A stretch of 64,000 bases of DNA, taken from the NCBI GenBank assembly GCA_947625655.1, contig CANQPD010000010.1, positions 1 through 64,000 of the forward strand, read 5' to 3'. Each line of letters opens with the position of its first letter. The first letter of the stretch is position 1. The translations under genes were made by a program, and so were the position numbers. The notes beneath the pieces are model-generated. The model was not told where the DNA came from and made no database searches. It saw nothing but the letters and a program-made list of their open reading frames with translations. Below are positions 1 to 64,000 of the stretch, piece by piece. The DNA comes from an uncultured Dysosmobacter sp. (GTDB lineage: Bacteria; Bacillota; Clostridia; Oscillospirales; Oscillospiraceae).

Positions 1-230
1 TGCCGCAGGCAAAAACCTTGAAATCGGCGGGCTTCGCCTGACGATTTGAGTGAAATGGAAAGGGCTCCCATAAAAACAAGGTTTTTATGGGAAACGAGCG
101 CAGAGCGCGAGCCGCGCGGCAGCGCGTCAAGCGTTTTTGCCGCAGGCAAAAACCTTGAAATCGGCGGGCTTCGCCTGACGATTTGAGTGAAATGGAAAGG
201 GCTCCCATAAAAACGAAGTTTTTATGGGAA
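1..230. repeat. Direct repeat pair with terminator-like hairpins upstream of ftsQ
   Basis: A segment of about 93 bases at 1-93 recurs at 138-230 with almost no change. Each copy ends in a perfect 11-bp stem (CCCATAAAAAC / GTTTTTATGGG, at 67-91 and 204-228). The three-base loop is AAG in the first copy and GAA in the second. I see no coding sequence here. The second hairpin lies just before the ftsQ start and could attenuate or insulate it; this is an inference. Confidence 0.75.
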
Positions 231-244
231 TAGGTACGGGGACG

Positions 245-1036
245 ATGGCAAGACGCAGAAATTCCAACCGGCGGCGGAGAAGGGGGAGCACCGGCTTCCT
301 CTATAAGCTGCTGTCCACCCTGGCGATCTGTGCCTGCCTTGTGGTGGCGTTGACGCTGTTTTTCCGGGTGGACACCATCGTCGTCACCGGGGCGGAGCGT
401 TACAGCGAGCAGGAGATCCTGGACGCCACGGGCATCGAGCAGGGCGACAACCTCTATCTGATGAACAAAAACGAGGTGGCCGGCCGCATGGTGACGGAGC
501 TGCCCTATCTCCGCAGCGTCCGCATCAACCGGAAGCTGCCGGACACCCTGCTGATCGAGGTGGAGGAGTGCAGCACGCCCCTGGCCGTCATTCAGGACGG
601 CTATGCCTGGCTGGTGAGCCCCGGCGACAGGGCAGGGGGCAAAATCAAGATTGTGGAGCAGCTGGAGGCCTCCGCCGCCGGGGACTACGGCGTCATCGAC
701 GGCTGCGCGCTGCTGGCCCCCACCGTGGGCGGCCAGCTGGCCCTGGCCACAGAGTATGTCAGCCAGCAGGAGAGCCTGGTGGCGCTGCTGCTGGCGCTGG
801 AGAGCGAGGGAATGCTGGATCAGGTGGACGCCATCCATCTGGGGGATCTCTCCACCCTCTCCATGGACTACGCCGGACGCTTTACCGTGGAGATGACCTA
901 TGGCGCGGACTACGGCTACAAGCTGCGGGCCCTGGCGGCGACGCTGGCCCGGGACGAGATCCAGGACAACATGACGGGGACCTTCGACATGCGCCGGGAC
1001 GACGGGAGAGTCAATTTTATCCAGAATGTGCGCTGA
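245..1036 (+). CDS. ftsQ: Cell division protein FtsQ/DivIB
   Basis: A 263-aa bitopic protein of the divisome, acting outside the membrane as a scaffold with FtsL/DivIC. Residues 1-13 are strongly basic, one membrane helix follows at about 18-40, and then a POTRA domain (about 42-110: 'VDTIVVTGAERYSEQEI', 'LRSVRINRKLPDTLLIEV') and a beta-rich C-terminus. This is the FtsQ/DivIB layout. An in-frame ATG at 224 lies inside the upstream hairpin, so I prefer the ATG at 245; its ribosome site is weak, so the start is less certain than the identity. ftsZ follows about 440 bases downstream with no ftsA between. The stop codon lies inside a 36-bp repeat. Confidence 0.88.
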   Translation: MARRRNSNRRRRRGSTGFLYKLLSTLAICACLVVALTLFFRVDTIVVTGAERYSEQEILDATGIEQGDNLYLMNKNEVAGRMVTELPYLRSVRINRKLPDTLLIEVEECSTPLAVIQDGYAWLVSPGDRAGGKIKIVEQLEASAAGDYGVIDGCALLAPTVGGQLALATEYVSQQESLVALLLALESEGMLDQVDAIHLGDLSTLSMDYAGRFTVEMTYGADYGYKLRALAATLARDEIQDNMTGTFDMRRDDGRVNFIQNVR

Positions 1037-1323
1037 AACAGAGGGACGGACAGGGCCGCCCCTCTGTTCAGGCTGTCGAAAAAGTCCGTTTGGACTTTTT
1101 CGACAGCCTGAACAATGCCTCGCTTTTTTGCCTGCTTCGCAGCCCAAAAAGCAGCCGCTTCGCGGCGCAACGGGCTGCTGGCGCAGGCTTTTTGCAGGCA
1201 TTCGATTCAACACGAGGGGGCTCCCGCCCCCTCGTACTCCCCCCTGCGAAACGGAGCGCTTTTCTCCAAACAGAGGTTTTTCGACAAGCTGAAACAGAGG
1301 GACGGACAGGGCCGCCCCTCTGT
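1032..1323. repeat. Nested hairpin/direct repeats between ftsQ and ftsZ
   Basis: A 36-bp sequence beginning GCTGAAACAGAGGGACG is present exactly at 1032-1067 and 1288-1323; each copy folds as AACAGAGGG...CCCTCTGTT, and the second ends in seven T, so it can serve as a terminator. Between them lies a perfect 23-bp inverted repeat (1065-1087 / 1092-1114, loop GTTT). Both of its arms contain TGTCGAA, the Spo0A box sequence, and another TTCGACA lies at 1280-1286. A further GAGGGGG/CCCCCTC hairpin lies near 1212-1235. Confidence 0.8.
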
Positions 1324-1476
1324 TTTTTTGGAAAATTCGGTCGAAAACCGCAAGGGGCACTTGACCGGAGCGGGAAAGTGTCATACAATAAACTAAATAT
1401 CTCAAGAACACAGGATATGGGGTGAATTGGCGGGGATATCCGCCAGTTTCTACAAATGATAGCAGGAGGCACCACT
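1037..1476. other. Gene-free 440-base ftsQ-ftsZ spacer
   Basis: This stretch holds the repeats at 1032-1323, the ftsZ promoter at 1361-1389 and a leader of roughly 80 bases. Several open frames cross it on both strands, but they are built from repeat sequence and show no recognisable domain, so I do not call a gene. Confidence 0.7.
1361..1389 (+). promoter_or_regulatory. Sigma-A type promoter for ftsZ
   Basis: TTGACC at 1361-1366, a 17-base spacer, then TACAAT at 1384-1389. It lies downstream of the terminator-like repeat, so ftsZ can be transcribed separately from ftsQ. Confidence 0.65.
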
Positions 1477-2589
1477 ATGGCATTTGGATTGGAAACCGGT
1501 CCCGATACCGTTGTCAATATTAAGGTCATCGGCGTTGGCGGCGGCGGCAACAACGTGGTCAACCGCATGGTCCGCTCCGGCACCAAGGGCGTGGACTTTG
1601 TGGCGGTGAATACCGACAAGCAGGCGCTGAACGTCTCCAGCGCTACTTACAAAATCCAGATCGGCGAAAAGCTGACCCATGGGCAGGGCGCCGGCTCCGA
1701 CCCGGAGGTGGGCCGCAAGTCCGCCGAGGAGAGCCGCAACCAGATCGCCAAGGCCCTGGAGGACACCGACATGGTGTTCATCACCGCCGGCATGGGCGGC
1801 GGCACCGGCACCGGCGGCGCGCCCATCGTGGCGGAGATCGCCAAGGAAATGGACATCCTCACCGTGGCGGTCGTTACCAAGCCCTTTGGCTTTGAGGGCC
1901 GCCGCCGCATGCAGCAGGCCGAAAAGGGCATTGCCGAGCTGGAGGGGAAGGTGGACTCCCTGGTCATCATCCCCAACGAGCGGCTGAAGCACGCCACTGA
2001 CCAGAAGATCACCTTTGCCAACGCCTTTGAGATCGCCGACGATGTGCTGCGCCAGGCGGTGCAGTCCATCTCCGACCTGATCCGGGACACCGGCTTTATC
2101 AATCTGGACTTTGCCGACGTCACCGCCATCATGAAAAACGCGGGCATGGCCCACATGGGCGTGGGCCGCGCCGCCGGCAAGGGCAAGGCCGAGGAGGCCG
2201 CCAAGATGGCCATTTCCAGCCCCCTGCTGGAGACCTCCATCGAGGGCGCCAAGGGTGTGCTCATCAATGTCACCGGCTCTATGGACATCGGTTTGGAGGA
2301 GGTGGAGCAGGCCGCCAGCCTGGTGCAGGCCGCCGTCCACCCCGACGCCCTCACCATCTTCGGCGCCACCTTCGACGAGACGCTGGACGATGAGATCCGC
2401 GTCACCGTCATTGCCACCGGCTTTGACAAGGCCCCCGGCCAGACGCCCAAGGCCGCTGAGGCCGCCGCGGCCCAGGGGAGCGGCACGGCGCCCCAGCCCG
2501 TGCCCCTGAAAGAGGAGGACGTGCCCAAGCCCGAGGTGGAGGACGACCCCTTCGACGATATTTTCAAAATTTTCAACAAGCGCGACTGA
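1477..2589 (+). CDS. ftsZ: Cell division protein FtsZ
   Basis: A tubulin-like GTPase of 370 aa that polymerises into the cytokinetic ring. The nucleotide-binding start '[17 protein letters not shown]' and the tubulin signature 'GGGTGTG' are intact, as is the T7-loop region ('NLDFADV'). A variable Pro/Glu-rich linker near the end leads to a short C-terminal peptide ('[14 protein letters not shown]'). The start is the ATG at 1477, 9 bases after AGGAGG; an upstream in-frame ATG at 1456 has no ribosome site. It has its own promoter and terminator, so it is probably monocistronic. No ftsA is adjacent. Confidence 0.98.
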
Positions 2590-2606
2590 TACGTATTTTT
2601 TGGAAG

Positions 2607-2638
2607 GATCCGCAGGCTTTTGCCTGCGGATCTTTTTT
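2607..2638 (+). terminator. Rho-independent terminator of ftsZ
   Basis: A perfect 11-bp stem GATCCGCAGGC / GCCTGCGGATC with a TTTT loop, followed by six T. Confidence 0.92.
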
Positions 2639-2783
2639 CGCGCCCTGAAATGCCGGGACGGCGATTTGTGCCATGGGCGCGCTGCCGCTTTTTGCTTGGC
2701 GTGATTTCGCCCCGGCGGCAGATGATAACGGTGCCGGCGGGACGCATGGGCCCGCGGCGGATTTTGAAAAAGGGGTGATCTGA

Positions 2784-3812
2784 TTGTATGGACCAACGCA
2801 AATCGCGAAACGGCTCCTGCAGGGCGGAGCCGCGTTCCTTTTGGCGCTTTTCCTTTGCGCCCCGCCTGTGGCCATGGCCGCCGGTTTGACGGCGGAGAGC
2901 GGCGGAGAGAAGCGGATGCTGGTGCCGGTGGGCCACACGGTGGGCATCAAGCTGTTTGCCCGGGGCGTTGTGGTGGTGAAGCTGTCTGAGGGCGGCACGC
3001 CGGCCAGGGAATGCGGCCTGCGGACCGGCGATATCATCGTCAGCTGCGGCGGCACGGCCGTGACCTCCACGGAGCAGTTTCAGTCCCTTTTGCAGGCCAA
3101 CGGGGACGCGGCCACGGATCTCCAGGTCCGCCGGGACGGCGGCAGCATGACCCTCTCCGTGGAGCCGGCACAGAATGACCAGGGGAGCTACTGCATCGGC
3201 GCGTGGATCCGGGACAGCATGGCGGGCATCGGCACCATGACCTATTACGACCCGGCCACCGGCGCTTTCGGCGCCCTGGGCCATGGCATCACTGACGTGG
3301 ACACGGCCCAGCTGATGCCCTTTTCCAGCGGTTCCATCCTGCCCTCCACCGTGAAAGCGGTGAAAAAGGGCGCGTGCGGCGCGGCAGGGGAGCTGCGGGG
3401 GGATTTTGATTTGACCCGCGATTTGGGAGAGCTGTGCGCCAACACCGACAGCGGCGTTTTCGGAACGCTGACAGAGGAGGACTATGGGCCGGCGCTGTGC
3501 GGCGCGGTGCCGGTGGGCACGGCCCGGGCCGGCGGCGCGGTGATCCGCTCCAATGTGGCGGGGGATCAGGTGCAGGAGTATGACATTGAAATTTTAAAGG
3601 TGGTCCCCAACGCCGCCGACGGGCGGGACATGGTGATCTCCGTCACGGATCCGGAGCTGATCGCCGCCACCGGCGGCATTGTCCAGGGAATGAGCGGCAG
3701 CCCCATTTTGCAGAACGGGCAGATCGTGGGGGCGGTGACCCACGTTTTGCTGAACGATCCCACAAAAGGATATGGAATTTCCATCGAAAATATGCTGAAC
3801 GCGGCGGAATAA
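2784..3812 (+). CDS. spoIVB: SpoIVB-type sporulation serine peptidase (S55)
   Basis: A 342-aa protease which in sporulating Firmicutes is secreted from the forespore and cuts SpoIVFA to start sigma-K processing. An N-terminal membrane/signal helix (about 15-33) precedes a PDZ domain (about 50-120, 'ARECGLRTGDIIVSCGG'). The S55 domain has 'GALGHGI' (His167) and 'GMSGSP' (about 303-307), the expected catalytic His and Ser motifs. Start is a TTG at 2784 after AAGGGGTG. In many relatives spo0A follows directly; here four other genes, two of them on the opposite strand or self-contained, lie between. A strong terminator follows. Confidence 0.93.
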   Translation: MYGPTQIAKRLLQGGAAFLLALFLCAPPVAMAAGLTAESGGEKRMLVPVGHTVGIKLFARGVVVVKLSEGGTPARECGLRTGDIIVSCGGTAVTSTEQFQSLLQANGDAATDLQVRRDGGSMTLSVEPAQNDQGSYCIGAWIRDSMAGIGTMTYYDPATGAFGALGHGITDVDTAQLMPFSSGSILPSTVKAVKKGACGAAGELRGDFDLTRDLGELCANTDSGVFGTLTEEDYGPALCGAVPVGTARAGGAVIRSNVAGDQVQEYDIEILKVVPNAADGRDMVISVTDPELIAATGGIVQGMSGSPILQNGQIVGAVTHVLLNDPTKGYGISIENMLNAAE

Positions 3813-3818
3813 GACCCA

Positions 3819-3850
3819 GGCGCCGGGCGGTTTTGCCGCCCGGCGCCTCT
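3819..3850 (+). terminator. Terminator of spoIVB
   Basis: A 12-bp stem (GGCGCCGGGCGG with its complement) around a TTTTG loop, then TCTT. The T-run is short but the stem is very stable. Confidence 0.8.
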
Positions 3851-3968
3851 TCATACGGCGCAATCGTTGTCGGACATCGTGAAGGGCATAGTGAAAAAAG
3901 ATTTCTATAAGCTGTTTAAAGCTCACAAAATTTCGGGAGAAAATTGGTGTAAAAATCCCGTAAAAAAC

Positions 3969-4010
3969 GCAAACGTTTGCCTTGATTTTGGGCGGGGACT
4001 GCTGTATACT
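3969..4010 (+). promoter_or_regulatory. Antiporter promoter with a 12-bp palindrome
   Basis: TTGATT (3982-3987), 17 bases, TATACT (4005-4010): a near-consensus sigma-A promoter. A perfect palindrome GCAAACGTTTGC (3969-3980) abuts the -35 element. Its central CG is typical of LacI-family operators, but no such regulator is encoded in this window. Confidence 0.75.
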
Positions 4011-4045
4011 GGGAAGACAAATTCAGAAATAGGAAGATGCTGACT

Positions 4046-5341
4046 ATGTATACCCTGCTATCCGTCTCTGTCGCCATTCTGGCGGGCCTGCTGATGACCC
4101 GCGTGATCCATCCGCTGAAGCTGCCGGACGTGACCGCCTATCTGATGGCCGGCGTTTTGATCGGCCCCTACTGCCTGGGCGCCATGCACATCGACGGCCT
4201 GGGCTTTGTCTCCACCGAGGCGGTGGGCAGGCTGTCCCTGGTCTCTGAAGCGGCGCTGGGCTTTATCGCCTTTTCCATCGGCAACGAATTCCGCCTGAAG
4301 GACCTGAAGGCCACCGGACGGCAGGCGGCTGTCATCGGCGTTGTGCAGGCCCTCACCGCCACGCTGCTGGTGGATCTGTCCCTGCTGGCCGTGCATGTTT
4401 TGATGCCGGAGAAGCTGTCTGTGGCGCAGGCCATCACCCTGGGCGCCATTGCCACGGCCACCGCCCCCGCCGCCACGCTGATGGTGGTGCGGCAGTATAA
4501 GGCCAAGGGCCCGCTGACCAGCCTGCTGCTGCCCATTGTGGCGCTGGACGACGCCGTGGGCCTGGTGGTGTTTGCCGTGTCCTTCGGCATCGCCAAGACC
4601 CTGGTCAGCGGCGCTGTGGATCTGGTGTCCATCCTGGTGAATCCCCTGGTGGAGATCGTGGGCTCGCTGCTGCTGGGGGCCCTGATGGGCTGGCTGCTGA
4701 CGCTGCTGGAGACCCTGTTCCACTCCAACACCAACCGGCTGAACATGACCATCGCCTTCGTATTCCTGACGGCCTCCCTGGCCATGCTGGAATTTGAGGT
4801 GGGGCCTGTGACCGTGGGCTTTTCCTCTTTGCTGGTGTGCATGATGCTGGGCACGGTGTTCTGCAACCTGTGCCCGCTGTCTGAGGACCTGATGGGCGCG
4901 GCAGACAAGTGGACGTCCCCGCTGTTCGCCCTGTTCTTCGTCATCAGCGGCGCGGAGCTGGAGCTCAGCGTGTTCACGGATATCGCCATCGTCTGCATTG
5001 GCGTGGTCTATATTGCCTTCCGGTCCGCGGGCAAGTACATCGGCGCGTATATCAGCGCCAAGGGGACCCGCTGCGCGCCGCAGATCTGCAAGTACCTGGG
5101 CATCACGCTGCTGCCCCAGGCGGGCGTGGCCCTGGGCATGTGCACCACCGCCATGCAGCTGGGGGAGCAGGGCGGCCTGATCCGCAACATCACGCTGTTC
5201 TCCGTGCTGGTGTATGAGCTGGTGGGCCCGCTGCTGACCCGGCAGGCCCTGACCGCGGCGGGGGATATCCGGCCCATGTCCGACGAGGTCCGCAACCGCC
5301 GCCAGGCCAAGCTGGACGCGGCCAAAAAGAAAGGCAGATAA
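4046..5341 (+). CDS. CPA2-family cation:proton antiporter (Kef/NapA type membrane domain)
   Basis: About 431 aa with roughly 12-13 hydrophobic helices and no cytosolic TrkA-type domain. It opens with 'LLSVSVAILAGLLMTRVI' and 'LPDVTAYLMAGVLIGPY', typical of the CPA2 fold, and has the buried acidic pair in 'VALDDAVGLVVF', which carries ions in this superfamily. It probably exchanges Na+ or K+ for protons; the ion cannot be read from sequence. AGGAAG at 4031-4036 touches the ATG at 4037 but is well spaced from the ATG at 4046, so I use 4046. It is transcribed alone from the promoter at 3969-4010. Confidence 0.88.
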   Translation: MYTLLSVSVAILAGLLMTRVIHPLKLPDVTAYLMAGVLIGPYCLGAMHIDGLGFVSTEAVGRLSLVSEAALGFIAFSIGNEFRLKDLKATGRQAAVIGVVQALTATLLVDLSLLAVHVLMPEKLSVAQAITLGAIATATAPAATLMVVRQYKAKGPLTSLLLPIVALDDAVGLVVFAVSFGIAKTLVSGAVDLVSILVNPLVEIVGSLLLGALMGWLLTLLETLFHSNTNRLNMTIAFVFLTASLAMLEFEVGPVTVGFSSLLVCMMLGTVFCNLCPLSEDLMGAADKWTSPLFALFFVISGAELELSVFTDIAIVCIGVVYIAFRSAGKYIGAYISAKGTRCAPQICKYLGITLLPQAGVALGMCTTAMQLGEQGGLIRNITLFSVLVYELVGPLLTRQALTAAGDIRPMSDEVRNRRQAKLDAAKKKGR

Positions 5342-5414
5342 CGAAAACCCCTGGGGCGCCGACTGTATTGCAAAAGCGGGATCGCGGCGGCTGCCCACAG
5401 GGCCGAAGCAAAAC

Positions 5415-5457
5415 AAGCGGCACATGGACAAGATCCGTGTGCCGCTTTCTTTTTTTC
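5415..5457 (+). terminator. Terminator after the antiporter
   Basis: AAGCGGCACA (5415-5424) pairs with TGTGCCGCTT (5438-5447), followed by TCTTTTTTT. Confidence 0.85.
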
Positions 5458-5618
5458 CTGGTTTAAGTATGTTGGATTTCTTCCCTCACATTTGTTATAA
5501 TCCAAGCAGTTCCCCTTTGGGAGTGTTCAAACCTTCCGAATAGCCCCGGGTACGCCGGATGCATCCAGCCCTCCTGTGCCATGGATGACAGGGGCATATC
5601 AAAGGGAGGTAACGGGTC

Positions 5619-6395
5619 ATGGCATGGAAAGATGGCCTCAAAGGGGTTTTGGGGGCGCTCTTAGGGGCGTTGGGCTGCGTTCTGCTGTCCTGGGCGGCCT
5701 CCGGACTGGTCTCCTCGGCCAGCCTGCTGGTCACGTTTTTCGCCGGGCCGTTGGCCATGGCGGGCTACCGCCGGTGCAAAGGGCTGAAAAACCGAAGGTT
5801 CGCCTATGCCGTCACGGGGATCTTCACGCTGCTGGCCAGCGTGCTGAGTCCGGTGGTGGCAGCGGCGGCGTACCGGCTGGAGGCGGGCATTTTCCTGACG
5901 ATACTCACCCCGGCCTACTGGGCGAAGGCGTGGATCGTCCATCTGTATATGAGCGGCCTGGCTATGCTGGCCTTTTGGCAGCGCAGGGGGAGGCTGCAGG
6001 TATATATCGACCCCAGCCTGGGGCCGCGGTATGAGGCCGGAAAATACGCCGGCGGGCTGATGTATAACATGTGTCCCATGCAGCTGGCCGCACAGGCGGT
6101 CCCCCGGCAGTTCTATGTGGGCGGCAAGCTGGAAGTGGACGGGGCGCGTCTGCGCACGGTCCCGGCCCTGCGGAAGGGCAGGACCTTTTCCGTGGGGGAG
6201 ATCGCGGGAGTGGTCCTGGGAAGAAGCACCGGGAGCAACGTGCTTTACGACAAGGATCATCAGGTGCTGGCCAAATTTGCCTGGAGCATGGGCAATGCCG
6301 ACCTGCTGTTCCTCTACCTGCTGGAACACAATGTCAAGTTTGATAACCTGCCCCCGGAGCTGGCGGTCTATGGACAGCCGCCCACGGGCTCTTAA
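5619..6395 (+). CDS. Uncharacterised membrane protein with a C-terminal soluble domain
   Basis: A 258-aa protein I do not recognise. The first half has about four hydrophobic helices (near 8-28, 30-48, 62-85 and 92-120). The second half (about 130-258) looks soluble and mixed alpha/beta, with 'YEAGKYAGGLMYNM', 'FYVGGKLEVDGARLRTVPALRKG' and 'SNVLYDKDHQVLAKFAWSMGNADLLF'. The last part may be a small ligand- or protein-binding module. A good AGGGAGG ribosome site lies about 9 bases before the ATG. It is convergent with the Nudix gene, with only 12 bases between stops. No function is assigned. Confidence 0.85.
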   Translation: MAWKDGLKGVLGALLGALGCVLLSWAASGLVSSASLLVTFFAGPLAMAGYRRCKGLKNRRFAYAVTGIFTLLASVLSPVVAAAAYRLEAGIFLTILTPAYWAKAWIVHLYMSGLAMLAFWQRRGRLQVYIDPSLGPRYEAGKYAGGLMYNMCPMQLAAQAVPRQFYVGGKLEVDGARLRTVPALRKGRTFSVGEIAGVVLGRSTGSNVLYDKDHQVLAKFAWSMGNADLLFLYLLEHNVKFDNLPPELAVYGQPPTGS

Positions 6396-6407
6396 ACGCG
6401 GTTTTGC

Positions 6408-6998
6408 TCAGATCTCGGCCCGATCCGGGGAAACTGCTTGATAACCGGCCAGTTTGGCGTTTAGTTTGCTGTAAATGCGCTCCCGGAACCAGGGCTCTGA
6501 AGAGGCGGCGATGGCATCCTCCAGGCCGAACCAGGCCGCGCCGCTGTTTTCCCCCGGCCTGCCGCGGACCGGCAGGGCGGGATCGGCCTCCAGAAGATAG
6601 GTGAGGTTCAGGTGCAGGTGGGATGGGACGTATACCCCGCGCTTTTCGTGGCCGCTGACCGCCAGGATCTCCAGGGAGTAGATATCCTCCGTCACGGGGC
6701 GGACCGCCGTCAGGCCGCTTTCCTCCCGGACCTCCCGCAGCGCCACGGCCAGCAGGTCCCGGTCTCCGTCGGCGTGGCCGCCCAGCCAGGCCCAGGTGTT
6801 GTACAGGTCGTGATGGGCCAGCAGGACCCGCGTCCGGTCCGGGCTGACCACCCAGGCCGAGGCGGTCAGGTGGGCGGAGAGGTTCTCCCGGCTGTACAGC
6901 TCCTCGCCGCCTTGCAGGCGGCGCAGCAGCTCCTCCCGGTCCCGGGCCTCCTGGTCGTTCCAGGGGCGGTATGCCCCAAGGGCGGCGATAAGATCCAT
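6408..6998 (-). CDS. Nudix hydrolase
   Basis: A 196-aa Nudix protein, expected to hydrolyse a nucleoside-diphosphate-linked compound. The central part has 'AWLGGHADGDRDLL' and 'VALREVREESGL', the Nudix box; the REVREESG metal-binding core is intact, but the first Glu of the canonical box is Arg. Residues about 45-150 form the catalytic fold and a long N-terminal helical part precedes it. The start at 6998 follows GGAGGAGCAGCC; an upstream in-frame ATG at 7082 has no such site. The substrate cannot be inferred. Confidence 0.88.
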   Translation of the reverse strand: MDLIAALGAYRPWNDQEARDREELLRRLQGGEELYSRENLSAHLTASAWVVSPDRTRVLLAHHDLYNTWAWLGGHADGDRDLLAVALREVREESGLTAVRPVTEDIYSLEILAVSGHEKRGVYVPSHLHLNLTYLLEADPALPVRGRPGENSGAAWFGLEDAIAASSEPWFRERIYSKLNAKLAGYQAVSPDRAEI

Positions 6999-7150
6999 GG
7001 CTGCTCCTCCAGTCGCGCTTTTTCTTGGATTCCCCGCGGTTTTTCCAGGCCGGCGGCCTTTCCGCGTTCCATGATAGCACATTCCGCCCCAAAAGGGAAG
7101 CGGGGCCGGAAACCCTTGGGGGAGAAGGGAAACCGGGGTCTCGAAAAACG

Positions 7151-7157
7151 TGTCGAA
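7151..7157 (+). promoter_or_regulatory. Spo0A box (TGTCGAA) upstream of spo0A
   Basis: An exact TGTCGAA, the known Spo0A-binding sequence, 132 bases before the spo0A start. A near-match TCTCGAA lies at 7139-7145. I do not see an unambiguous sigma-A or sigma-H promoter pair. Confidence 0.6.
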
Positions 7158-7288
7158 CGATTTGTGGAATAATTTGGCAGATGTGCCTTGAAAAAACTGT
7201 TGCTTTATGCTAGTTTATAGAAAACGTGATTTGAAGATTCATGAATCCGTCGCAAATCGCAAATTCAGGGAAAAGGACAAGGGGTACT

Positions 7289-8053
7289 ATGGAGAACAGA
7301 AGAACTGTATTGCTGGCAGATGCCAATGAGGAATTCCGCGCCATGCTGCGGGAGGCCATAGAGAAAGCGGAAGGGTTCACGGTGGTGGGTTCCGTCGGGG
7401 ACGGTGCGGAGGCTTTACAGTTGCTGGGCCAGTACCGCCCGGATCTGGCGGTGATGGACGTGGTCCTGCCGGGGCTGGACGGCCTTGGCGTGCTGCGCCA
7501 GATGAAGGCCCAGGGCGGCACGACCAGGGCCGTCATGGTCTCCGCCTTTTGCAGTGACGCGGTGGTGGGCGAGGCCATGTCCCTGGGGGCGTGCTATTTC
7601 CTGCCCAAGCCCTTTGAGCCGGAAGCGCTGCTGGACCGGATGCACAGCGTGTTTCAGCAGCCCGCCACGCCGGAACAGCACGCCGCCGTGCTGAAAAACC
7701 TGGTCACCTCCGTGATCCATGAGATCGGTGTTCCCGCCCATATCAAGGGCTATCAGTATCTGCGGGAGGCCATCATCATCGCCGTGAACGACATGGAGGT
7801 CATCAACGCCGTCACCAAGGTGCTCTACCCCGCCGTGGCCAAGCGCTTCGGCACCACCCCCAGCCGGGTGGAGCGGGCCATCCGCCACGCCATCGAGGTG
7901 GCCTGGGACCGGGGCGACCTGGAGACCCTGCAGAAGTACTTCGGCTACACCGTCAGCAACGCCAAGGGCAAGCCGACGAACAGCGAGTTCATCGCCATGA
8001 TCGCTGACCGGCTGGTGCTGGAGATGAAGAACGGCAAGGGGCTGACGGTGTAA
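7289..8053 (+). CDS. spo0A: Sporulation master regulator Spo0A
   Basis: A 254-aa response regulator that switches cells into sporulation when phosphorylated. The receiver domain (1-120) has the phospho-acceptor at Asp57 ('[12 protein letters not shown]'), acidic residue Asp11 and the conserved Lys in 'LPKPFEP'. The C-terminal Spo0A domain (about 150-254) includes '[18 protein letters not shown]', the conserved DNA-recognition helix region. The start is the ATG at 7289, five bases after AAGGGG; an in-frame ATG at 7241 lacks a ribosome site. A TGTCGAA box upstream fits autoregulation. It is monocistronic, ending in a bidirectional terminator. Confidence 0.97.
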
Positions 8054-8062
8054 GAGCAAACG

Positions 8063-8091
8063 AAAAAGGAGAGGCGGCGCCTCTCCTTTTT
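8063..8091. terminator. Bidirectional terminator, spo0A / DUF2812 gene
   Basis: A 13-bp perfect stem AAAAAGGAGAGGC / GCCTCTCCTTTTT with a GGC loop; A- and T-runs on both sides let it work for both converging genes. Confidence 0.9.
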
Positions 8092-8092
8092 C

Positions 8093-9502
8093 TTACGCGT
8101 TTCTCAGCTTTACGGCGGCGGTGGCGGTCATATCCTCCGTAAGGGTCCAATCCCAGTCGAAGGAGATCTCCGCCATGCGGTCCGGCCAGCAGACCAGGAA
8201 CTGATTGACGGGCTCACCGGAGTAATAGCGCTGGTAGACCTCCTCCGCTCCCCAGGCGGGGGCGTCGATCAGGCGGTACTCGTCCCAGTACTCCCGGGAC
8301 AGCTGGCCGTTGTCCCGCTCCACCCAGGCGATGAAGTCATTTTTGCACAGGTCGTAGAGGAAACCGGCCTTTACCGTCACGATCTCATAGTCCAGGTCGG
8401 GGATGTCGCCGGGATCGCCCACCCGGGCCCGCTGGGTGTATTCCCCGTGGGTCAGCAGGAAGGAGCTGTCCACCCGGGCCCGAGTGGACCAGCGGTCATA
8501 GTCCACTTCCATCAGGTCCTCGATCCGCAGGGGGATGTCGTCCTGGTAGACCTCCCAGGTCTGTCCGTAGGCCTCGTAGGTCTCCACAGGCGGGCGGCCT
8601 TCCAGCCAGCCGGAGCCGGTGTGGAAGATCAGGGCCACCAGGCCCGCCATGCCGCCCACGGTCAGGGCGATGATGACGCCGTAGGTGACGGCGATGTTCG
8701 CCCAGCGGGGAAAGCGCAGGTGCTTCATGGCGTCCTTGGCGGCAAAGGACAGCAGGAGCATGAGCCCCAGATAGAGCAGCGCCCCGAGCATGAGCAGGAG
8801 CATCCCACGGGACTGCCGGAGGGCGGACAGCAGCATCCACAGCAGGATGAAGCCGGACCAGCCCAGCAGCAGAAGGCCAAGCCACCGGACGCTCCGCAGC
8901 TCCGGCAGGGGGGCGCCTGCCTCGGCGGCGGCCCCGGCCCGCCGCTGCCAGCGGAAGTACCGCACAAGCTCCACCACGATCACCGCGTCCAGGAGCGGCC
9001 ACACCAGGGCGGAGAGCAGGGAGCTGCTGTTGGAGAGGGTGTCCACCGGGTCTGTCCAGACCCGGTGGATCCGAAAGCCGATCTGATACAGGGACAGAAG
9101 CAGGAGCAGGACATAGCTGGTGAGAAAGCTCTTTTTCATGCACCGGCGGATGTTGGAAAATTCCACCGCCGGGTCCGTCTCGATGGGGACGGCGTTTTCG
9201 TCCTCATTGCAGAAGATCTGCACCTGGGCGGTGTCCGCCACCAGCTGCCAGCCCGCCTGGGCGCAGTAGTCCCGGTAGGTCTCCAGCCCCTGGGAAGGGG
9301 CGGGGTCGAACTGGGAGGCGGCGGGGAAATAGGTGACGGCGAACCGCAGCTTTCGGGGCTCCGTCCGGCGGTAGCGCCAGGACCAGGCGCCCAGCTTTTC
9401 CAGCATCCAGCCCTGGGCGGCCATGTCCGCCAGGTGGGCGGCGATGCCGCTGCGGTCATAGTAGCTGTACAGGGGGATCCACTCCCGCTTGACGTTTTTC
9501 AT
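8093..9502 (-). CDS. DUF2812 domain membrane protein, partner of PadR
   Basis: 469 aa. The N-terminus ('WIPLYSYYDRSGIAAHLADMAAQGWML') and the following 'FNPAP/ETYRDYC'-like region match the DUF2812 family as I know it, then four or five hydrophobic helices (about 120-280) and an extracellular C-terminal part of about 170 aa. DUF2812 proteins are commonly encoded just after a PadR repressor, as here: the ATG overlaps the padR stop (ATGA at 9499-9502). The family may act in envelope stress, but no molecular function is established to my knowledge. Confidence 0.82.
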   Translation of the reverse strand: MKNVKREWIPLYSYYDRSGIAAHLADMAAQGWMLEKLGAWSWRYRRTEPRKLRFAVTYFPAASQFDPAPSQGLETYRDYCAQAGWQLVADTAQVQIFCNEDENAVPIETDPAVEFSNIRRCMKKSFLTSYVLLLLLSLYQIGFRIHRVWTDPVDTLSNSSSLLSALVWPLLDAVIVVELVRYFRWQRRAGAAAEAGAPLPELRSVRWLGLLLLGWSGFILLWMLLSALRQSRGMLLLMLGALLYLGLMLLLSFAAKDAMKHLRFPRWANIAVTYGVIIALTVGGMAGLVALIFHTGSGWLEGRPPVETYEAYGQTWEVYQDDIPLRIEDLMEVDYDRWSTRARVDSSFLLTHGEYTQRARVGDPGDIPDLDYEIVTVKAGFLYDLCKNDFIAWVERDNGQLSREYWDEYRLIDAPAWGAEEVYQRYYSGEPVNQFLVCWPDRMAEISFDWDWTLTEDMTATAAVKLRNA

Positions 9503-9825
9503 TGCGCGCGCCCTCCCTTGCCCGTCTGGGCCTTGTAGTCCGCCGCCAGGGTCAGCAGGCGGCGGTATTCCTCGTCCAGCATTTTCTGGCCGGCCTCCGT
9601 GATGAGATAGCTCCGCTTCCGGCCCTCCACCTTCGTCTCGGCGATCATCCCGGCCTGGAGAAAGCTCTCCAGCAGGTTGTACAGCGTTCCCGGTCCCACG
9701 GCCACCCGGCCCTTTGTCATCGCGCTGACCCGGGCCATGATGTCCGCGCCGCAGCACTCCTCCCGCAGGCACAGCAGGATGTAGAACATCTGCTCCGTCA
9801 GGGTCTGGAATTTCTCCCGGGCCAT
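9499..9825 (-). CDS. PadR-family transcriptional regulator
   Basis: A 108-aa PadR repressor. The winged helix is at about 10-80 ('FYILLCLREECCGADIMARVSAM', 'GTLYNLLESFLQAGMI', 'RKRSYLITEAGQKML') with the usual C-terminal dimerisation helix. It heads a two-gene operon with the DUF2812 gene. Its own promoter contains two ATCGAATATCG repeats, one between the -35 and -10 elements and one just downstream, which fits autorepression. Start is after GGAGGCGGC on the minus strand. Confidence 0.93.
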   Translation of the reverse strand: MAREKFQTLTEQMFYILLCLREECCGADIMARVSAMTKGRVAVGPGTLYNLLESFLQAGMIAETKVEGRKRSYLITEAGQKMLDEEYRRLLTLAADYKAQTGKGGRAQ

Positions 9826-9844
9826 CCGCGCCGCCTCCTTTTAA

Positions 9845-9900
9845 ATATCGAATATCGCTATTAATAGCTTCAATATATCATCGAATATCGATATTGTCAA
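9845..9900 (-). promoter_or_regulatory. padR promoter with duplicated operator
   Basis: On the minus strand: TTGACA (9895-9900), 17 bases, TATATT (9872-9877), a near-perfect sigma-A promoter. The 11-mer ATCGAATATCG occurs at 9880-9890 (inside the spacer) and 9847-9857 (downstream of the start of transcription). Confidence 0.85.
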
Positions 9901-10015
9901 GGCTTTTCTGCGGTCTCCCGCCGAACGGGGGGACTGCGGGCTTTGCGGCTTGCCTTTTCAGGCGGGGTGTGGTATTTTAAAAAAAGAATACTACAGGAAA
10001 AGAGGAGAGACAGCT

Positions 10016-10270
10016 ATGACCTATTCCTTCCGCCCCCAGGGCGTCTGCTCCCGGGAGATGCGGGTTGAGGTGGACGACCAGGGCGTCATCCAGGATCTGC
10101 AGGTCCTGGGCGGATGCAGCGGCAACCTCCAGGGCATTGCCGCCCTGGTGCGGGGCATGCCCGCCCAGGAGGCCATCCTGCGCCTGCGGGGCATCCGCTG
10201 CGGCTTTAAGGACACCTCCTGCCCGGACCAGCTGGCCCGGAATCTGGCGGCACTGCTGGAGAAAAAGTGA
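10016..10270 (+). CDS. TSCPD domain protein (TIGR03905 type)
   Basis: An 84-aa protein of the small TSCPD family, named after the conserved 'TSCPDQLA' that is present near residue 62. Other conserved Cys motifs are 'GVCSREM' (about 9), 'GGCSGNLQGI' (about 32) and 'GIRCG' (about 55), suggesting metal or cofactor binding; the domain also occurs at the C-terminus of some class II ribonucleotide reductases. The isolated protein's role is unknown. The start is the ATG at 10016 with AGGAGAGA upstream. An imperfect hairpin at 10274-10304 follows. Confidence 0.88.
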   Translation: MTYSFRPQGVCSREMRVEVDDQGVIQDLQVLGGCSGNLQGIAALVRGMPAQEAILRLRGIRCGFKDTSCPDQLARNLAALLEKK

Positions 10271-10343
10271 ACGGGGGGAGACTGCGGCCTGCGCAGCCTC
10301 CCTTTTTCACGGGGCGCGCCGCATGTGAAGTTTTTCACGCCGG

Positions 10344-10372
10344 TGGACAAAAGCGGGCAAATCTGATACACT
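10344..10372 (+). promoter_or_regulatory. Promoter of the glycosyltransferase gene
   Basis: TGGACA (10344-10349), 17 bases, TACACT (10367-10372); the CDS starts 52 bases further on. Confidence 0.65.
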
Positions 10373-10423
10373 GGACAGGCGTCCGGGCCACCGGGCAAAA
10401 TCAGGAAGAGAGCGGATAAAAGT

Positions 10424-11557
10424 ATGAAGATCGTATTGGTCATCGACCAGTTTGACGACGCCAACAACGGCACCACCATCAGCGCCCGCCGCTTCGCCAC
10501 GGCCCTGAAGGAGCACGGCAACGAGGTGCGGGTCATCGCCACCGGCAAGCCGGCGGATTATAAATACGCGGTGCGGCAGATGAAGTTTTTCCCCATTGTG
10601 GAGCACCTCATCACCAGCCAGGGGATGCGGCTGGCCATCCCCAACAGGCACGTTTTTGAAAAGGCGGCGGCCTGGGCGGACGTGGTGCATTTCATGATGC
10701 CCTCCCCCCTGGCCGTCACGGGACTGCGGCATGTGGAGAAGCTGGGCATCCCCCACACGGCGGCCTTCCACTGCCAGCCGGAGAACATCACCTTCACCCT
10801 CCACATGGGCAACAGCCGCCGGGCCAACGACCTTTTGTACCACGGCTTCCGGGACACCTTTTTCAACCGCTTCACCCACATCCACTGTCCCAGCAGCATG
10901 ATCGCGAACCAGCTCCGTGAGCATGGCTACACCGCCCAGCTCCACGTCATCTCCAACGGCATCAGCCCCCAGTATTTCTATGATAAGAAGCCGAAGGAGG
11001 ACTGGATGCAGGGGTACTTCAACGTGCTGATGGTGGGCCGGTACGCCGGGGAAAAGCGGCAGGACGAGCTGATCGAGGCCTGCGCCAAGTGCCGCCACGC
11101 CAGGGAAATCCAGGTCATCCTGGCGGGCAAGGGGCCGCTGGAGAAGAAGTACCGGAAGCTGGCGGAGAAGCTGCCCAACCCCATCGTGATGCAGTTTTAC
11201 GAGCCCTCCCGCCTGATCGAGATTCTGCACATGGCGGATCTGTATGTCCACACCTCCGACGCGGAGATCGAGGCCATGAGCTGCATGGAGGCCTTTGCCT
11301 GCGGGCTGGTGCCCGTCATCGCGGATTCTCCCCGGTCCGCCACGCCCCAGTTCGCCCTGGATGAGCGGAGCCTGTTCCCGGCAGGGGACACGGACGCCCT
11401 GGCGGCGCGCATCGACTGGTGGATCGACCACCCGGAGGAGCGGCAGGAGATGGAGCGCCGCTACGCCGAGCACGCCAAGGAGTATGCTCTGGACCGCTCT
11501 ATTGAGCAGACGGAGGAGATGTTCCGCCTGGCCATCGCCGAGCAGAAAGGCAAATAA
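10424..11557 (+). CDS. GT4-family glycosyltransferase (glycolipid type)
   Basis: A 377-aa GT-B fold retaining glycosyltransferase. The N-terminal acceptor domain opens 'MKIVLVIDQFDDANNGTTISA', with a Gly/Thr-rich loop. The C-terminal donor domain has 'NVLMVGRYAGEKRQDELIEA', 'VILAGKGPLEKKY' and the E-x7-E motif in 'EIEAMSCMEAFACG'. The overall layout resembles diacylglycerol glucosyltransferases that make glycolipid anchors, but sugar and acceptor are not determined by sequence. It has its own promoter and terminator. Confidence 0.9.
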   Translation: MKIVLVIDQFDDANNGTTISARRFATALKEHGNEVRVIATGKPADYKYAVRQMKFFPIVEHLITSQGMRLAIPNRHVFEKAAAWADVVHFMMPSPLAVTGLRHVEKLGIPHTAAFHCQPENITFTLHMGNSRRANDLLYHGFRDTFFNRFTHIHCPSSMIANQLREHGYTAQLHVISNGISPQYFYDKKPKEDWMQGYFNVLMVGRYAGEKRQDELIEACAKCRHAREIQVILAGKGPLEKKYRKLAEKLPNPIVMQFYEPSRLIEILHMADLYVHTSDAEIEAMSCMEAFACGLVPVIADSPRSATPQFALDERSLFPAGDTDALAARIDWWIDHPEERQEMERRYAEHAKEYALDRSIEQTEEMFRLAIAEQKGK

Positions 11558-11570
11558 CATGGAAAGCGCC

Positions 11571-11603
11571 ACAGCCGCCGGAAGCACCGGCGGCTGTTTT
11601 TTT
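11571..11603 (+). terminator. Terminator after the glycosyltransferase
   Basis: ACAGCCGCCGG pairs with CCGGCGGCTGT (loop AAGCA), followed by a run of seven T. Confidence 0.92.
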
Positions 11604-11639
11604 GCATACGATAGACCAGCAACTAAGGAGGAGTGAACG

Positions 11640-12080
11640 ATGGCTTATTCCGACCGTGAGCTGCTGGCGCGGCTGATCCAATGCGAGGCGGGCGGCGAGG
11701 GGGAGAACGGCATGAAGGCGGTGGCGGGGGTGGTGATGAACCGGGTCCACGCCAAGGGCGGCGAGTACGCCCGGGTGGGCCAGGGGAGCATCCGCAACAT
11801 CATCTTCCAGCCCTACCAGTTCGTCTGCGCCAGCGAGACGGAGGGCGGCGCCTACAACCCCCAGAATATTTACAACATGCGGCCTGAGCAGATCCACTAC
11901 GACATCGCCGACTGGGCCATCGCGGGAAACCGGATCCCGGACGTGGCGGAATCCCTGTGGTTCTACAATCCCTTCGGCCCCACCTGCCGGTCCCGCTTCC
12001 CCTCGGACGTGGGATACTGGCAGACGCGCATCGGCGACCACTGCTTTTATAATCCGACAGACGCGTATTACAAGACTTGA
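11640..12080 (+). CDS. Spore cortex-lytic hydrolase, SleB/CwlJ family
   Basis: A 146-aa Hydrolase_2 domain protein with no signal peptide. This is the CwlJ layout: CwlJ is made in the mother cell and deposited in the coat, where it degrades cortex peptidoglycan at germination. 'LLARLIQCEAGGEGENGMKAV' carries the catalytic Glu; 'AGVVMNRVHA', 'QFVCAS' and the end 'GDHCFYNPT' are typical. Ribosome site AAGGAGG at 11625-11631, spacing 8. The downstream gene encodes a GerQ-like protein, the known partner that CwlJ needs in Bacillus, which strengthens the CwlJ assignment over a vegetative role. Confidence 0.88.
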   Translation: MAYSDRELLARLIQCEAGGEGENGMKAVAGVVMNRVHAKGGEYARVGQGSIRNIIFQPYQFVCASETEGGAYNPQNIYNMRPEQIHYDIADWAIAGNRIPDVAESLWFYNPFGPTCRSRFPSDVGYWQTRIGDHCFYNPTDAYYKT

Positions 12081-12091
12081 GAGGTGTCATG

Positions 12092-12760
12092 ATGGTACAT
12101 TATCAAAATACTTACACGCCCGGGATGCCCGGACAGACCCTGGACGGGCGGCCCCTGTCCCAGCTGGACTGGTCCACGGAGATCACGCCGGGGCCGGAGA
12201 ACCAGGCCCGCCCCGCCTCGGATACCGGCATGGGCGGCATGACTGCCGCCCCGGCGGACCTGTCCGGCGGCATGAGCGGGAGCATGAACGGCGGGATGCC
12301 CGGCATGGCCGGCGACATGATGGGCGGCGCCCCCGGCGGCATGGCGGGGGCCTCCGGCGGCATGATGGCCCGGAATGGCCAGATGTTCCCCATGAACGGG
12401 GAGACGCCCATGCAGAGCGAAGCGCTGAACATGCGGCGCACCGGCCTGCCTGACGAGGTGATCCAGGCTCCCACCACGGTGGATGAGGCTTACCGGGGGT
12501 CGCTGAAGGTCATGCTGGCCCGCTATATCGGCAGCTATGTGGTGGCCACCTTCCTGGTGGGGACCCAGGGGACGGTCTCCTGGGAGGGGACGCTGTTTGA
12601 CGTGGGCAACGACTTCGTGACCATTTACCAGCGGCCCCGGGACCGCTATATCGTCAGCGATATCTACTCCCTGAAGTATATCGAGTTCTACGATACCCGC
12701 CGGCGGGAGCTGTGCGAGACCTTGATCCAGCAGAACGGCTGGGGGAACAACAACGGGTGA
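12092..12760 (+). CDS. GerQ-like spore coat protein with Met/Gly-rich N-terminus
   Basis: About 222 aa. Residues 1-130 are low complexity, rich in Gly, Met and Pro ('GGMSGSMNGGMPGMAGDMMG'). The last 90 residues ('SLKVMLARYIGSYVVATFLVG', 'GTLFDVGNDFVTIYQ', 'DIYSLKYIEFY') resemble the GerQ domain. In Bacillus GerQ is a cross-linked coat protein required for CwlJ activity; it lies directly after the cwlJ-like gene here. The start may be the ATG at 12092 or 12089; AGAGGT spacing favours 12092. The Met-rich part is unusual and could be an oxidation-sensitive or structural coat segment (inference). Confidence 0.78.
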   Translation: MVHYQNTYTPGMPGQTLDGRPLSQLDWSTEITPGPENQARPASDTGMGGMTAAPADLSGGMSGSMNGGMPGMAGDMMGGAPGGMAGASGGMMARNGQMFPMNGETPMQSEALNMRRTGLPDEVIQAPTTVDEAYRGSLKVMLARYIGSYVVATFLVGTQGTVSWEGTLFDVGNDFVTIYQRPRDRYIVSDIYSLKYIEFYDTRRRELCETLIQQNGWGNNNG

Positions 12761-12839
12761 TGTTTTTGCGGGAAGGGATTGCGGCGGCGGACCATCTGTG
12801 CTAAAATCCAGGCATCACGAAGGATAAAGGAGAATCCCT

Positions 12840-13352
12840 ATGGACTTTGCAAAACTGTCCGCGGAGCGGTATTCCCTCCGCAAGTTCAGCGACCGTCCCG
12901 TGGAGGCGGAGAAGCTGGAGCTGATCCTGGAGAGCGGCCGCAGCGCCCCCACCGCCCACAACAACCAGCCCCAGCGCATTTTCGTCCTTCAAACGCAGCC
13001 GGCGCTGGAGAAGGCCGACGGCTGCACCAGCATGCACTTTCACCCGCCGGTGATGCTGGTCGTGGCCTATGACCCCGCCGCCGCCTGGGTGCGGGAGCTG
13101 GACGGGAAGAACCACGGCGAGATCGACGCCGCCATCGCTGTCACCCAGATGATGCTGCAGGCGGCGGACCTGGGGCTTGGCACCACCTATATCGGCGTCT
13201 TTGACCCGGAGAAGCTGCTGGCGGCCTTCCCGGAGATGGCGGGGCTGCGGCCCATCGCCATGCTGCCCCTGGGCTACCCGGCGGAGGGGGCCCATCCCTC
13301 CCGGCTCCATACGGAGCGGAAGCCCCTGGAGGAACTGGTGAAATACCTGTGA
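12840..13352 (+). CDS. Nitroreductase-family FMN oxidoreductase
   Basis: A 170-aa nitroreductase fold protein, short for the family. 'RYSLRKFSDRPVEAEKLELILESGRSAPTAHNNQP' style sequence at the N-terminus supplies the FMN phosphate-binding Arg residues, and 'DLGLGTTYIGVF' plus 'LPLGYPAE' are the conserved C-terminal motifs. It should reduce nitro compounds, quinones or similar acceptors with NAD(P)H as an FMN homodimer; the natural substrate is unknown. Ribosome site AAAGGAGAA. A bidirectional terminator follows. Confidence 0.9.
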   Translation: MDFAKLSAERYSLRKFSDRPVEAEKLELILESGRSAPTAHNNQPQRIFVLQTQPALEKADGCTSMHFHPPVMLVVAYDPAAAWVRELDGKNHGEIDAAIAVTQMMLQAADLGLGTTYIGVFDPEKLLAAFPEMAGLRPIAMLPLGYPAEGAHPSRLHTERKPLEELVKYL

Positions 13353-13356
13353 GCAA

Positions 13357-13386
13357 AAAAGAGACTGCCCAACGGCAGTCTCTTTT
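13357..13386. terminator. Bidirectional terminator, nitroreductase / dacF
   Basis: A 13-bp stem AAAAGAGACTGCC / GGCAGTCTCTTTT, loop CAAC, between converging genes. Confidence 0.9.
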
Positions 13387-13405
13387 CACGTTTTGGGGCG
13401 GGAGC

Positions 13406-14791
13406 TTACCGGCGGCGGCCCCGGTAGTTGCTGCGGCGGCTGCGGCTGACGCTGCGGCCGTAGCGGTAGCGCCGGCGGCTGAACAGCAGCTTCCAGACGA
13501 GCAGCGCCGCGATCAAAACTGCCAGCAGGATGAGGACCACCCGGACGCTGGTCTTGGCGAAAAACAGCCGCACGTCCCGCCAGAAGGTCAGCAGCCGGTC
13601 GGCGTCCACATCGTTGGCCGCCAGCAGATCCACGGAGGCGTAGACCGTGCCGTCATAGACCAGCTCCAGGGTGCCCAGCTTCTGGCCGGCCTGCACCGGG
13701 GCCTCCACCGTCTCCTGGGAGAGGGTGACGCGCTGTTCCAGATGCTCCGGCTGCAGGGCCTTGGGCATCAGCACCTCCACATCCTCGGCGGTGACGGCCA
13801 GGACGTGGTCGATCCTGGACAGGGAGACGGGCACTTCCCGGATCTCCCGCTGGCCCTCGATGATGGTCTGGTAGGTGAAATTATCAAAGGCCCAGTTGAA
13901 AAGCAGATTCGTGTCGAAAAAGCTGTAGGTCCGGATCTCGTTGTTCTCCAGCGTCACCCGGTCGCCGCCCAGCACCACGCTGATGAAGCTGAGGCTGCCC
14001 CGGGTGGCGGAGGACACCAGGCAGTGGCCCGCGTCGGAGGTGGAGCCGGTCTTGATGCCGTGGGCGTCGGAATTGAGGTAGCCCCGGGACCACCAGGCGC
14101 CGATGAGATAGTTGGTGGTGTGGAGGGTCCGGGCGTCGGAGAGGTTGGTGGCGGGAACGGTGTAGGTGGCGGTGTCGCAGATGCGCATGAAGTCGGGGTG
14201 GGTCATGGCCTCTTTGGTGATGAGGTACATATCCCAGGCGGAGGTATAGTGCTGGGAGTCGTGGAGGCCGTTGGGATTGACGAAATGGGTGTTTTCGCAG
14301 CCCAGCTCCGCCGCTTTTTCATTCATGCGGTCCACGAAACCGTCCACCGAACCGGCGACGGCCTCCGCCAGGATGTCGCAGGCCTCGTTGGCGGAGACCA
14401 CCAGCATGCAGTACAGCAGGTTTTCCACCGACATGGTCTCTCCCACCTGGATGTCGGCGGAGCTGCCGTCGGCGTCCAGGCCCGACAGGGCGGCGGCGCT
14501 GGCGGTGAGCATCTGGTCCATGGACAGCTGGCCGGCGTCGACGGCCTCCAGGGTCAAAAGGGCGGTCATGATCTTGGTCAGGCTGGCGGGGTACAGCTCC
14601 TGGTGCTCATTTTTCGCGTAGAGGGGAAGGCCGGTGTTGGCGTCCACCAGCAGGGCCGCCTTGCACTGGATGTCCGGATCCTCCGGCAGGACGGGGGCGT
14701 CCGTCCCGTCGGCGGCGGCAGAGGGCGCACTCCACAGGCCCATGACCAGAACGACCAGCAAAAAAACTGAGAAAAAGCGTTTTGTTTTCAT
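13406..14791 (-). CDS. dacF: D-alanyl-D-alanine carboxypeptidase (DacF/PBP5 type)
   Basis: 461 aa, a low-molecular-weight penicillin-binding protein trimming peptidoglycan stem peptides. A signal peptide (about 1-26) precedes the S11 peptidase domain with the three active-site motifs: 'SLTK', 'SAN' and 'HGIKTGS'. A beta-rich PBP5_C domain follows (about 290-390), then a C-terminal membrane helix ('VRVVLILLAVLIAALLVWKLLF') and a basic Arg/Ser/Tyr tail. The start is the ATG at 14791, six bases after AGGAG; the ATG at 14797 touches that site. In sporeformers this family sets vegetative or cortex cross-linking; the sporulation neighbours favour DacF. Confidence 0.93.
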   Translation of the reverse strand: MKTKRFFSVFLLVVLVMGLWSAPSAAADGTDAPVLPEDPDIQCKAALLVDANTGLPLYAKNEHQELYPASLTKIMTALLTLEAVDAGQLSMDQMLTASAAALSGLDADGSSADIQVGETMSVENLLYCMLVVSANEACDILAEAVAGSVDGFVDRMNEKAAELGCENTHFVNPNGLHDSQHYTSAWDMYLITKEAMTHPDFMRICDTATYTVPATNLSDARTLHTTNYLIGAWWSRGYLNSDAHGIKTGSTSDAGHCLVSSATRGSLSFISVVLGGDRVTLENNEIRTYSFFDTNLLFNWAFDNFTYQTIIEGQREIREVPVSLSRIDHVLAVTAEDVEVLMPKALQPEHLEQRVTLSQETVEAPVQAGQKLGTLELVYDGTVYASVDLLAANDVDADRLLTFWRDVRLFFAKTSVRVVLILLAVLIAALLVWKLLFSRRRYRYGRSVSRSRRSNYRGRRR

Positions 14792-14810
14792 GTCCATCTC
14801 CTGCGATCTA

Positions 14811-14819
14811 TGGTATAAT
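14811..14819 (+). promoter_or_regulatory. Extended -10 promoter (TGGTATAAT)
   Basis: A perfect TATAAT preceded by TG-N at 14811-14813; the -35 region is poor. It can drive the ComEA-like gene and the two-component operon. It lies 20 bases from the divergent dacF start. Confidence 0.65.
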
Positions 14820-14910
14820 TATTCAAAAGCGTTGGGCCGGTCCGGCGGAATGCGCGCGGATTCGACATATAAGAGTAGTATATCAAAAAACGCGTGGGAG
14901 TTCAACAGGG

Positions 14911-15279
14911 ATGGACAAGGGAAAAATCGTAAAAACAGAATGGCTCTTGCTGGGCATGACGGCGCTGTTTTTATGCCTGCTGCTGGCCCTTGAACGCCGG
15001 GACCGGGCGGCTCTGGCGGACACGGGGGTGGAGACGGAAACCCAGGTGTCCCAGGAGGAGATCCTGCCGGACCTGTCGCCCCTGGATCTGAATGCCGCCG
15101 GGGCGGAGGAGCTGGCGGAGCTGCCCGGCATCGGGGAGGAGCTGGCCCGCCGCATCGTGGAGTACCGGACGGAGCACGGGGCGTTTCAAGCGGCGGAGGA
15201 GATCATGGAGGTGCCCGGTATCGGCGAGGGCAAATTCGCCGCGCTGGAGGGCCGGATCACCGTGGACGGAAAGGACTAA
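14911..15279 (+). CDS. ComEA-like helix-hairpin-helix protein
   Basis: 122 aa: a membrane anchor (about 12-30) followed by an acidic linker and two helix-hairpin-helix motifs ('LNAAGAEELAELPGIGEELA', 'EEIMEVPGIGEGKFAAL'), the DNA-binding part of ComEA. Full ComEA is longer (about 200 aa) with an extra domain between anchor and HhH; this is a short form. It may bind DNA outside the membrane for uptake, but no comEC is adjacent. It is two bases upstream of a response regulator gene and probably co-transcribed. Confidence 0.82.
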   Translation: MDKGKIVKTEWLLLGMTALFLCLLLALERRDRAALADTGVETETQVSQEEILPDLSPLDLNAAGAEELAELPGIGEELARRIVEYRTEHGAFQAAEEIMEVPGIGEGKFAALEGRITVDGKD

Positions 15280-15281
15280 GC

Positions 15282-15959
15282 ATGAAAATTTTAGTGGTGG
15301 ACGACGAGCGGACCCTGGTGAAGGGCATGAAATTCAACCTGGAGAACGAGGGCTACCAGGTGGAGTGCGCCTATGACGGCGCGGCCGCGGTGGAGCTGGC
15401 CCGGAACGAGAAGTTCGACCTGCTGATCCTGGACGTGATGATGCCGGAGGTGGACGGGCTGGAGGCCTGCATGCGCATCCGGGAGTTTTCCAACGTGCCC
15501 ATCATCATGCTGACCGCCAAGAGCGAGGACGCGGACAAGCTGATGGGCTTTGAGTGCGGCGCGGACGACTATCTGACCAAGCCCTTCAACATCCTGGAGC
15601 TGAAGGCCCGGGTCCGGGCGCTGCTGCGGCGGGCCGCCGGGGTCCAGCGGGTCCGGGGAAGCGTGCTGACGGCGGGGGAGCTGTCGCTGAACACCGAGGA
15701 GCGGGTGGCCGTCCGGGACGGGAAGACCGTGGATCTGACCGCCAAGGAGTATGACCTCATCGAGCTTTTGATGCGGAATCCCCGGCGGGTATACAGCCGG
15801 GAAAATCTGATGAACGTGGTGTGGGGGTATTCCTACGGCGGGGATTACCGCACGGTGGATGTGCATATCCGCCGCCTGCGGGAAAAACTGGAAAAGAATC
15901 CGGCGGAGCCGGACCACATCATGACCAAGTGGGGAGTGGGGTACTATTTCAAGGGGTAA
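15282..15959 (+). CDS. OmpR/PhoB-family response regulator
   Basis: 225 aa. The receiver domain (1-118) has the acidic pair 'VVDDE', phospho-acceptor Asp in 'LLILDVMMPEVDGL' (about residue 51) and the conserved Lys in 'LTKPFN'. A winged-helix DNA-binding domain (about 130-225) has 'LTAKEYDLIELLMRNP' and 'VDVHIRRLREKLE'. The kinase gene starts seven bases downstream. The targets are unknown; a GerMN lipoprotein in the same operon hints at an envelope or sporulation input. Confidence 0.93.
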   Translation: MKILVVDDERTLVKGMKFNLENEGYQVECAYDGAAAVELARNEKFDLLILDVMMPEVDGLEACMRIREFSNVPIIMLTAKSEDADKLMGFECGADDYLTKPFNILELKARVRALLRRAAGVQRVRGSVLTAGELSLNTEERVAVRDGKTVDLTAKEYDLIELLMRNPRRVYSRENLMNVVWGYSYGGDYRTVDVHIRRLREKLEKNPAEPDHIMTKWGVGYYFKG

Positions 15960-15966
15960 GCATCGG

Positions 15967-17370
15967 GTGTGGGGCAGCCTCCAGGTCAAATTCGGCCTGA
16001 GCTACATCTGCATCATCGCGGCGGTTTTGCTGCTGCTGAATACCTATCCGCTGCTGGAGTCCCAGAACATGGTGTTCCACTCCAAGGTGGCCACCATGCA
16101 GAGCAGCGTCTCCGTCATGGTGTACTCCCTGTCCGGGCTGGATAGGCTGAACGAGGAAAACGTGGCGGCGGCCATGGCGGTGGTGGAGGAGACCGGCCTG
16201 TCCCGCATCCTGGTGACGGACGAGGCGGGGAAGGTCCTCTATGACACCCGGGAGACCGGCAGCGCCGTGGGGGACTATGTGTTTTTCTCGGAGATCGTCC
16301 AGGCCCTGCTGGGCTATGACGCCTCCTCCTGCATCTACCGCAACGGCGCCTTCCGCAGCCGGGCGTCCTCGCCGGTGCTGTACCGCAATCAGATCATCGG
16401 CGCGGTGTATGCCTATGAATACGACACCGGGCAGGCGGAGCTGCTGCTGGGGCTGCAGGAAAACCTTTTGAAGCTGTCCGCCGTCATCGGCGGGGTGGTG
16501 CTGGTGCTGAGCCTGTTTTTGTCCAAGGCGCTGACCAAAAAGATCGGGCGGCTGCTGACGGCTATCCGCCAGGTGCGGGAGGGCGCCTACAGCCACCGGG
16601 CGGATATCGGCGGACACGACGAGATCGCCCAGATCGCCCAGGAGTTCAACAGCCTGACGGACCGCCTGCAGACCACGGAGAACGCCCGGCGGCGGTTTGT
16701 GTCCGACGCATCCCACGAGCTGAAGACGCCCCTGGCGGCTATCCGGCTGCTGTCGGATTCCATTTTGCAGACCGACGGCATCGACCCTGCCACCACCCGG
16801 GAATTCGTGGCGGACATCGGCCGGGAGGCGGAACGGCTCTCCCGCATTACGGAGGATCTGCTGCGGCTGACCCGGCTGGACAGCGGCGTGCTGGATCCGC
16901 CCACGGAGGTGGAGGTGCTGCCGGTAGTGGAGCAGGTCATGCGGATGATGAGCCTGGTGGCCCAGGAAAAGGGCGTGGATCTGACCTATGACGCGGCGGA
17001 GGGCTGCGTGGTGCAGGCCACCAGGGACGAGATCCACCAGGTGGTGTACAATCTGGTGGACAACGCGGTAAAATACTCCGCCGGCGGCGCCGTCCAGGTG
17101 TCACTGGGGATCGAGGACGGGCAGGTGGCCCTGCGGGTGGCGGACAACGGGCCGGGCATCCCGGAAGAGGATCTGTCCCGTATTTTTGAGCGCTTTTACC
17201 GGGTGGACAAGGCCCGCTCCCGGGCCGCCGGCGGCACAGGGCTGGGGCTTTCCATCGTCAGCGACACGATGCGCCGCCGGGGCGGCACGGTGGAGGCGGT
17301 CAACCGTCCCCAGGGCGGCGCGGTGTTCACCGCCCGCTGGCCCCAGGCGAAGGGAGGGGAGACGGCGTGA
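15967..17370 (+). CDS. Sensor histidine kinase
   Basis: 467 aa: transmembrane helix 1 (about 8-26), an extracellular sensor domain of about 130 aa, helix 2 (about 165-185), a HAMP linker, then the HisKA dimerisation domain with phospho-His in 'SDASHELKTPLAAI' and an HATPase domain ('NLVDNAVKYS', 'DNGPGIPEED', 'GGTGLGLSI'). All catalytic boxes are intact. The start is a GTG at 15967 after AAGGGG. Its stop overlaps the GerMN gene by four bases, so all three are translationally linked. The stimulus is unknown. Confidence 0.92.
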   Translation: MWGSLQVKFGLSYICIIAAVLLLLNTYPLLESQNMVFHSKVATMQSSVSVMVYSLSGLDRLNEENVAAAMAVVEETGLSRILVTDEAGKVLYDTRETGSAVGDYVFFSEIVQALLGYDASSCIYRNGAFRSRASSPVLYRNQIIGAVYAYEYDTGQAELLLGLQENLLKLSAVIGGVVLVLSLFLSKALTKKIGRLLTAIRQVREGAYSHRADIGGHDEIAQIAQEFNSLTDRLQTTENARRRFVSDASHELKTPLAAIRLLSDSILQTDGIDPATTREFVADIGREAERLSRITEDLLRLTRLDSGVLDPPTEVEVLPVVEQVMRMMSLVAQEKGVDLTYDAAEGCVVQATRDEIHQVVYNLVDNAVKYSAGGAVQVSLGIEDGQVALRVADNGPGIPEEDLSRIFERFYRVDKARSRAAGGTGLGLSIVSDTMRRRGGTVEAVNRPQGGAVFTARWPQAKGGETA

Positions 17371-18272
17371 AAAAACGGTTGGCTCTCCTGCTGTGCTGCG
17401 CACTGGCCTTTTCCTGCTGCGCCTGCTACAGCGGGACAAAGGAAGAGGAGGAGACGGCGTATCAGCTGTATTTCATGGCGAAGGAGCTGGATGGATACCC
17501 CGGCGGCGGAGCGCTGCAGAGCGAGACGGTATATCTGCCGGGCCTGGAGGACGCGGAGCCCCGGGAACTGGCGGAGGCGCTGATGGAGGAGCTTTTGAAG
17601 GGACCCCTGGACGAGCGGCTGAAGAGCCCCATCCCGGCGGGGACCAGCCTGCTGTCCCTGGAGGTGACGGGCAGCCGGGCGGTGGTGGATCTGTCGGCGG
17701 CCTACGGCGCGCTGTCCGGCGTGATGCTGACGCTGGCGGATTACGCGGTGACGCTGACACTGACCCAGCTGCCGGATATCTCCCTGGTCAAGATCACGGT
17801 CCGGGGACGGGAACTGGCCTATCGGGACAGGCAGACCTTCACCGCGCAGGACGCGCAGCTGGCCCCGGAGGGGGATGTGGTGAGCACAGTGGCGGCGACG
17901 CTGTATTTCCTGGACGCCGACGGCCAGCTGACAGGCGAGGAACGGACGCTGTCGCTGTTTGAGGGCGACACCCAGGTGAGCGCCGTGGCCCGGGCGCTGG
18001 AGCGCGGGCCGGAGAGCAAGGAGCTTGTCTCCGCCCTGCCGGAGGGCTTCCGGGTGAAGTCCGTCTGGCTGGAGGAGGATGTGTGCTATGTGAACCTCTC
18101 CTCGGCGCTGCTGGAGGACCCGCTGCCGGAGGAACAGCTTGCCGCGGCCCTTCAGGCGCTGGAGCGCTCGTTCTGCTCTTTGGAGACGGTGAGCGAGACG
18201 CAGTTCCTGGTGGACGGTGAGCTTACGGATGCGTACGGCCTGGCCAGGGCGGCAGAACCCCTTGGCGGATGA
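17367..18272 (+). CDS. GerMN domain lipoprotein
   Basis: 301 aa. The signal peptide ends in a Cys-rich lipobox ('LAFSCCAC'), so the mature protein is probably lipid-anchored. Two GerMN domains follow (about 60-155 and 185-290; 'ELAEALMEELLKGP', 'SRAVVDLSAAY', 'DVCYVNLSSALLED'). GerM-type proteins are needed for engulfment or cortex formation in sporulating bacteria, and a GerMN domain also occurs in LpqB-like regulators of two-component kinases. Its fusion in an operon with a sensor kinase recalls the latter arrangement. Start GTG at 17367 overlaps the kinase stop. Confidence 0.9.
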   Translation: MKKRLALLLCCALAFSCCACYSGTKEEEETAYQLYFMAKELDGYPGGGALQSETVYLPGLEDAEPRELAEALMEELLKGPLDERLKSPIPAGTSLLSLEVTGSRAVVDLSAAYGALSGVMLTLADYAVTLTLTQLPDISLVKITVRGRELAYRDRQTFTAQDAQLAPEGDVVSTVAATLYFLDADGQLTGEERTLSLFEGDTQVSAVARALERGPESKELVSALPEGFRVKSVWLEEDVCYVNLSSALLEDPLPEEQLAAALQALERSFCSLETVSETQFLVDGELTDAYGLARAAEPLGG

Positions 18273-18432
18273 CCGCGGAACAACAGCCCGGGCGGGCCGG
18301 AGGTCTCCGGCCCGCCCGGGCTCAGTTTGCCCCCCGATTGATCGGAGAGAGCAGAAAAAAGAAAGGGGAGTACGGGGGGATGGGAGTCTCATCGTATTGG
18401 ATCGAATGCCCGCAAACGGGCCGCCTGACGGC

Positions 18433-18957
18433 TTATGGAGCGCCGAAAAAGAGCCGCACCGCCAGGGCGGAGGCCAGAAAACCCGTCAGGTCCGCCGCCA
18501 GGGCGGCGGGAACCGTGTGGCGGGTCCTGTGGATGCCGGCGGAGCCGAAGTAGACGGCGATGGTGTAAAAGGTGGTCTCCGTGCTGCCCAGCATCACCGC
18601 CGCCACCCGGCCCACATAGCTGTCCGGGCCGTGGGCGGCCATCAGGTCGCTGGCCACCGCCAGGGCGCCGTTGCCGGACACGGGGCGAATCAGCATCAGC
18701 GGCGTGGTCTCCGGCGGCACGCCGAAAAACTCCAGCACCGGGGCGCACAGACCGGACAGCCACTCCATGGCCCCGGAGGCGCGGAACATGCTGACCGCCG
18801 TCAGCAGTCCCACCAGGGCGGGGATGATGCGGAGCAGGACCGACAGGCCCTCTTCCGCGCCGCGGGTCAGGACATTGTATACGTCCACCCGCCGGCCCAT
18901 GCCCACGACCGCCACGGCGGCCAGCAGCAGGGGGATGACCAGGGAACTGAGATTCAC
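18433..18957 (-). CDS. spmB: Spore maturation protein B
   Basis: 174 aa, a nucleoside-recognition (Gate) domain membrane protein. 'DVYNVLTRGAEEGLSVLLRIIPALVGLL' and 'GPDSYVGRVAAVMLGSTETTFYT' are typical of SpmB. SpmA and SpmB are needed for dehydration of the spore core in Bacillus. The start is a GTG at 18957 that overlaps the spmA stop (GTGA), so the two are coupled. The gene converges with the GerMN operon across about 160 bases without an obvious strong terminator. Confidence 0.93.
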   Translation of the reverse strand: MNLSSLVIPLLLAAVAVVGMGRRVDVYNVLTRGAEEGLSVLLRIIPALVGLLTAVSMFRASGAMEWLSGLCAPVLEFFGVPPETTPLMLIRPVSGNGALAVASDLMAAHGPDSYVGRVAAVMLGSTETTFYTIAVYFGSAGIHRTRHTVPAALAADLTGFLASALAVRLFFGAP

Positions 18958-19538
18958 GGCCGCCGCCCTCCCAGCCGGGACAGGAGCTTCGCCGCCAGCA
19001 GCCCCGCCGCCACCGACAGCACCGACGCCAGCCACACCGCCGGCAGGATGTCAAAGGGGGTCCGGCACCCGGCGGCCGCCCGGACAGAGGCGATGGTGGC
19101 GGGCAGCAGCTGGATGGAGGCGGTGTTCAGCACCACCAGCAGGCACAGCTCGTCGCTGGCCACGCCGCCGCAGCCCCGGGCCATCCTGCGGGCGGCCCGG
19201 ATGCCCAGGGGCGTGGCCGCGTTGCCCAGGCCCAGCAGGTTGGCGGACACGTTGGCGGAGACCGCCGCCAGCGTCTCCTCATCCCGGCAGGCATTGGGCA
19301 GAAGCCGCCGCAGGACGGGGCGGAAGGCCCTGGCCAGCCCCGCGGACAGGCCGCATGCGTTCATGACCTCCATGACGCCGCTCCAGAGACACAGGATGCC
19401 GGCCATGGAAACGCTCAGGTCGATGGCGGAGCGGGCGCCCTCCAGCGCGGCGTTCGCCACGGCGTCCAGATTGCCGGTGAAAACGCCGAATATCAGGGAC
19501 AGAACCACCATTCCCGTCCAGACCCAGGTCATTGCCAC
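18954..19538 (-). CDS. spmA: Spore maturation protein A
   Basis: 194 aa, the Gate-domain partner of SpmB. Recognisable segments are 'VANAALEGARSAIDLSVSMAGILCLWSG' and 'NVSANLLGLGNAATPLGIRA'; about five membrane helices. The GTG at 19538 is nine bases after GGAGG, better placed than the ATG at 19532. It is divergent from abrB. A mother-cell sigma factor would be expected to drive it, but I could not identify the promoter in the AT-rich spacer. Confidence 0.93.
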   Translation of the reverse strand: MAMTWVWTGMVVLSLIFGVFTGNLDAVANAALEGARSAIDLSVSMAGILCLWSGVMEVMNACGLSAGLARAFRPVLRRLLPNACRDEETLAAVSANVSANLLGLGNAATPLGIRAARRMARGCGGVASDELCLLVVLNTASIQLLPATIASVRAAAGCRTPFDILPAVWLASVLSVAAGLLAAKLLSRLGGRRP

Positions 19539-19598
19539 AGGGAAAATCCTCCTTTTTTCAACAAATTGTTAATTTTTTTGAATTCTTTTATTTATTAA

Positions 19599-19628
19599 TT
19601 GACAAATTATGACAGGGTGTGCTATTGT
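19599..19628 (+). promoter_or_regulatory. Promoter of abrB-like gene
   Basis: TTGACA (19599-19604), 18 bases, TATTGT (19623-19628), within the AT-rich spacer between spmA and abrB. Confidence 0.55.
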
Positions 19629-19660
19629 GTTTTCATACTACAGGAAAAGGAGAAATTTTT

Positions 19661-19903
19661 ATGAAGGCAACCGGAATCGTCAGGAGAGTGGATGAGCTGG
19701 GGCGGATCGTGCTCCCCATTGAGATGCGGCGCACCCTGGATATCGCGGAGAAGGATGCACTGGAAATCTATGTGGAGGGGTCCTCTGTTATTCTGAAAAA
19801 ATATAAGCCCAGCTGCATTTTCTGCGACAGCGCCAGGGACATCACGGTATTCAAGGGCAAAAATGTCTGCCCCAAGTGCCTGAAGGAACTGAAGAGCCTG
19901 TAA
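19661..19903 (+). CDS. abrB: AbrB-family transition-state regulator with zinc-ribbon tail
   Basis: 80 aa. The N-terminal swapped-hairpin DNA-binding domain (1-48: 'TGIVRRVDELGRIVLPIEMRRTLDI') is clear AbrB/SpoVT. The C-terminus carries 'CIFCDS' and 'CPKCLKEL', two CxxC pairs likely to bind one zinc, a form common in Clostridia but absent from Bacillus AbrB. Such proteins repress stationary-phase and sporulation genes. The start at 19661 follows AAAAGGAGAAA; an in-frame ATG further upstream lacks a site. An imperfect GC-rich hairpin at about 19932-19958 follows. Confidence 0.92.
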   Translation: MKATGIVRRVDELGRIVLPIEMRRTLDIAEKDALEIYVEGSSVILKKYKPSCIFCDSARDITVFKGKNVCPKCLKELKSL

Positions 19904-20008
19904 GTGCCGCCGCGCCTGCGGCGAAAGAAGAACGCCCCCGCGGGATCTCCGCAGGGGCGCGAACTTTTGCGGTGCCGGGGACGCCTGGCCGGGGGAGGGG
20001 CGGCGGCG

Positions 20009-20839
20009 TCAGCGCTCCAGGGCGGCGGCGTACAGCTCGTTTTTGGACAGGCCCGTGTGCTCCGCCACCTCTTTGGCGGCGTCCTTCAGCCGCATGCCCT
20101 GTTCCCGCAGGGCCAGGACCTGGGCCACGCCGTCCTCCAGGGTGGCGGCGGCCTCCTGCCGGGGACTGGCGCCGGCCACCACCAGCACGTATTCTCCCTT
20201 GGGGGTGTTTTCCCGGTAGTAGGCGGCGGCTTCCCCCAGGGTGCAGCGGCGGGTCTCCTCGTGGAGCTTGGTCAGCTCCCGGCACAGGGCCGCCCGCCGG
20301 TCCGGGCCGAAGGCGGCGCACAGGTCGTCCAGGGTGGCCCGCAGCTTGTGGGGGGCCTCGTGAAAGATCATGGTCCGCTCCTCGTTTTTCAGGGCTTCCA
20401 GACGCTCCCGGCGGCTCTTTTTGGCGACGCTCAGAAACCCCTCAAAGGTGAAGCGCCCGGTGGGCAGGCCGCTGACAGCCAGGGCGGTCACCGCCGCGCA
20501 GCAGCCGGGGACGGCGATGACCTCCACGCCGTTTTCCGCACACAGGCGCACCAGGTCCTCGCCGGGGTCGGAGATGGCAGGGGTGCCGGCGTCCGTCACC
20601 AGGGCGCAGGACTCCCCCGCCAGCAGCCGGGACAGGACGGCCTGCCCGGCGGTGACGTGGTTGTGCTCGTGATAGCTGACCAGGGGCTTTTTGATGCCGA
20701 AGTGGTTCAGCAGCTTCAGGGACACCCGGGTGTCCTCCGCCGCGATAAAATCAACGGCCTCCAGGGTCTCCGCCGCCCGGGGGGAGAAGTCCCCCAAATT
20801 GCCGATGGGGGTGGCGACCAGATAGAGCGTGCCGCTCAT
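20009..20839 (-). CDS. rsmI: 16S rRNA (cytidine(1402)-2'-O)-methyltransferase
   Basis: 276 aa, SAM-dependent tetrapyrrole-methylase fold. 'LYLVATPIGNLGDFSPRAAETL', 'IAAEDTRVS', 'SYHEHN' and 'VTDAGTPAISDPG' are the diagnostic RsmI motifs. It 2'-O-methylates C1402 in the ribosomal P site. A C-terminal helical extension ('LREQGMRLKDAAKEVAEHTG') is the usual HTH-like domain. Its ATG overlaps the stop of the upstream tRNA methyltransferase (ATGA), an arrangement common in Firmicutes. Confidence 0.97.
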   Translation of the reverse strand: MSGTLYLVATPIGNLGDFSPRAAETLEAVDFIAAEDTRVSLKLLNHFGIKKPLVSYHEHNHVTAGQAVLSRLLAGESCALVTDAGTPAISDPGEDLVRLCAENGVEVIAVPGCCAAVTALAVSGLPTGRFTFEGFLSVAKKSRRERLEALKNEERTMIFHEAPHKLRATLDDLCAAFGPDRRAALCRELTKLHEETRRCTLGEAAAYYRENTPKGEYVLVVAGASPRQEAAATLEDGVAQVLALREQGMRLKDAAKEVAEHTGLSKNELYAAALER

Positions 20840-21570
20840 GGCGTTTCCTCCTGTTGTCTGAAATAGATGGCGTCCAGCTCCGCCGTGGGGGAGCCGTCGG
20901 CATTCTGTAAAATCAGAGGGGTCTCCACGGCCAGCCCCGGCTTTCCGCCCCGGCGGCCCTCCAAAAGCACCAGGGCGGGGGCGGCTCCGGCGGTCTGGTG
21001 GACGAAGCGCAGCCGCTTGGGCTCCATGGCCGCCGCCCGCAGGGCACAGAGCAGATCCGTCAGCCGCTCCGGCTTGTGGACCAGGCAGAAGCTGCCGCCC
21101 CAGCGGAGCAGATAGGACGCGGCGGCGCAGACGTCCTCCAGGGTGCAGGCGATCTCCGCCCGGGCGGTGCGGCGGGCGTCGTTTTCCGCCAGCCGTCCGC
21201 TGGCGGATGGGTAGTAGGGCGGGTTGCACACCACCAGATCGAAGCCGCCGGAGGGGAACAGGGCCTTTACATCCCGCAGGTCGGCGCGGCGAAAGGTCAG
21301 GCGGTCCGTCAGGCGGTTTTCCGCGGCGGCCCGCGCCGCCAGACGGATGGCCGCCTCCTGGATGTCGATGCCGGTGACCCGCAGGTCCGGCTGGCGCTGC
21401 AGCAGCAGCAGCCCCAGAAGGCCCGCGCCGCAGCCCAGGTCGCACGCCCGCATCCCCGGCTTCAGCCGGGGCAGGGAGGACAGCAGGAACGTGTCCGTAC
21501 CGGGGCGGAACATCTCGTCGTCATAGACGAAGCGGTATCCGCCGGGGCAAAAGGCTTCCCAGTATTCCAT
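20836..21570 (-). CDS. tRNA1(Val) (adenine(37)-N6)-methyltransferase family protein
   Basis: 244 aa, class I SAM methyltransferase of the YfiC/TrmN6 type. The SAM-binding 'ACDLGCGAGLLGLLLLQR' and catalytic 'VVCNPPYY' motifs are intact, with 'FRPGTDTFLLSSLPRLKPG' upstream. In Firmicutes this gene usually precedes rsmI, as here. Start at 21570 after GGAGGTGCGT. The exact tRNA target in this organism is inferred from the family only. Confidence 0.88.
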   Translation of the reverse strand: MEYWEAFCPGGYRFVYDDEMFRPGTDTFLLSSLPRLKPGMRACDLGCGAGLLGLLLLQRQPDLRVTGIDIQEAAIRLAARAAAENRLTDRLTFRRADLRDVKALFPSGGFDLVVCNPPYYPSASGRLAENDARRTARAEIACTLEDVCAAASYLLRWGGSFCLVHKPERLTDLLCALRAAAMEPKRLRFVHQTAGAAPALVLLEGRRGGKPGLAVETPLILQNADGSPTAELDAIYFRQQEETP

Positions 21571-21660
21571 ACGCACCTCCTGTCGTTTCCCCCTATTATA
21601 AAAGAAATCCTCCGCCGCCGCAAGCCCCTCAAGCGGCGTATCCGGGCCGGGGGAGGACAC

Positions 21661-21689
21661 AAAAAGCCCCGCAGGCATTGCCTGCGGGG
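21661..21689 (-). terminator. Terminator of the ferredoxin gene
   Basis: On the minus strand a 10-bp stem CCCCGCAGGC / GCCTGCGGGG (loop AAT) followed by CTTTTT. Confidence 0.9.
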
Positions 21690-21710
21690 TCTTTATGTAT
21701 CCCTTTTCGA

Positions 21711-21884
21711 TTAGTCCTCGGGGACGATGGCGCTGTTGGGGCAGGTGTCGCTGCAAGAACCGCAGTCCAGGCAGGCGGCAGCGTCGATGACGTACTGGTC
21801 ATCGCCCTGGCTGATAGCACCGGCGGGGCAAGCGTCCGCGCAGGAGCCGCAGCTCACACAGGCAGAAGTGATCTTATAGGCCAT
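21711..21884 (-). CDS. 2x[4Fe-4S] ferredoxin
   Basis: 57 codons encoding a classic clostridial ferredoxin. Two CxxCxxCxxxCP motifs ('CVSCGSCADACP', 'CLDCGSCSDTCP') bind two [4Fe-4S] clusters; the acidic content fits a low-potential electron carrier for hydrogenase, pyruvate:ferredoxin oxidoreductase or similar enzymes, none of which is in this window. The start at 21884 follows GGAGGTG. It stands alone with its own promoter and terminator. Confidence 0.96.
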   Translation of the reverse strand: MAYKITSACVSCGSCADACPAGAISQGDDQYVIDAAACLDCGSCSDTCPNSAIVPED

Positions 21885-21914
21885 GGGAAGCACCTCCATT
21901 AGAATTGTACCCCC

Positions 21915-21942
21915 ATTGTAGCATAGAATTTCAAAAAAGCAA
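21915..21942 (-). promoter_or_regulatory. Ferredoxin promoter
   Basis: On the minus strand TTGCTT (21937-21942), 16 bases, TACAAT (21915-21920) with a TGC extension before the -10. An inverted repeat CTGTTA-N6-TAACAG (21948-21965) lies just upstream. Confidence 0.65.
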
Positions 21943-22008
21943 GGGCTCTGTTAAAAAGATAACAGAAATTTTTTCAAAAAAATTTGAAAAAACGGGCGGA
22001 AAGCGGGT

Positions 22009-22131
22009 TTGTTAAGACTAACCGTTAACAATTTGTTTTCAAATTGGTCAAAGAAAGTCAAAGAATGGGCCTTGACATTTGAGCGGGGAGTGTTATACTA
22101 ACAATCAGAAAGAAGATCAAAGAAAGTCAAA
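22009..22131 (+). promoter_or_regulatory. ctsR promoter with two CtsR boxes
   Basis: CtsR heptad-repeat operators are present at 22046-22062 (GGTCAAAGAAAGTCAAA) and 22115-22131 (GATCAAAGAAAGTCAAA). They bracket the promoter TTGACA (22072-22077), 16 bases, TATACT (22094-22099). Further upstream, TTGTTAA-N9-TTAACAA (22009-22031) is an additional inverted repeat, of Rex-like half-site sequence but wrong spacing. Confidence 0.92.
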
Positions 22132-22170
22132 GTCAAATGAATGGATTTCGCGGAAAGGGATGGTCAACAA

Positions 22171-22623
22171 GTGGGTATTTCAGATTTGATCGCCAGCTTT
22201 CTCCAGGACAGCCTGGACGAGGCGGAGGACGGCGTGCTGGAGGTCCAGCGCAATGATCTGGCTCAGCGCTTCAACTGTGTGCCCAGCCAGATCAACTATG
22301 TGATGTCCACCCGCTTTTCCCCGGAGCACGGCTACATCGTGGAGAGCCGCCGGGGGGGCAACGGGTACATCCGCATCACCCGGGTCCGGGTGGACCGGCA
22401 GACGCTGCTGATGCATGTCATCAACTCCCTGGGTGACCGGGTGGATCTGCCGTCGGCACGGGCCATTCTCAGCAATCTGGTCCAGTCCGGCGCATTGGAA
22501 GAGGGCATCGGCCAGGCGCTGCTGACCGCCCTGAGCGACAAGGCTCTGGGAGCCGTGCCCCGGGAAACGCGGGACACCGTCCGGGCGGACATCATGAAGC
22601 AGGTGCTCATTCTGCAAGTGTAG
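22171..22623 (+). CDS. ctsR: Heat-shock repressor CtsR
   Basis: 150 aa. 'GISDLIASFLQDSLDE' and the winged-helix region with the beta-hairpin 'VESRRGGNGYIRI' (the conserved Arg-Gly-Gly-Gly-like tip that is its heat sensor) identify CtsR. It represses clp and its own operon, and matching operators flank the promoter. The GTG at 22171 places the protein start at the usual family position and follows AAAGGGA; the ATG at 22141 has no ribosome site. Followed by mcsA and clpC. Confidence 0.95.
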   Translation: MGISDLIASFLQDSLDEAEDGVLEVQRNDLAQRFNCVPSQINYVMSTRFSPEHGYIVESRRGGNGYIRITRVRVDRQTLLMHVINSLGDRVDLPSARAILSNLVQSGALEEGIGQALLTALSDKALGAVPRETRDTVRADIMKQVLILQV

Positions 22624-22687
22624 ATGGGGCATCCGCAAAAAAACGAATAAATTGATGATAATATATCGTATATTGGAGGAATTGATT

Positions 22688-23173
22688 ATGAAATGCGAGA
22701 ATTGCGGTAAGAATGAAGTTACCTTTGTCTATCAGAGCAACATCAACGGCAAGGTGGAGGAAAAGCACCTTTGCAGCGAGTGCGCCGAAAAGCTGGGCTA
22801 CTCCCAGAAGATCGCCGCCCACAGCCAGAGGATGATGCAGAACTTCTTTGGCAACGGCTTTTTTGACGACTTCTTCTCTCCCATGCCCAGTCTCATGGGG
22901 CGGATGAGCCGTATGCTGGAGGATCCCTTCGACGACTTCTTCAGCGACATGCCCGCCCTGGGCGCGGCCCCGTCCGAGACCCAGCAGAAGAAGCAGGAGG
23001 ATCTGGTGAACCAGGAGGAGCAGAGCCGCTTCGCCTATATGCGCCAGATGAACGCCCTGAAGATGGAGATGAAGAAGGCCGTCCATCAGGAGAACTTTGA
23101 GCGGGCCGCCGAGCTGCGGGATCAGATCAAGGACCTGGAGGCCCAGCACAAGGAGCAGAAGGAAAGCAAGTGA
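22688..23173 (+). CDS. mcsA: McsA-like CtsR/Clp adaptor with UVR domain
   Basis: 161 aa. The N-terminus has two CxxC pairs ('CENCGKNEV', 'HLCSECAEKLG') for zinc, and the C-terminus a UVR motif ('AVHQENFERAAELRDQIKDLEAQ') that binds Clp partners. The middle holds a partly repeated Phe/Asp/Met-rich segment ('FFDDFFSPMPSLMGRM', 'DPFDDFFSDMPALG'). In Bacillus McsA activates the arginine kinase McsB; no mcsB lies here, so the protein probably acts without it or with a distant one. Start at 22688 after TTGGAGGAA. Confidence 0.9.
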   Translation: MKCENCGKNEVTFVYQSNINGKVEEKHLCSECAEKLGYSQKIAAHSQRMMQNFFGNGFFDDFFSPMPSLMGRMSRMLEDPFDDFFSDMPALGAAPSETQQKKQEDLVNQEEQSRFAYMRQMNALKMEMKKAVHQENFERAAELRDQIKDLEAQHKEQKESK

Positions 23174-23204
23174 ACAGGAGATCCCAAAAGGGAGGTAAAA
23201 GACA

Positions 23205-25664
23205 ATGAATGAAAACAAATTCACGCCCAGGGCGGAAGAGGCCCTGCGGCTTTCCCAGGAGGCCGCTGGCGAGCTGGGCCACGGGTACGTTGGCACCGAG
23301 CATTTGCTGCTGGGCCTGACCCGGGAGGAGGAAGGCCTTGCCCATGAGGTTTTGACCGAGGCGGGCCTCACCGACGAGCTGATCGTGGACATTATCAAAA
23401 AGAGCGTGGGCGCGGGCCTGCCCGGCGGCAACCCCGCCCAGGGCCTGACCCCCAGGGCCAAGCGGGTGGTGGAGATCGCCGTGGAGGATGCCAGCCGGGG
23501 CGGCTACAACTACGTTGGCACCGAGCATTTGCTGGCGGGCCTTCTGCGGGAGGGCAACAACATGGCCGTCCGCATCCTGCGCACCGCCGGGGTGGACGCC
23601 CGGCATCTGTACACCGCCCTGATGCAGAAGCTGAACGACACCCCCCGGGGCAGGGCCAGCCAGGCCAAGGCCGCCGCTGCCGCCGCCCGGGAGGATGGCG
23701 GCAAGAACAAGACCCTGAAGGAGTTCACCCGGGATCTGACCGCCGACGCCCGGGCGGGCAAGCTGGACCCGGTCATCGGCCGGGACGATGAGATCCAGCG
23801 GGTCATCCAGATCCTGTCCCGCCGCACCAAGAACAACCCCTGCCTCATCGGCGAGCCCGGCGTTGGCAAGACCGCCATCGCCGAGGGGCTGGCCCGGAAG
23901 ATCGTCATGGGCGACGTGCCCGACGATCTGCTGGACAAGAAGATTTTGTCCCTGGATCTGTCCGCCATGGTGGCGGGCACCAAGTACCGGGGCGAATTTG
24001 AGGAGCGCATCAAGAAGGCCCTGGAGGAGGTCAAGAAAGCCGGCGACGTCATCCTCTTCATCGACGAGCTGCACACCATCGTGGGCGCCGGCTCCGCCGA
24101 GGGTGCCGTGGACGCCGCCAACATCATCAAGCCCGCCCTGGGCCGGGGGGAGATCCGGGTTATCGGCGCGACGACCCTGAACGAATACCGCAAGTATATC
24201 GAAAAGGACGCCGCCCTGGAGCGCCGGTTCCAGCCGGTACAGGTGGGCGAGCCCAGCCAGGAGGCCAGCCTGGAGATCCTGAAGGGCCTGCGGGAGAAGT
24301 ATGAGCAGCACCACAAGCTGACCATCACCGACGAGGCTTTGGAGGCCGCCGTGTCCCTGTCCGCCCGGTATATCAACGACCGTTTCCTGCCCGACAAGGC
24401 CATCGACCTGATGGACGAGGCCGCGTCCCGGGTCCGCATGGAGGTGGAGGAGATCTCCCCGGAGCTGAAGAGCCTGGAGGAGAAGATCGCTGCCCTCAGC
24501 AAGGACAAGGAGGCCGCCATCGCCAAGCAGGACTATGAGACCGCCGCCCAGCTGCGGGACATCGAGAAAAACTATCAGGACCAGGTGGAGATCGAGCGGG
24601 ACAAGCGCCGGAAGACCACGCAGAAGCACCGGCCTGTCACCGGGGAGGATATCGCCGCCGTGGTGTCCGGCTGGACCGGCATCCCCGTCACCCGTCTGAC
24701 CGAGGACGAGGGAAGCCGCCTGCTGCACATGGAGGACCTGCTGCATGAGCGGGTGGTGGGCCAGGACGAGGCCGTTCAGGCCGTGGCCCGGGCCATCCGC
24801 CGGGGTCGTGTGGGGTTGAAGGACCCCAAGCGTCCCATCGGCTCCTTCCTGTTCCTGGGCCCCACCGGCGTTGGCAAGACCGAGCTGTGCAAGTCCCTGG
24901 CGGAGGCCATGTTCGGCGATGAGAACGCCATGATCCGCATTGACATGTCCGAGTACATGGAGCGGCACACGGTGTCCCGCCTGATCGGCTCCCCTCCGGG
25001 CTATGTGGGCCATGACGAGGGCGGCCAGCTCACCGAGAAGGTCCGCCGCAAGCCCTATTCCGTGGTGCTGTTCGACGAGATCGAAAAGGCCCACGAGGAC
25101 GTTTGGAACGTGCTGCTGCAGATCCTGGACGACGGCCGCATCACCGACTCCCAGGGCCGCACCGTGGACTTCAAGAACACGGTCATCGTCATGACCAGCA
25201 ACATCGGTGCCAAGAGCCTGACCCAGGCCAGCGCGAAGCTGGGCTTCGACGCGGACGAGAAGCGCCATGACCCGGATGCCGAAAAGGCCTTTGCCCAGGC
25301 CAGGGAGGCCGTCATGTCGGAGCTGCGCCAGACCTTCCGGCCCGAGTTCCTGAACCGGATCGACGACATCATCGTGTTCCGCTCCCTGACGGAGGAGGAT
25401 ATCCGGGAGGTGGCCCGGCGGATGCTGAAGACCGTCTCCGCCCGGATGGAGGCCATGGGCATCCATCTGGATACCAGCGACGAGGCTGTGGCGGAGCTTG
25501 CCAAGGAGGGCTTTGATCCCAAGTACGGCGCGCGGCCTCTGCGCAGGGCCATCCAGAGCCAGGTGGAGGACGCCGTGGCCGAACGGATGCTGGACGGGAC
25601 GCTGAAGGCCGGCGACACCGCCAAGCTGACAGTGGAAAACGAGAAGCTCTGCGTCAGCAAATAA
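23205..25664 (+). CDS. clpC: ATP-dependent Clp protease ATPase subunit ClpC
   Basis: 819 aa, AAA+ unfoldase that feeds ClpP. Two Clp_N repeats (about 1-145), AAA-1 with Walker A '[13 protein letters not shown]', a middle domain with a UVR-like stretch ('[18 protein letters not shown]'), AAA-2 with '[13 protein letters not shown]', and a C-terminal ClpB_D2-small domain. Length and order are standard. It is the last gene of the CtsR-controlled operon, 31 bases after mcsA, and ends in a strong terminator. Confidence 0.97.
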
Positions 25665-25681
25665 TCCATCCATGCCCCATA

Positions 25682-25735
25682 AAAGGATCCCCTGCCGTGT
25701 GCCGGACCTGTTCAGTCCGCGGCAGGGGATCCTTT
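25682..25735. terminator. Terminator after clpC
   Basis: A 16-bp perfect stem (AAAGGATCCCCTGCCG with its complement, 25682-25697 / 25720-25735). It could also serve recG on the other strand. Confidence 0.88.
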
Positions 25736-25794
25736 GCGCTGTGTGCCTTGCGGCTCCTTTTTTCCGATTCTCTCGCGCCATCGGGCGGAAACTG

Positions 25795-27843
25795 TCAGTT
25801 CAGCGCGTCGGCGTTCTGGGTGAACAGCTCCGCCACCCGCTCCGCCGCGGCGGGGCAGGTCTCCAGCTCCGGGTCCTTGGCAAGCAGTGCCTCCGCCGCC
25901 TGCTGGGCCTCCTTCAAAAGCTGGGTGTCGCAGCCGATGTCCGCCACCCGCAGGCCCGGCAGGCCGTGCTGCCGCTGGCCGAAGAAGTCGCCGGGGCCCC
26001 GGAGCCGCAGATCCTCTTCGGCGATCTTGAAGCCGTCGGCGGTCTTTGTCATGACCCTCAGGCGCTGCTTCGTCTCCTCGTTCTGGTTATCAGAAATCAA
26101 AATGCAGTAAGACTGGTGCTTCCCCCGGCCCACCCGGCCCCGCAGCTGGTGGAGCTGGCTCAGGCCGAAGCGCTCCGCGTTTTCAATGACCATGACGGCG
26201 GCGTTGGGCACGTCCACCCCCACCTCGATGACGGTGGTGGACACCAGAATGTCCGTCTCATGGGCGGCGAAGGCGGTCATCACCGCGTCCTTCTCCTTCG
26301 GCTTCATCTTGCCGTGGACGAAGGCCACCTTCAAATCGGGAAAGACCTCAGCTTGCAGCTTTTTGGCGTACTCCGTCACCGCCTTCCGCTCGTCCGGCAG
26401 CTCGTCGTTTTCGGACACCTGGGGGCAGACCACATACGCCTGCCGCCCCTCCGCCACCAGCTTGCGGAGAAACGCATACACCCGGGGGTGGTAGCTGCCG
26501 GGAACGGCGTAGGTTTTGATAGGCCGCCGGCCCGGGGGCAGCTGGTCAATGACGGACACGTCCAGATCGCCGTACAGGATCAGCGCCAGCGTCCGGGGGA
26601 TGGGGGTGGCGGACATAACCAGGGTGTGGGGGTGCTCGCCTTTGCCCGCCAGCGCCGCCCGCTGTCCAACGCCGAAGCGGTGCTGCTCGTCCGTCACCAC
26701 CAGCCCCAGGTCGGCGTACTCCACGCTGCCGGTGATGAGGGCGTGGGTGCCGATGGCGAAGTCGATCTCCCCGGTGGACAGCTGGGCGGCGATGGACCTC
26801 TTCGTCTTCGCCGGGGTGGAGCCGGTCAGCAGGGCGCACCGGACACCCAAGTTCTCCATCAGCGGGGCCAGCCCCGCGTAGTGCTGCTGGGCCAGGATCT
26901 CCGTGGGGGCCATCAGGGCCGCCTGGCGGCCGTTTTTCACCGCGAAGTACACGCAGGCGGCGGCCACCATGGTCTTGCCGGAGCCCACGTCGCCCTGGCA
27001 CAGGCGGTTCATGGGGGTGCCGGACGTCATGTCCGCCAGGGCCTCGTCTACGCAGCGCCGCTGGGCGTCCGTCAGGGAAAAGGGCAGGGCGGCATAAAAG
27101 GCGTCCATGTCCACAGCCCTGCAGGGGGGGACGTGGACCACCTCCCGCCGCCTTCTCAGCCGCTTCAGCCCGATGGTGAAGAGAAACAGCTCCTCAAAGG
27201 CCAGCCGCCGCCGGGCGATGTCCAGGGCTTCCGCGCTCTCCGGAAAGTGGATGTTCTCGTAGGCGTAGTTGATGCGGCACAGGTGGTGCTCCTGCCGGAT
27301 CTCGTCCGGCAGCACGTCGGGCAGGATGTCCGCGCAGGCGTCCAGCCCCTGGCGGATGGACCGGGACAAAATCAGCTGGCTGACCCCGGCGGTCAGGGGA
27401 TAGATGGGCACGATGCGGCCGGTGAACTCCCCCCGGCCCTCCTGCTCCACAATGGGGCTGGCCATGGTCTTGCGGAGGAGGCTGCCCTCCGCCCTGCCGT
27501 AGAAGATATAGGTCTCCCCCTGATGGAGCTGGTTTTTCAGCCAGGTCTGGTTGAAGAAGGTGACGTCCAGCACGCCGCTTTCGTCCACCGCCCGGACCTT
27601 CACCAGATCCATCCCCTTCCGGATGTGGGAGACGGTGGGGGGCGAGGCGATCATGGCGGCCACGCAGGCGCTCTCTCCGGGCACCAGGTCGGCGATGCGC
27701 TTGGCCTGGGTGCGGTCGTCGTACTTCCGGGGGAACCAGGAGATCAGGTCCCGCAGGGTGGCGATGCCCAGCTTGCCCAGGGCCTTGGCCCGCTGCTCGC
27801 CGATGCCGCGGATCATCCGCACGTCGGTGTTTAGATCTGCCAC
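25795..27843 (-). CDS. recG: ATP-dependent DNA helicase RecG
   Basis: 682 aa, branched-DNA helicase that regresses stalled forks. An N-terminal wedge/OB domain ('VRMIRGIGEQRAKALGKLGI', 'WFPRKYDD') is followed by helicase motifs: Walker A 'GDVGSGKT', 'DEQHRFGVGQR', 'MSATPIPRT' and motif VI 'QLRGRVGRG', then the RecG C-terminal 'DLRLRGPGDFFGQRQHGLP'. The GTG at 27843 follows AAAGGGGGG and gives the usual family length. Confidence 0.96.
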   Translation of the reverse strand: MADLNTDVRMIRGIGEQRAKALGKLGIATLRDLISWFPRKYDDRTQAKRIADLVPGESACVAAMIASPPTVSHIRKGMDLVKVRAVDESGVLDVTFFNQTWLKNQLHQGETYIFYGRAEGSLLRKTMASPIVEQEGRGEFTGRIVPIYPLTAGVSQLILSRSIRQGLDACADILPDVLPDEIRQEHHLCRINYAYENIHFPESAEALDIARRRLAFEELFLFTIGLKRLRRRREVVHVPPCRAVDMDAFYAALPFSLTDAQRRCVDEALADMTSGTPMNRLCQGDVGSGKTMVAAACVYFAVKNGRQAALMAPTEILAQQHYAGLAPLMENLGVRCALLTGSTPAKTKRSIAAQLSTGEIDFAIGTHALITGSVEYADLGLVVTDEQHRFGVGQRAALAGKGEHPHTLVMSATPIPRTLALILYGDLDVSVIDQLPPGRRPIKTYAVPGSYHPRVYAFLRKLVAEGRQAYVVCPQVSENDELPDERKAVTEYAKKLQAEVFPDLKVAFVHGKMKPKEKDAVMTAFAAHETDILVSTTVIEVGVDVPNAAVMVIENAERFGLSQLHQLRGRVGRGKHQSYCILISDNQNEETKQRLRVMTKTADGFKIAEEDLRLRGPGDFFGQRQHGLPGLRVADIGCDTQLLKEAQQAAEALLAKDPELETCPAAAERVAELFTQNADALN

Positions 27844-27926
27844 GGTGGGGTCCCCCCTTTCTTGCAAAATAGCAGCTTCTATTATATAATGCTTTTCAGA
27901 GAAAAACAAGGAACGGGGGCGAAGGG

Positions 27927-28245
27927 ATGAAGCGGAAGCACTGGGGGATTGTCGCGGCCATCGGTTTTGGGGAGATGCTGTTGAGCAACGCGCTGATGCT
28001 GCTGGGAGCGCCCCGGCAGCCCATGCAGTTCCTGGTACTGGGCGGCACGGCGGTGTTCCTCGCCGGCCTGCTGGGCCTTGCCGCCCGCCCGGCCTGGGTC
28101 TGTCCCCACTGCGGCAAGGGGATCGGCGACAGCCGGAGGCTGCGGACGCCCCGGGGCGGCCCGCTGGCGCGGGGCGGGGGAGACCTTCGTCTGCCCCCAC
28201 TGCGGCGTGATGCTGCACAGCCATGACCTGAAAAAAGCGGAATGA
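27927..28245 (+). pseudogene. Frameshifted zinc-ribbon membrane protein
   Basis: The open frame from the ATG at 27927 encodes two membrane helices (about 8-27 and 33-52) and then 'WVCPHCGKGIGDSRRLR', the first half of a zinc ribbon. It runs out of frame into low-complexity sequence and stops at 28226. In the next frame the second half is present: 'ETFVCPHCGVMLHSHDLKK', stop at 28243-28245. Removing one G from the GGGGCGGGGG tract at 28171-28180 joins them into a protein of about 105 aa. It is either a true frameshift mutation, slippage, or a sequencing error. No function is known. Confidence 0.75.
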
Positions 28246-28328
28246 GCCAGCGCCCGGAGGACCGGGCGCAAATTTTTTTGTAACGAAACGGGGATTGCCC
28301 CGTCTTATGGGTGAAAGGTGGTGAGAGG

Positions 28329-28802
28329 GTGCCTGATTTTGAAGCGGTCTACCGGCAGTATTTCGCGGACGTGTACAAATACGTCCTGGCCCTGAGCCGG
28401 GATGAGGCGACGGCGGAGGAGGTGACCCAGGAGACCTTTTTCAAGGCCCTCTCCGCCATCGACAGCTTCCGGGGGGACTGCCAGCTGCGGGTGTGGCTGT
28501 GCCAGATCGCCCGGAACCAGTACCTGACCCTGTGCCGGGAGCGGAAGCGGTTCGGGGAAGCGGCGGGGGAGCCGGGGGACGGCGGCATCGAGGAGGGTTT
28601 TGCCGACGCCGACGCGGCCAAGCGGCTCCATGTGCTGCTCCACGGCCTGCCGGAGCCGTACAAGGAGGTGTTCTCCCTGCGGACGTTTGGAGAGCTGCCC
28701 TTCGCCCAGATCGGGGAGCTGTTCGGCAAGACGGAGAGCTGGGCCCGGGTGACGTACTTCCGGGCCAGGCAGAAGTTAAAGGAGGAATTCGATGGAACAT
28801 GA
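28329..28802 (+). CDS. ECF-type RNA polymerase sigma factor
   Basis: 157 aa with sigma-2 ('VYRQYFADVYKYVLALSRDEATAEEVTQETF', given in part: region 2.2-2.4) and sigma-4 domains ('LPEPYKEVFSLRTFGELPFAQIGELFG'). This is the minimal extracytoplasmic-function sigma layout. The GTG at 28329 is eight bases after AGGTGG; an in-frame GTG at 28311 is also possible. It overlaps the anti-sigma gene by 11 bases. I see no clear self-recognised promoter motif. Confidence 0.9.
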   Translation: MPDFEAVYRQYFADVYKYVLALSRDEATAEEVTQETFFKALSAIDSFRGDCQLRVWLCQIARNQYLTLCRERKRFGEAAGEPGDGGIEEGFADADAAKRLHVLLHGLPEPYKEVFSLRTFGELPFAQIGELFGKTESWARVTYFRARQKLKEEFDGT

Positions 28803-29514
28803 GATCATTTACGACCTGCTGCCGCTGTACCACGACGGCGTGTGCTCGGAGGCCAGCCGCCGGGCGGTGGAGGAACATTTGCAGGGTTGTGAAGCCTGCC
28901 GGAAGGCCCTGGCGGACATGGATGCGCCCCTGCCGGAGGCGGAAAAAACCGCCGCCGATGATGCGGCGGCGGTGCAAAAGATCTCCCGGGAGTGGCGGGG
29001 GAGCAAGCGGAGGGCCTGGCTCAAGGGGGCCGCGATCGCCGTGCTCGTGTGCGCGCTGATCCTGGGCGGGTGGCATCTGCTGACAGGCGTCTACTGTGTG
29101 CCTGTGGATACGGACGGCATAGAGATCACGGCGCTGAGCCGCCTGGAGGACGGCCGGGTGATGTTCCATCTGCGGGTAACGGATGACAAGGACCTGCGGC
29201 GGGTGAGCTATGAGTACGACGGCGCGGGGAACCTGCACGTCGTGCCTCTGCGGCCTGTGCTGACCGTCAGCCGCAGGGCTGACAAGGGACTGTGGGACAG
29301 CGACTATATCACAGACTTGGCGGAACACAATGTGTGGAACGTAAAATATGGCGACGGCAAGGAGGCCACAAAAATCTATCTGGGCCGGGGAGAGGACGCC
29401 ATCCTCCTCTGGGAGGAGGGCATGGAACTGCCCGCCGCCAGCGCCGTCGATGAAGCACATTGGGGCTATGAGCCAGGAAGCGCGGAGTACTGGGCGCTGC
29501 GGGAGGAGAACTGA
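28792..29514 (+). CDS. Anti-sigma factor with zinc-finger (zf-HC2) domain
   Basis: 240 aa. The N-terminal cytoplasmic ZAS domain has the HxxxCxxC motif ('EEHLQGCEACRKAL') that binds zinc and clamps the sigma factor. A single membrane helix (about 84-102, 'GAAIAVLVCALILGGWHLL') leads to an extracellular domain of about 140 aa that I do not recognise, probably the sensor. Gene overlap with the upstream sigma factor supports the pairing. Confidence 0.88.
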   Translation: MEHEIIYDLLPLYHDGVCSEASRRAVEEHLQGCEACRKALADMDAPLPEAEKTAADDAAAVQKISREWRGSKRRAWLKGAAIAVLVCALILGGWHLLTGVYCVPVDTDGIEITALSRLEDGRVMFHLRVTDDKDLRRVSYEYDGAGNLHVVPLRPVLTVSRRADKGLWDSDYITDLAEHNVWNVKYGDGKEATKIYLGRGEDAILLWEEGMELPAASAVDEAHWGYEPGSAEYWALREEN

Positions 29515-29592
29515 CGCACGCCGCCCCATGCCCCGCCGCCACGGAAGCAGGGCCCGGCGCCGTATTGGCCCTTGCGGAAGGCTTGACGGGAC

Positions 29593-29614
29593 GGGCCGAT
29601 GTGGGCATCGGCCC
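29593..29614. repeat. Dispersed palindrome, copy 1
   Basis: GGGCCGATG, loop TGGG, CATCGGCCC, followed by CTACA. A related copy lies at 51335-51356 with a compensatory pair change. Confidence 0.7.
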
Positions 29615-29624
29615 CTACAAAAGC

Positions 29625-29660
29625 AAGGCCCGCCGGGGACATCCCCGGCGGGCCTTCTTT
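29625..29660. terminator. Bidirectional terminator, anti-sigma / folA
   Basis: A 15-bp stem AAGGCCCGCCGGGGA with its complement (29625-29639 / 29642-29656), then CTTTT. Confidence 0.88.
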
Positions 29661-29671
29661 TGTACACTATA

Positions 29672-30169
29672 TTAAATCTTTTTATTAATATAATCGATAA
29701 AACGGTAGGTAAGCCCATTCTCCGTCACTGGCTCGCCGGTATACTCGATCTCCCAGCCCGGCAGCTTGTCCAGATTGGGGAAATAGGTGTCGGACTCCTC
29801 CACCTGGGTCTCCACCCGGGTGAGATAGACCCGCCGGCACCGGCTCAACAGCATGGCGTACACGCTGCCGCCGCCGATGATCCACAGCTTGTCGGGGTCC
29901 TCGCCCTCCACCAGCTTCAGGGCCTCGTCGGCGCTGAGGGCCACCTCCGCCCCCTCCCGGGCGAAGCCGGTGTTGTGGGTGATGACGATGTTCCGCCGCT
30001 TGGGCAGGGGCTTTCCGCCGGGGAAGGACTCCAGCGTCTTGCGGCCCATGATGACGGTGCCGCCTATGGTCATGGAGCGGAAGCGCTTCATATCCGTGGG
30101 CAGGGAGAACAGCAGGTCCCCGTCCCGGCCGATGGCCCAGTTCTGATCGACAACAACGATGGCATTCAT
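29672..30169 (-). CDS. folA: Dihydrofolate reductase
   Basis: 165 aa. 'MNAIVVVDQNWAIGRDGDLLF', 'LPTDMKRFRSMTIGG', 'VIMGRKTLESFPGGKPLP' and 'LWIIGGGSVYAML' are the standard DHFR motifs, with the catalytic acidic residue in 'PTDMKRF'. It regenerates tetrahydrofolate consumed by ThyA, whose gene ends 13 bases upstream in the same operon. Start at 30169 after AAGGAGAG. Confidence 0.97.
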   Translation of the reverse strand: MNAIVVVDQNWAIGRDGDLLFSLPTDMKRFRSMTIGGTVIMGRKTLESFPGGKPLPKRRNIVITHNTGFAREGAEVALSADEALKLVEGEDPDKLWIIGGGSVYAMLLSRCRRVYLTRVETQVEESDTYFPNLDKLPGWEIEYTGEPVTENGLTYRFIDYINKKI

Positions 30170-30182
30170 AACGGCTCTCTCC

Positions 30183-31013
30183 TTAAATCGCAACAGGAAT
30201 TTTGTGGGCAAAGGGCGCGGGGTCATAGCCCTCCAGCCGGAAGTGGTCCTTGGTGAACTGGTAGAAATCCGTGACGGAGGGGTCGATCCACAGCTTCGGC
30301 GCCGGCCTGGGCTGCTGGCGGATCAGCTCCTCCACGATGGGGACGTGGCGGTCGTAGATGTGGCAGTCGGCGATGACGTGGACCAGCTCGCCGGGTACCA
30401 GGCCGGACGCCTGGGCGAACATATGCACCAGCAGGGCGTACTGCACCACGTTCCAGTTGCCGGCGGCCAGCATATCCTGGCTCCGCTGGTTCAAAATGGC
30501 GTTCAGCACGTTGCCGGAGACGTTGAAGGTCATGGAGTAGGCGCAGGGGGCCAGGTGCATCTCGCTGAGGTCGTGGTGGTTGAAGAGATTGGTCAGGATG
30601 CGGCGGCTGGCGGGGTTCTCTTTCAAATCCTTCAGCACCCGGTCCACCTGGTCCATGTCCCCGTCGGGGTAGTGGTGCTTCACGCCCATCTGATAGCCGT
30701 AGGCCTTGCCGATGGAGCCGGTTTCGTCGGCCCACTGGTCCCAGATGTGGGAGTTGAGATCGTGGATGTTGTTGGACTTTTTCTGCCAGATCCACAGCAG
30801 CTCGTCCAGGGCGGATTTCCAGTAGGTGCGGCGGATGGTCAGGATGGGGAACTCCTCCCGCAGGTCATAGCGGTTGACGACGCCGAATTTTTTGATGGTG
30901 TGGGCGGGGCTGCCGTCCTCCCAGCGGGGGCGGACCTCCCGGTCGGTGTCCCAGACGCCGTTTTCCAGAATGTCCCGGCAGGTTTGGATGAAGACTTCGT
31001 CGGCACGGCTCAT
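30183..31013 (-). CDS. thyA: Thymidylate synthase ThyA
   Basis: 276 aa. Active-site Cys in 'HLAPCAYSMTF', dUMP-binding 'QRSQDMLAAGNWNV' and 'HVIADCHIYDRHV' are intact. It methylates dUMP with methylene-tetrahydrofolate. First gene of the thyA-folA operon, start after AGGAGGAACG. Confidence 0.97.
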   Translation of the reverse strand: MSRADEVFIQTCRDILENGVWDTDREVRPRWEDGSPAHTIKKFGVVNRYDLREEFPILTIRRTYWKSALDELLWIWQKKSNNIHDLNSHIWDQWADETGSIGKAYGYQMGVKHHYPDGDMDQVDRVLKDLKENPASRRILTNLFNHHDLSEMHLAPCAYSMTFNVSGNVLNAILNQRSQDMLAAGNWNVVQYALLVHMFAQASGLVPGELVHVIADCHIYDRHVPIVEELIRQQPRPAPKLWIDPSVTDFYQFTKDHFRLEGYDPAPFAHKIPVAI

Positions 31014-31045
31014 GGCGCGTTCCTCCTGCTCTCGTATTTTACCTT

Positions 31046-31051
31046 AGTATA
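31046..31051 (-). promoter_or_regulatory. Extended -10 for thyA
   Basis: On the minus strand TATACT preceded by TGG, 33 bases from the thyA start; no good -35. Confidence 0.55.
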
Positions 31052-31142
31052 CCAAATCGGAAAAGGAATGTGTAGAGGGAATTTCACAGCCTTTTGCCCA
31101 AACTATATCGAAATTTTTTCATGGTTTTGTGTTAAATTCAGG

Positions 31143-31171
31143 TTGTGGATTTGTAAAAAGTGCGATAAGAT
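31143..31171 (+). promoter_or_regulatory. Promoter of AraC-MATE operon
   Basis: TTGTGG (31143-31148), 17 bases, TAAGAT (31166-31171), 39 bases before the AraC start. Confidence 0.55.
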
Positions 31172-31209
31172 AGGGCCGCTGATACCATTCGACGGAAGGG
31201 GGCGGCGCT

Positions 31210-32058
31210 ATGCCGGATCGCAGCGAGGCGGGGAAGCGGGGCTATCTGAACGAGGATTTCCGCCTGTTCCACCTGAAAGACAGCCGCGCGCAGAAGCTGG
31301 ACTACCATTACCACGAGTTCGACAAGCTGATCCTGCTGCTGAACGGCAGGGTCACCTACGCGGTGGAGGGCGTCACCTACTTCCTCCGGCCCTGGGACAT
31401 CCTGCTGGTGCAGCACAACATGATCCACAAGCCCACCATTGACCCCTCCGCGCCCTATGAGCGGGTGGTGGTGTGGCTGGGCCGGGAGTGGCTGGAAAAG
31501 CGGAGCGACCCCGGCGAGGCCCTGGACGCCTGCTTCGACACCGCCCGGGAGCGGGGCTTCCATCTGCTGCGGACGGACGCGGAGCGCCGGCTGCAGTACA
31601 TGCAGCTGATCCAGCGGCTGGAGGAGGCCCTCCGGTCCACGGAGTTCGGCGCGGCCCGGATGGCGGACACCCTGTGCCAGCAGCTGCTGATCGGGGTGAA
31701 CCGGGACCTTCTGCGCTCCCGCACCGCCGCGGAGGCCCGGGACAGCTACCGGGTGGACCCGAAGATGGAGGAGATCCTGAAATACATTGTCCAGCATCTG
31801 GACAGGGAGCTGTCGGTGGATGTCCTGGCAAAGCAGTTCTATCTGAGCCGCTATTACCTGATGCACCGGTTCAAGGCCGTCACCGGCTACACCGTCCATC
31901 AGTATATCAGCCAGAAGCGGCTGCTGTGGGCGGGGGAGCTGATCCGCTCCGGCGTGCCGGTGATGAAGGCGGCGGAGCAGGCGGGCTTTTCCGAGTATTC
32001 CACCTTCCTGCGGGCGTTTCAGAATACCTTTCACATGAGCCCCCGGGAGTTCCGCTGA
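31210..32058 (+). CDS. AraC-family transcriptional regulator (next to MATE)
   Basis: 282 aa. An N-terminal cupin sensor domain ('YHYHEFDKLILLLNGRVTYAVEG', 'WDILLVQHNMIH') and a C-terminal double HTH ('LSVDVLAKQFYLSRYYLMHRFK', 'VMKAAEQAGFSEYSTFLRAFQNTF'). The MATE transporter starts 37 bases downstream on the same strand and is the likely target. Confidence 0.93.
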   Translation: MPDRSEAGKRGYLNEDFRLFHLKDSRAQKLDYHYHEFDKLILLLNGRVTYAVEGVTYFLRPWDILLVQHNMIHKPTIDPSAPYERVVVWLGREWLEKRSDPGEALDACFDTARERGFHLLRTDAERRLQYMQLIQRLEEALRSTEFGAARMADTLCQQLLIGVNRDLLRSRTAAEARDSYRVDPKMEEILKYIVQHLDRELSVDVLAKQFYLSRYYLMHRFKAVTGYTVHQYISQKRLLWAGELIRSGVPVMKAAEQAGFSEYSTFLRAFQNTFHMSPREFR

Positions 32059-32094
32059 ACAAAACAACGCGAAAAAGAGGGAAATGAGAGAACC

Positions 32095-33447
32095 ATGGAA
32101 ACCAGGCAAATCAACGTGGAATTTTCCAAAGAGGACCTGCGGCGGCTGATCGTGCCGCTGGTCATTGAACAGCTGCTGGCCATCACGGTGGGACTGTGCG
32201 ACTCTGTCATGGTGTCCCAGGTGGGGGAGGCCGCCATCTCCGCCGTCTCGCTGGTGGACACAGTCAACGTGCTGCTGGTCAACGCCTTTTCGGCGCTGGC
32301 CACCGGCGGCGCCGTCATCGCGGGCCAGTATCTGGGCCGGCGGGAGACGGAGAAGGCGGGCCATTCCGGCGCCCAGCTGCTGCTGTTCATGGGGGAGGTC
32401 TCCCTCCTGGTCATGGCGCTGTTCTATCTGGGCAAGGGCTTTGTGCTGAACGTGGTGTTCGGCCAGGTGGAGCCGGATGTGGCGGCCTATGCCAACACCT
32501 ATTATATGATCGTGGAGGCGTCCACGCCCTTTCTGGCCATTTACAGCGCCGGGGCGGCGCTGTTCCGGGTCATGGGCAACTCCAGGATCTCCATGTGGGT
32601 GTCACTGGGCATGAACATCATCAACGTGGTGGGCAACGCCGTTTTGATCTTCGGCGTCCACATGGGCGTGGAGGGCGTGGCCATCCCCACCCTGGTGTCC
32701 CGGGCGGTGGCGGCGGCAGCCATGGTGCTGCTGCTGCGGCGGATGCCGGGGCTGCCCCTGCGGGTGGAGCGCTTCACATTGCGGCATGACCGCTATGTGG
32801 TGCGGAACATTCTGCGCTTCGGCGTGCCCAACGGCCTGGAGAGCAGCATGTTCCAGCTGGGCAAGATCCTGCTGCTGTCCACGGTGGCCGTGCTGGGCAC
32901 CGCGTCGGTGGCGGCCAACGCCATCGGCAACACGGTCTGCACCTTCCAGTGCGTGGCGGGCAACGCCCTGGGCCTTGCCATGGTGACGGTGGTTTCCCGC
33001 TGCGTGGGAGCCGGCAGCTATGAGAAGGCCCGGTATTACACCCGGAAGCTGCTGCGGTCCACATATCTGTACATGGGCGGCAGCATCATCGTCATCGGCC
33101 TGGCCCTGCCCCTGATCATGAAGCTGTACAACGTCTCCGACCAGGCGGCGGAGTACGCCCGGCAGATCATCCTGATGCACGGCGGGGTGGCCATGGTCCT
33201 GTGGCCGGCGTCCTTCACCCTGCCCCAGGCCCTGCGGGCCGCGGGAGACACCCGCTTCACCATGGTCATTTCCACGGTGTCCATGTGGACGCTGCGGGTG
33301 GGCCTGGGCATTCTGCTGGGCCGGTTCTGGGGCTTCGGCGTGCTGGGCATCTGGATGGCCATGTTTGCCGACTGGGCGCTGCGGGTGGCCTTCTTTGTGC
33401 CCCGGTTCCACGGGCACACGTGGGAGACCATGGGCATCCGGGAGTGA
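32095..33447 (+). CDS. MATE-family efflux transporter
   Basis: 450 aa with about 12 membrane helices in two homologous halves ('IVPLVIEQLLAITVGLCDSVMVSQVGEAAISA', given in part; 'ILRFGVPNGLESSMFQLGKILL'). MATE proteins export cationic drugs or metabolites using H+ or Na+. It is co-transcribed with the upstream AraC regulator. The substrate is unknown. Confidence 0.93.
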   Translation: METRQINVEFSKEDLRRLIVPLVIEQLLAITVGLCDSVMVSQVGEAAISAVSLVDTVNVLLVNAFSALATGGAVIAGQYLGRRETEKAGHSGAQLLLFMGEVSLLVMALFYLGKGFVLNVVFGQVEPDVAAYANTYYMIVEASTPFLAIYSAGAALFRVMGNSRISMWVSLGMNIINVVGNAVLIFGVHMGVEGVAIPTLVSRAVAAAAMVLLLRRMPGLPLRVERFTLRHDRYVVRNILRFGVPNGLESSMFQLGKILLLSTVAVLGTASVAANAIGNTVCTFQCVAGNALGLAMVTVVSRCVGAGSYEKARYYTRKLLRSTYLYMGGSIIVIGLALPLIMKLYNVSDQAAEYARQIILMHGGVAMVLWPASFTLPQALRAAGDTRFTMVISTVSMWTLRVGLGILLGRFWGFGVLGIWMAMFADWALRVAFFVPRFHGHTWETMGIRE

Positions 33448-33454
33448 CAGGAGA

Positions 33455-33494
33455 AAAGAGCCTTTCGCCGCGGCAGCGGCGAAAGGCTCTTTCT
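33455..33494 (+). terminator. Terminator after MATE gene
   Basis: A 16-bp stem (AAAGAGCCTTTCGCCG with its complement, loop CGGCAG). Marks the left border of the AT-rich island. Confidence 0.9.
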
Positions 33495-33638
33495 ATATAT
33501 TGATACAAAAATAGAGATGTAATAAAATGGATATCTGGATTTCTGTGTAAAATAAGGATAGAAATGGGGGATGACAAATGATCGCAGCAGCGATCAGAAA
33601 AGTGGCGTTCATTGAGAAAATTTAAAAAAACAGACAAA

Positions 33639-33705
33639 GGCAACCATAGGTTGCCCGGATGTAAACCGTGCACGGTTTACATCTACATAGCACCTTGGAT
33701 AAAAT
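33639..33705 (+). promoter_or_regulatory. XRE promoter with two adjacent palindromes
   Basis: GGCAACC-ATA-GGTTGCC (33639-33655) is followed two bases later by a perfect 26-bp palindrome (33658-33683; arms GATGTAAACCGTG and complement). The second covers a possible -35, TTTACA (33676-33681); 18 bases on is TAAAAT (33700-33705). Confidence 0.65.
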
Positions 33706-33717
33706 AGGAGTAGAAAA

Positions 33718-34146
33718 ATGAAGTTAGAAGAAAAAATCGTTTTGTTGCGGAAAGAGAAAGGATTAACACAACTTCAGGCCGCAGAGAAGCTCAATGTATC
33801 CAGACAAGCAATCTCTAAATGGGAGTCTGGATCAGCGGTGCCCTCAATAGATAATTTGAAATATCTTGGGGAGCTGTACGGTGTGCCGGTTGATTATCTG
33901 CTGAACGATGATATGGAATGTATCAGCCGGCAGGAAGATGTAGCGGAGAAGCCAATCGAGCATCAGAGAGGAAGAAAAAGGTCCAGGTGGCTGATTTTAG
34001 CAGCGTGTATCATTGCCGTTGCCGTGGCAGGAGTATTGATTTACGGAAAGGCGTTGACTGGACAACCTCATAATTTTGACTTCGAGGAAATGGAGCGTGA
34101 TAGCTGGGAAACTACGGAGACAGGTGATTTTTCAATAAAATGGTAA
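33718..34146 (+). CDS. XRE-family HTH regulator with a C-terminal membrane helix
   Basis: 142 aa. HTH_3 domain at 1-65 ('LRKEKGLTQLQAAEKLNVSR', 'AISKWESGSAVPSIDNLKYL'), a basic linker, one membrane helix (about 92-112) and a short extracellular tail. Its base composition is clearly more AT-rich than the surrounding genes, suggesting horizontal origin. It precedes a secreted protein gene by 20 bases. Ribosome site AATAGGAG. Confidence 0.9.
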   Translation: MKLEEKIVLLRKEKGLTQLQAAEKLNVSRQAISKWESGSAVPSIDNLKYLGELYGVPVDYLLNDDMECISRQEDVAEKPIEHQRGRKRSRWLILAACIIAVAVAGVLIYGKALTGQPHNFDFEEMERDSWETTETGDFSIKW

Positions 34147-34165
34147 CTATGGGGGAGGTGAAAAA

Positions 34166-34570
34166 ATGCGCAGAATCGTGTGCTTGGTAATGGTATGTGT
34201 GAGCATTTTTAATTGCTTTTGTATGAGTGCCGGAGCTGTAGATATTGCTGCTTCAGAAAATGGGGCTTTTGTGGTCATGCGGGCGTCTGGGTCTTTCAAT
34301 ATGAGTGTAGGAGCCTATGAACGGACGGCTGCAAATACAACATTTCCGCTGGCGGCCAGAGAGACAGTACATATCCGAGCAAACTATGCTCCGGAAGATG
34401 CCAGTATGGATTTCGGGTTGATTGATCCAGATGGAATCTTCCATTATATTAATGTGACAACAGGAACTATAGATGTCACAATTGAGGTGCCTGAAAACGG
34501 CAATTATACGCTGGCCATTAGAAATAATTCTGGAAATACAGTTAAGGTATCTGGATTCGTAAACTATTAA
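34166..34570 (+). CDS. Small secreted protein of unknown function
   Basis: 134 aa, AT-rich gene in the island. A signal peptide (about 1-24, 'CMSAGAVD') is followed by about 105 residues predicted by eye to be all beta ('FNMSVGAYERTAANTTFPL', 'SMDFGLIDPDGIFHYINVTTG', 'VPENGNYTLAIRNNSGNTV'), like a small jelly-roll or pre-peptidase-type module. No catalytic motif or Cys pair in the mature part. Strong ribosome site GGGGGAGG. Presumably in an operon with the membrane-anchored XRE regulator. Confidence 0.8.
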   Translation: MRRIVCLVMVCVSIFNCFCMSAGAVDIAASENGAFVVMRASGSFNMSVGAYERTAANTTFPLAARETVHIRANYAPEDASMDFGLIDPDGIFHYINVTTGTIDVTIEVPENGNYTLAIRNNSGNTVKVSGFVNY

Positions 34571-34591
34571 AAGATTGATTTGAACGTAGAG

Positions 34592-34720
34592 ATGAGCAAA
34601 TCATTTTTGACTGAGGAGGGTGTAAAATTATGGTCCCTTGATTCTCTGTTTACTGCTCAAGATGTTATCAGTTTGAGTCGCTCTCTCACCTGCACTGCCA
34701 GCAATGTCTCAGAGGAATAA
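34592..34720 (+). CDS. Possible 42-aa Ser/Thr-rich peptide
   Basis: Open frame of 42 codons ('MSKSFLTEEGVKLWSLDSLF', then a stretch rich in Ser, Thr with one Cys, ending 'ASNVSEE'). Its stop TAA is separated by one base from the ATG of the next small gene, which suggests translational coupling. The ribosome site is weak. It may be a real peptide or a remnant of a longer gene. Confidence 0.4.
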   Translation: MSKSFLTEEGVKLWSLDSLFTAQDVISLSRSLTCTASNVSEE

Positions 34721-34721
34721 C

Positions 34722-34913
34722 ATGAAGAAAATTATCATCACTTATGTAAAACAAGTTCTTCGTTTCTTAGCTACCTTTTTATTTGGGGTTTTTTTCGTTC
34801 GAGCATTATACAACCACAACTTTGATATCTTCTACTTTCGAGAGAATTCCTACGTTGTATACGCAATTTTGTACTTATCCGGCATAGTTGTCTGCTGTTG
34901 TATGCGCAAATAA
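34722..34913 (+). CDS. Small membrane protein, 63 aa
   Basis: Two hydrophobic helices (about 11-30 and 42-59) with a basic N-terminus ('MKKIIITYVKQVLRF') and an end 'CCCMRK'. AGAGGAA lies 5-6 bases before the ATG at 34722. AT-rich like the rest of the island. Could be an immunity or accessory protein for the secreted product; this is only a guess from context. Confidence 0.65.
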   Translation: MKKIIITYVKQVLRFLATFLFGVFFVRALYNHNFDIFYFRENSYVVYAILYLSGIVVCCCMRK

Positions 34914-34957
34914 AGACTGCATCTCAATTAAAATATAATATAATGCTACATAAAACT

Positions 34958-35049
34958 GAGTGCCAACATGCTCCCAGTTTTAGGATCACGCTCCATTTTT
35001 ATAATGGTTAAACCGCTATGCGGTTATTTTCCTGAATAAGTTGGCACTC
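34958..35049. repeat. Inverted repeat at the right border of the AT-rich island
   Basis: GAGTGCCAAC (34958-34967) and GTTGGCACTC (35040-35049) are perfect complements 72 bases apart. A small hairpin AACCGC-TAT-GCGGTT (35011-35025) lies inside. It may be a relic of the element that carried the island. Confidence 0.55.
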
Positions 35050-35089
35050 TCCGAGTGGTATACACGCCTTTACGCCTAGCCAAGAAACC

Positions 35090-35123
35090 ATCCAGGCCGG
35101 CAGCGATTGCTGCCGGCCTGGAT
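35090..35123. terminator. Terminator of the second AraC gene
   Basis: A 15-bp perfect stem (35090-35104 / 35109-35123, loop GATT) two bases from the AraC stop; the T-run on the minus strand is weak. Confidence 0.75.
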
Positions 35124-35125
35124 GA

Positions 35126-36019
35126 TTATTCTCCCCCTGCCGGGCCCTCCCGGCCGCCGGCCTGGAAGGACTGGCGGAACTTCCGGGGCGCCATGCCGGT
35201 ATGCTTGGAGAACTGCTGGTCGAAATAATTCTGGGTGTCATACCCCACCATCTCGGCGATGCGGGAGATGGGCAGGTCCGTGGAGATCAGCAGGTTCTGG
35301 GCCTCGCCGATGCGGCGGCGCAGCAGGTACTGCCGGGGGGAGTAGCCGCTGGCCTCCTTGAAGACATGGGCCAGGTAGTAGGGGCTGACGTGGAGGGCCT
35401 GCCCGATCTGCTGGAGGGTCAGGGGCTCGCTGTAATGCCGGTCGATATAGTCCTGCACCTGCTTTCCGAGAGACGCCGGCTCCGGGTTGGCGGGGGCCCG
35501 CAGGGAGACGGAGCCGGAGATGGTCAGCGCCCGGTCCAGCAGCGCCAGCATCAGCCGGTGGCAGAAGACCTCGCAGTCAGGGCGGTCCTCGGAGAGGTAG
35601 CGGTAAATCAGCTGGTACAGCGTCCGCAGGTCGGGCAGCTCCTCGCCCACGGGATAGACCGGGGAGGCGTCCTCCGCCGCCAGGGCGTTTTCCCGCAGAC
35701 CCGGCAGGCGCAGCCCGCCCACGGCGATGCAGCTGCTGGCGAAGGGGGTGTTGGACAGCTCGTCATGGACCACGCCGCTGTTGAAGATCAGCAGATCCCC
35801 CGCCTGCACATCATATGCCGTCTCGCCGATCAGAAAGCGGGCGCTGCCCTCTTCCACCAGCAGCACCTCCACAAAATCCGGGTGGGCGTGGAGCAGCCGG
35901 GGATGGGCCCGGTCGGAAAACAGCCGGCGGCTGACATAGAGCAGCCGGGGCATGGTGTCCGATGTGAAGGCGGGGTGATAATTCCGCTTGACAAAGCACT
36001 GCACTTGTAGGTCCTGCAT
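35126..36019 (-). CDS. AraC-family transcriptional regulator
   Basis: 297 aa. Cupin sensor ('HPDFVEVLLVEEGSARFLIG', 'AGDLLIFNSGVVHDE') and C-terminal double HTH ('LTLQQIGQALHVSPYYLAHVFK', 'ISRIAEMVGYDTQNYFDQQFSK'). Start after GGAGGACC. It is divergent from the tiny ORF at 36295 and the dehydrogenase region; carbohydrate-type regulation is typical of this cupin-AraC class but no target is evident. Confidence 0.93.
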   Translation of the reverse strand: MQDLQVQCFVKRNYHPAFTSDTMPRLLYVSRRLFSDRAHPRLLHAHPDFVEVLLVEEGSARFLIGETAYDVQAGDLLIFNSGVVHDELSNTPFASSCIAVGGLRLPGLRENALAAEDASPVYPVGEELPDLRTLYQLIYRYLSEDRPDCEVFCHRLMLALLDRALTISGSVSLRAPANPEPASLGKQVQDYIDRHYSEPLTLQQIGQALHVSPYYLAHVFKEASGYSPRQYLLRRRIGEAQNLLISTDLPISRIAEMVGYDTQNYFDQQFSKHTGMAPRKFRQSFQAGGREGPAGGE

Positions 36020-36250
36020 GGGTCAGGTCCTCCTTCAGGGGGCCGCCCCGGGGACAGGGGCAGCAAGATTTTATAAAAACAGCGGGGCGCCGCCGCCAGT
36101 CCGCCGGGGGGAGAGGCGGAAAAATCCGGGCGGAATGTCCCGGCAAACGGCCCGGCGCCCGCATTTGCGGCGGGATTTGAAGCCAAAACGGGCAAAATGG
36201 CAACATGCATAAAACAGAGCAAGAAATTTAATGCAAAACGCCCAAACACA

Positions 36251-36259
36251 TGGTATCAT
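36251..36259 (+). promoter_or_regulatory. Extended -10 (TGGTATCAT) before the 19-aa ORF
   Basis: TATCAT with a TGG extension, 36 bases before the ATG at 36295. No clear -35. Confidence 0.45.
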
Positions 36260-36294
36260 AAAGCCAACATCCAGAAAGAAGGAGGTGCCCCGAC

Positions 36295-36354
36295 ATGCTG
36301 TACGCGGCTGTTTCCATCATCGTGCTGGGCGGTGCCATGTGCCTGACCCGCTGA
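36295..36354 (+). CDS. 19-aa membrane peptide
   Basis: MLYAAVSIIVLGGAMCLTR, preceded by a very strong ribosome site (AAGGAGGTG, spacing 8) and followed within 25 bases by a good terminator, so it looks like a complete tiny transcription unit. It is a single hydrophobic helix ending in Arg. Its end (I-V-L-G-G-A-M-C-L-T-R) resembles that of the 33-aa ORF at 62778 (F-I-L-A-A-S-M-V-L-T-R). Both lie next to iron alcohol dehydrogenase genes. Confidence 0.6.
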   Translation: MLYAAVSIIVLGGAMCLTR

Positions 36355-36376
36355 ACCCCGGCACCCTGAATATTCC

Positions 36377-36406
36377 AAGCGGCTTCCGCCAGGGAGCCGC
36401 TTTTTT
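36377..36406 (+). terminator. Terminator after the 19-aa ORF
   Basis: AAGCGGCT / AGCCGCTT stem with six T; convergent with the dehydrogenase stop at 36411. Confidence 0.85.
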
Positions 36407-36410
36407 GCGC

Positions 36411-37595
36411 TCAGCGCTCTGCCGCCAGGCGCAGGATGGCCTGCATCTCCTCCGGGCCGATCTTTACGAAATTGCCGAAGGGGAAGCCGCCGGGCTTCTC
36501 CGCCCGGTGGGCGGCCATGGCGGGGATATCCTCCGCCCTGGCACCGATCTCGGCGAAGGTGGTGGGCATCCCCAGGGCGCGGAAGAAGTCCCGCAGGCGG
36601 GCGACGCCCTCCCGGGCGGTGCGCTCCGGGCGGGCGAAGTCCATCTCGCAGCCGAAGACGTTCACGGCGAACCGGGCAAAGCGCATGGGATCGTGGGACA
36701 GCACATACTCCATCCAGGCGGGCATCACCACCGCCAGGCCCGCGCCGTGGGCGCAGTCGTAAAAGGCGGACAGCTCGTGCTCGATCTGGTGGCTGGCCCA
36801 GTCCTGGTCCCGGCCCACGCCGCAGGAGTTGTTGTGGGCCAGCATCCCCGCCCACATCAGATCCGCCCGGGCGGCGTAGTCGCCGGGATCGGCGATGGCT
36901 TTTGAGGCGGCGTCCACGATGGTTTTCAAAAGGGCCTCGCAGAGGCGGTCCGTCAGGGCGACGTCCGGGGTGTTGGAGAAGTACCGCTCGCAGATGTGGG
37001 CCATCATGTCCACCGCGCCGCTGGCGGTCTGATAGGCCGGCAGGGAGCAGGTCAGCCGGGGGTCCAGCACGGCGAATTTGGGCCGGATGACGTCCGTCTT
37101 GGGGCAGCCCCATTTGAGATTGCCCTCCTCCAGGGTGATCACGCAGCTGTCGCTGCCCTCGCTGCCCGCAGCGGCGATGGTCAGCACCACGCCCACCGGC
37201 AGGGTGGACTCGATCCTGGCCTTGCCGGTGAAGAAATCCCAGAAGTCGCCGTCGTAGAGCGCGCCGAAGCCGATGGCCTTGGCGGTGTCGATGACGCTGC
37301 CGCCGCCCAGGGCCAGCAGGAAGTCGCAGCCCTCCCGGCGGACGGTCTCGATGCCCTCATAGACCTTGCCGCTGCGGGGATTGGCCTGGACGCCGCCCAG
37401 CTCTGTGAAGGGGATGCCCGCATCGGTCAAAGAGGCGGTGACGGTGTCATAGGCGCCGTTGCGCTTGACGGAGCCGCCGCCGTACACCAGCAGCACCCTG
37501 GTGCCGCCGAACCGCCGCACCAGCGCGCCGGTGTTTTTTTCCTCCCCATCGCCGAAGGCGAACAGGGTGGGAGAGTAGAAAGTAAAGTTGTTCAT
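36411..37595 (-). CDS. Iron-containing alcohol dehydrogenase (YqhD/butanol dehydrogenase type)
   Basis: 394 aa. Group III alcohol dehydrogenase: the Rossmann-like 'VLLVYGGGSVKRNGAYD' and 'LLALGGGSVIDTAKAIGFG' bind NAD(P), and the metal ligands are in 'GAVDMMAHICERY' (Asp, His) and 'HQIEHELSAFYDCAHGAGL' (His, His). It reduces aldehydes or oxidises alcohols. A paralogue (about the same motifs, diverged) lies at 62909. It probably forms one operon with the hydroxyacid dehydrogenase upstream (87 bases). Confidence 0.93.
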   Translation of the reverse strand: MNNFTFYSPTLFAFGDGEEKNTGALVRRFGGTRVLLVYGGGSVKRNGAYDTVTASLTDAGIPFTELGGVQANPRSGKVYEGIETVRREGCDFLLALGGGSVIDTAKAIGFGALYDGDFWDFFTGKARIESTLPVGVVLTIAAAGSEGSDSCVITLEEGNLKWGCPKTDVIRPKFAVLDPRLTCSLPAYQTASGAVDMMAHICERYFSNTPDVALTDRLCEALLKTIVDAASKAIADPGDYAARADLMWAGMLAHNNSCGVGRDQDWASHQIEHELSAFYDCAHGAGLAVVMPAWMEYVLSHDPMRFARFAVNVFGCEMDFARPERTAREGVARLRDFFRALGMPTTFAEIGARAEDIPAMAAHRAEKPGGFPFGNFVKIGPEEMQAILRLAAER

Positions 37596-37681
37596 GCGAG
37601 AACCTCCGTTTCAAAGATGGGGTGGATGTCCGCCCTGGCGGACGGGGCAAGCCTTCCGTCCCCGGCCAGGGGGAACTATCC

Positions 37682-38653
37682 TCAGTATCCCAGCGTCCGG
37701 TCCACCAGCCCATTCAAGGGCTGACCGGCGGCATAGCTGGCAAGATCGGCGCAGAACATTTCCACATTGATGTCGCAGGTGTAGCCCAGGGTCATGTTGC
37801 CGGAGACATGGGGCGTCAGGATCAGATTTTTGGTGTCCCACAGGGGATGGTCGCTGGGCAGCGGCTCCGGATCCATGACGTCCAGCGCCGCGCCTGCCAG
37901 CTTCCCGCTGTTCAGGGCCTCCATCAGCGGCTCCTGCTCGATGGCGGTGCCCCGGCCCACGTTGATGACATAGGCGTCGGCAGGCAGCAGGGCGATGCGT
38001 TCCCGGTTCAGGATGTGGACAGTCTCCGCCGTGCCGGGCAGGGCCATGACCAGGATCTTTGTCTTGGGCAGCACCTCGTTCAGCCGGGAGATGGGCAGCA
38101 CCTCGTCAAAGGCGGGATGGGCCCTTCCGCTGCGGCTGAGGCCCACCACCCGGGCGGCGCCCATGCCCCGGACCCGCTCCGCCACATTGACGCCGATGTT
38201 GCCGGTGCCCAGGATGGTGAACTCGTTGTCCCGAATGGAGCGGATGGGCAGCTGGTTGGACCAGCCGTGGTTCCGCACCACCTCCTCATATTCCGGCATC
38301 CGCCGCAGCAGCATCAGCGTGACCATGACCACATGCTCGGCGATGGTGACGCCGTAGCCGTTGGAGTTGGTCAGGATGCAGTCGGGATTTGCGAAGATGG
38401 ACGGGTCCTTGCAGTAGGGGTCCACCCCGGCGAAGGAGCAGCAGTACCACTTCAGCGAAGCGGGGGCCGCCCGCAGCAGCTCCGGGGAGTGGGCGTACAG
38501 CACCTCGCAGTGTTGGACACAGACCTTGGCCTCCTCAAACTGGTCCAGGGTGAAGAAGTGGGGGACGAACCCCGCCGCCCCGGCGGCCTTTTGGATCTGC
38601 GCCCTGTGGGCGTCCGTCAGAAATTCCAGATAAATGCAGATATCACGGCTCAT
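37682..38653 (-). CDS. D-isomer specific 2-hydroxyacid dehydrogenase family protein
   Basis: 323 aa. NAD-binding domain with 'EFTILGTGNIGVNVAERVRGMGA', 'LVMALPGTAETVHILN', 'VINVGRGTAIEQEPL', Arg and Glu active-site positions, and the His of 'LTPHVSGN'. It should reduce a 2-oxo acid or act on a glyoxylate/phosphoglycerate-like substrate; specificity unclear. Start after AGGAGGTC. A MITE-like element lies just upstream. Confidence 0.9.
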   Translation of the reverse strand: MSRDICIYLEFLTDAHRAQIQKAAGAAGFVPHFFTLDQFEEAKVCVQHCEVLYAHSPELLRAAPASLKWYCCSFAGVDPYCKDPSIFANPDCILTNSNGYGVTIAEHVVMVTLMLLRRMPEYEEVVRNHGWSNQLPIRSIRDNEFTILGTGNIGVNVAERVRGMGAARVVGLSRSGRAHPAFDEVLPISRLNEVLPKTKILVMALPGTAETVHILNRERIALLPADAYVINVGRGTAIEQEPLMEALNSGKLAGAALDVMDPEPLPSDHPLWDTKNLILTPHVSGNMTLGYTCDINVEMFCADLASYAAGQPLNGLVDRTLGY

Positions 38654-38672
38654 GTGATAGACCTCCTGATAT

Positions 38673-38803
38673 GAATTGACAATTGATAATTGACAATTGA
38701 CAATTACGGGGGGAACAGAGGGGCCGCCTACGGCGGCAATTTTGAATCATTCGCCCCAGGCGAATTCCTTCATTGTTCATTGTCAATTGTCCATTGTCAA
38801 TTG
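38673..38803. mobile_element. MITE-like inverted-repeat element
   Basis: The left end is made of iterated AATTGACAATTG units (38673-38706) and the right end of complementary CATTGTCAATTG units (38771-38803), enclosing two small hairpins (GCCGCC-TAC-GGCGGC at 38722-38737 and TTCGCC-CCA-GGCGAA at 38750-38764). About 130 bp with no ORF. It lies across the end of the FAD oxidoreductase gene and supplies its stop codon. Confidence 0.75.
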
Positions 38804-40381
38804 TTTTACGATCTGCTCCGCGCAGCGCATTCCGTCCGCTGCGGCGGAGAGGATGCCGCCGGCATAGCCCGCCCCCTCGCCGCAGGGGTACAGGCCCCGA
38901 AGGCCGGACTGGCATGTTTCATCCCGGGGGATGCGCACCGGGGAGGAGCTGCGGCTCTCCACGGCGGTCAGCACCGCGTCGGGGGCGTCATAGCCCCGGA
39001 GCTTCCGGCCCAGAATGGGCAGGGCCTCCGCCAGGGCGTCCGTCACAAAGGGCGGCAGGCACTCATGCAGATCCGCCCAGGTGACGCCGGGACGGTAGCT
39101 GGGCGTGACCCGGCCGGGCCCTGCGGAGGGACGGCCCGCCAAAAAGTCCTCCACCCGCTGGGCGGGAGCCCGGTAGCCGCCTCCGCCCAGGGCATAGGCG
39201 GCCGCCTCCAGCGTTCGCTGAAAGGCCACGCCCGCCAGGGGGCCGTCGCCGCCAAAGTCCTCCGGCATTACGTTCACCAGCAGCGCGCCGTTGATGTTCT
39301 CCCGGTCCCGGGCGAATTCGCTCATGCCGTTGGTGACCACCCGCCCCGTCTCCGACGCGGCGGCCACCACCTCGCCGCCGGGGCAGACGCAGAAGGAGAA
39401 GACCCCCCGGCCGCTGGGCAGATGGCAGGACAGCTTATAGGTGGACGCGGGCAGGCCGGGGTGTCCGGCGTACTGCTTATATTGGGCCGCGTCGCAGTCC
39501 GCCTGCCGGTGCTCGACGCGGACGCCCACGGCAAAGGGCTTGGCCTCCATGGGCACGCCCCGGGCATACAGCATCTCAAAGGTGTCCCGGGCGGAGTGGC
39601 CGGGGCACAGCACCAGGTGGCGGCAGGGAAGGGCGTAGGGGCCATCCGGCCCGGCGGCGGTGATCCCAGCCAGCCGCCCGTCCCGGATGTCCAGATCTGT
39701 CAGCTGGCTCTCAAAGCGGATATCCGCCCCCAGGTCCAGCAGCTTTTGGCGCAGGTTTTTCAGGGCGATGTGGAGATAGTCCGTCCCCACGTGGGGCTTG
39801 GCGTCGATGAGGATGTCCTCCGGCGCGCCGCAGGACACCAGCTGCTCCAGAATGAAGCGGTGGCGGATGTCCCGGGTGCCGGTGTTCAGCTTGCCGTCGG
39901 AAAAGGCGCCGGCGCCGCCCTCGCCGAACTGGACGTTGCTGGCGGGGTCCAGGTCTCCCGTGGACCAGAAGCGCTCCACGTCGGCCTTCCGCCGCTCCAC
40001 CGGGCGGCCCCGCTCCAGCAGGATGGGCCGCAGGCCCGCCTTTGCCAGCACCAGGGCGGCGAACAGTCCCGCCGGCCCCGCTCCCACGACGATGGGCGGG
40101 ATCTCCGGCACAGGCGGTGGCGGGGGCAGGAGATAGCCGGGCTTCCGTGTCAGGCGGCTTACTTTTTTGCTGCGGCAGCGCTTCAAAACGGCGGCCTCGT
40201 CCTTCACCGCGGCCTCCACGGTGTAGACCAGGGACACGTCCTCCCGGGCGTCCACGCTGCGGCGCAGAACGCGCAGGGACAAAAGCTCCTTCTCCCGGAC
40301 CTTCAGGACGCGGGCGGCCTCCGCCGTCAGCGCCGCCAGACCTGCGCCGGGAGCCAGCTTGATATTTTCAATCTTCAGCAA
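38783..40381 (-). CDS. NAD(P)/FAD-dependent oxidoreductase (COG2509-like)
   Basis: 532 aa. Dinucleotide-binding 'PPIVVGAGPAGLFAALVLAKAG', 'VQFGEGGAGAFSDGKLNTG', and C-terminal 'GLYPCGEGAGYAGGILSAAADGM' place it in the uncharacterised FAD-dependent dehydrogenase family. An N-terminal domain of about 90 aa ('LKIENIKLAPGAGLAALTAEA') is typical. Its last codons ('QLTMDN') and stop come from the MITE-like element, so the native end is probably altered by a few residues. Function unknown; possibly RNA or cofactor redox. Confidence 0.9.
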   Translation of the reverse strand: MLKIENIKLAPGAGLAALTAEAARVLKVREKELLSLRVLRRSVDAREDVSLVYTVEAAVKDEAAVLKRCRSKKVSRLTRKPGYLLPPPPPVPEIPPIVVGAGPAGLFAALVLAKAGLRPILLERGRPVERRKADVERFWSTGDLDPASNVQFGEGGAGAFSDGKLNTGTRDIRHRFILEQLVSCGAPEDILIDAKPHVGTDYLHIALKNLRQKLLDLGADIRFESQLTDLDIRDGRLAGITAAGPDGPYALPCRHLVLCPGHSARDTFEMLYARGVPMEAKPFAVGVRVEHRQADCDAAQYKQYAGHPGLPASTYKLSCHLPSGRGVFSFCVCPGGEVVAAASETGRVVTNGMSEFARDRENINGALLVNVMPEDFGGDGPLAGVAFQRTLEAAAYALGGGGYRAPAQRVEDFLAGRPSAGPGRVTPSYRPGVTWADLHECLPPFVTDALAEALPILGRKLRGYDAPDAVLTAVESRSSSPVRIPRDETCQSGLRGLYPCGEGAGYAGGILSAAADGMRCAEQIVKQLTMDN

Positions 40382-40493
40382 GGCGGTTGGTTCCTTTCTG
40401 CGGTTTCCCTCCTATTTTAACACAGGTTTTCCCGGCTGAAAACCTGCTTTTGGAATTTTTCCCCGCCGGCGGGGCATGCTGGAGGGGGAGGGG

Positions 40494-41363
40494 ATGGCAA
40501 TGGCCGGACAGCCTTTTTTTGAGGGATGGTATTTCAAGCACCAGCAGGGGGACCGCACGGCGGCCTTTATCCCGGCCCACCACCGGGATGGGGACGGCGT
40601 GTACACCGCCTCTTTGCAGATCATCACGGAGAGCCGGGCGGAATACATGGAGATCCCCCTCCGGGAGTTCCATATCAGGCGGAGGCCCTTCCGGGTGCGG
40701 TGCGGGGCCAGTGTGTTCAGTCCGGCGGGCTGCCGGATCGACTGCCTTTTCGGGCGGGAGCGGCTGACCGGGACGCTGCGCTACGGCCCCTGGGCCGTCC
40801 CCCGGGGCGATATCATGGGGCCGTTCCGCTTTGTGCCGGGGATGCAGTGCCGCCACAGCGTCCTCAGCATGGCCCATTCCGTGGAGGGGACATTGACCCT
40901 TGCCGGACAGGCGCTGGACTTCCGGAAGGGGACTGGCTACGCGGAGGGGGACCGGGGCACGTCCTTCCCCAGCCGGTATCTGTGGACCCATGCCGCGCTG
41001 CCGGAGGGCAGCGTGATGCTGTCCGTGGCGGATGTCCCTTTCTGCGGGACCGGCTTCACCGGCTGCGTGGGCTTTGTGTGGATGAATGGCCGGGAGCTCC
41101 GCCTGGCGACCTACCGGGGTCTGCGGGTGCTGCGGGCCGGACCGGCGGGCGCGGCGGTCCGCCAGGGCGGCTGGGAGCTGACGGCGGAGCTGCTGGCGGC
41201 GCGGCCGCTGGAGCTGCGGGCGCCCCGGCGGGGGGAGATGGGCCGCACGATCCGGGAGAGCGCCGCCTGCCGCGTCCGATACCGCCTGCTGCGCCGGGGG
41301 GAATGTGTGCTGGACCGGGTCTGTGAGCAGGCCGGCTTTGAAGCGGACTGGCCGGAGACATGA
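40494..41363 (+). CDS. Tocopherol cyclase-like family protein
   Basis: 289 aa. The N-terminal 'QPFFEGWYFKHQQGDRTAAFIPAHH' is the hallmark of the tocopherol-cyclase family (PF14249), and the body has regular beta segments ('RGTSFPSRYLWTHA', 'PFCGTGFTGCVGFVWMN'). Clostridia do not make tocopherol, so the substrate must differ; a lipocalin-like lipid or pigment role is possible. The ATG at 40494 is eight bases after GGAGG; an in-frame ATG at 40476 is less likely. Single gene, no obvious partner. Confidence 0.8.
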   Translation: MAMAGQPFFEGWYFKHQQGDRTAAFIPAHHRDGDGVYTASLQIITESRAEYMEIPLREFHIRRRPFRVRCGASVFSPAGCRIDCLFGRERLTGTLRYGPWAVPRGDIMGPFRFVPGMQCRHSVLSMAHSVEGTLTLAGQALDFRKGTGYAEGDRGTSFPSRYLWTHAALPEGSVMLSVADVPFCGTGFTGCVGFVWMNGRELRLATYRGLRVLRAGPAGAAVRQGGWELTAELLAARPLELRAPRRGEMGRTIRESAACRVRYRLLRRGECVLDRVCEQAGFEADWPET

Positions 41364-41460
41364 GCGGCCCGCCGCACCCCGCGGGGAGGCAGGCCCACAG
41401 GCCTTGGAAAAGGCGGGGGAGAGGCGGCATTCACGTAAATCCTCCGGCAAACGGGCCATC

Positions 41461-41489
41461 TTGATTTGTTCACACTTTTCCTGTATGAT
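41461..41489 (+). promoter_or_regulatory. Promoter of the 41523 gene
   Basis: TTGATT (41461-41466), 17 bases, TATGAT (41484-41489). Confidence 0.65.
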
Positions 41490-41522
41490 GAAATTATCAT
41501 AAAAAGAGAGAGGGAACAGCTT

Positions 41523-43346
41523 ATGCCGTTTTCGTTCGATTTTGGCGGCGGATTCAACCCCGCGGGCGGATTTCACACCAACGGCGGGTTCAACCCCGGC
41601 GGAAGTGCCGGAGAGGGATTTACGCCGCCGCCCAAAAGGCCCCGGAAGCCCCGGAAAGCCATCGGCAGCGCCTTCACCCGCACCCTCATCAATCTGGGGG
41701 TGACGCTGGCGGTGGGGCTGGCGTATTTCTATCTGGCGCTGCCGGCGCTGAACTTCCACGCGGAGGAATTTTACGTGTTCGTATTCCTGCTGTGCGCGGT
41801 GTACTGCGTCTGCGCGGTGCTGACCTCCGGCTTTCAGGGAGAGGGGATACGGGGCTACGCGCGCTTCGTCAAAAAGCAGTGCGCCGTACCCTTTTTGGTG
41901 GTTCTGGCCCTGATCGCCGCCATCGCCGTGGGGGCCGTCAGCTCCTGGGTGGTGCTGCGGGCGGGGGCGTACAGCGAGCTGCTGCCCCTTCAGACCGGCG
42001 ATTTCACCGCCGAGGTGGAGGAGATCAGCTATGACCAGATCCCCATGCTGGACGAGGACTCCGCCGCCCGCCTGGGCAGCCGCAAGCTGGGCGAGCTGAG
42101 CGACATGGTGTCCCAGTTCGAGATTTTGGACACCTATACCCAGATCAACTACAAGGGCCGCCCGGTGCGGGTCACCTCCCTGGCCTACGGCGACCTCATC
42201 AAGTGGTTCACCAACCGTTCGGAGGGCCTGCCCGCCTATCTCGTCATCGACATGGTCAGCCAGGAGGCGGAGGTGGTCCGCCTGGGGGAGGGCATGAAGT
42301 ACACCACCGCCGAGCACTTCGGCCGCAACCTGTACCGCCATCTGCGGTTCCACTACCCCACCATGATGTTTGACGAGCCGGTGTTCGAGATCGACGAGGA
42401 CGGCATCCCCTATTGGGTGTGCCCCCGCATTGTCCGCACCATCGGCCTGTTCGGCGGCGTGGATGTGAGGGGCGCGGTGCTGGTGAACGCCATCACCGGC
42501 GAGAGCGCCTATTACGCCGAGGTCCCCAGCTGGGTGGACCGGCTGTACTCCGCCGACATCATCATCCAGCAGTACGACTATTACGGCATGTACCACAACG
42601 GCTTTTTGAATTCCATGTTCGGCCAGCGGGACGTGACGGTCACCACCGAGGGCAAGAATTACATCGCCATCGGCGACGATGTGTATATGTACACCGGCGT
42701 CACTTCCGTGACCTCTGACGAGTCCAACATCGGCTTCATCCTGTCCAACCAGCGGACGAAGGAGACCCATTTCTACTCCATCGCCGGCGCGGAGGAGTAC
42801 TCCGCCATGGACTCCGCCCAGAGCCAGGTCCAGCAGATGAACTACAAGGCCACCTTCCCCCTGCTGCTGAATATCGCCGACCAGCCCACCTATTTCATGA
42901 CCCTGAAGGGCGCCGACGGGTTGGTGAAGATGTACGCCATGGTCAACGTCCAGCAGTATGACATTGTGGCCACCGGCAGCACGGTGGCCGAGTGTGAGAC
43001 CGGCTACCGCCAGACCCTGGCCCGCCGGGGCCTGATCGCCGCCGGCGAGGCCAGCGTGGACGTGACACTGGAGACCCAGACGGCGGAGGGCGTCATCGCT
43101 GAGATCCGCAGCGCGGTCATCGGCGGCAACACCCACTACTACGTCCGCATGGAGCGGGGCGTGGCCTATCTGGATTTCAACACGGCGGAGCTGCCCCGGG
43201 CAGTGCTGCTGGACAAGGGCGACCACATCGGGTACCGCTACGTGTCCGACAGCGCCAATCTGACGGAAAACAGCATCACCCAGGTCCGCAGCTTCTGGTT
43301 CCAGGGAGAAGAGGAGGGCGCGGAGGCCGGGGACTGGCAGAGCTGA
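41523..43346 (+). CDS. Large uncharacterised membrane protein with Gly/Phe/Asn-rich head
   Basis: 607 aa, not recognised. Residues 1-30 are made of Gly-Gly-Phe-(Asn/His) repeats ('GGGFNPAGGFHTNGGFNPGG'), then a Pro/Lys/Arg-rich basic stretch, three membrane helices (about 52-72, 80-98, 120-142) and a long soluble domain (about 150-600) likely outside the cell. That domain has 'YLVIDMVSQEAEVVRLGEG', 'YWVCPRIVRTIGLFGGVDVRGAVLVNA', 'YNIA/LTFLLNIADQPTYFMTLKG'-type beta-rich segments. It has its own promoter and is followed by a palindromic repeat. Confidence 0.85.
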   Translation: MPFSFDFGGGFNPAGGFHTNGGFNPGGSAGEGFTPPPKRPRKPRKAIGSAFTRTLINLGVTLAVGLAYFYLALPALNFHAEEFYVFVFLLCAVYCVCAVLTSGFQGEGIRGYARFVKKQCAVPFLVVLALIAAIAVGAVSSWVVLRAGAYSELLPLQTGDFTAEVEEISYDQIPMLDEDSAARLGSRKLGELSDMVSQFEILDTYTQINYKGRPVRVTSLAYGDLIKWFTNRSEGLPAYLVIDMVSQEAEVVRLGEGMKYTTAEHFGRNLYRHLRFHYPTMMFDEPVFEIDEDGIPYWVCPRIVRTIGLFGGVDVRGAVLVNAITGESAYYAEVPSWVDRLYSADIIIQQYDYYGMYHNGFLNSMFGQRDVTVTTEGKNYIAIGDDVYMYTGVTSVTSDESNIGFILSNQRTKETHFYSIAGAEEYSAMDSAQSQVQQMNYKATFPLLLNIADQPTYFMTLKGADGLVKMYAMVNVQQYDIVATGSTVAECETGYRQTLARRGLIAAGEASVDVTLETQTAEGVIAEIRSAVIGGNTHYYVRMERGVAYLDFNTAELPRAVLLDKGDHIGYRYVSDSANLTENSITQVRSFWFQGEEEGAEAGDWQS

Positions 43347-43370
43347 AAAAGCCGGTGAAGCGCGCATGAG

Positions 43371-43488
43371 GCAAAAAGCAGGCGGCCCTTTAGGGCGTTG
43401 TTTTAAGGAATGCCATAGGGGCGGCTATCAACTGCCCCTACGCAATGTTTTCCTATCTCAACGCTCCATTGGGCCGCCTGCTTTTTGC
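43371..43488. repeat. 118-bp imperfect palindrome before patA
   Basis: Outer arms of 18 bp are perfect complements (43371-43388 and 43471-43488). Nested inside are GCGTTG/CAACGC and TAGGGGC/GCCCCTA. It is a long, MITE-like hairpin and could also terminate the upstream gene. Confidence 0.75.
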
Positions 43489-43499
43489 GAAAAACGGCG

Positions 43500-43528
43500 T
43501 TGACATCCCTTTTTCGGACGCTTATACT
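43500..43528 (+). promoter_or_regulatory. patA promoter
   Basis: TTGACA (43500-43505), 17 bases, TATACT (43523-43528): near-consensus sigma-A. Confidence 0.85.
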
Positions 43529-43561
43529 GGGAATGTATTTGAAAAAAGGAGCGTGAGATCC

Positions 43562-44698
43562 ATGGATCTGACTTTGAACAGCGCGGTGCTGGGGGAGCAG
43601 CTCTCCGGCATCCGCCGCTTTACATTTCTGGTGCGGGATACGCCCGGCGCCTGCGCGCTGACCATCGGCGAGCCGGATCAGAACACCCCCGACGTGGTGA
43701 AGGAAGCCGCCAAGGCCGCCCTGGACGCCAACGACACCCACTATCCCCCCGGCAACGGCTGCCCCTATATGCTGGAGGCCATCTCCAAATTTGAGGAAAA
43801 GGCCCACGGGCTGCACTATTCCCCGGAGGAGATCATCCTGACCATCGGCGCCACCGAGGGGCTGTTCATCGGCCTTTCCACCGTCCTGAACCCCGGCGAT
43901 GAGGTCATCATTCCCACCCCGGCGTTCAGTCTGTACGAGTCCATCACCCGGCTGTGCCGGGGTGTGCCGGTGTGCATGCCCACGGAGAAGAACCGCTTTC
44001 AGATTGACCCGGAGCAGCTGAAAGCGGCCATCACCCCCAGGACCAAGGCCATTATCCTGACCTCCCCCAACAACCCCACGGGGTGCATCTACACCAGGGA
44101 GACCCTGGACGCCATCCACGACATCCTGAAGGACAAGCCCATCTTCGTCCTGTGTGACGATGTCTACCGCACCCTGACCTATACGGACGGCTACCACAGC
44201 TTTTCTGAGTATCAGGACATGCGGGACCGGATCATCGTCATCAACAGCTTCTCCAAGCCCTATGCCATGACCGGCTGGCGCCTGGGCTGGTGCATGGCCG
44301 ACGCCCCCATCCGGGATCGGATGCAGATTTTCCATCAGTACGCCGTGGTCTCCGCCCCGGCCTTTGTCCAGCCCGCCTGCGTGGCCGCCCTGGAGAGCGA
44401 TACCAGCGGCATTGTGGAGATTTTCCGCAAGCGCCGGGATTATGTGTATAAACGCCTTGTGGACATGGGGCTGGAGGTCCAGGAGCCGGAGGGCGCTTTC
44501 TACATGTTCATCAACATTGAGAAGTACGGCATGGACTCCCTGACCTTCTGCGAGAAGATGCTGAAGGAGGGCCTGGTGGGCCTGATCCCCGGCGTCTACT
44601 TCGGCACGGAAGGCTATATGCGGCTGAGCTACTGCTATTCCGACGAGGATCTGAAAGAGGGCCTGGACCGCATCGAGAAGTTTATCAAAACGCTGTAA
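43562..44698 (+). CDS. patA: PLP aminotransferase, likely N-acetyl-LL-diaminopimelate aminotransferase (PatA)
   Basis: 378 aa, class I/II aminotransferase. 'SGIRRFTFLV', 'LTIGEPDQNTPDVV', 'SPNNPTGCIYT', the PLP-binding Lys in 'NSFSKPYAMTGWRLG' and C-terminal 'MRLSYCYSDEDLKEGLDRIEKF' match the Bacillus PatA subgroup as I recall it. In the acetylase lysine pathway PatA converts N-acetyl-2-amino-6-oxopimelate to N-acetyl-LL-DAP. The adjacent M20 deacetylase and dapA-dapB-dapH make this assignment likely rather than a generic aminotransferase. Confidence 0.8.
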   Translation: MDLTLNSAVLGEQLSGIRRFTFLVRDTPGACALTIGEPDQNTPDVVKEAAKAALDANDTHYPPGNGCPYMLEAISKFEEKAHGLHYSPEEIILTIGATEGLFIGLSTVLNPGDEVIIPTPAFSLYESITRLCRGVPVCMPTEKNRFQIDPEQLKAAITPRTKAIILTSPNNPTGCIYTRETLDAIHDILKDKPIFVLCDDVYRTLTYTDGYHSFSEYQDMRDRIIVINSFSKPYAMTGWRLGWCMADAPIRDRMQIFHQYAVVSAPAFVQPACVAALESDTSGIVEIFRKRRDYVYKRLVDMGLEVQEPEGAFYMFINIEKYGMDSLTFCEKMLKEGLVGLIPGVYFGTEGYMRLSYCYSDEDLKEGLDRIEKFIKTL

Positions 44699-44707
44699 GC
44701 GAGAAAG

Positions 44708-44738
44708 AGGACGCTGTGCCGCTGGCACAGCGTCCTTT
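44708..44738 (+). terminator. Terminator of patA
   Basis: AGGACGCTGTGCC / GGCACAGCGTCCT stem, loop GCT, T-run. Confidence 0.92.
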
Positions 44739-44789
44739 TTGCCTGGAGGGGGAAGAGAGGGCCGGCAAGCGCCGGGACGGCTCTCCCCC

Positions 44790-45896
44790 TCACGCCATCC
44801 GCAAGAGCCGCTCCAAAAACGCCACGCCTTTCGGCAGGACGGCCTCGTCGTCAAAACAGAACTCCGGCGCGTGGAGCTCCGCCGTCTTCCCCACGCCCAG
44901 GAAGAAAAACACGCCGGGGACCTCCCGCTGGTAAAAGGAGAAATCCTCCGCCGCCAGGGCCGGGGCGTCCAGCGGGGCGGGGGCGTCCGGGCCGAGGGCG
45001 GCGCGGACCGTCTCATACAGCCCCTCGTGGTTCCAGACGGCGGGATAGCCCTCGTTGAGATACACCTCCACGCCGCAGCCGGTCTCCGCCGCGACAGCCT
45101 CCCCGATGGCGGCCAGCCGCTCCCGGCAGTGGCGGTAGGTCTCCTCCCGATAGGTCCGGAGGCTGCCCTCCAGCCGGGTTTCCCCGCTGACGGCGTTGCG
45201 CACCGTGCCGGAGGTCATTTTGCCGAAGAGGAAGGCCCGGGGCTCCTCAGGGGGCAGGGCGTCCACCATGGCATAGGCCCGGCGGAGATACTCCGCCCCC
45301 GCCGCCAGGGCGTCCCGGCCCTCAACCGCCCGGGAGAGATGGACGCTTTTGCCCGTCACCGTCACTGTGACCTCGTTGGACCGGGCCATCAGGGGGCCGG
45401 GGCGGGTGAAGACGCTGCCCGCCTCCAGCCCCGGCCACAGATGCAGGCCGAAGACGCGTGTCACATGGCACCGTTTCAGGATGCCGCTTTCGCACAGCCG
45501 CTTGGCGCCGCCGGTGGTCTCCTCGGCGGGCTGGAAGAGGAACAGCACGTTCCGGGGCAGCTCCGCCAGGTGGGCGGAGACATGCTCCGCCAGGGCCAGG
45601 GCCATGGCGGTGTGGCCGTCGTGGCCGCAGGCGTGCATCACGCCGGGATGCTGGGACGCGTAGGGCAGGCCGGTGGCCTCCGTCACCGGCAGCGCGTCCA
45701 TATCCGCCCGGAAGGCCGCCGTTTCCGGCTTTCCGGCGTCAAAAAAGGCGCAGACGCTGCCGGGGATCGGAAAGGAGAGCCCGCAGGACAGGGGCTTTAA
45801 AACAGAGACGACATAGGCAAGGGTCTCCGGCAGCTGGTCGTCCAGCTCCGGGATGCGGTGCAGCGCCCTGCGGTGGGCGGTGACAGATGTGGACAT
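44790..45896 (-). CDS. M20 amidohydrolase, likely N-acetyldiaminopimelate deacetylase
   Basis: 368 aa, M20D metallopeptidase. Metal-site motifs 'MHACGHDGHTAMALALAEH' and 'FLFQPAEET' are present, plus the dimerisation domain ('GKSVHLSRAVEGRDALAAG') and a C-terminal 'APALAAEDFSFYQREVPGVFFFLG'. In the acetylase pathway this family (YkuR in Bacillus) releases acetate from N-acetyl-LL-DAP. Its position between patA and dapA supports that role, although the gene is on the opposite strand. The start at 45896 follows GGAGGT; an upstream in-frame ATG does not. Confidence 0.8.
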   Translation of the reverse strand: MSTSVTAHRRALHRIPELDDQLPETLAYVVSVLKPLSCGLSFPIPGSVCAFFDAGKPETAAFRADMDALPVTEATGLPYASQHPGVMHACGHDGHTAMALALAEHVSAHLAELPRNVLFLFQPAEETTGGAKRLCESGILKRCHVTRVFGLHLWPGLEAGSVFTRPGPLMARSNEVTVTVTGKSVHLSRAVEGRDALAAGAEYLRRAYAMVDALPPEEPRAFLFGKMTSGTVRNAVSGETRLEGSLRTYREETYRHCRERLAAIGEAVAAETGCGVEVYLNEGYPAVWNHEGLYETVRAALGPDAPAPLDAPALAAEDFSFYQREVPGVFFFLGVGKTAELHAPEFCFDDEAVLPKGVAFLERLLRMA

Positions 45897-45979
45897 GGAA
45901 AGGACCTCCGACGTTTCGTTCATTTGCTTCAATATAGCACGAGTTTGGAAAATCGAACAGGGGATTTTTAAAATTTCTC

Positions 45980-46008
45980 TTGCAACTGATCATGGTTGGT
46001 GGTATGAT
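45980..46008 (+). promoter_or_regulatory. Promoter of the dapA operon
   Basis: TTGCAA (45980-45985), 17 bases, TATGAT (46003-46008), eleven bases before the riboswitch. Confidence 0.75.
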
Positions 46009-46018
46009 AGCGAAAAAT

Positions 46019-46237
46019 GAGATAGAGGCGCGGATGCGATGGACCCACGGGAGCCGGCGGGCTGTGAGCGTGGGAAGGGCAAGTCCGCCGAACTTTTCTC
46101 CCGGGCGCGGGGGGAGGGTGGGGCCGCGGGAAATACCCGCGGGACTGTCCGCGGTGAGAGCCGCGGGTGCGCTATCTGCCAGGTGTGCCGCGGGACTGCG
46201 GCTGTCGTTCGGTAGAGGCGTGCCTCTACCGTTTTTT
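46019..46237 (+). promoter_or_regulatory. Lysine riboswitch (L box) with terminator
   Basis: The aptamer spans about 46019-46178. P1 is AGATAG (46020-46025) with CTATCT (46172-46177). The conserved 'GAGGCGCGG' start, the 'GGAGCCGGCGGGCTGTGAGCG' type P2 segment (46050-46070), 'GTCCGCCGAA' and 'CGGGACTGTCC' match the lysine riboswitch consensus I know from lysC/dapA leaders. The expression platform ends in a terminator GGTAGAGGC-GT-GCCTCTACC plus T-run (46211-46237). High lysine should terminate transcription before dapA. Confidence 0.9.
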
Positions 46238-46272
46238 CATTCGCACATCTGGAAAAATGGAGGGCACAACAC

Positions 46273-47160
46273 ATGAGATTTGAAAACATCAAGGGTTCCA
46301 TCGTCGCCATGATCACCCCGTTCCACGAGGACGGCAGCGTGAATTTCGAGGTTCTGACCGAGCTGCTGGAGCGGCAGATCGCCGGGGGGACCGACGCCAT
46401 CCTGACCCTGGGCACCACCGGCGAATACTCCACCATGACCCACGAGGAGGACGCCTCCGTGGTGGCCCACACCATCAAGGTGGTGAACGGCCGGGTGCCG
46501 GTCATCGTGGGCAGCGGCTCCAACTGCACCGCCACCCAGGTGGAGAAGAGCATCCAGTATCAGGACATGGGCGCCGACGCCCTGCTGCTGATCTCCCCCT
46601 ACTACAACAAGGCCAATCCCGAGGGCATGTACCGCCACTTCGCCGAGACCGCCGACGCGGTCCACATCCCCTGCCTGCTGTACAATGTCCCCGGCCGCAC
46701 CGGCTGCTCCATCCCCGTCTCCGTGGTGGAGAAGCTGAGCCGCCACCCCAACATCGCCGGCATCAAGGAGGCCAGCGGCGACATGTCCTACGCCATGAAG
46801 ATCGCCCACTGCGTGGGGCCGGACTTCGCCCTGTACTCCGGCAACGACGACATCACCGTGCCCCTGATGAGCATCGGCGGCAGCGGCGTCATCTCCGTGT
46901 ATGCCAACGTCATGCCCGCCATGTGCCACCAGATCGTGGCGGACTATCTGAGCGGGAATCAGGCCCAGGCCGTGGAAAACCACCTGAAGTATCTGAAGCT
47001 GATGAACGACCTGTTTATCGAGGTGAATCCCATTCCCGTCAAGAGCGCCATGAATATGATCGGCCTGAACGTGGGTCCCATGCGCCTGCCCCTGTGTGAG
47101 ATGAGCCAGGAGCATCAGGCCGTTCTGCGGGCCAGCCTGAAGGAGGCCGGACTGCTGTGA
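46273..47160 (+). CDS. dapA: 4-hydroxy-tetrahydrodipicolinate synthase
   Basis: 295 aa TIM barrel. 'GTTGEYSTMTHEE', 'LLISPYYNKANPEGMYRHF', 'LYNVPGRTGCSI' and the Schiff-base Lys in 'IAGIKEASGDM' are diagnostic. It condenses pyruvate with aspartate semialdehyde. First gene of the operon under the lysine riboswitch; its stop overlaps dapB. Confidence 0.97.
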   Translation: MRFENIKGSIVAMITPFHEDGSVNFEVLTELLERQIAGGTDAILTLGTTGEYSTMTHEEDASVVAHTIKVVNGRVPVIVGSGSNCTATQVEKSIQYQDMGADALLLISPYYNKANPEGMYRHFAETADAVHIPCLLYNVPGRTGCSIPVSVVEKLSRHPNIAGIKEASGDMSYAMKIAHCVGPDFALYSGNDDITVPLMSIGGSGVISVYANVMPAMCHQIVADYLSGNQAQAVENHLKYLKLMNDLFIEVNPIPVKSAMNMIGLNVGPMRLPLCEMSQEHQAVLRASLKEAGLL

Positions 47161-47876
47161 GATTTCTGTTGATCGGCCGGGGCAAAATGGGCAGGCTGAT
47201 CGAGGAGACCGCCCGGGCCGGCGGCGACGAGATCGCCGCCGCCTTCGGCCATGACGACCTGGACCAGCTGGCGAAGCTGGGAAAAGCGGCTGATGTGGTC
47301 ATCGACTTCTCCCGGCCGGAGGCGCTGCCGGAGATCTGCGCCTACGTCCGCCGCACCGGCACGCCCCTGCTCTCCGGCACCACGGGCTACACCGCTGCCC
47401 AGAAGGCCCAGCTGGAGGCCCTGGGCACCGCCGCCCCGGTGCTGTGGAGCGCCAACTTCTCCCTGGGCGTGGCAGTGCTGTACCGGGCGCTGCGGGTGGT
47501 GTCCGACGTGCTGAAGCCGGACTTTGACATTGAGATCACCGAGACCCACCACAACCAGAAGGCGGACGCCCCCAGCGGCACCGCCAAGCTGCTGCTGGAC
47601 GCCATCGACCCCAATCACGCCCTGACCCCGGTGTATGGCCGGGAGGGGAACTGCGGCAGGCGGGAGAAGCGGGAGATCGGCGTTCATGCCCTGCGGGGCG
47701 GCACCGTGGCGGGCACCCACACTGTCCACTTCTTCGGCCCGGACGAAGAGCTGGAATTCACCCACCGGGCTGCCAGCCGCCAGATTTTTGTCAACGGCGC
47801 GCTGCATATGGCCCGGATGCTGCCGGGAAAGGCCAACGGCGTCTACGACCTGCAAAAGATTCTGTTCGGCGAATAA
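47157..47876 (+). CDS. dapB: 4-hydroxy-tetrahydrodipicolinate reductase
   Basis: 239 aa. NAD(P)-binding '[15 protein letters not shown]', '[10 protein letters not shown]', and the signature '[19 protein letters not shown]' are present. Start is a GTG at 47157 overlapping the dapA stop by four bases. Two small hairpins separate it from dapH. Confidence 0.97.
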
Positions 47877-47908
47877 AAGTTTCACCTGCCATTTCAAAGG
47901 CGGCGGGT

Positions 47909-47946
47909 CCAGGGCGGAGCCCTGGCGGGTTTGGGCAGCGCCCAAA
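47909..47946. repeat. Paired trinucleotide-loop hairpins between dapB and dapH
   Basis: CCAGGGC-GGA-GCCCTGG (47909-47925) and TTTGGGC-AGC-GCCCAAA (47930-47946). No T-run follows, so they are probably not terminators. Confidence 0.75.
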
Positions 47947-47968
47947 AATCATCATATGGAGAGTGACT

Positions 47969-48664
47969 ATGAACGCGCAGGAGATCATCGATTATATCGC
48001 GAATTCCGAGAAAAAGACCCCGGTGAAGCTGTATGTCAACACCACCGGCCCCGTGGACTTTGGCGCCGCCAAGGTCTTCGGCGGCGGGAACAGCTTTACG
48101 GTGTTCGGCGACTGGAACGAGCTGGCCCCCATCCTGGAGGCCAACGCCGGTAAGATCGCCGACTATGTGGTGGAGAACGACCGCCGCAACTCCGGCGTGC
48201 CCCTGCTGGACCTGAAGGGCGTCAAGGCCCGCATCGAGCCCGGCGCCATCATCCGGGAGAAGGTGGAGATCGGCGAGGGCGCCGTCATCATGATGGGGGC
48301 GGTCATCAACATCGGCGCCGTCATCGGCAAGGGCACCATGATCGACATGGGCACCGTCCTGGGCGGCCGGGCCACCGTGGGCGACCACTGCCACATCGGC
48401 GCCGGCGCGGTGCTGGCGGGCGTTGTGGAGCCCGCCTCCGCCACCCCCGTCATCGTGGAGGACGGCGTTCTGATCGGCGCCAACGCCGTGGTCATCGAGG
48501 GCGTCCACATCGGCAAAAACGCCGTGGTGGCCGCCGGCGCGGTGGTCATTGAGGATGTGCCGGAGAACGCCGTGGTAGCCGGCAGCCCCGCCCGTGTCAT
48601 CAAGATGAAGGACGCGAAGACGGAGAGCAAAACGGCCCTGGTGGACGCGCTGCGGAAGCTGTGA
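47969..48664 (+). CDS. dapH: 2,3,4,5-tetrahydropyridine-2,6-dicarboxylate N-acetyltransferase
   Basis: 231 aa. N-terminal DapH domain ('[21 protein letters not shown]') and a left-handed beta-helix of hexapeptide repeats ('[19 protein letters not shown]', '[19 protein letters not shown]'). It acetylates tetrahydrodipicolinate, which defines the acetylase branch. ATG at 47969 after GGAG. A remnant of a second copy of its 3' end lies about 110 bases downstream. Confidence 0.95.
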
Positions 48665-48776
48665 GCGATTTTATGAAGAGACCTCCTGCGAGCAAGCGGG
48701 GGAAAGTGTGAAAGGGGGGCGCCGAGCCCCCTCTTTCACGTTCAATCAGCCCGCCGCAGCGACCGCTTTTGTCCGC

Positions 48777-48812
48777 AAGACAGCGCTGGTGGACGCGCTG
48801 CGGAAATTATAA
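48777..48812 (+). pseudogene. Remnant of a second dapH 3' end
   Basis: Codes for [11 protein letters not shown]-stop, identical to the last 11 residues of DapH (48629-48664), but with seven nucleotide differences that are all synonymous. No start or upstream domain remains. It is followed by a terminator (48821-48848). It therefore looks like the leftover of a diverged, once-coding duplicate. Confidence 0.65.
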
Positions 48813-48820
48813 CGGGATAA

Positions 48821-48848
48821 AAACGCCTTGCCTGATGGCAGGGCGTTT
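48821..48848 (+). terminator. Terminator after the dapH remnant
   Basis: AAACGCCTTGCC / GGCAGGGCGTTT, loop TGAT, one G-U pair. Confidence 0.75.
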
Positions 48849-49015
48849 CCACTGTTCCGCGGGGTCGGCGGGAAAATGGCGGGGTTCGGCGCTTTTTGGC
48901 AACCTGCCAAAAAAGAGAGTCAAAGTTTGGCAGGGGTGTGCCTTGATTTTAGTTGTGGGACGCAACGAATTGTGGTATTGTAATACCAATCAAATACAAA
49001 TATGGGGGTATGAAC

Positions 49016-49966
49016 ATGCTGCTGCTGGATTTCATCAACGTTGGCAATGGAGATTCTGCCCTGATCCGGGAAGTGGAGAACGGTGTGCAGACGTTTGCCA
49101 TGCTGGTGGACTGCGGGCATGACAATCTGATCCGGGACGACCACTCTGCCGAGCTGGACCCCCGGTCCCAGCGCATCTACGCCGGGGATTTTTTGAAAAA
49201 GCAGGGCGTCACCCATCTGGACATGCTGCTGCTGACCCATTTTCACCGGGATCATATCGGCGGATTGGGCCGGGTGCTGGACGCGGTGACAGTGGACAAG
49301 CTGGTGTGTACCTATATTCCACCAGCGGACAGCGGCGGCCTGGAGCCGGACGGCGACAACGGCCTGCCCAGGGCGGCCCGGAACGTGCTGCGGTGCGTGG
49401 ATATGTACGCCCGCATGCTGCGGGAGCACCCGGGGCGCGTCCGGGAATTCGTGGAGTTGCCCGGAGACCGGCAGGAATTTTACCAGCTGACGCCGGAGCT
49501 TTCCATGGACGTGATCTGCGGGGAGCCGGTGCTGTATCCCCGGCAGAAGGCAGTCTACGACGCGGCCTTCCGAGGCGAGCGGAACCGCTATGAGCTGATG
49601 CAGTGGGGCAAGTGCATGAACGTCTCCAGCCTGCGCCAGCGCCTGCACTACCACGGCAAGGAGATCGTCCTGGGCGGCGACGCCTACGCCGTGGTGTGGA
49701 ACAACGACATGCTGACCCCCTGCGACATTTTGAAGGTGCCCCACCACGCGTCGCTGTCCTCCACCACCCGGAAGCTGCTGGAGGGCCTGCGGCCCAAGAC
49801 GGCAGTGGTCAGCGTGGCGGCCCGGCGGCCCGACGAGCGGCCCCACCCCTACATCATCTCCCTGATCCGGGAGTACACCGAGGACCTCCACTTTACAGAC
49901 GCAGTGGACATCCCCGGTTTGGTAGAGCCGGTGTTCCACGAGTCGGTGCATCTTGAAGTTGAATGA
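49016..49966 (+). CDS. Metallo-beta-lactamase fold hydrolase (ComEC-C like)
   Basis: 316 aa, soluble. The metal motif 'LLLTHFHRDHIGGLGRVLD' is intact, with 'DCGHDNLIRDD' and later 'VPHHASLSSTTRKLLEGLRPKTAVVSV' as in the ComEC C-terminal nuclease-like domain. It may be a nuclease or phosphodiesterase; the substrate is unknown. ATG at 49016 is preferred over 49010 because GGGGG is seven bases upstream. Single gene ending in a bidirectional terminator. Confidence 0.85.
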   Translation: MLLLDFINVGNGDSALIREVENGVQTFAMLVDCGHDNLIRDDHSAELDPRSQRIYAGDFLKKQGVTHLDMLLLTHFHRDHIGGLGRVLDAVTVDKLVCTYIPPADSGGLEPDGDNGLPRAARNVLRCVDMYARMLREHPGRVREFVELPGDRQEFYQLTPELSMDVICGEPVLYPRQKAVYDAAFRGERNRYELMQWGKCMNVSSLRQRLHYHGKEIVLGGDAYAVVWNNDMLTPCDILKVPHHASLSSTTRKLLEGLRPKTAVVSVAARRPDERPHPYIISLIREYTEDLHFTDAVDIPGLVEPVFHESVHLEVE

Positions 49967-49968
49967 GC

Positions 49969-50004
49969 AAAAAATTGCCCGGCCAGATGGCCGGGCAATT
50001 TTTT
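49969..50004. terminator. Bidirectional terminator, MBL gene / iolG
   Basis: A 16-bp perfect stem ending in A- and T-runs on both sides, loop AGAT. Marks the 3' end of the iol operon. Confidence 0.92.
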
Positions 50005-50012
50005 GTAGGATC

Positions 50013-51050
50013 TTACTTGTACATCTCGGGCTTTTCCATGGTCTCCACTTTCAGGAACTGGGAGGTGCCGCGGGAGGCGTTCAGGGCGTCGCCGGCGACG
50101 CAGGCCACATAGCCGTCCCAGGCGGAGGGGCCGGTGAGCTTGCCGGCGTGGACGGACTCCACCCACTTGCAGAACTCGATGTCGTAGGCCTCGATGAAGC
50201 GCTCCTTCCAGTCGGTCATGATGGGCATGGACTCGGCGGGGTTCAGGCTGTCCCAGCCCTGGGGACGGGAGCGGCGGACCACGGCGTAGGGATCGGGCAG
50301 CTTGACGGTGCCGTTCTCGCAGACCACCTCGCACTGGATGTCATAGCCGTAGCCATCGGCCACCTGGACCTCCACGTCGATGAAGCAGCCCTTCTTGGTG
50401 CGCATCAGCATGACCTGGGGGTTGTCATAGCCCTTGTTGGAATTGGCGGACTGGCGGACCTTGACGCACTGCACGTCCTCGTACTCGTCGTCCAGCAGCC
50501 AGCGGCAGATGTCCAGCTCGTGGATGGCCACGTTGGTCACGCCGTTCTCGGTCTTGAAGCCCGGGCCCTGGGAGACGTTGCGGTGGCAGGCCTTGATGAC
50601 CAGGGGTGCGCCGATCTCGCCGGAGTCGATGATGCGCTTCATCTCGGCATAGCCGCGGTCATAGTGGCGCATGAAGCCCACCTGCACCAGACGCTTGCCG
50701 ATCTCCACCTCGCGGTTGATGATCTCCTCGCAGTCCTTGGCGTTCTGGCTCAGGGGCTTCTCGCAGAAGCACCACTTCTCCTCGGCCAGGGTCTTCATGA
50801 CGTAGTCATGATGGGTGGGATCGATGGAGGTGATGACCACGGCCTCGACCTCGGGGTCCTTGATCATGCCGTCGCAGTCGTTGCCGTAGGACTTGATGCC
50901 GTACTTGGCGGCGGTGTCGTCAGCGGCGGCGGCCACATAGTCGGAGACGGCCACGACGGTAGCGCCGGGGACAGTCTCAATGATGCGGCGGCAGTGATCC
51001 TTGCCGATAGCGCCGCAGCCGATGATACCAATTTTCAGAACCTGATCCAT
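50013..51050 (-). CDS. iolG: Inositol 2-dehydrogenase (Gfo/Idh/MocA family)
   Basis: 345 aa. Rossmann 'KIGIIGCGAIGKDHCRR', the catalytic Lys in 'CEKPLSQ', and 'VAIHELDICRWLLDDEYEDV' are typical. Within an iol operon it should oxidise myo-inositol to scyllo-inosose with NAD+. It is the last gene of the operon, after the small zinc-ribbon gene. A short AT-rich tandem repeat (TTAGGAAT-like, about 51075-51100) lies between. Confidence 0.9.
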   Translation of the reverse strand: MDQVLKIGIIGCGAIGKDHCRRIIETVPGATVVAVSDYVAAAADDTAAKYGIKSYGNDCDGMIKDPEVEAVVITSIDPTHHDYVMKTLAEEKWCFCEKPLSQNAKDCEEIINREVEIGKRLVQVGFMRHYDRGYAEMKRIIDSGEIGAPLVIKACHRNVSQGPGFKTENGVTNVAIHELDICRWLLDDEYEDVQCVKVRQSANSNKGYDNPQVMLMRTKKGCFIDVEVQVADGYGYDIQCEVVCENGTVKLPDPYAVVRRSRPQGWDSLNPAESMPIMTDWKERFIEAYDIEFCKWVESVHAGKLTGPSAWDGYVACVAGDALNASRGTSQFLKVETMEKPEMYK

Positions 51051-51102
51051 GTTGATTACCTTCCTTTACTTTTATTAATTAGGAATTAGGATTTAGGAAT
51101 TT

Positions 51103-51312
51103 TTAATAAGTGAGAATGATCTTTCTGCACCTGGGGCAGCGGGAGGCGGGGATGTAGGGAGATTGCATGAGATTGTCCGCATCGCAGAGCCCCTCCGCAC
51201 TTTTCACCCACTGCGGAGGGCAGCATTTTGCGGCCTGATCCAGCCAATAAATACCATGGGAGCTTTGCAGCGCGCCGTTTTCCATCTCAGCGCCGCAGTA
51301 CGGGCAATCCAT
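51103..51312 (-). CDS. Small zinc-ribbon protein (DUF6487/PF20097-like)
   Basis: 69 aa. Begins 'MDCPYCGAEMENGALQSSHG' and ends 'RCPRCRKIILTY', two CPxC pairs likely to bind zinc, as in the PF20097 family. GGAGGTG lies seven bases before the ATG at 51312. It sits inside the iol operon between iolD and iolG; any link to inositol use is unproven. Confidence 0.82.
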   Translation of the reverse strand: MDCPYCGAEMENGALQSSHGIYWLDQAAKCCPPQWVKSAEGLCDADNLMQSPYIPASRCPRCRKIILTY

Positions 51313-51334
51313 AACCGCACCTCCTCGCACCGGC

Positions 51335-51356
51335 GGGGCGATGTAGGCATCGCCCC
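51335..51356. repeat. Dispersed palindrome, copy 2
   Basis: GGGGCGATG, loop TAGG, CATCGCCCC, then CTAC. Compared with the copy at 29593, one stem pair is changed on both sides (C-G to G-C). Confidence 0.7.
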
Positions 51357-51373
51357 CTACGGGTGTCCCTCCC

Positions 51374-51583
51374 AGGCCCAGGCCGTGCCTGGGCCTAAGG
51401 AAAGGGGCTAGGGGAAACCAAGGGTTTCCCCAGTTCTTTCGCCAGCGGCGAAAGAAGGAATTTCAATCATTTTCGGCAGGACATGCGCCTGCCGAAAATT
51501 CCACGACCCAGCCGCCTTGGGCGGCGTCCCCCAGTGACCGATGTCACTGGGGAGGGGGGATCTAAAGGGGGGACGAAGTCCCC
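51374..51583. repeat. Six-hairpin structured element, copy A
   Basis: In + order: H0 51374-51396; linker AGGAAAGGGGCT; H1 GGGGAAACC/GGTTTCCCC (51411-51431); H2 TTCTTTCGCC/GGCGAAAGAA (51434-51456); H3 ATTTTCGGCAGG and complement (51469-51499); linker ATTCC-AC-GACCCA; H4 GCCGCC/GGCGGC (51511-51525); H5 CCCCAGTGAC/GTCACTGGGG (51529-51552, loop CGAT); and a last hairpin GGGGAC/GTCCCC at 51569-51583. It lies just after the iolD stop. Copy B is at 54427-54633. Confidence 0.85.
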
Positions 51584-51586
51584 TCT

Positions 51587-53515
51587 TTAATATTTCCGCG
51601 CGTCCTTCTCGTGGGCCAGATGGTCCTTATAGGCCTCGATGTTCTCCTTGCGCTCGGAGACCTCGGTGTCGCCCACGCGCCACCAGGAGCCGTAGCCGTC
51701 GGTCATGGTCTTGGGCAGGACCTTGATGTCGAACAGGACGGGGCGGTCCTTGACCTTCTTGGCGTCCTCAAAGGCGGCCGCCAGCTCTTCCATGGTGCGG
51801 ATGGAGTAGCTCTTGCAGCCGTAGCCCTCCGCCACCTTGGCGTAGTCGATGTTCAGGAAGTCGCCGAACAGGCCGTCCTTATTGCGGTAGCGCAGCTCGG
51901 TGCACAGCGTCAGGTTGCCGTGGCCCACCTGCAGGTTGTTGATGCAGCCGAAGGAGGCGTTGTCGAACAGGCAGACGTTGATCTTCTTGTGCTCCATAAC
52001 GGCGGTTACCAGCTCGCCGTGGAGCATGTTGAAGCTGCCGTCGCCGCACATGGCGTAGACCTCCCGCTTGTCGCCGATGGCCAGCTTCACGCCCAGGGCG
52101 CCGGCGATCTCATAGCCCATGGTGGAGTAGCCGTACTCCATGTTGTAGCAGTCGATGCCAGTGGGGCGCCACATGCGCTGCATGTCGCCGGGCAGGGAGC
52201 CGGCGGCGCCGATGGCCACGTCGCCCTCGTTCATCATGGCGTTGATGGCGCCCAGAACGGTGGTCTGGCACAGGCCGGCGTCCAGGTCCTTGGCGAACCG
52301 CTTGGCGGAATCGGCGTTGGCGTCGTTGATGATGGGCTTCCAGGACTTCTTGTCCTCGAAGACGATGTGGTCCAGGCGCTCCAGTTCCTTGGCCCACTTC
52401 TCCCGGGCGGTCTCGACCTCACCCTTGTAGGGGGCCTTGTAGCCGTCCAGCTTGGCAAGCAGACGGGGCAGGGCGTCCTTGGCGTCGGCCACCACGGGGA
52501 TGGCCTCCATCTTCAGGGCCTGGAACTCGGAGACGTTGATGTTGACGAACTTGCAGGTATCCTTGAACAGCCACTTGGAGGAGGTGGTGAAGTCGGTGTA
52601 GCGGGTGCCGACGCCGATGACCAGATCCGCCTTCTTGGCGATGTCGTTGGCGGCGGAGCAGCCGGTGACGCCCAGGCCGCCCAGGTTCAGGGGATGGGTC
52701 CACTCGATGGCGCTCTTGCCCGCCTGGGTCTCGCCGAAGGGGATGCCGGTGGCCTCGGCAAAGGCGCGGAACTCGGCGTGGGCCTCGGAGTAGCGGACGC
52801 CGCCGCCGCAGACCAGCATGGGGCGCTTGGCCTTCTTGATGGCCTCCGCGGCGTCGTTCAGCGCGGCCTCGGTGGCGGGGCGGCGCTCCAGGCGCCACAC
52901 GCGCTTGGCGAAGAAGCTGACGGGGTAGTCATAGGCCTCGCCCTCCACGTCCTGGGGCATGGCGATGCAGACGGCGCCGGTGTTGGCGGGATCGGTCAGC
53001 ACCCGGAAGGCGGAAATCATAGCGCTCATCAGCTGCTCGGGGCGGACGATGCGGTCCCAGTAGCGGCAGACGGCCTTGAAGGCGTCGTTGGTGGAGATGG
53101 ACAGGTTGTTGGTCTGCTCCACCTGCTGCAGCACGGGGTCGGGCTGGCGGCAGGCGTACACGTCGCCGGGCAGCACCAGCAGGGGGATGTTATTGGCGGT
53201 GGCGGTGCCGCAGGCGGTGACCATGTTGGCCGCGCCGGGGCCCACGGAAGAGGTGGCGACGCAGATCTGCTTGCGCTTCATCTGCTTGGCGAAGGCCACG
53301 GCGGCCTGGGCCATGCCCTGCTCATTCTGGCCGTGCCAGACCTCCAGATGCTTGGCCTCCTGGGTCAGCGCCTGGCCAAAGCCCACCACGTTGCCGTGGC
53401 CGGGGATGATGAACACGCCGCGGACGAAGCGGTTCTGGACGCCGTCCACCTCGATGAACTGGTTCTCCAGGAACCGGACCAGGGCCTGGGCCATGGTCAA
53501 ACGAACGGTTTTCAT
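51587..53515 (-). CDS. iolD: 3D-(3,5/4)-trihydroxycyclohexane-1,2-dione acylhydrolase
   Basis: 642 aa, thiamine-diphosphate enzyme. 'FIIPGHGNVVGFGQAL', 'HGQNEQGMAQAAVAFAKQM', 'TSSVGPGAANMVTA' in the N-terminal domain (catalytic Glu) and the ThDP/Mg motif 'MCGDGSFNMLHGEL...NASFG' at the C-terminus. It opens the ring of the inositol-derived dione to 5-deoxyglucuronate. Fifteen bases downstream of iolB in the operon. Confidence 0.95.
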   Translation of the reverse strand: MKTVRLTMAQALVRFLENQFIEVDGVQNRFVRGVFIIPGHGNVVGFGQALTQEAKHLEVWHGQNEQGMAQAAVAFAKQMKRKQICVATSSVGPGAANMVTACGTATANNIPLLVLPGDVYACRQPDPVLQQVEQTNNLSISTNDAFKAVCRYWDRIVRPEQLMSAMISAFRVLTDPANTGAVCIAMPQDVEGEAYDYPVSFFAKRVWRLERRPATEAALNDAAEAIKKAKRPMLVCGGGVRYSEAHAEFRAFAEATGIPFGETQAGKSAIEWTHPLNLGGLGVTGCSAANDIAKKADLVIGVGTRYTDFTTSSKWLFKDTCKFVNINVSEFQALKMEAIPVVADAKDALPRLLAKLDGYKAPYKGEVETAREKWAKELERLDHIVFEDKKSWKPIINDANADSAKRFAKDLDAGLCQTTVLGAINAMMNEGDVAIGAAGSLPGDMQRMWRPTGIDCYNMEYGYSTMGYEIAGALGVKLAIGDKREVYAMCGDGSFNMLHGELVTAVMEHKKINVCLFDNASFGCINNLQVGHGNLTLCTELRYRNKDGLFGDFLNIDYAKVAEGYGCKSYSIRTMEELAAAFEDAKKVKDRPVLFDIKVLPKTMTDGYGSWWRVGDTEVSERKENIEAYKDHLAHEKDARKY

Positions 53516-53530
53516 GGGGATTACCTCCTA

Positions 53531-54334
53531 TTAGTGATTGGGATAGATGTGGTCGTTGGCGTCGGCCTTCCACAGCCAGGCGTGCTCCTCGTCGTCGATG
53601 CGGGTCTTGTCCCAGGGATCGCCGTCCAGGTGCCGGATGCCCCAGGCATAGCACATGGCGTAGCCGGGCGCGGCGGTCTGGGAGTGGAAGCCGTGGTTGA
53701 TGACGGCCAGGCCGTTGTGGCCGGTCTTGAAGATCTCACCGTTGGCAAAGCCCGCGCCGAAGCCGTCGGGATAGTCGAAGCGGTAGAAGTAGACCTCCGG
53801 CTGGGGATGGTGGTGGGGGGGATAGGAGGACCACTTGCCGGGATGGTTCAGCACCTCGCCCAGGACCATGTTGGAGAAGGGGGCGTTGTCCAGGTCGAAG
53901 AAGGTCTTGATCTCCCGCTCCATGCAGCCCATCAGCTCGCCCTGGCTGCCCTTGTACTCGGTCTGCACGGTGTCAGGGGTGTACATGACGGCCTCATAGG
54001 GCTTTTCGTTGATGGTCTTCTGGATATACAGCTCACTGTGGGCATGGGCGGTCAGGGTGATCCTGGTGCCCTTGCCGGCCAGCAGACAGTAGGCCTCGTG
54101 GTGGAAGCAGTCGGGGCGGTCGGCCTCGACCTTTTTGCCATCCCACTCATAGGTGACCTTGCCGGAGAACAGCAGCACCGCGATCTCCTTTTCGGCCTCC
54201 TCGAAGGTGAAGACGTCGCCGTCCTCCATCACCAGCAGGCCCACGTCCATCTGGGTGCCCATATCGTCCACAGCGGCGTCGATGTAGGCGTTGTAGCCCT
54301 GCTTCAGTTCGGCGTTCTTATTGAAATAGCTCAT
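53531..54334 (-). CDS. iolB: 5-deoxy-glucuronate isomerase
   Basis: 267 aa, bicupin. 'EIAVLLFSGKVTYEWDGKKV', 'RPDCFHHEAYCLL' and 'SSYPPHHHPQPEVYFYRFDYPDGFG' match IolB, which makes 2-deoxy-5-keto-gluconate. The start at 54334 follows AGGAGATG; upstream in-frame sequence belongs to a purine-rich spacer. Copy B of the structured element lies upstream, between it and iolE. Confidence 0.95.
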   Translation of the reverse strand: MSYFNKNAELKQGYNAYIDAAVDDMGTQMDVGLLVMEDGDVFTFEEAEKEIAVLLFSGKVTYEWDGKKVEADRPDCFHHEAYCLLAGKGTRITLTAHAHSELYIQKTINEKPYEAVMYTPDTVQTEYKGSQGELMGCMEREIKTFFDLDNAPFSNMVLGEVLNHPGKWSSYPPHHHPQPEVYFYRFDYPDGFGAGFANGEIFKTGHNGLAVINHGFHSQTAAPGYAMCYAWGIRHLDGDPWDKTRIDDEEHAWLWKADANDHIYPNH

Positions 54335-54426
54335 CGGAAACATCTCCTGATTTAAAATTAAAGAGTGAAGATTGGAGAGCGGAGAGTGAAGATAAAAGAT
54401 AAGGGATAAGAGATATCCCATATCCC

Positions 54427-54633
54427 GCGCCCGCAGGCGCAGAGGAAAGGGGCTGGGGGAAACCTGCGGTTTCCCCAGTTGATTTGCCATCGGCAAATCA
54501 AGGAAATGAAATTATTTTCGCCGGGGCGTGTACCTGGCGAAAATTCCTTGACCCAGCCGCCTTGGGCGGCGTTCACCAGTGACCGATGTCACTGGTGGTG
54601 GGGGATCCTCAAGGGGGAGCCTGCTCCCCCTTG
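54427..54633. repeat. Six-hairpin structured element, copy B
   Basis: In + order: H0 GCGCC/GGCGC (54427-54440); linker AGGAAAGGGGCT; H1 GGGGAAACC/GGTTTCCCC (54456-54476); H2 TTGATTTGCC/GGCAAATCAA (54479-54501); H3 ATTTTCGCCGGG/CCTGGCGAAAAT (54514-54544); linker ATTCC-TT-GACCCA; H4 identical (54556-54570); H5 CACCAGTGAC/GTCACTGGTG (54574-54597, loop CGAT); last hairpin 54610-54633. Stems differ from copy A by paired changes. Confidence 0.85.
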
Positions 54634-54642
54634 AAGCCTGCA

Positions 54643-55545
54643 TCAAAGCCCCGTGTGCTCCTTGATATACTTGCGGCCCTTCATGGCGTACTCCAGGGGG
54701 TTGGCCTTGGCGGGATCCTGCTCGGCCTCCACCAGCAGCCAGCCCTGGTAGCCGGCATCGGACAGGACCTTGAACACGGGATCGAAGTCCACGTCGCCAT
54801 CGCCGGGGACGGTGAAGGCGCCGTTGCGGACGGACTGCAGGAAGCTCCAGTTGTTCTTGCGGGCCTCTTCCACCACGGGCAGGCGCATGTCCTTCAGATG
54901 GACGTGGCCCACGCGGTCCACATACTTCTTCAGCATGGTCAGGGGGTCCTCGCCGGCGAAGGTGAAATGGCCGGTGTCGAAGCAAAGGAACACATAGCGG
55001 GGATCGGTATTGCTCATCATGCGGTCCGTCTCCTCGCTGGTCTGGACCACGGTGCCCATGTGATGGTGGAAGCACAGCTTGAAGCCGCGGTCGGCGGCGA
55101 TCTTGCCCAGGGTGTTCAGGCCGGCGCAGAAGCGGTCCCACTCCTCATCGTTCATGACGTGCTTGTGGCTGCCGGTGAGGACGGGGGTGTCCATCTGGCC
55201 CTGGATGGACCAGCTCTGCTCGCTGACGTTGATGCGGTTGGCGCCCACGGCGGCCAGGAAGTCCAGGTTGGCGGTGAAGTCGGCGATCTCCTCCTCCATG
55301 GGACGGGTCAGGATGAAGGAAGAATACCAGCGGCTGGCGATCCGCATGCCCCGCAGGTCCAGAGCCTTTTTCAGCTCGGCGGGATCCGTGGGATACTTGT
55401 TGCCGATCTCGCAGCCGGTGAAGCCGGCCAGCGCCATCTCGCTGACGATCTGCTGGAAGGTGTTCTCGCCGCCCAGTTCTGGCATATCGTCATTGCACCA
55501 GCCGATGGGAGCAATGCCCAGGGATACATTTTTGGGATCAAACAT
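54643..55545 (-). CDS. iolE: Myo-inosose-2 dehydratase
   Basis: 300 aa, xylose-isomerase-like TIM barrel. 'GIAPIGWCNDDMPELGGENTFQQI', 'LCFHHHMGTVVQTSEE', 'LCFDTGHFTFAGEDP' and 'HVHLKDMR' match IolE. It dehydrates scyllo-inosose to the diketone used by IolD. First gene of the operon (iolE-iolB-iolD-zinc ribbon-iolG), divergent from the ABC transporter. Start after AAGGAGGAC. Confidence 0.93.
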   Translation of the reverse strand: MFDPKNVSLGIAPIGWCNDDMPELGGENTFQQIVSEMALAGFTGCEIGNKYPTDPAELKKALDLRGMRIASRWYSSFILTRPMEEEIADFTANLDFLAAVGANRINVSEQSWSIQGQMDTPVLTGSHKHVMNDEEWDRFCAGLNTLGKIAADRGFKLCFHHHMGTVVQTSEETDRMMSNTDPRYVFLCFDTGHFTFAGEDPLTMLKKYVDRVGHVHLKDMRLPVVEEARKNNWSFLQSVRNGAFTVPGDGDVDFDPVFKVLSDAGYQGWLLVEAEQDPAKANPLEYAMKGRKYIKEHTGL

Positions 55546-55660
55546 TGGAAATGTCCTCCTTAAAAAAGTTGACTTGTTGTGGGTGCCGCGGCCCGCGGCG
55601 GATTTCCGTGTGCGTTCACAGAGAGGCTCGCAGCAAAACGCGGGCGCAATCGTTTTCGCT

Positions 55661-55711
55661 CCTTATAAAAAGTACCATCGTTCCGGCCAAAAATCAACGG
55701 TTTTTATAAGG
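55661..55711 (-). promoter_or_regulatory. iol operon promoter within an 11-bp inverted repeat
   Basis: CCTTATAAAAA (55661-55671) and TTTTTATAAGG (55701-55711) are perfect complements 29 bases apart. On the minus strand TTGATT (55692-55697), 17 bases, TACTTT (55669-55674) forms a promoter that overlaps the left arm. Confidence 0.6.
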
Positions 55712-55970
55712 GAATCTTCATTTTTTCCAATTTAGCCAAAGGGCTTTCCCTATTTTTTATATATGTGACAGAAAGTCCGCCGGGCCGCGCCGCGGACGAA
55801 AAAGGCCCGGCGCCGCGGAAACGGAGGGCGGCCTTTTCAGATGGAGGGCGTTTTTGCCCGGATGCGCGCCCCAGCGGGAAAGACCGCCGCGCGGCACAGA
55901 CAAAAATATATATTATGCACAAAAAAACTGAAGATAATTCTTGGAAATCATACAGAATTTTTCAAACTTA

Positions 55971-56000
55971 TTGACGGGGACTTCCTCTTTGTGCTAGGAT
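55971..56000 (+). promoter_or_regulatory. Promoter of the sugar ABC operon
   Basis: TTGACG (55971-55976), 18 bases, TAGGAT (55995-56000). Confidence 0.6.
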
Positions 56001-56050
56001 AAAGTCGCATTCGCCGGGGAATGACTAATCGATTTCTTTCAGGAACTTTG

Positions 56051-56098
56051 AAAAAGGGGATATCCCCTTTTTTCCACGTCCCAGAGGGACGCGGAAAA
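56051..56098 (+). promoter_or_regulatory. Leader with overlapping hairpins
   Basis: A perfect 22-bp palindrome (56051-56072; AAAAAGGGGAT and complement) ends in T's like a terminator. The same T-run begins a second stem, TTTTCC-A-CGTCCC with GGGACG-C-GGAAAA (about 56070-56098). The two folds compete for bases, as in an attenuator. Confidence 0.5.
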
Positions 56099-56162
56099 AG
56101 CAGGATTCTGGCGGAAGGAGATCAGCTTTCCCGGAATTTAGTCGAAAAGGAGAAAAGAAGAA

Positions 56163-57167
56163 ATGAAAAAGTTTTTTGCCCTGATCCTGGCTCTGGTCAT
56201 GGCGCTGTCCCTGGTCGCCTGCGGCGGCGGTGACACCCAGACCGAGGAGCCCACCACCGATGACTCCAACACCCAGACCGAGGAACCCGCTGCCACCGGC
56301 GATGTTGAGATCGCCGTTGTCCTGAAGACCCTGGCCTCCGAGTACTGGGGCTATGTCAAGGCCGGCTGCGACGCCGCTGCCGCTGACCTGGGCGTGAAGG
56401 TCACCGTTGTCGGCCCCGGCGCTGAGAGCGAGATCGAGCAGCAGGTCGCCATGATCGAGCAGCAGCTCGCCTCCTGCGACGCCATCGTCTGCGCGCCTAA
56501 CGACGCCGGTGCTGCCGCCGCCGCCCTGCAGGCCGCCATCGACGCCGGCATCCCCGTCCTGTCTGTTGACACCAACGTCGGCATCGAGGGCCAGACCTCT
56601 TTCGTCGGCACCTCCAACGTGGACGCTGCCTATGAGGGCGGCATCTGGGCTATCGACACCGTCGGCGCTGACGCCAAGGCTGTTATCATCTACGGCCAGG
56701 AGGGCGACAACACCTCCAACATGCGCCGCGAGGGCTATGAGAAGGCCTGCGAGGAGAAGGGCGTTGAGGTCCTGGCTGCTCTGTCCGGCCAGAACACCAC
56801 TGACGGCGCCACCAAGACCATGGAGGACCTGCTGAACGCCTATCCCGATCAGATCAAGATGGTCTTCTGCCACAACGACGACACCGCCATCGGCGCCATG
56901 AACGCCTGCAAGTCCGCTGGTGTTGAGGACATCACCATCGTTGGCTTCGACGGCAACGCCTCCGCCGTGGATCTGATCCTGGCCGGCGAGCTGGTCAAGG
57001 CCACCGTTGCCCAGCAGCCCTATGAGATGGGCTATCAGGCCGTCGAGGCCGCTCTGAAGGCCATCAACGGCGAGTCTGTTGACGAAGTCATCAACGCTCC
57101 CGTTCAGGTCGTCACCGCTGAGAACGGTCAGGCTTACCTGGACAACCTGGCTTCCATGAAGGGCTAA
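56163..57167 (+). CDS. Sugar/inositol ABC transporter substrate-binding lipoprotein
   Basis: 334 aa, periplasmic-binding fold of the RbsB/YtfQ class. The signal ends in a lipobox ('LSLVACGGG'), followed by an acidic Thr/Glu linker and 'EIAVVLKTLASEYWGYVKAGCDAAA', 'PNDAGAAAAALQAAIDAGIPV', 'VFCHNDDTAIGAMNACKSAG'. Ligand residues are not diagnostic, but the divergent iol operon makes inositol a good candidate. Codon use is strongly biased, suggesting high expression. A stable intercistronic stem follows. Confidence 0.9.
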   Translation: MKKFFALILALVMALSLVACGGGDTQTEEPTTDDSNTQTEEPAATGDVEIAVVLKTLASEYWGYVKAGCDAAAADLGVKVTVVGPGAESEIEQQVAMIEQQLASCDAIVCAPNDAGAAAAALQAAIDAGIPVLSVDTNVGIEGQTSFVGTSNVDAAYEGGIWAIDTVGADAKAVIIYGQEGDNTSNMRREGYEKACEEKGVEVLAALSGQNTTDGATKTMEDLLNAYPDQIKMVFCHNDDTAIGAMNACKSAGVEDITIVGFDGNASAVDLILAGELVKATVAQQPYEMGYQAVEAALKAINGESVDEVINAPVQVVTAENGQAYLDNLASMKG

Positions 57168-57215
57168 TCTGCGCATTTGCAACAACTGCATTGTCGCTAC
57201 ATAGCTGATGATTTA

Positions 57216-57249
57216 GGATTTGGCGGCAGGTCATACTGCCGCCAAATCC
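57216..57249 (+). other. Intercistronic stem-loop
   Basis: A 14-bp perfect stem GGATTTGGCGGCAG / CTGCCGCCAAATCC, loop GTCATA, no T-run. Such stems after binding-protein genes often protect the upstream mRNA and lower expression of the ATPase and permease. Confidence 0.7.
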
Positions 57250-57327
57250 CCGTATTCAAGAGGGAAAAGCTCCCACCCTCCGGGCGGGAGCGGTACAGAA
57301 ATCAGGAAACAGAAACGAGGTAATTCC

Positions 57328-58830
57328 ATGAGCGAATATGTCGTCGAACTGAAAAATATTACCAAACGTTTTCCTGGTGTCGTTGCTTTGAAAAATATGT
57401 CCATTGGCATCAGGCCCGGTGAGATCCACGGCCTGATCGGAGAAAACGGCGCGGGCAAGTCCACCCTGATCAAGGTGCTCACCGGCGTTCACTCTCCGGA
57501 GGAGGGAGACATCTTTGTTGACGGCCAGAAGGTCGTTTTCAAGAACCCTGTTCAGTCCCGTGAGGCAGGCATCGCCTGTGTGTATCAGGAGCTGAACATT
57601 GTCAAACAGCTGCCTGTTACGGATAATGTTTTCATGGGGCGCGCCGTGAAAAAGGGCCTTCTGCTGGACTATCCCCGGATGCACAAGGAGGCAGAAGAGG
57701 CACTCAAGACCCTGGGTCACCCCGAGATCGATGTAAGAATGGAATGCGGCAAGCTGGGCGTGGGCCAGCAGCAGATGGTGGAGATCGCCAAGGCTGTGTC
57801 CCTGGACGCCAAGCTGATCATTATGGACGAGCCGACCTCCTCCCTGGGCAAGGACGAGATCGCGCAGCTGATGGAGACTGTCCGCGGCCTGAAGGCCAAG
57901 GGCGTGGCCATCTTGTTCGTCTCTCATAAACTGGAAGAACTCTTTGAGCTCTGCGACCGCGTCACGGTCATGCGTGACGGTGAGCATATCGTCACCAAGG
58001 ACATCTGCGACATGACAGAGGATTCCCTCATCACCGCCATGGTGGGCCGGACCCTGGATAACCTGTATCCCAAGGAGTTCGGAACCAAGGGCGATGTGTG
58101 GCTGGAGGCCCGGAACCTCAACGAGGCCGGCGTCCTCCACGATGTCAGCTTCAAGGCCTACGCCGGTCAGATCACCGGCTTTGCTGGCCTGGTGGGCGCT
58201 GGCCGCACCGAGACCATGCGGGCCATTTTCGGCGCCGACAAGCTGGACAGTGGCGAGATCTATGTCAAGGGTGAAAAAGTTACCATAAAGACTCCCAAGG
58301 ATGCCATTAAGAAGAAGATCGCATTCCTGACGGAGGACCGCAAGGGCCAGGGCCTGGTGCTGTCTCTGGACGTGCGCACCAATCTGATCCTGGCCAACAT
58401 GAAGGGCTTCAGCAACGGTCCCTTCCTGGACAAGGCCAAGATCGAGAAGTCCGGCCAGGAAAATGTCCAGGCCCTGAAGATCAAGACTCCCTCTCTGGAT
58501 GAAGTGACCGCCCAGCTTTCCGGCGGCAACCAGCAGAAGGTGGTTATCGGCAAGTGGGTCAACATCGACGCCGATATCTTCATTTTCGATGAGCCTACCC
58601 GCGGCATTGACGTGGGCGCCAAGATTGAGGTCTACCGCGTCATGAACGACATGGTCAAGGCCGGCAAGTGCGTCATCATGGTGTCCTCCGAACTGCCGGA
58701 GATCCTGGCAATGAGCGACCATGTGGTGGTCATGCGCGGTGGCCGGGTCATGGCCGATATGGAACGTGATTCCGCGCACTTCAATTCTGAAGACATCATG
58801 AAAGCGGCCTGGGGAGGAGAGTTAGACTGA
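57328..58830 (+). CDS. Sugar ABC transporter ATP-binding protein (two ABC domains)
   Basis: 500 aa, RbsA/MglA class. First ABC domain: Walker A 'GENGAGKSTLIKVLTG', signature region 'LGVGQQQMVEIAKAV', Walker B 'LIIMDEPTSS'. Second domain: degenerate P-loop 'GLVGAGRTETMRAIFGAD', signature 'LSGGNQQKVVIGKW' and 'FIFDEPTRGIDVGAK'. This is the usual asymmetric pair. The ATG at 57328 follows GAGGTAATTCC. Permease starts two bases after its stop. Confidence 0.94.
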   Translation: MSEYVVELKNITKRFPGVVALKNMSIGIRPGEIHGLIGENGAGKSTLIKVLTGVHSPEEGDIFVDGQKVVFKNPVQSREAGIACVYQELNIVKQLPVTDNVFMGRAVKKGLLLDYPRMHKEAEEALKTLGHPEIDVRMECGKLGVGQQQMVEIAKAVSLDAKLIIMDEPTSSLGKDEIAQLMETVRGLKAKGVAILFVSHKLEELFELCDRVTVMRDGEHIVTKDICDMTEDSLITAMVGRTLDNLYPKEFGTKGDVWLEARNLNEAGVLHDVSFKAYAGQITGFAGLVGAGRTETMRAIFGADKLDSGEIYVKGEKVTIKTPKDAIKKKIAFLTEDRKGQGLVLSLDVRTNLILANMKGFSNGPFLDKAKIEKSGQENVQALKIKTPSLDEVTAQLSGGNQQKVVIGKWVNIDADIFIFDEPTRGIDVGAKIEVYRVMNDMVKAGKCVIMVSSELPEILAMSDHVVVMRGGRVMADMERDSAHFNSEDIMKAAWGGELD

Positions 58831-58831
58831 T

Positions 58832-59860
58832 ATGAAAAAGAATAGTAAAGTAAAAGAGCTGCTTGAAAAGCTCGGTACGATCATGGCGCTGCTGATCCTG
58901 GTTGCGATCTTCTGCATCACCATGCCCGATAAGTTCCCAAAAGTGGCTAACGTGATGAACATCCTCAAGCAGGCGTCCACCAACTGCTTGATCGCCTCCG
59001 GTATGCTGTGCTGCCTGATCACCGCCGGTATCGACCTGTCCGTGGGCTCTAACTGCGTGCTGTGCACCTGCACCATCGGCGTTCTGGTCCAGAACTTCGG
59101 CCTGACCAATCCTGTCCTGCTGGCTGTCTGCGGCCTGGCGGTCAGTGCCTTCGCCGGCTTTATCAACGGCACCCTGCTGACCCGTTTGGACCTGCCCCAT
59201 CCCTTCGTGTCCACCATGGGCATGAAGAACGTGCTGTGGGGCCTGGCACTGGTCATCACCGGCTCCAAGTCCATCGGCTTTACCAACACCGGCGTGGATT
59301 CCCTGATGTGGATCGGCGGCGGCTCCATCGGCACCGTCCGTAACGCTGCCGGCAAGGTCACCTTCCCCGGTGTCCCCGTCAGCTTCATTCTGGTCATCGT
59401 CGTGTTCATCCTGTTCGATATCTTCCTGAAGAAATCCGCTCTTGGCCGTCAGATCTACTGCTGCGGCGGCAACCCCGAGGCTGCCCGCCTGTCCGGTATC
59501 CCCTCCAAGAACGTGCTGACCTTCGTCTACACCCTGTCCGGCTTTATGGCTGGTATGGCCGGTGTGGTCTCTGTCGGCCGTCTGGCTTCCGCCAACGGCA
59601 ACGCCGGCACCACCTATGATAACGACGCCATCGCGGCCTGCATCGTGGGCGGCGCCTCCTTCACCGGCGGCAAGGGCACCATCTGGGGCACCCTGATCGG
59701 CGCCATGATCATGGCTGTTATCCGCAACGGCCTGAACCTGGCCGGCGCTTCCAACGATATCCAGTATATCGTCATCGGCGCCGTCATCATCCTGGCCGTT
59801 ACCATCGACGTTACCCGTAACAAGATGGAGGCCAAGGCCCGCAAGATGGCCGCCCAGTAA
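58832..59860 (+). CDS. Sugar ABC transporter permease
   Basis: 342 aa with about eight to ten membrane helices, RbsC/AraH class ('ITAGIDLSVGSNCVLCTCTIG', 'GGNPEAARLSGIPSKNVLTFVYTLSG', 'GGASFTGGKGTIWGTLIGA'). Homodimer expected. Last gene of the operon with a strong terminator. Confidence 0.93.
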   Translation: MKKNSKVKELLEKLGTIMALLILVAIFCITMPDKFPKVANVMNILKQASTNCLIASGMLCCLITAGIDLSVGSNCVLCTCTIGVLVQNFGLTNPVLLAVCGLAVSAFAGFINGTLLTRLDLPHPFVSTMGMKNVLWGLALVITGSKSIGFTNTGVDSLMWIGGGSIGTVRNAAGKVTFPGVPVSFILVIVVFILFDIFLKKSALGRQIYCCGGNPEAARLSGIPSKNVLTFVYTLSGFMAGMAGVVSVGRLASANGNAGTTYDNDAIAACIVGGASFTGGKGTIWGTLIGAMIMAVIRNGLNLAGASNDIQYIVIGAVIILAVTIDVTRNKMEAKARKMAAQ

Positions 59861-59891
59861 GACGGCTCCGCGTATCGAGTATATCGGACCC

Positions 59892-59926
59892 AAAAACCGA
59901 CCGGCCTTTGGCCGGTCGGTTTTTTT
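59892..59926 (+). terminator. Terminator of the ABC operon
   Basis: A 15-bp stem (AAAAACCGACCGGCC with its complement), TTT loop, T-run. Confidence 0.93.
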
Positions 59927-60010
59927 AAAGTTGTTTACAAATTGTTCCTTGTTTTTGCGGGAGATGGGGAGTACTATGGATGCAGAAGGACAAGAAGGAG
60001 GCCGCTGCTT

Positions 60011-60790
60011 TTGAAGAGAACACGGTTTGCTGCCGCTGTGCTGGCGGCATTGATGATAATGACCTCCGCCGCCCAGGCGGCAGGAGGGACTGCCCAGGCT
60101 CCCGCGCCCCAGGCCGCGGCGGAGACGGCGCAAAAGCCCCTTCCCGGGGGGGAGGATTGGCAGCTTCTGCTGGTCAATCCCTGGAATTCCCTGCCGGAGG
60201 GCTTTACGGTGGAGCTGGCGACGCTGTCCAATGGGATGAAAGTGGACAAGCGGATCGTGGATGACCTGAGCGCCATGCTGACGGCCTGCCGGAAGGCGGG
60301 GCTGCGGCCGGTGATCTGCTCCGCCTACAGGCCCCAGGCCACCCAGGAGCGGCTGTACAAAAACAAGATCGCCCGTCTGCGCTGGGCCGGGTATTCCCAG
60401 GAAGCGGCCGTGCGGGAGGCGGGGCGCTGGGTGGCGGTGCCCGGCACCAGCGAGCACCAGACGGGGCTGGCGCTGGATATCGTGGCGGCCAGCTATCAGG
60501 TGCTGGACAAAAAACAGGAGGAGACCGCCGAGCAGAAGTGGCTGATGGAGCACTGCTGGGAGTACGGCTTTATCCTGCGATACCCCTCGGACAAGAGCGA
60601 GATCACCGGCATCGGCTATGAGCCCTGGCATTACCGCTATGTGGGCAGGGAGACGGCCCTCGCTGTCCGGGACAGCGGGCTGTGCTTTGAGGAATACTTG
60701 CAGGCTCTGGAAGAGCAGGAAACCCAACAGGGAACGAAGCGGACAATCAATCAGCAAACAAATCAGGAGGCGGCAAAAGCCGCCTCCTGA
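60011..60790 (+). CDS. VanY-type D-alanyl-D-alanine carboxypeptidase (M15)
   Basis: 259 aa. A signal peptide (about 1-26) then the M15B peptidase: 'VICSAYRPQATQERLY', zinc ligands in 'GTSEHQTGLALDIVA' (His, Asp) and 'EPWHYRYVG' (His). It trims the terminal D-Ala of peptidoglycan. The TTG at 60011 is nine bases after AAGGAGG and gives a proper signal peptide; no ATG does. The last codons and the stop lie inside the terminator stem. No van regulators are nearby, so housekeeping is more likely than resistance. Confidence 0.88.
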   Translation: MKRTRFAAAVLAALMIMTSAAQAAGGTAQAPAPQAAAETAQKPLPGGEDWQLLLVNPWNSLPEGFTVELATLSNGMKVDKRIVDDLSAMLTACRKAGLRPVICSAYRPQATQERLYKNKIARLRWAGYSQEAAVREAGRWVAVPGTSEHQTGLALDIVAASYQVLDKKQEETAEQKWLMEHCWEYGFILRYPSDKSEITGIGYEPWHYRYVGRETALAVRDSGLCFEEYLQALEEQETQQGTKRTINQQTNQEAAKAAS

Positions 60791-60793
60791 TTT
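60760..60793. terminator. Terminator overlapping the VanY stop
   Basis: A 15-bp stem AAATCAGGAGGCGGC with its complement, loop AAAA; the CDS ends within the right arm. It can serve the convergent alkyltransferase-like gene as well. Confidence 0.88.
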
Positions 60794-60794
60794 G

Positions 60795-61112
60795 TTATCG
60801 TTCAAAGGGCTGCCATTGGCACCGCTCCAGATCCACCGTCCCGTCCGGGCGGAAGGTCACGCCCTCCGCCTCCAGCAGGGCCCGCTGGGTGCCGGGGGCA
60901 AAGGTGTCAAAACAGGCCTTGGTGCCGCCGAAGCGGTCCACTACCCGATGGCTGGGGACAGACGGATCTTTGCAGCCTGCCATGGCGTAGCCCGCCGTCC
61001 GGGCACACCGGGGCATCCCGGCCAGCCGCGCCACCTGGCCGTAGGTAGCCACCTTTCCGGCGGGGATGCGCCGGACGATATCATAAAAGGCTTGAAAGAC
61101 CCAGCCGCTCAT
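60795..61112 (-). CDS. Alkyltransferase-like (ATL) DNA-binding protein
   Basis: 105 aa, MGMT C-terminal DNA-binding domain ('FYDIVRRIPAGKVATYGQVARLAG', 'AGYAMAGC'). The alkyl-acceptor motif PCHRVV reads 'VPSHRVVDRFGG': the reactive Cys is Ser. It should bind alkylated guanine and flag it for excision repair but not repair it itself. The ATG overlaps the amidase stop (ATGA). Confidence 0.88.
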   Translation of the reverse strand: MSGWVFQAFYDIVRRIPAGKVATYGQVARLAGMPRCARTAGYAMAGCKDPSVPSHRVVDRFGGTKACFDTFAPGTQRALLEAEGVTFRPDGTVDLERCQWQPFER

Positions 61113-61924
61113 TTCTCCCGCACCTCGTACAGGTCTGTCCGGCGGGCGGACAGGATGGGCAGCTGCTGCCGGACGGCGTCCAGACGGGTAAAATCCAGGT
61201 CGGCGTACAGGATGGCATCCTCCGCCCCGGCACGGCACAGCACCGTGCCCCAGGGGTCCACGGCGATGGAATTGCCGTAGGCGACATACCCGGCGGTCTC
61301 ATCCCGGGCGGGGGAGACGCCTATCGTGAAGCACTGGTTATCCACCGCCCGCTGGCGGAACAGCAGTTCCCAGTGGGCGGGGCCGGTGGTCATGTTGAAG
61401 GCCGCCGGGACAAAAATCACTTTCGCGCCACGCAGGCACATGCACCGGGCCAGCTCCTCAAACCGCAGGTCAAAGCAGATGCAAAGGCCCATGGTTCCAA
61501 ATTCGGTCTCAAAGGTGGTGACGGCATTTCCCGGGGAGAGGGTGTCGGATTCCCTGAAGCGCTGGCCGCCGGCCACATCGATGTCAAAGAGATGGGCCTT
61601 CCGGTGTCTGGCCAGCAGCTTCCCCCGGCGGTCATAGACACAGCTGGTGTTGTAGACGTTCCCCTCCGACAGCTCCGGGATAGAGCCGCCGATGATGTAA
61701 ATGCCCAGCTCCGCCGCCAGGGCGGACAGGGCGGCCTGGGCGGGGCCGCCCTCCTCTTCGCCGTAGGCCCGGAAGCAGTCGTTTTGATAGGGACAGCAGA
61801 ACATCTCCGGCAAAACGGCGATATCCGCGCCGCTTCGGGCCGCCGTCCGGAGCTTTTCGCAGGCGGTTTGGATGTTCCGGGCCTTATCCGCCGTCACCAT
61901 CATCTGGATCAACGCGACGCGCAT
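61109..61924 (-). CDS. Carbon-nitrogen hydrolase (nitrilase family, omega-amidase-like)
   Basis: 271 aa. Catalytic triad Glu ('VLPEMFCCPY'), Lys ('RHRKAHLFDID') and Cys ('LCICFDLRFEELAR') intact. Closest in layout to Nit2/omega-amidases that hydrolyse alpha-ketoglutaramate, but related amidases cannot be excluded. Located between an ATL gene and an Smr gene, all one operon. Confidence 0.88.
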   Translation of the reverse strand: MRVALIQMMVTADKARNIQTACEKLRTAARSGADIAVLPEMFCCPYQNDCFRAYGEEEGGPAQAALSALAAELGIYIIGGSIPELSEGNVYNTSCVYDRRGKLLARHRKAHLFDIDVAGGQRFRESDTLSPGNAVTTFETEFGTMGLCICFDLRFEELARCMCLRGAKVIFVPAAFNMTTGPAHWELLFRQRAVDNQCFTIGVSPARDETAGYVAYGNSIAVDPWGTVLCRAGAEDAILYADLDFTRLDAVRQQLPILSARRTDLYEVREK

Positions 61925-61935
61925 AAAAAGACCTC

Positions 61936-62184
61936 CTAGATATATTCCCGCAGCACCAGCTCCGTGGCGCCGCCGTCAGGGGAGAGGATGAGCCGCTTCA
62001 CCTTGGGATGATGGCCGTACTCCGCCCGGATGAAGTCCCGCAGGGCCGTGCCGCCGTGACAGCCGTGGATCAGGCGGATGCGGTAGGTGCCGGGGCGGGC
62101 CCGCTTCAAAAGCGCGTCCACCGTCACTTTGGCCTGATAGGTGTTTTTCCCGTGGAGGTCGGCTGTGATGACGCCGGAACCCAT
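61936..62184 (-). CDS. Small Smr-domain protein
   Basis: 82 aa. Has the 'DLHG' start motif and 'RLIHGCHGG' in place of HGxG, followed by 'VKRLILSPDGGATELVL'. Smr domains nick or bind nucleic acid; this is a stand-alone copy without MutS2. First gene of a three-gene operon; eleven bases before the amidase. Confidence 0.85.
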   Translation of the reverse strand: MGSGVITADLHGKNTYQAKVTVDALLKRARPGTYRIRLIHGCHGGTALRDFIRAEYGHHPKVKRLILSPDGGATELVLREYI

Positions 62185-62208
62185 ATCGATCTCCCCCTTT
62201 TAAGAACA

Positions 62209-62237
62209 TTGTATCACGGCTTGAAATATGTTACAAT
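62209..62237 (+). promoter_or_regulatory. yjbQ-like promoter
   Basis: TTGTAT (62209-62214), 17 bases, TACAAT (62232-62237) with TGT extension. Confidence 0.65.
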
Positions 62238-62265
62238 GCAGAAAAACCAAAAGGGAGGCTGTTTT

Positions 62266-62718
62266 ATGGCAGTTTATACGGAGACGAAAACCTATCACAC
62301 CAAGGCCCACATGGGCATGATCGACGTGACGGAGGACTTTCAGCACGCGGTGACGGAGGCCTGCAAAAAGTACAATATATCGGCTGGAATTATTACTGGA
62401 TTCACCACTGGCGGTGTGGCGGGCCTGACCACCCTGGAATTTGAGCCGGGCATGGTGAACCACGACCTGAAGGCGGCGCTGGACGTGTTCTCCCCCTACC
62501 TGGACGAAAAGGGCCGGGTGGTGCCCTATTGGCACCACGAGACCTGGCATGACGACAACGGCTCCTCCCACATCAAGGCGGCGCTGCTGTCCCCCTTCAT
62601 CACCGTCCCCTTTGTGGCGGGGAAGATCACCGTCGGCCCCTGGCAGAACCTGACCCTGGTGGAGTGTGATACAAGAGACCGGGTGCGGGATATCGTGTTC
62701 CAGGTCATGGGGGAGTGA
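62266..62718 (+). CDS. YjbQ/UPF0047 family protein
   Basis: 150 aa. 'GIITGFTTGGVAGLTTLEFEPG', 'HHETWHDDNGSSHIKAALLSP' and 'GKITVGPWQNLTLVECD' define the UPF0047 (YjbQ) family, small trimeric proteins with weak thiamine-phosphate synthase activity reported. Real role unknown. Ribosome site AAGGGAGG. Own promoter. Confidence 0.9.
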   Translation: MAVYTETKTYHTKAHMGMIDVTEDFQHAVTEACKKYNISAGIITGFTTGGVAGLTTLEFEPGMVNHDLKAALDVFSPYLDEKGRVVPYWHHETWHDDNGSSHIKAALLSPFITVPFVAGKITVGPWQNLTLVECDTRDRVRDIVFQVMGE

Positions 62719-62777
62719 CAGGACTTTGCCGCCGGAAGTCCGGCGTCCGGGCGAATGCGGCCTCCGAGGAGCTGCTT

Positions 62778-62879
62778 TCAGTCATCGCAGGCGTCGGATC
62801 CCCTTGTATCCAGGCGGGTCAGGACCATACTGGCCGCCAGGATGAAAAGAATTGCAGCGGTATATCCAAAAGTGTGCAT
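62778..62879 (-). CDS. 33-aa membrane peptide
   Basis: Opens 'MHTFGYTAAILFILAASM', continues 'VLTRLDTRGS' and ends 'DACDD'. GGAGATATATAC gives a strong ribosome site eight bases before the ATG. One hydrophobic helix (about 5-20) followed by a charged tail. It starts 30 bases after the stop of the iron alcohol dehydrogenase on the same strand, so it is probably its operon partner. Similar at the helix end to the 19-aa peptide at 36295. Confidence 0.65.
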   Translation of the reverse strand: MHTFGYTAAILFILAASMVLTRLDTRGSDACDD

Positions 62880-62908
62880 GTATATATCTCCTGATTGACG
62901 GTTTTGAT

Positions 62909-64000
62909 TCAGCGGGCCATTTTATAAATGTTCCGCATATCCTCCTGCCGCAGCTTTTTGATGCTGCCGGCGACGCCGCCGCAGGCCAGCGCGCATTTTT
63001 CCGCCAGCTCTTCGATCTGCTGGTCCGTGGGAGCGATGCCCAGTTCTTTCAGGGAAGTGGGCATCCCGATGGAGCGGTAAAACGCCTCCATGGCCTCAAT
63101 GCCCCGGAGAGCCAGCTCCAGGTCGCTTCCGGTGTCTGCGACGCCCATGACATTTACCGCGAAGCGGCGGAAACGGTCTGGACGGGCGTCATATACATAT
63201 CGGGCCCAGCTTCCCCAGATGGCGGCCAGTCCCGCGCCATGGGCCACATCAAACATTCCGCCCAGCTCATGCTCCAGCTTGTGGGAGGCAAAATCTCCGC
63301 CGTCATTGCCGCAGCCGGTAAGGCCGTTGTGGGAAAGGCTTCCCGCCCACATGACCTCGGCCCGGGCTTCGTAGTTCTGCGGCGTGTCGTGCAGGATCCT
63401 GGCATTGCGGATGACCGTGCGCATCAGGGCCTCCGCGATGCTGTCTGTGATCTCCATGGTGCCGCCGGCAGTGAAATACCGTTCCATCGTGTGCATCAGG
63501 ATGTCCACACAGCCGCTGGCGGTCTGGTAATCCGGCAGAGTCATGGTCAGAGCAGGGTCCATTACGGCGAATTTGGGGCGTGCCAGGTCATCGTTATAGG
63601 CCCGCTTGATGCCGCCCTCGTCCTTGGTGATGACCGAACCCATGCTCATTTCACTGCCGGAGGCGGCGATGGTCAGCACGACGCCCACAGGCAGACAGGC
63701 CCTGGCGGTGCGGGTCTGCTCATAGAGCTCCCAGACGTCTGCGTCTTCGGCGGCGCCGTACCCAATGGCCTTGGCCGAGTCGATGACACTGCCGCCGCCT
63801 ACCGCCAGGATGAAATCCACACCTTCTTCCCTTGCCAGGGCGATGCCCTCATAGACCAGGGACAGGCGGGGATTGGGCACTACGCCGCCCAGCTCCACAG
63901 AACGGATCCCTTCAAGGGCCAGCGCGCTCCGCACCCGCTCCAGAAGGCCGGAGCGCTTGACGCTGCCGCCGCCGTAATGGATCAAAACCTTTTTGCAGCC
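62909..64000 (-). CDS. Iron-containing alcohol dehydrogenase, 5' end beyond the window
   Basis: At least 363 aa; the frame stays open to the right edge ('KKVLIHYGGGSVKRSGLLERV'), so about 25-30 N-terminal residues are missing. 'LAVGGGSVIDSAKAIGYGA' (NAD(P) site), metal ligands in 'GCVDILMHTMERYF' and 'HKLEHELGGMFDVAHGAGL'. Same class as the gene at 36411 but clearly diverged. Aldehyde reduction in fermentation is the likely role. Confidence 0.92.
   Translation of the reverse strand, partial: GCKKVLIHYGGGSVKRSGLLERVRSALALEGIRSVELGGVVPNPRLSLVYEGIALAREEGVDFILAVGGGSVIDSAKAIGYGAAEDADVWELYEQTRTARACLPVGVVLTIAASGSEMSMGSVITKDEGGIKRAYNDDLARPKFAVMDPALTMTLPDYQTASGCVDILMHTMERYFTAGGTMEITDSIAEALMRTVIRNARILHDTPQNYEARAEVMWAGSLSHNGLTGCGNDGGDFASHKLEHELGGMFDVAHGAGLAAIWGSWARYVYDARPDRFRRFAVNVMGVADTGSDLELALRGIEAMEAFYRSIGMPTSLKELGIAPTDQQIEELAEKCALACGGVAGSIKKLRQEDMRNIYKMAR

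Follow-up and report, generated by a model that had tools for sequence, protein, structure and literature searches.

Six-hairpin DNA repeats at stop codons in gut bacteria of the Oscillibacter group

Introduction

REP/BIME sequences of enterobacteria and Pseudomonas often lie between the genes of an operon. They are multi-copy intergenic palindromic hairpins arranged in mosaics (PMC8266576). ERIC/RU-1 elements, also of enterobacteria, are intergenic repeats co-transcribed with both neighbours, whose orientation decides their effect on the upstream mRNA; ERIC spans 127 bp, ends in TA and bears inverted repeats at its termini (PMC2229807). The Correia/NEMIS elements of Neisseria adjoin genes and are transcribed into hairpins that can be RNase III substrates (PMC2229807; PMC2649163); Correia elements end in inverted repeats of 24 bp and duplicate their target (PMC2229807). 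Polymerase template switching, reported in yeast coding genes, makes the arms of inverted repeats identical and inverts their spacers (PMC8604942).

Here we describe a family of ~200-base DNA repeats, each of six hairpins, in gut bacteria of the Oscillibacter group. Two copies, A and B, lie in the iol operon of an uncultured Dysosmobacter sp., within a stretch of 64,000 nucleotides whose full length we call the window. Like REP/BIME, the family consists of multi-copy intergenic palindromes (18 copies in this genome, A and B among them) with modules that reassort, but its six hairpins are all different and stand in a set order over ~200 bp anchored at a stop codon. It differs further in having no conserved GTAG motif, part of the REP/BIME definition in PMC8266576, and in not being clearly tied to a RAYT gene; matches to the wider Y1 family PF01797 do track copy-rich genomes, as does a control gene. 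With ERIC/RU-1 it shares an intergenic location, here in a set orientation behind stop codons (87/99 copies); compared by description, it differs from ERIC in its length of about 198 positions and its two differing ends. With Correia/NEMIS it shares hairpins next to genes, although neither the terminal inverted repeats nor the target duplication given for Correia is seen here. Template switching of the kind described in yeast is proposed here for a bacterial repeat family. A literature search by titles and abstract openings found no description of this family, which is not proof of its absence.

Results

A repeat family with two copies in the iol operon

The first-pass annotation of this DNA, made from sequence alone, described two six-hairpin elements in the iol operon. 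Both are present (Table 1) and form a direct repeat of 193 nt, 79% identical and 3045 nt apart; with a family model built on 42 full-length copies, the best score elsewhere in the window is 17.9 bits. The paired stem changes reported between A and B in H2, H3 and H5 are confirmed in the sequence. The unpaired linkers singled out as conserved are indeed present in both copies but vary across the wider family, and H0, which had been counted as a wholly covarying part of the element, differs between A and B because it is neighbouring sequence outside the family.

Table 1. Coordinates in the window of the two iol-operon copies, their hairpins and adjoining genes
Feature	Coordinates	Strand	Remarks
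Copy A, whole element (model R1)	51395..51593	+	214 bits; direct repeat; between iolD and small ORF/iolG
H0 of copy A	51374..51396		neighbouring hairpin outside family; absent from other copies
H1 of copy A	51411..51431		sequence
H2 of copy A	51434..51456		variable stem; family loop found in both orientations
H3 of copy A	51469..51499		loop ACATGCG; 0 inverted among 94 family loops
H4 of copy A	51511..51525		sequence
H5 of copy A	51529..51552		sequence
H6 of copy A	51563..51589		contains iolD stop codon 51587-51589
Copy B, whole element (model R1)	54440..54638	+	220 bits; between iolE and iolB
H0 of copy B	54427..54440		neighbouring hairpin module; also adjoins some other copies
H1 of copy B	54456..54476		sequence
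H2 of copy B	54479..54501		sequence
H3 of copy B	54514..54544		loop GCGTGTA; contains G.T/A-T variable pair
H4 of copy B	54556..54570		sequence
H5 of copy B	54574..54597		sequence
H6 of copy B	54609..54634		8 nt from iolE stop codon (54643-54645)
iolD	51587..53515	-	upstream of copy A in sense direction; TIGR04377, C-terminal part alone scanned, below whole-protein cut-off
iolE	54643..55545	-	upstream of copy B in sense direction; TIGR04379 above cut-off
iolB	53531..54334	-	downstream of copy B; TIGR04378 below cut-off; start ATG 54334 taken from sequence, listed ORF reaches 54496

Homologues are found well beyond these two copies, in 22 of 31 sampled genomes of the genus, and together with strong covariation they support one option raised at first pass, that of a structured repeat family. 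The H3 motif is also present in records of Oscillibacter valericigenes An890 and An411. Our copy set comprises the 99 strongest of 221 matches from a model search covering 100 of 111 loci; most of the others hit these places again, in part or on the reverse strand. An extra match (65.8 bits, locus L097) was left out of the set. By eye, the ends of the element have a short AAAGGGG-like similarity alone and no clear terminal repeats. At the gathering cut-off, Rfam returned for the whole window a lysine riboswitch alone, elsewhere, and nothing at copies A and B. A relaxed search of copy A gave seven weak matches (best by E-value P4, which scores 20.8 bits where the cut-off is 37, at E 0.002), and ten further copy loci had no match at E 0.1.

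Position behind stop codons and between co-directional genes

Neighbour genes assigned by ORF length alone proved unreliable and were replaced by frame ends at H6 together with a codon score. Searching frames read toward H6, we found that a frame of at least 80 codons ends at H6 in 87 of the 99 copies, with its stop no more than 10 nt from H6 in 71 of these 87; the remaining 12 copies have no 80-codon frame in that direction. A mirrored control at H1 gave frames in 56 of 99 copies, seven of the 56 within 10 nt. The control count is high because this GC-rich DNA has long chance frames; what carries the claim of a stop-codon position is the tight offset, together with the named genes. In the same genome, junction genes above the model cut-offs are pheS|pheT, tpiA|gpmI, yidD|yidC, radC|uvrB, iolE, metG, leuC, rplA, serC and recN; argR, iolB and a phosphoglycerate dehydrogenase fall below them. 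The downstream gene is co-directional in 89/99 copies by codon score, and the next start lies within 150 nt for 54 of the 83 well-scored downstream genes.

The element had been placed right after the iol stop codons. Its H6 end does lie at the stop, which falls inside H6 in copy A and 8 nt from it in copy B, but read in the iol direction H6 comes first. Since upstream frames end at H6, any read-through transcript would be of the minus strand, which speaks against the earlier proposal of a functional plus-strand RNA antisense to iol.

Occupancy differs between species. Among the genomes listed, the iolE|iolB junction is filled in four and empty in three of seven, and the iolD end is filled in 5 of 11. 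Spacers at the empty junctions are too diverged for a target-site duplication to be read, and no clean one was seen. For 70 of the 99 copies, some other genome has a copy with the same H6-side flank. Of 66 orthologous pairs, 49 are more alike than matched non-orthologous copies.

Paired stem changes accompanied by reassortment and loop inversion

The stretches bearing the copies fold strongly on either strand (z against shuffles -8.9 for copy A and -7.0 for copy B on the plus strand, -8.9 and -7.8 on the minus strand), and none of 200 shuffles matched the real stretch in any of the four tests. Across H1-H5 of 42 copies, 98.2% of cells are paired, against 88.9% when shuffled. Both sides are altered in 165 cells; shuffling gives 51 (0/500 shuffles reach 165) and slid controls give 9-28. 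Further pair types stand out less, with 38 counted and 34 after shuffling (19/500 shuffles reach 38). In this larger alignment covariation is strong. The paired stem changes are real, but they make a weak case for an RNA under selection.

Variants of the individual hairpins reassort almost freely: within genomes, 18 of 21 module pairs are unassociated at a threshold of p<0.05, in a test that left out unreadable module types (e.g., H1 in 39/99 copies and H2 in 14/99), and the H1 and H3 loops are associated (p 0.000). Between orthologous copies, double stem changes outnumber single ones by 517 to 176 over 66 non-independent pairs, and by 44 to 18 in the eight ortholog pairs whose flanks are at least 93% identical. 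Loops of H2, readable in 53/99 copies, occur in both directions, with 128 reverse-complement pairs against a null of 39.7, a value that 0/2000 shuffles reach, while inverted forms are not in excess among the loops of H1 (p 0.15). The loops of H3, H5 and H6 are nearly always in one orientation; that of H5 is flipped between orthologs L008 and L049, and that of H3 is inverted in none of 94 loops and may be a recognition site. These patterns fit palindromic DNA whose arms stay perfectly matched through template switching and block exchange.

Balance of wobble pairs

A helix selected as RNA should carry G.U far above A.C on its functional strand. On the plus strand, H1-H5 of the 42 copies hold 15 G.T and 12 A.C once a single variable H3 pair (G.T in 24/42 copies, A-T in 17/42) is excluded, and 39 and 13 with that pair kept; on the minus strand the balance is reversed, with 13 G.U pairs and 39 A.C mismatches. 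SRP RNA, chosen as control since the tRNAs in the loci numbered four and were mis-framed, gave 73 G.U against 4 A.C (Fisher p 9e-6 against the element, p 0.0025 with the H3 pair kept), with base pairs read off a consensus made by RNAalifold, a procedure that favours G.U. The control used 22 of 23 loci as fixed 100-base stretches (20 distinct sequences), the contig-start locus being left out. One pair of an H6 variant, like the H3 pair, is a wobble on the plus strand only, and a common H6 variant has a standing A.C mismatch when read on the minus strand. The suggestion that a G-U pair betrays plus-strand constraint thus holds at one H3 pair and one H6-variant pair, with no G.U excess elsewhere. 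At these two places the hint is of a plus-strand feature that could be RNA or single-stranded DNA.

Discussion

On the evidence above we regard it as probable, with modest confidence, that these elements are non-coding, non-autonomous mosaic repeats of six palindromic modules, BIME/ERIC-like in kind, which have H6 at the upstream stop codon, spread by insertion and diversify by DNA events. Copies would have been inserted behind stop codons by a putative enzyme and would diversify as hairpin blocks are exchanged between them, while template switching within each palindrome would keep the arms complementary and could flip loops. With arms maintained in this way, stem covariation would mostly record DNA events; the covariation that was first taken as the mark of selection on a folded nucleic acid is strong, but block exchange, template switching and loop inversion offer explanations for it at the level of DNA. 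The H3 loop is probably where a protein reads the element. By analogy with ERIC, the co-transcribed minus-strand hairpins might further form a boundary at the end of the upstream cistron that alters its decay or processing and leaves transcription unstopped. Against an account by insertion and DNA exchange, the shared H6-side flanks and closer orthologous copies also fit long retention under selection, the two plus-strand-only wobbles hint at strand-specific constraint, and neither a mobilising enzyme nor an autonomous parent was found.

The alternative that survives best, although we hold it to be unlikely, is a structured cis-acting mRNA element, in which selection on the minus-strand RNA keeps the stems, the element protects or processes the upstream cistron, and DNA exchange is secondary. 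A fixed orientation behind stop codons, a place at operon junctions and positions shared between genomes would suit such a role, as would the strong minus-strand folding and covariation. However, the wobble balance of the minus strand runs opposite to that expected of an RNA helix such as SRP RNA, the H2 loops flip, and the common H6 variant keeps its A.C mismatch on just this strand.

Mobilisation in trans by a single-strand transposase of the Y1 (HUH) type, either a RAYT as for REP or a TnpA of the IS200/IS605 type, is to us distinctly doubtful. Y1 transposases read one strand of DNA hairpins, which the plus-strand-only wobbles and one-way H3 loop would suit. PF01797 matches occur in 11 of the 31 genomes, including all six with at least 21 copies (two of those matches are weak), and genomes with a match hold more copies (mean 18.5 vs 3.2, p 1.8e-4). 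Yet the control gene iolD is similarly associated with copy number (mean 14.4 vs 3.9, p 0.0016), so that genome relatedness can explain the PF01797 link. The genome under study has an ORF that we take to be RAYT-like by its motifs; its homologues, found in 5/31 genomes and in the search missing from five of the six copy-richest, do not track copy number (mean 12.6 vs 7.9, p 0.11), and we rejected RAYT as the mobiliser. Moreover, 12 transposase loci have neither the element nor an exact H3, H5-arm or H6-core motif, and no conserved GTAG lies beside any hairpin in the 42-copy alignment.

An RNA of the plus strand, antisense to the gene upstream, is the view of the first-pass annotation and is highly improbable. 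It would account for the H3 and H6-variant wobbles, for the nearly constant orientation of the H3, H5 and H6 loops and for terminator-like sites called on the plus strand at both H1 hairpins and at the H6 of copy A, but G.T and A.C are nearly equal in H1-H5 outside one pair, the gene downstream is read from the opposite strand in most copies, and the sole plus-strand promoter-like site within 49900-56100 (55971-56000) is far from both copies.

We give equally little credence to a role as intrinsic terminators, singly or in clusters, at the ends of genes, despite H6 directly behind stop codons, a published proposal that hairpin clusters near stop codons act as terminators (PMC8355165) and a minus-strand terminator-like site just beyond copy B (54419-54403): copies sit between co-directional genes, often closely spaced, core pairs such as pheS|pheT and yidD|yidC included, no minus-strand terminator is called inside copy A or B, and H6 is followed by at most a short TTT, which makes the strong form of the operon-internal termination once suggested for these elements unlikely. 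The exact H6 core occurs at ten places in this genome, nine of them in copies, and H6 was rejected as a genome-wide terminator hairpin.

Returning to repeats that spread by insertion, the family might, though we think it rather unlikely, represent a new class of mobile DNA, with insertion coupled to transcription or gene ends behind stop codons in the reading direction, a strand-specific H3, and cassette swaps and loop flips that mimic RNA covariation without RNA selection. No Rfam family covers the copies tested, and repeats at junctions of core operons (pheS|pheT, tpiA|gpmI, yidD|yidC) may set the relative expression of their neighbours. Clear stem covariation side by side with marks of DNA events (loop inversion, block exchange, wobble balance) is a warning for covariation-based RNA discovery in repeat-rich intergenic DNA, and the family is a natural system in which to test the G.U/A.C balance as a simple filter.

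A dispersed family of hairpin repeats

Both elements that the first-pass annotation described in the iol operon, with like hairpin order, were recovered, each with six hairpins (H1-H6); the hairpin H0 that it had counted as part of the element is instead neighbouring sequence not common to the family. Copy A, on the iolD side, and copy B, between iolE and iolB, form a direct repeat with 79% identity, and each, read on either strand, folds much better than its shuffles. BLAST with copy B found 23 pieces in its own genome (G000) and matches in 23 of 31 genus genomes. Searching related genomes with a covariance model, a check proposed in that annotation, yielded homologues: our model R1, built on an alignment (A1) of 42 full-length copies, found 18 copies in G000. 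It matched 22 of the 31 genus genomes, and the six copy-richest (G007, G017, G023, G024, G027 and G028) hold 21-33 copies each.

Of 120 genomes from the wider family, 35 matched R1 at E 1e-8, but scores of 100 bits or more came from just three, the own genome among them. The H3 loop was found in six of eight distant matches inspected (of nine), with the neighbours of the loop changed. Among named genomes, at least 116 stretches carry the exact H3 pattern; the matches listed include Oscillibacter, Dysosmobacter, Lawsonibacter and one Ruminiclostridium, as well as sequences labelled Oscillospiraceae, Clostridia, Clostridiales and Eubacteriales. The pattern also occurs on five IMG/VR contigs (L243-L247), which may be bacterial flanks. 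No Rfam family reached its cut-off at copies A and B (best relaxed match by E-value for copy A: P4, 20.8 bits against a cut-off of 37, E 0.002), and none of the papers listed by our literature searches describes this repeat family, as judged by title or abstract start.

In the window, the next separate place after the two copies scored far lower with R1 (Table). Low-complexity tracts like that adjoining copy B also adjoin loci L002, L003, L004 and L005. A small ORF with zinc-ribbon-like CPxC pairs lies between copy A and iolG, with counterparts, by eye, in G004, G006, G017 and G023 and none in G007 and G028.

Table. Coordinates of the repeat copies and of other features (window positions unless a locus is named)
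Feature	Position	Strand	Extent or score	Remark
Copy A	51395-51593		element of ~198 positions	model R1
Copy B	54440-54638		element of ~198 positions	model R1
Weak R1 match	29497-29725	-	17.9 bits
Low-complexity AAGATAAAAGATAAGGG tract	54365-54420			adjoins copy B
Small ORF	51107-51312	-		CPxC pairs
Terminator call	54419-54403	-		just past copy B
Promoter-like match	54540-54511	-	9/12	inside copy B
Lysine riboswitch	46015-46182	+	73.4 bits (Rfam)	upstream of dapA-like ORF (named by eye)
RAYT-like (Y1 transposase) ORF	L255:1444-1953 (G000:C3)	-	169 aa	weak PF01797 match

Position and orientation at gene junctions

We evaluated position in 99 copies placed by R1. In 87 of them, a frame of 80 codons or more that reads toward the element stops near H6, and 71 of these 87 stops lie no more than 10 nt from where the model ends. 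The mirror-image test at H1 found such a frame in 56 of 99 copies, with 7 of the 56 stopping within 10 nt. Because long frames often arise by chance in this DNA, what weighs most on position is the tight offset together with the named genes. NCBIfam identifies iolE, iolD, metG, argR, leuC, pheS, rplA, tpiA, serC, yidD and radC upstream of copies in the own genome, and downstream genes that include iolB, recN, pheT, 2,3-bisphosphoglycerate-independent mutase, phosphoglycerate dehydrogenase, yidC, uvrB and feoB. The argR, iolB and phosphoglycerate dehydrogenase matches fall below the curated cut-off, as does iolD, owing to a scan that covered just its C-terminal part; at 1e-10, 3 of 16 upstream and 3 of 14 downstream proteins scanned had no hit (the scan left out L017 upstream and L006, L009 and L011 downstream). 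By codon-usage score the downstream gene is co-directional in 89 of 99 copies, and among the 83 good-scoring cases, 54 have this gene starting within 150 nt. Stop-codon offset, named genes and same-direction downstream genes thus place the element between cistrons, and the gene directions make minus the strand that would be co-transcribed. By eye, one copy (L031) appears to lie between groES and groEL.

A role as a strong terminator at these junctions is unlikely: a simple scan (10 terminators found overall, 5.8 expected) placed no minus-strand call within copy A or copy B, although one falls just past copy B; on the plus strand it called H1 in each copy and H6 in copy A. The promoter-like match inside copy B is one of 3 found, close to what chance would give (1.5 expected).

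Stem covariation and hairpin reassortment

The first-pass annotation read the covarying stems as a mark of selection on folded nucleic acid. The pairing itself is real: 98.2% of stem cells in the 42-copy alignment are paired, and both-side changes number 165, against 51 in shuffled and 9-28 in slid controls. Four findings argue, however, that this covariation is mostly a DNA-level record.

Hairpin variants reassort, with 18 of 21 module-type pairs unassociated within genomes at p<0.05 (exceptions: H1-H3 loop, H3 stem-H3 loop and H3 loop-H4). Orthologous copies (mean identity 0.719) are about as similar as same-genome paralogs (0.715), with other pairs at 0.673; set against non-orthologs matched by genome pair (0.681), orthologs are still the more similar in 49 of 66 pairs. 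Across the 66 non-independent ortholog pairs, double stem changes outnumber single ones by 517 to 176 (44 to 18 where flanks are at least 93% identical), and in the alignments inspected entire hairpins are swapped while other hairpins stay as they were. Loops also invert: H2 loops, readable in 53 copies, occur in both orientations, with 129 same-orientation and 128 reverse-complement pairs (39.7 expected; reached in 0 of 2000 shuffles). Orthologous copies L008 and L049 carry the H5 loop in opposite orientations, and the H6 loop is inverted in 1 of 49 (L007); H1 loops gave no inversion excess (p 0.15), and none of 94 H3 loops was inverted. Template switching between inverted-repeat arms, as set out in PMC8604942, yields both homogenised arms and an inverted spacer.

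A second hairpin repeat of ~105 bp is nested within element copies, between H6 and H5 in L004, L011 and L015 and in the H1 arm in L007 and L068. The H3 loops of L017 (1501-1723) and L038 (1461-1687) hold an extra hairpin module in opposite orientations. In L079, L086, L088, L092, L016, L071 and L082, other repeated hairpin modules stand between H6 and the rest of the element, which makes the H6-H5 linker look like an insertion hotspot.

RNA or DNA recognition

A single G-U pair had been taken as a weak hint of a functional plus-strand RNA. On the plus strand, H1-H5 of the 42 copies hold 39 G.T and 13 A.C cells (the reverse, 13 G.U and 39 A.C, on the co-transcribed minus strand), and one H3 pair, A-T in 17 copies, supplies 24 of the 39; without it the counts are 15 and 12. 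SRP RNA from the same genomes gave 73 G.U against 4 A.C among 654 cells (Fisher p 9e-6 without the H3 pair, 0.0025 with it). An alignment-free count of distinct hairpins gave 49 G.T against 12 A.C, with 21 G.T in H3 and 17 in H6. At most variable positions, therefore, the pattern expected of an RNA helix is seen on neither strand. Two places nevertheless show wobble on the plus strand only, and H3, H5 and H6 loops are nearly always in one orientation; we infer from these a feature that is recognised in a strand-specific way, most simply in DNA that is single-stranded or cruciform.

Gain and loss between genomes

At the iolE-iolB junction, compared across seven genomes, G000, G004, G017 and G023 are filled (G017 and G023 with a shorter element), and G008, G027 and G028 have a short spacer only. 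The iolD end, compared at 11 of 15 loci found, is filled in five (G000, G007, G017, G023 and G028); G008 has a lone H6-like hairpin, G027 an H6-like hairpin with different hairpins behind it, and G001, G004, G006 and G010 no element. Because G004 and G028 are opposite in state at the two junctions, copies come and go independently. Even so, 70 of 99 copies have an H6-side flank in common with a copy in another genome, which implies that many of the positions are old or have been reused.

Candidate enzyme and proposed mechanism

The own genome holds a single ORF that we take to be RAYT-like from its motifs and a weak PF01797 match, directly after uvrB and ~2 kb from copy L004. Homologues were found in 5 of 31 genomes, its own counted, and not in five of the six copy-richest. 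PF01797, the broader Y1 transposase family, occurs in 11 of 31 genomes, with a mean of 18.5 copies against 3.2 elsewhere (p 1.8e-4); however, iolD, a control gene with no reason to matter, is also associated (14.4 against 3.9, p 0.0016), so relatedness of the genomes may explain the link. Twelve transposase loci held no element and no exact H3, H5-arm or H6-core motif. IS200/IS605-like Y1 transposase matches occur in G007, G023, G027, G021, G004 and G028 (L248-L253), that of G007 adjoining, by eye, a TnpB-like ORF.

The element is most likely a non-autonomous mosaic repeat diversified by block exchange and template switching. It would insert, or be retained, directly behind stop codons; hairpin blocks would be exchanged between copies, template switching would keep the palindromes perfect, and H3 is the probable protein-binding site. 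Any effect may, by analogy with ERIC, fall on the mRNA of the upstream cistron, on which ERIC acts in an orientation-dependent manner (PMC2229807). We file the element as a bacterial interspersed mosaic element, alike in kind to BIME and ERIC but lacking defining features of both; it is anchored at stop codons in a set orientation and built of cassette-like hairpins.
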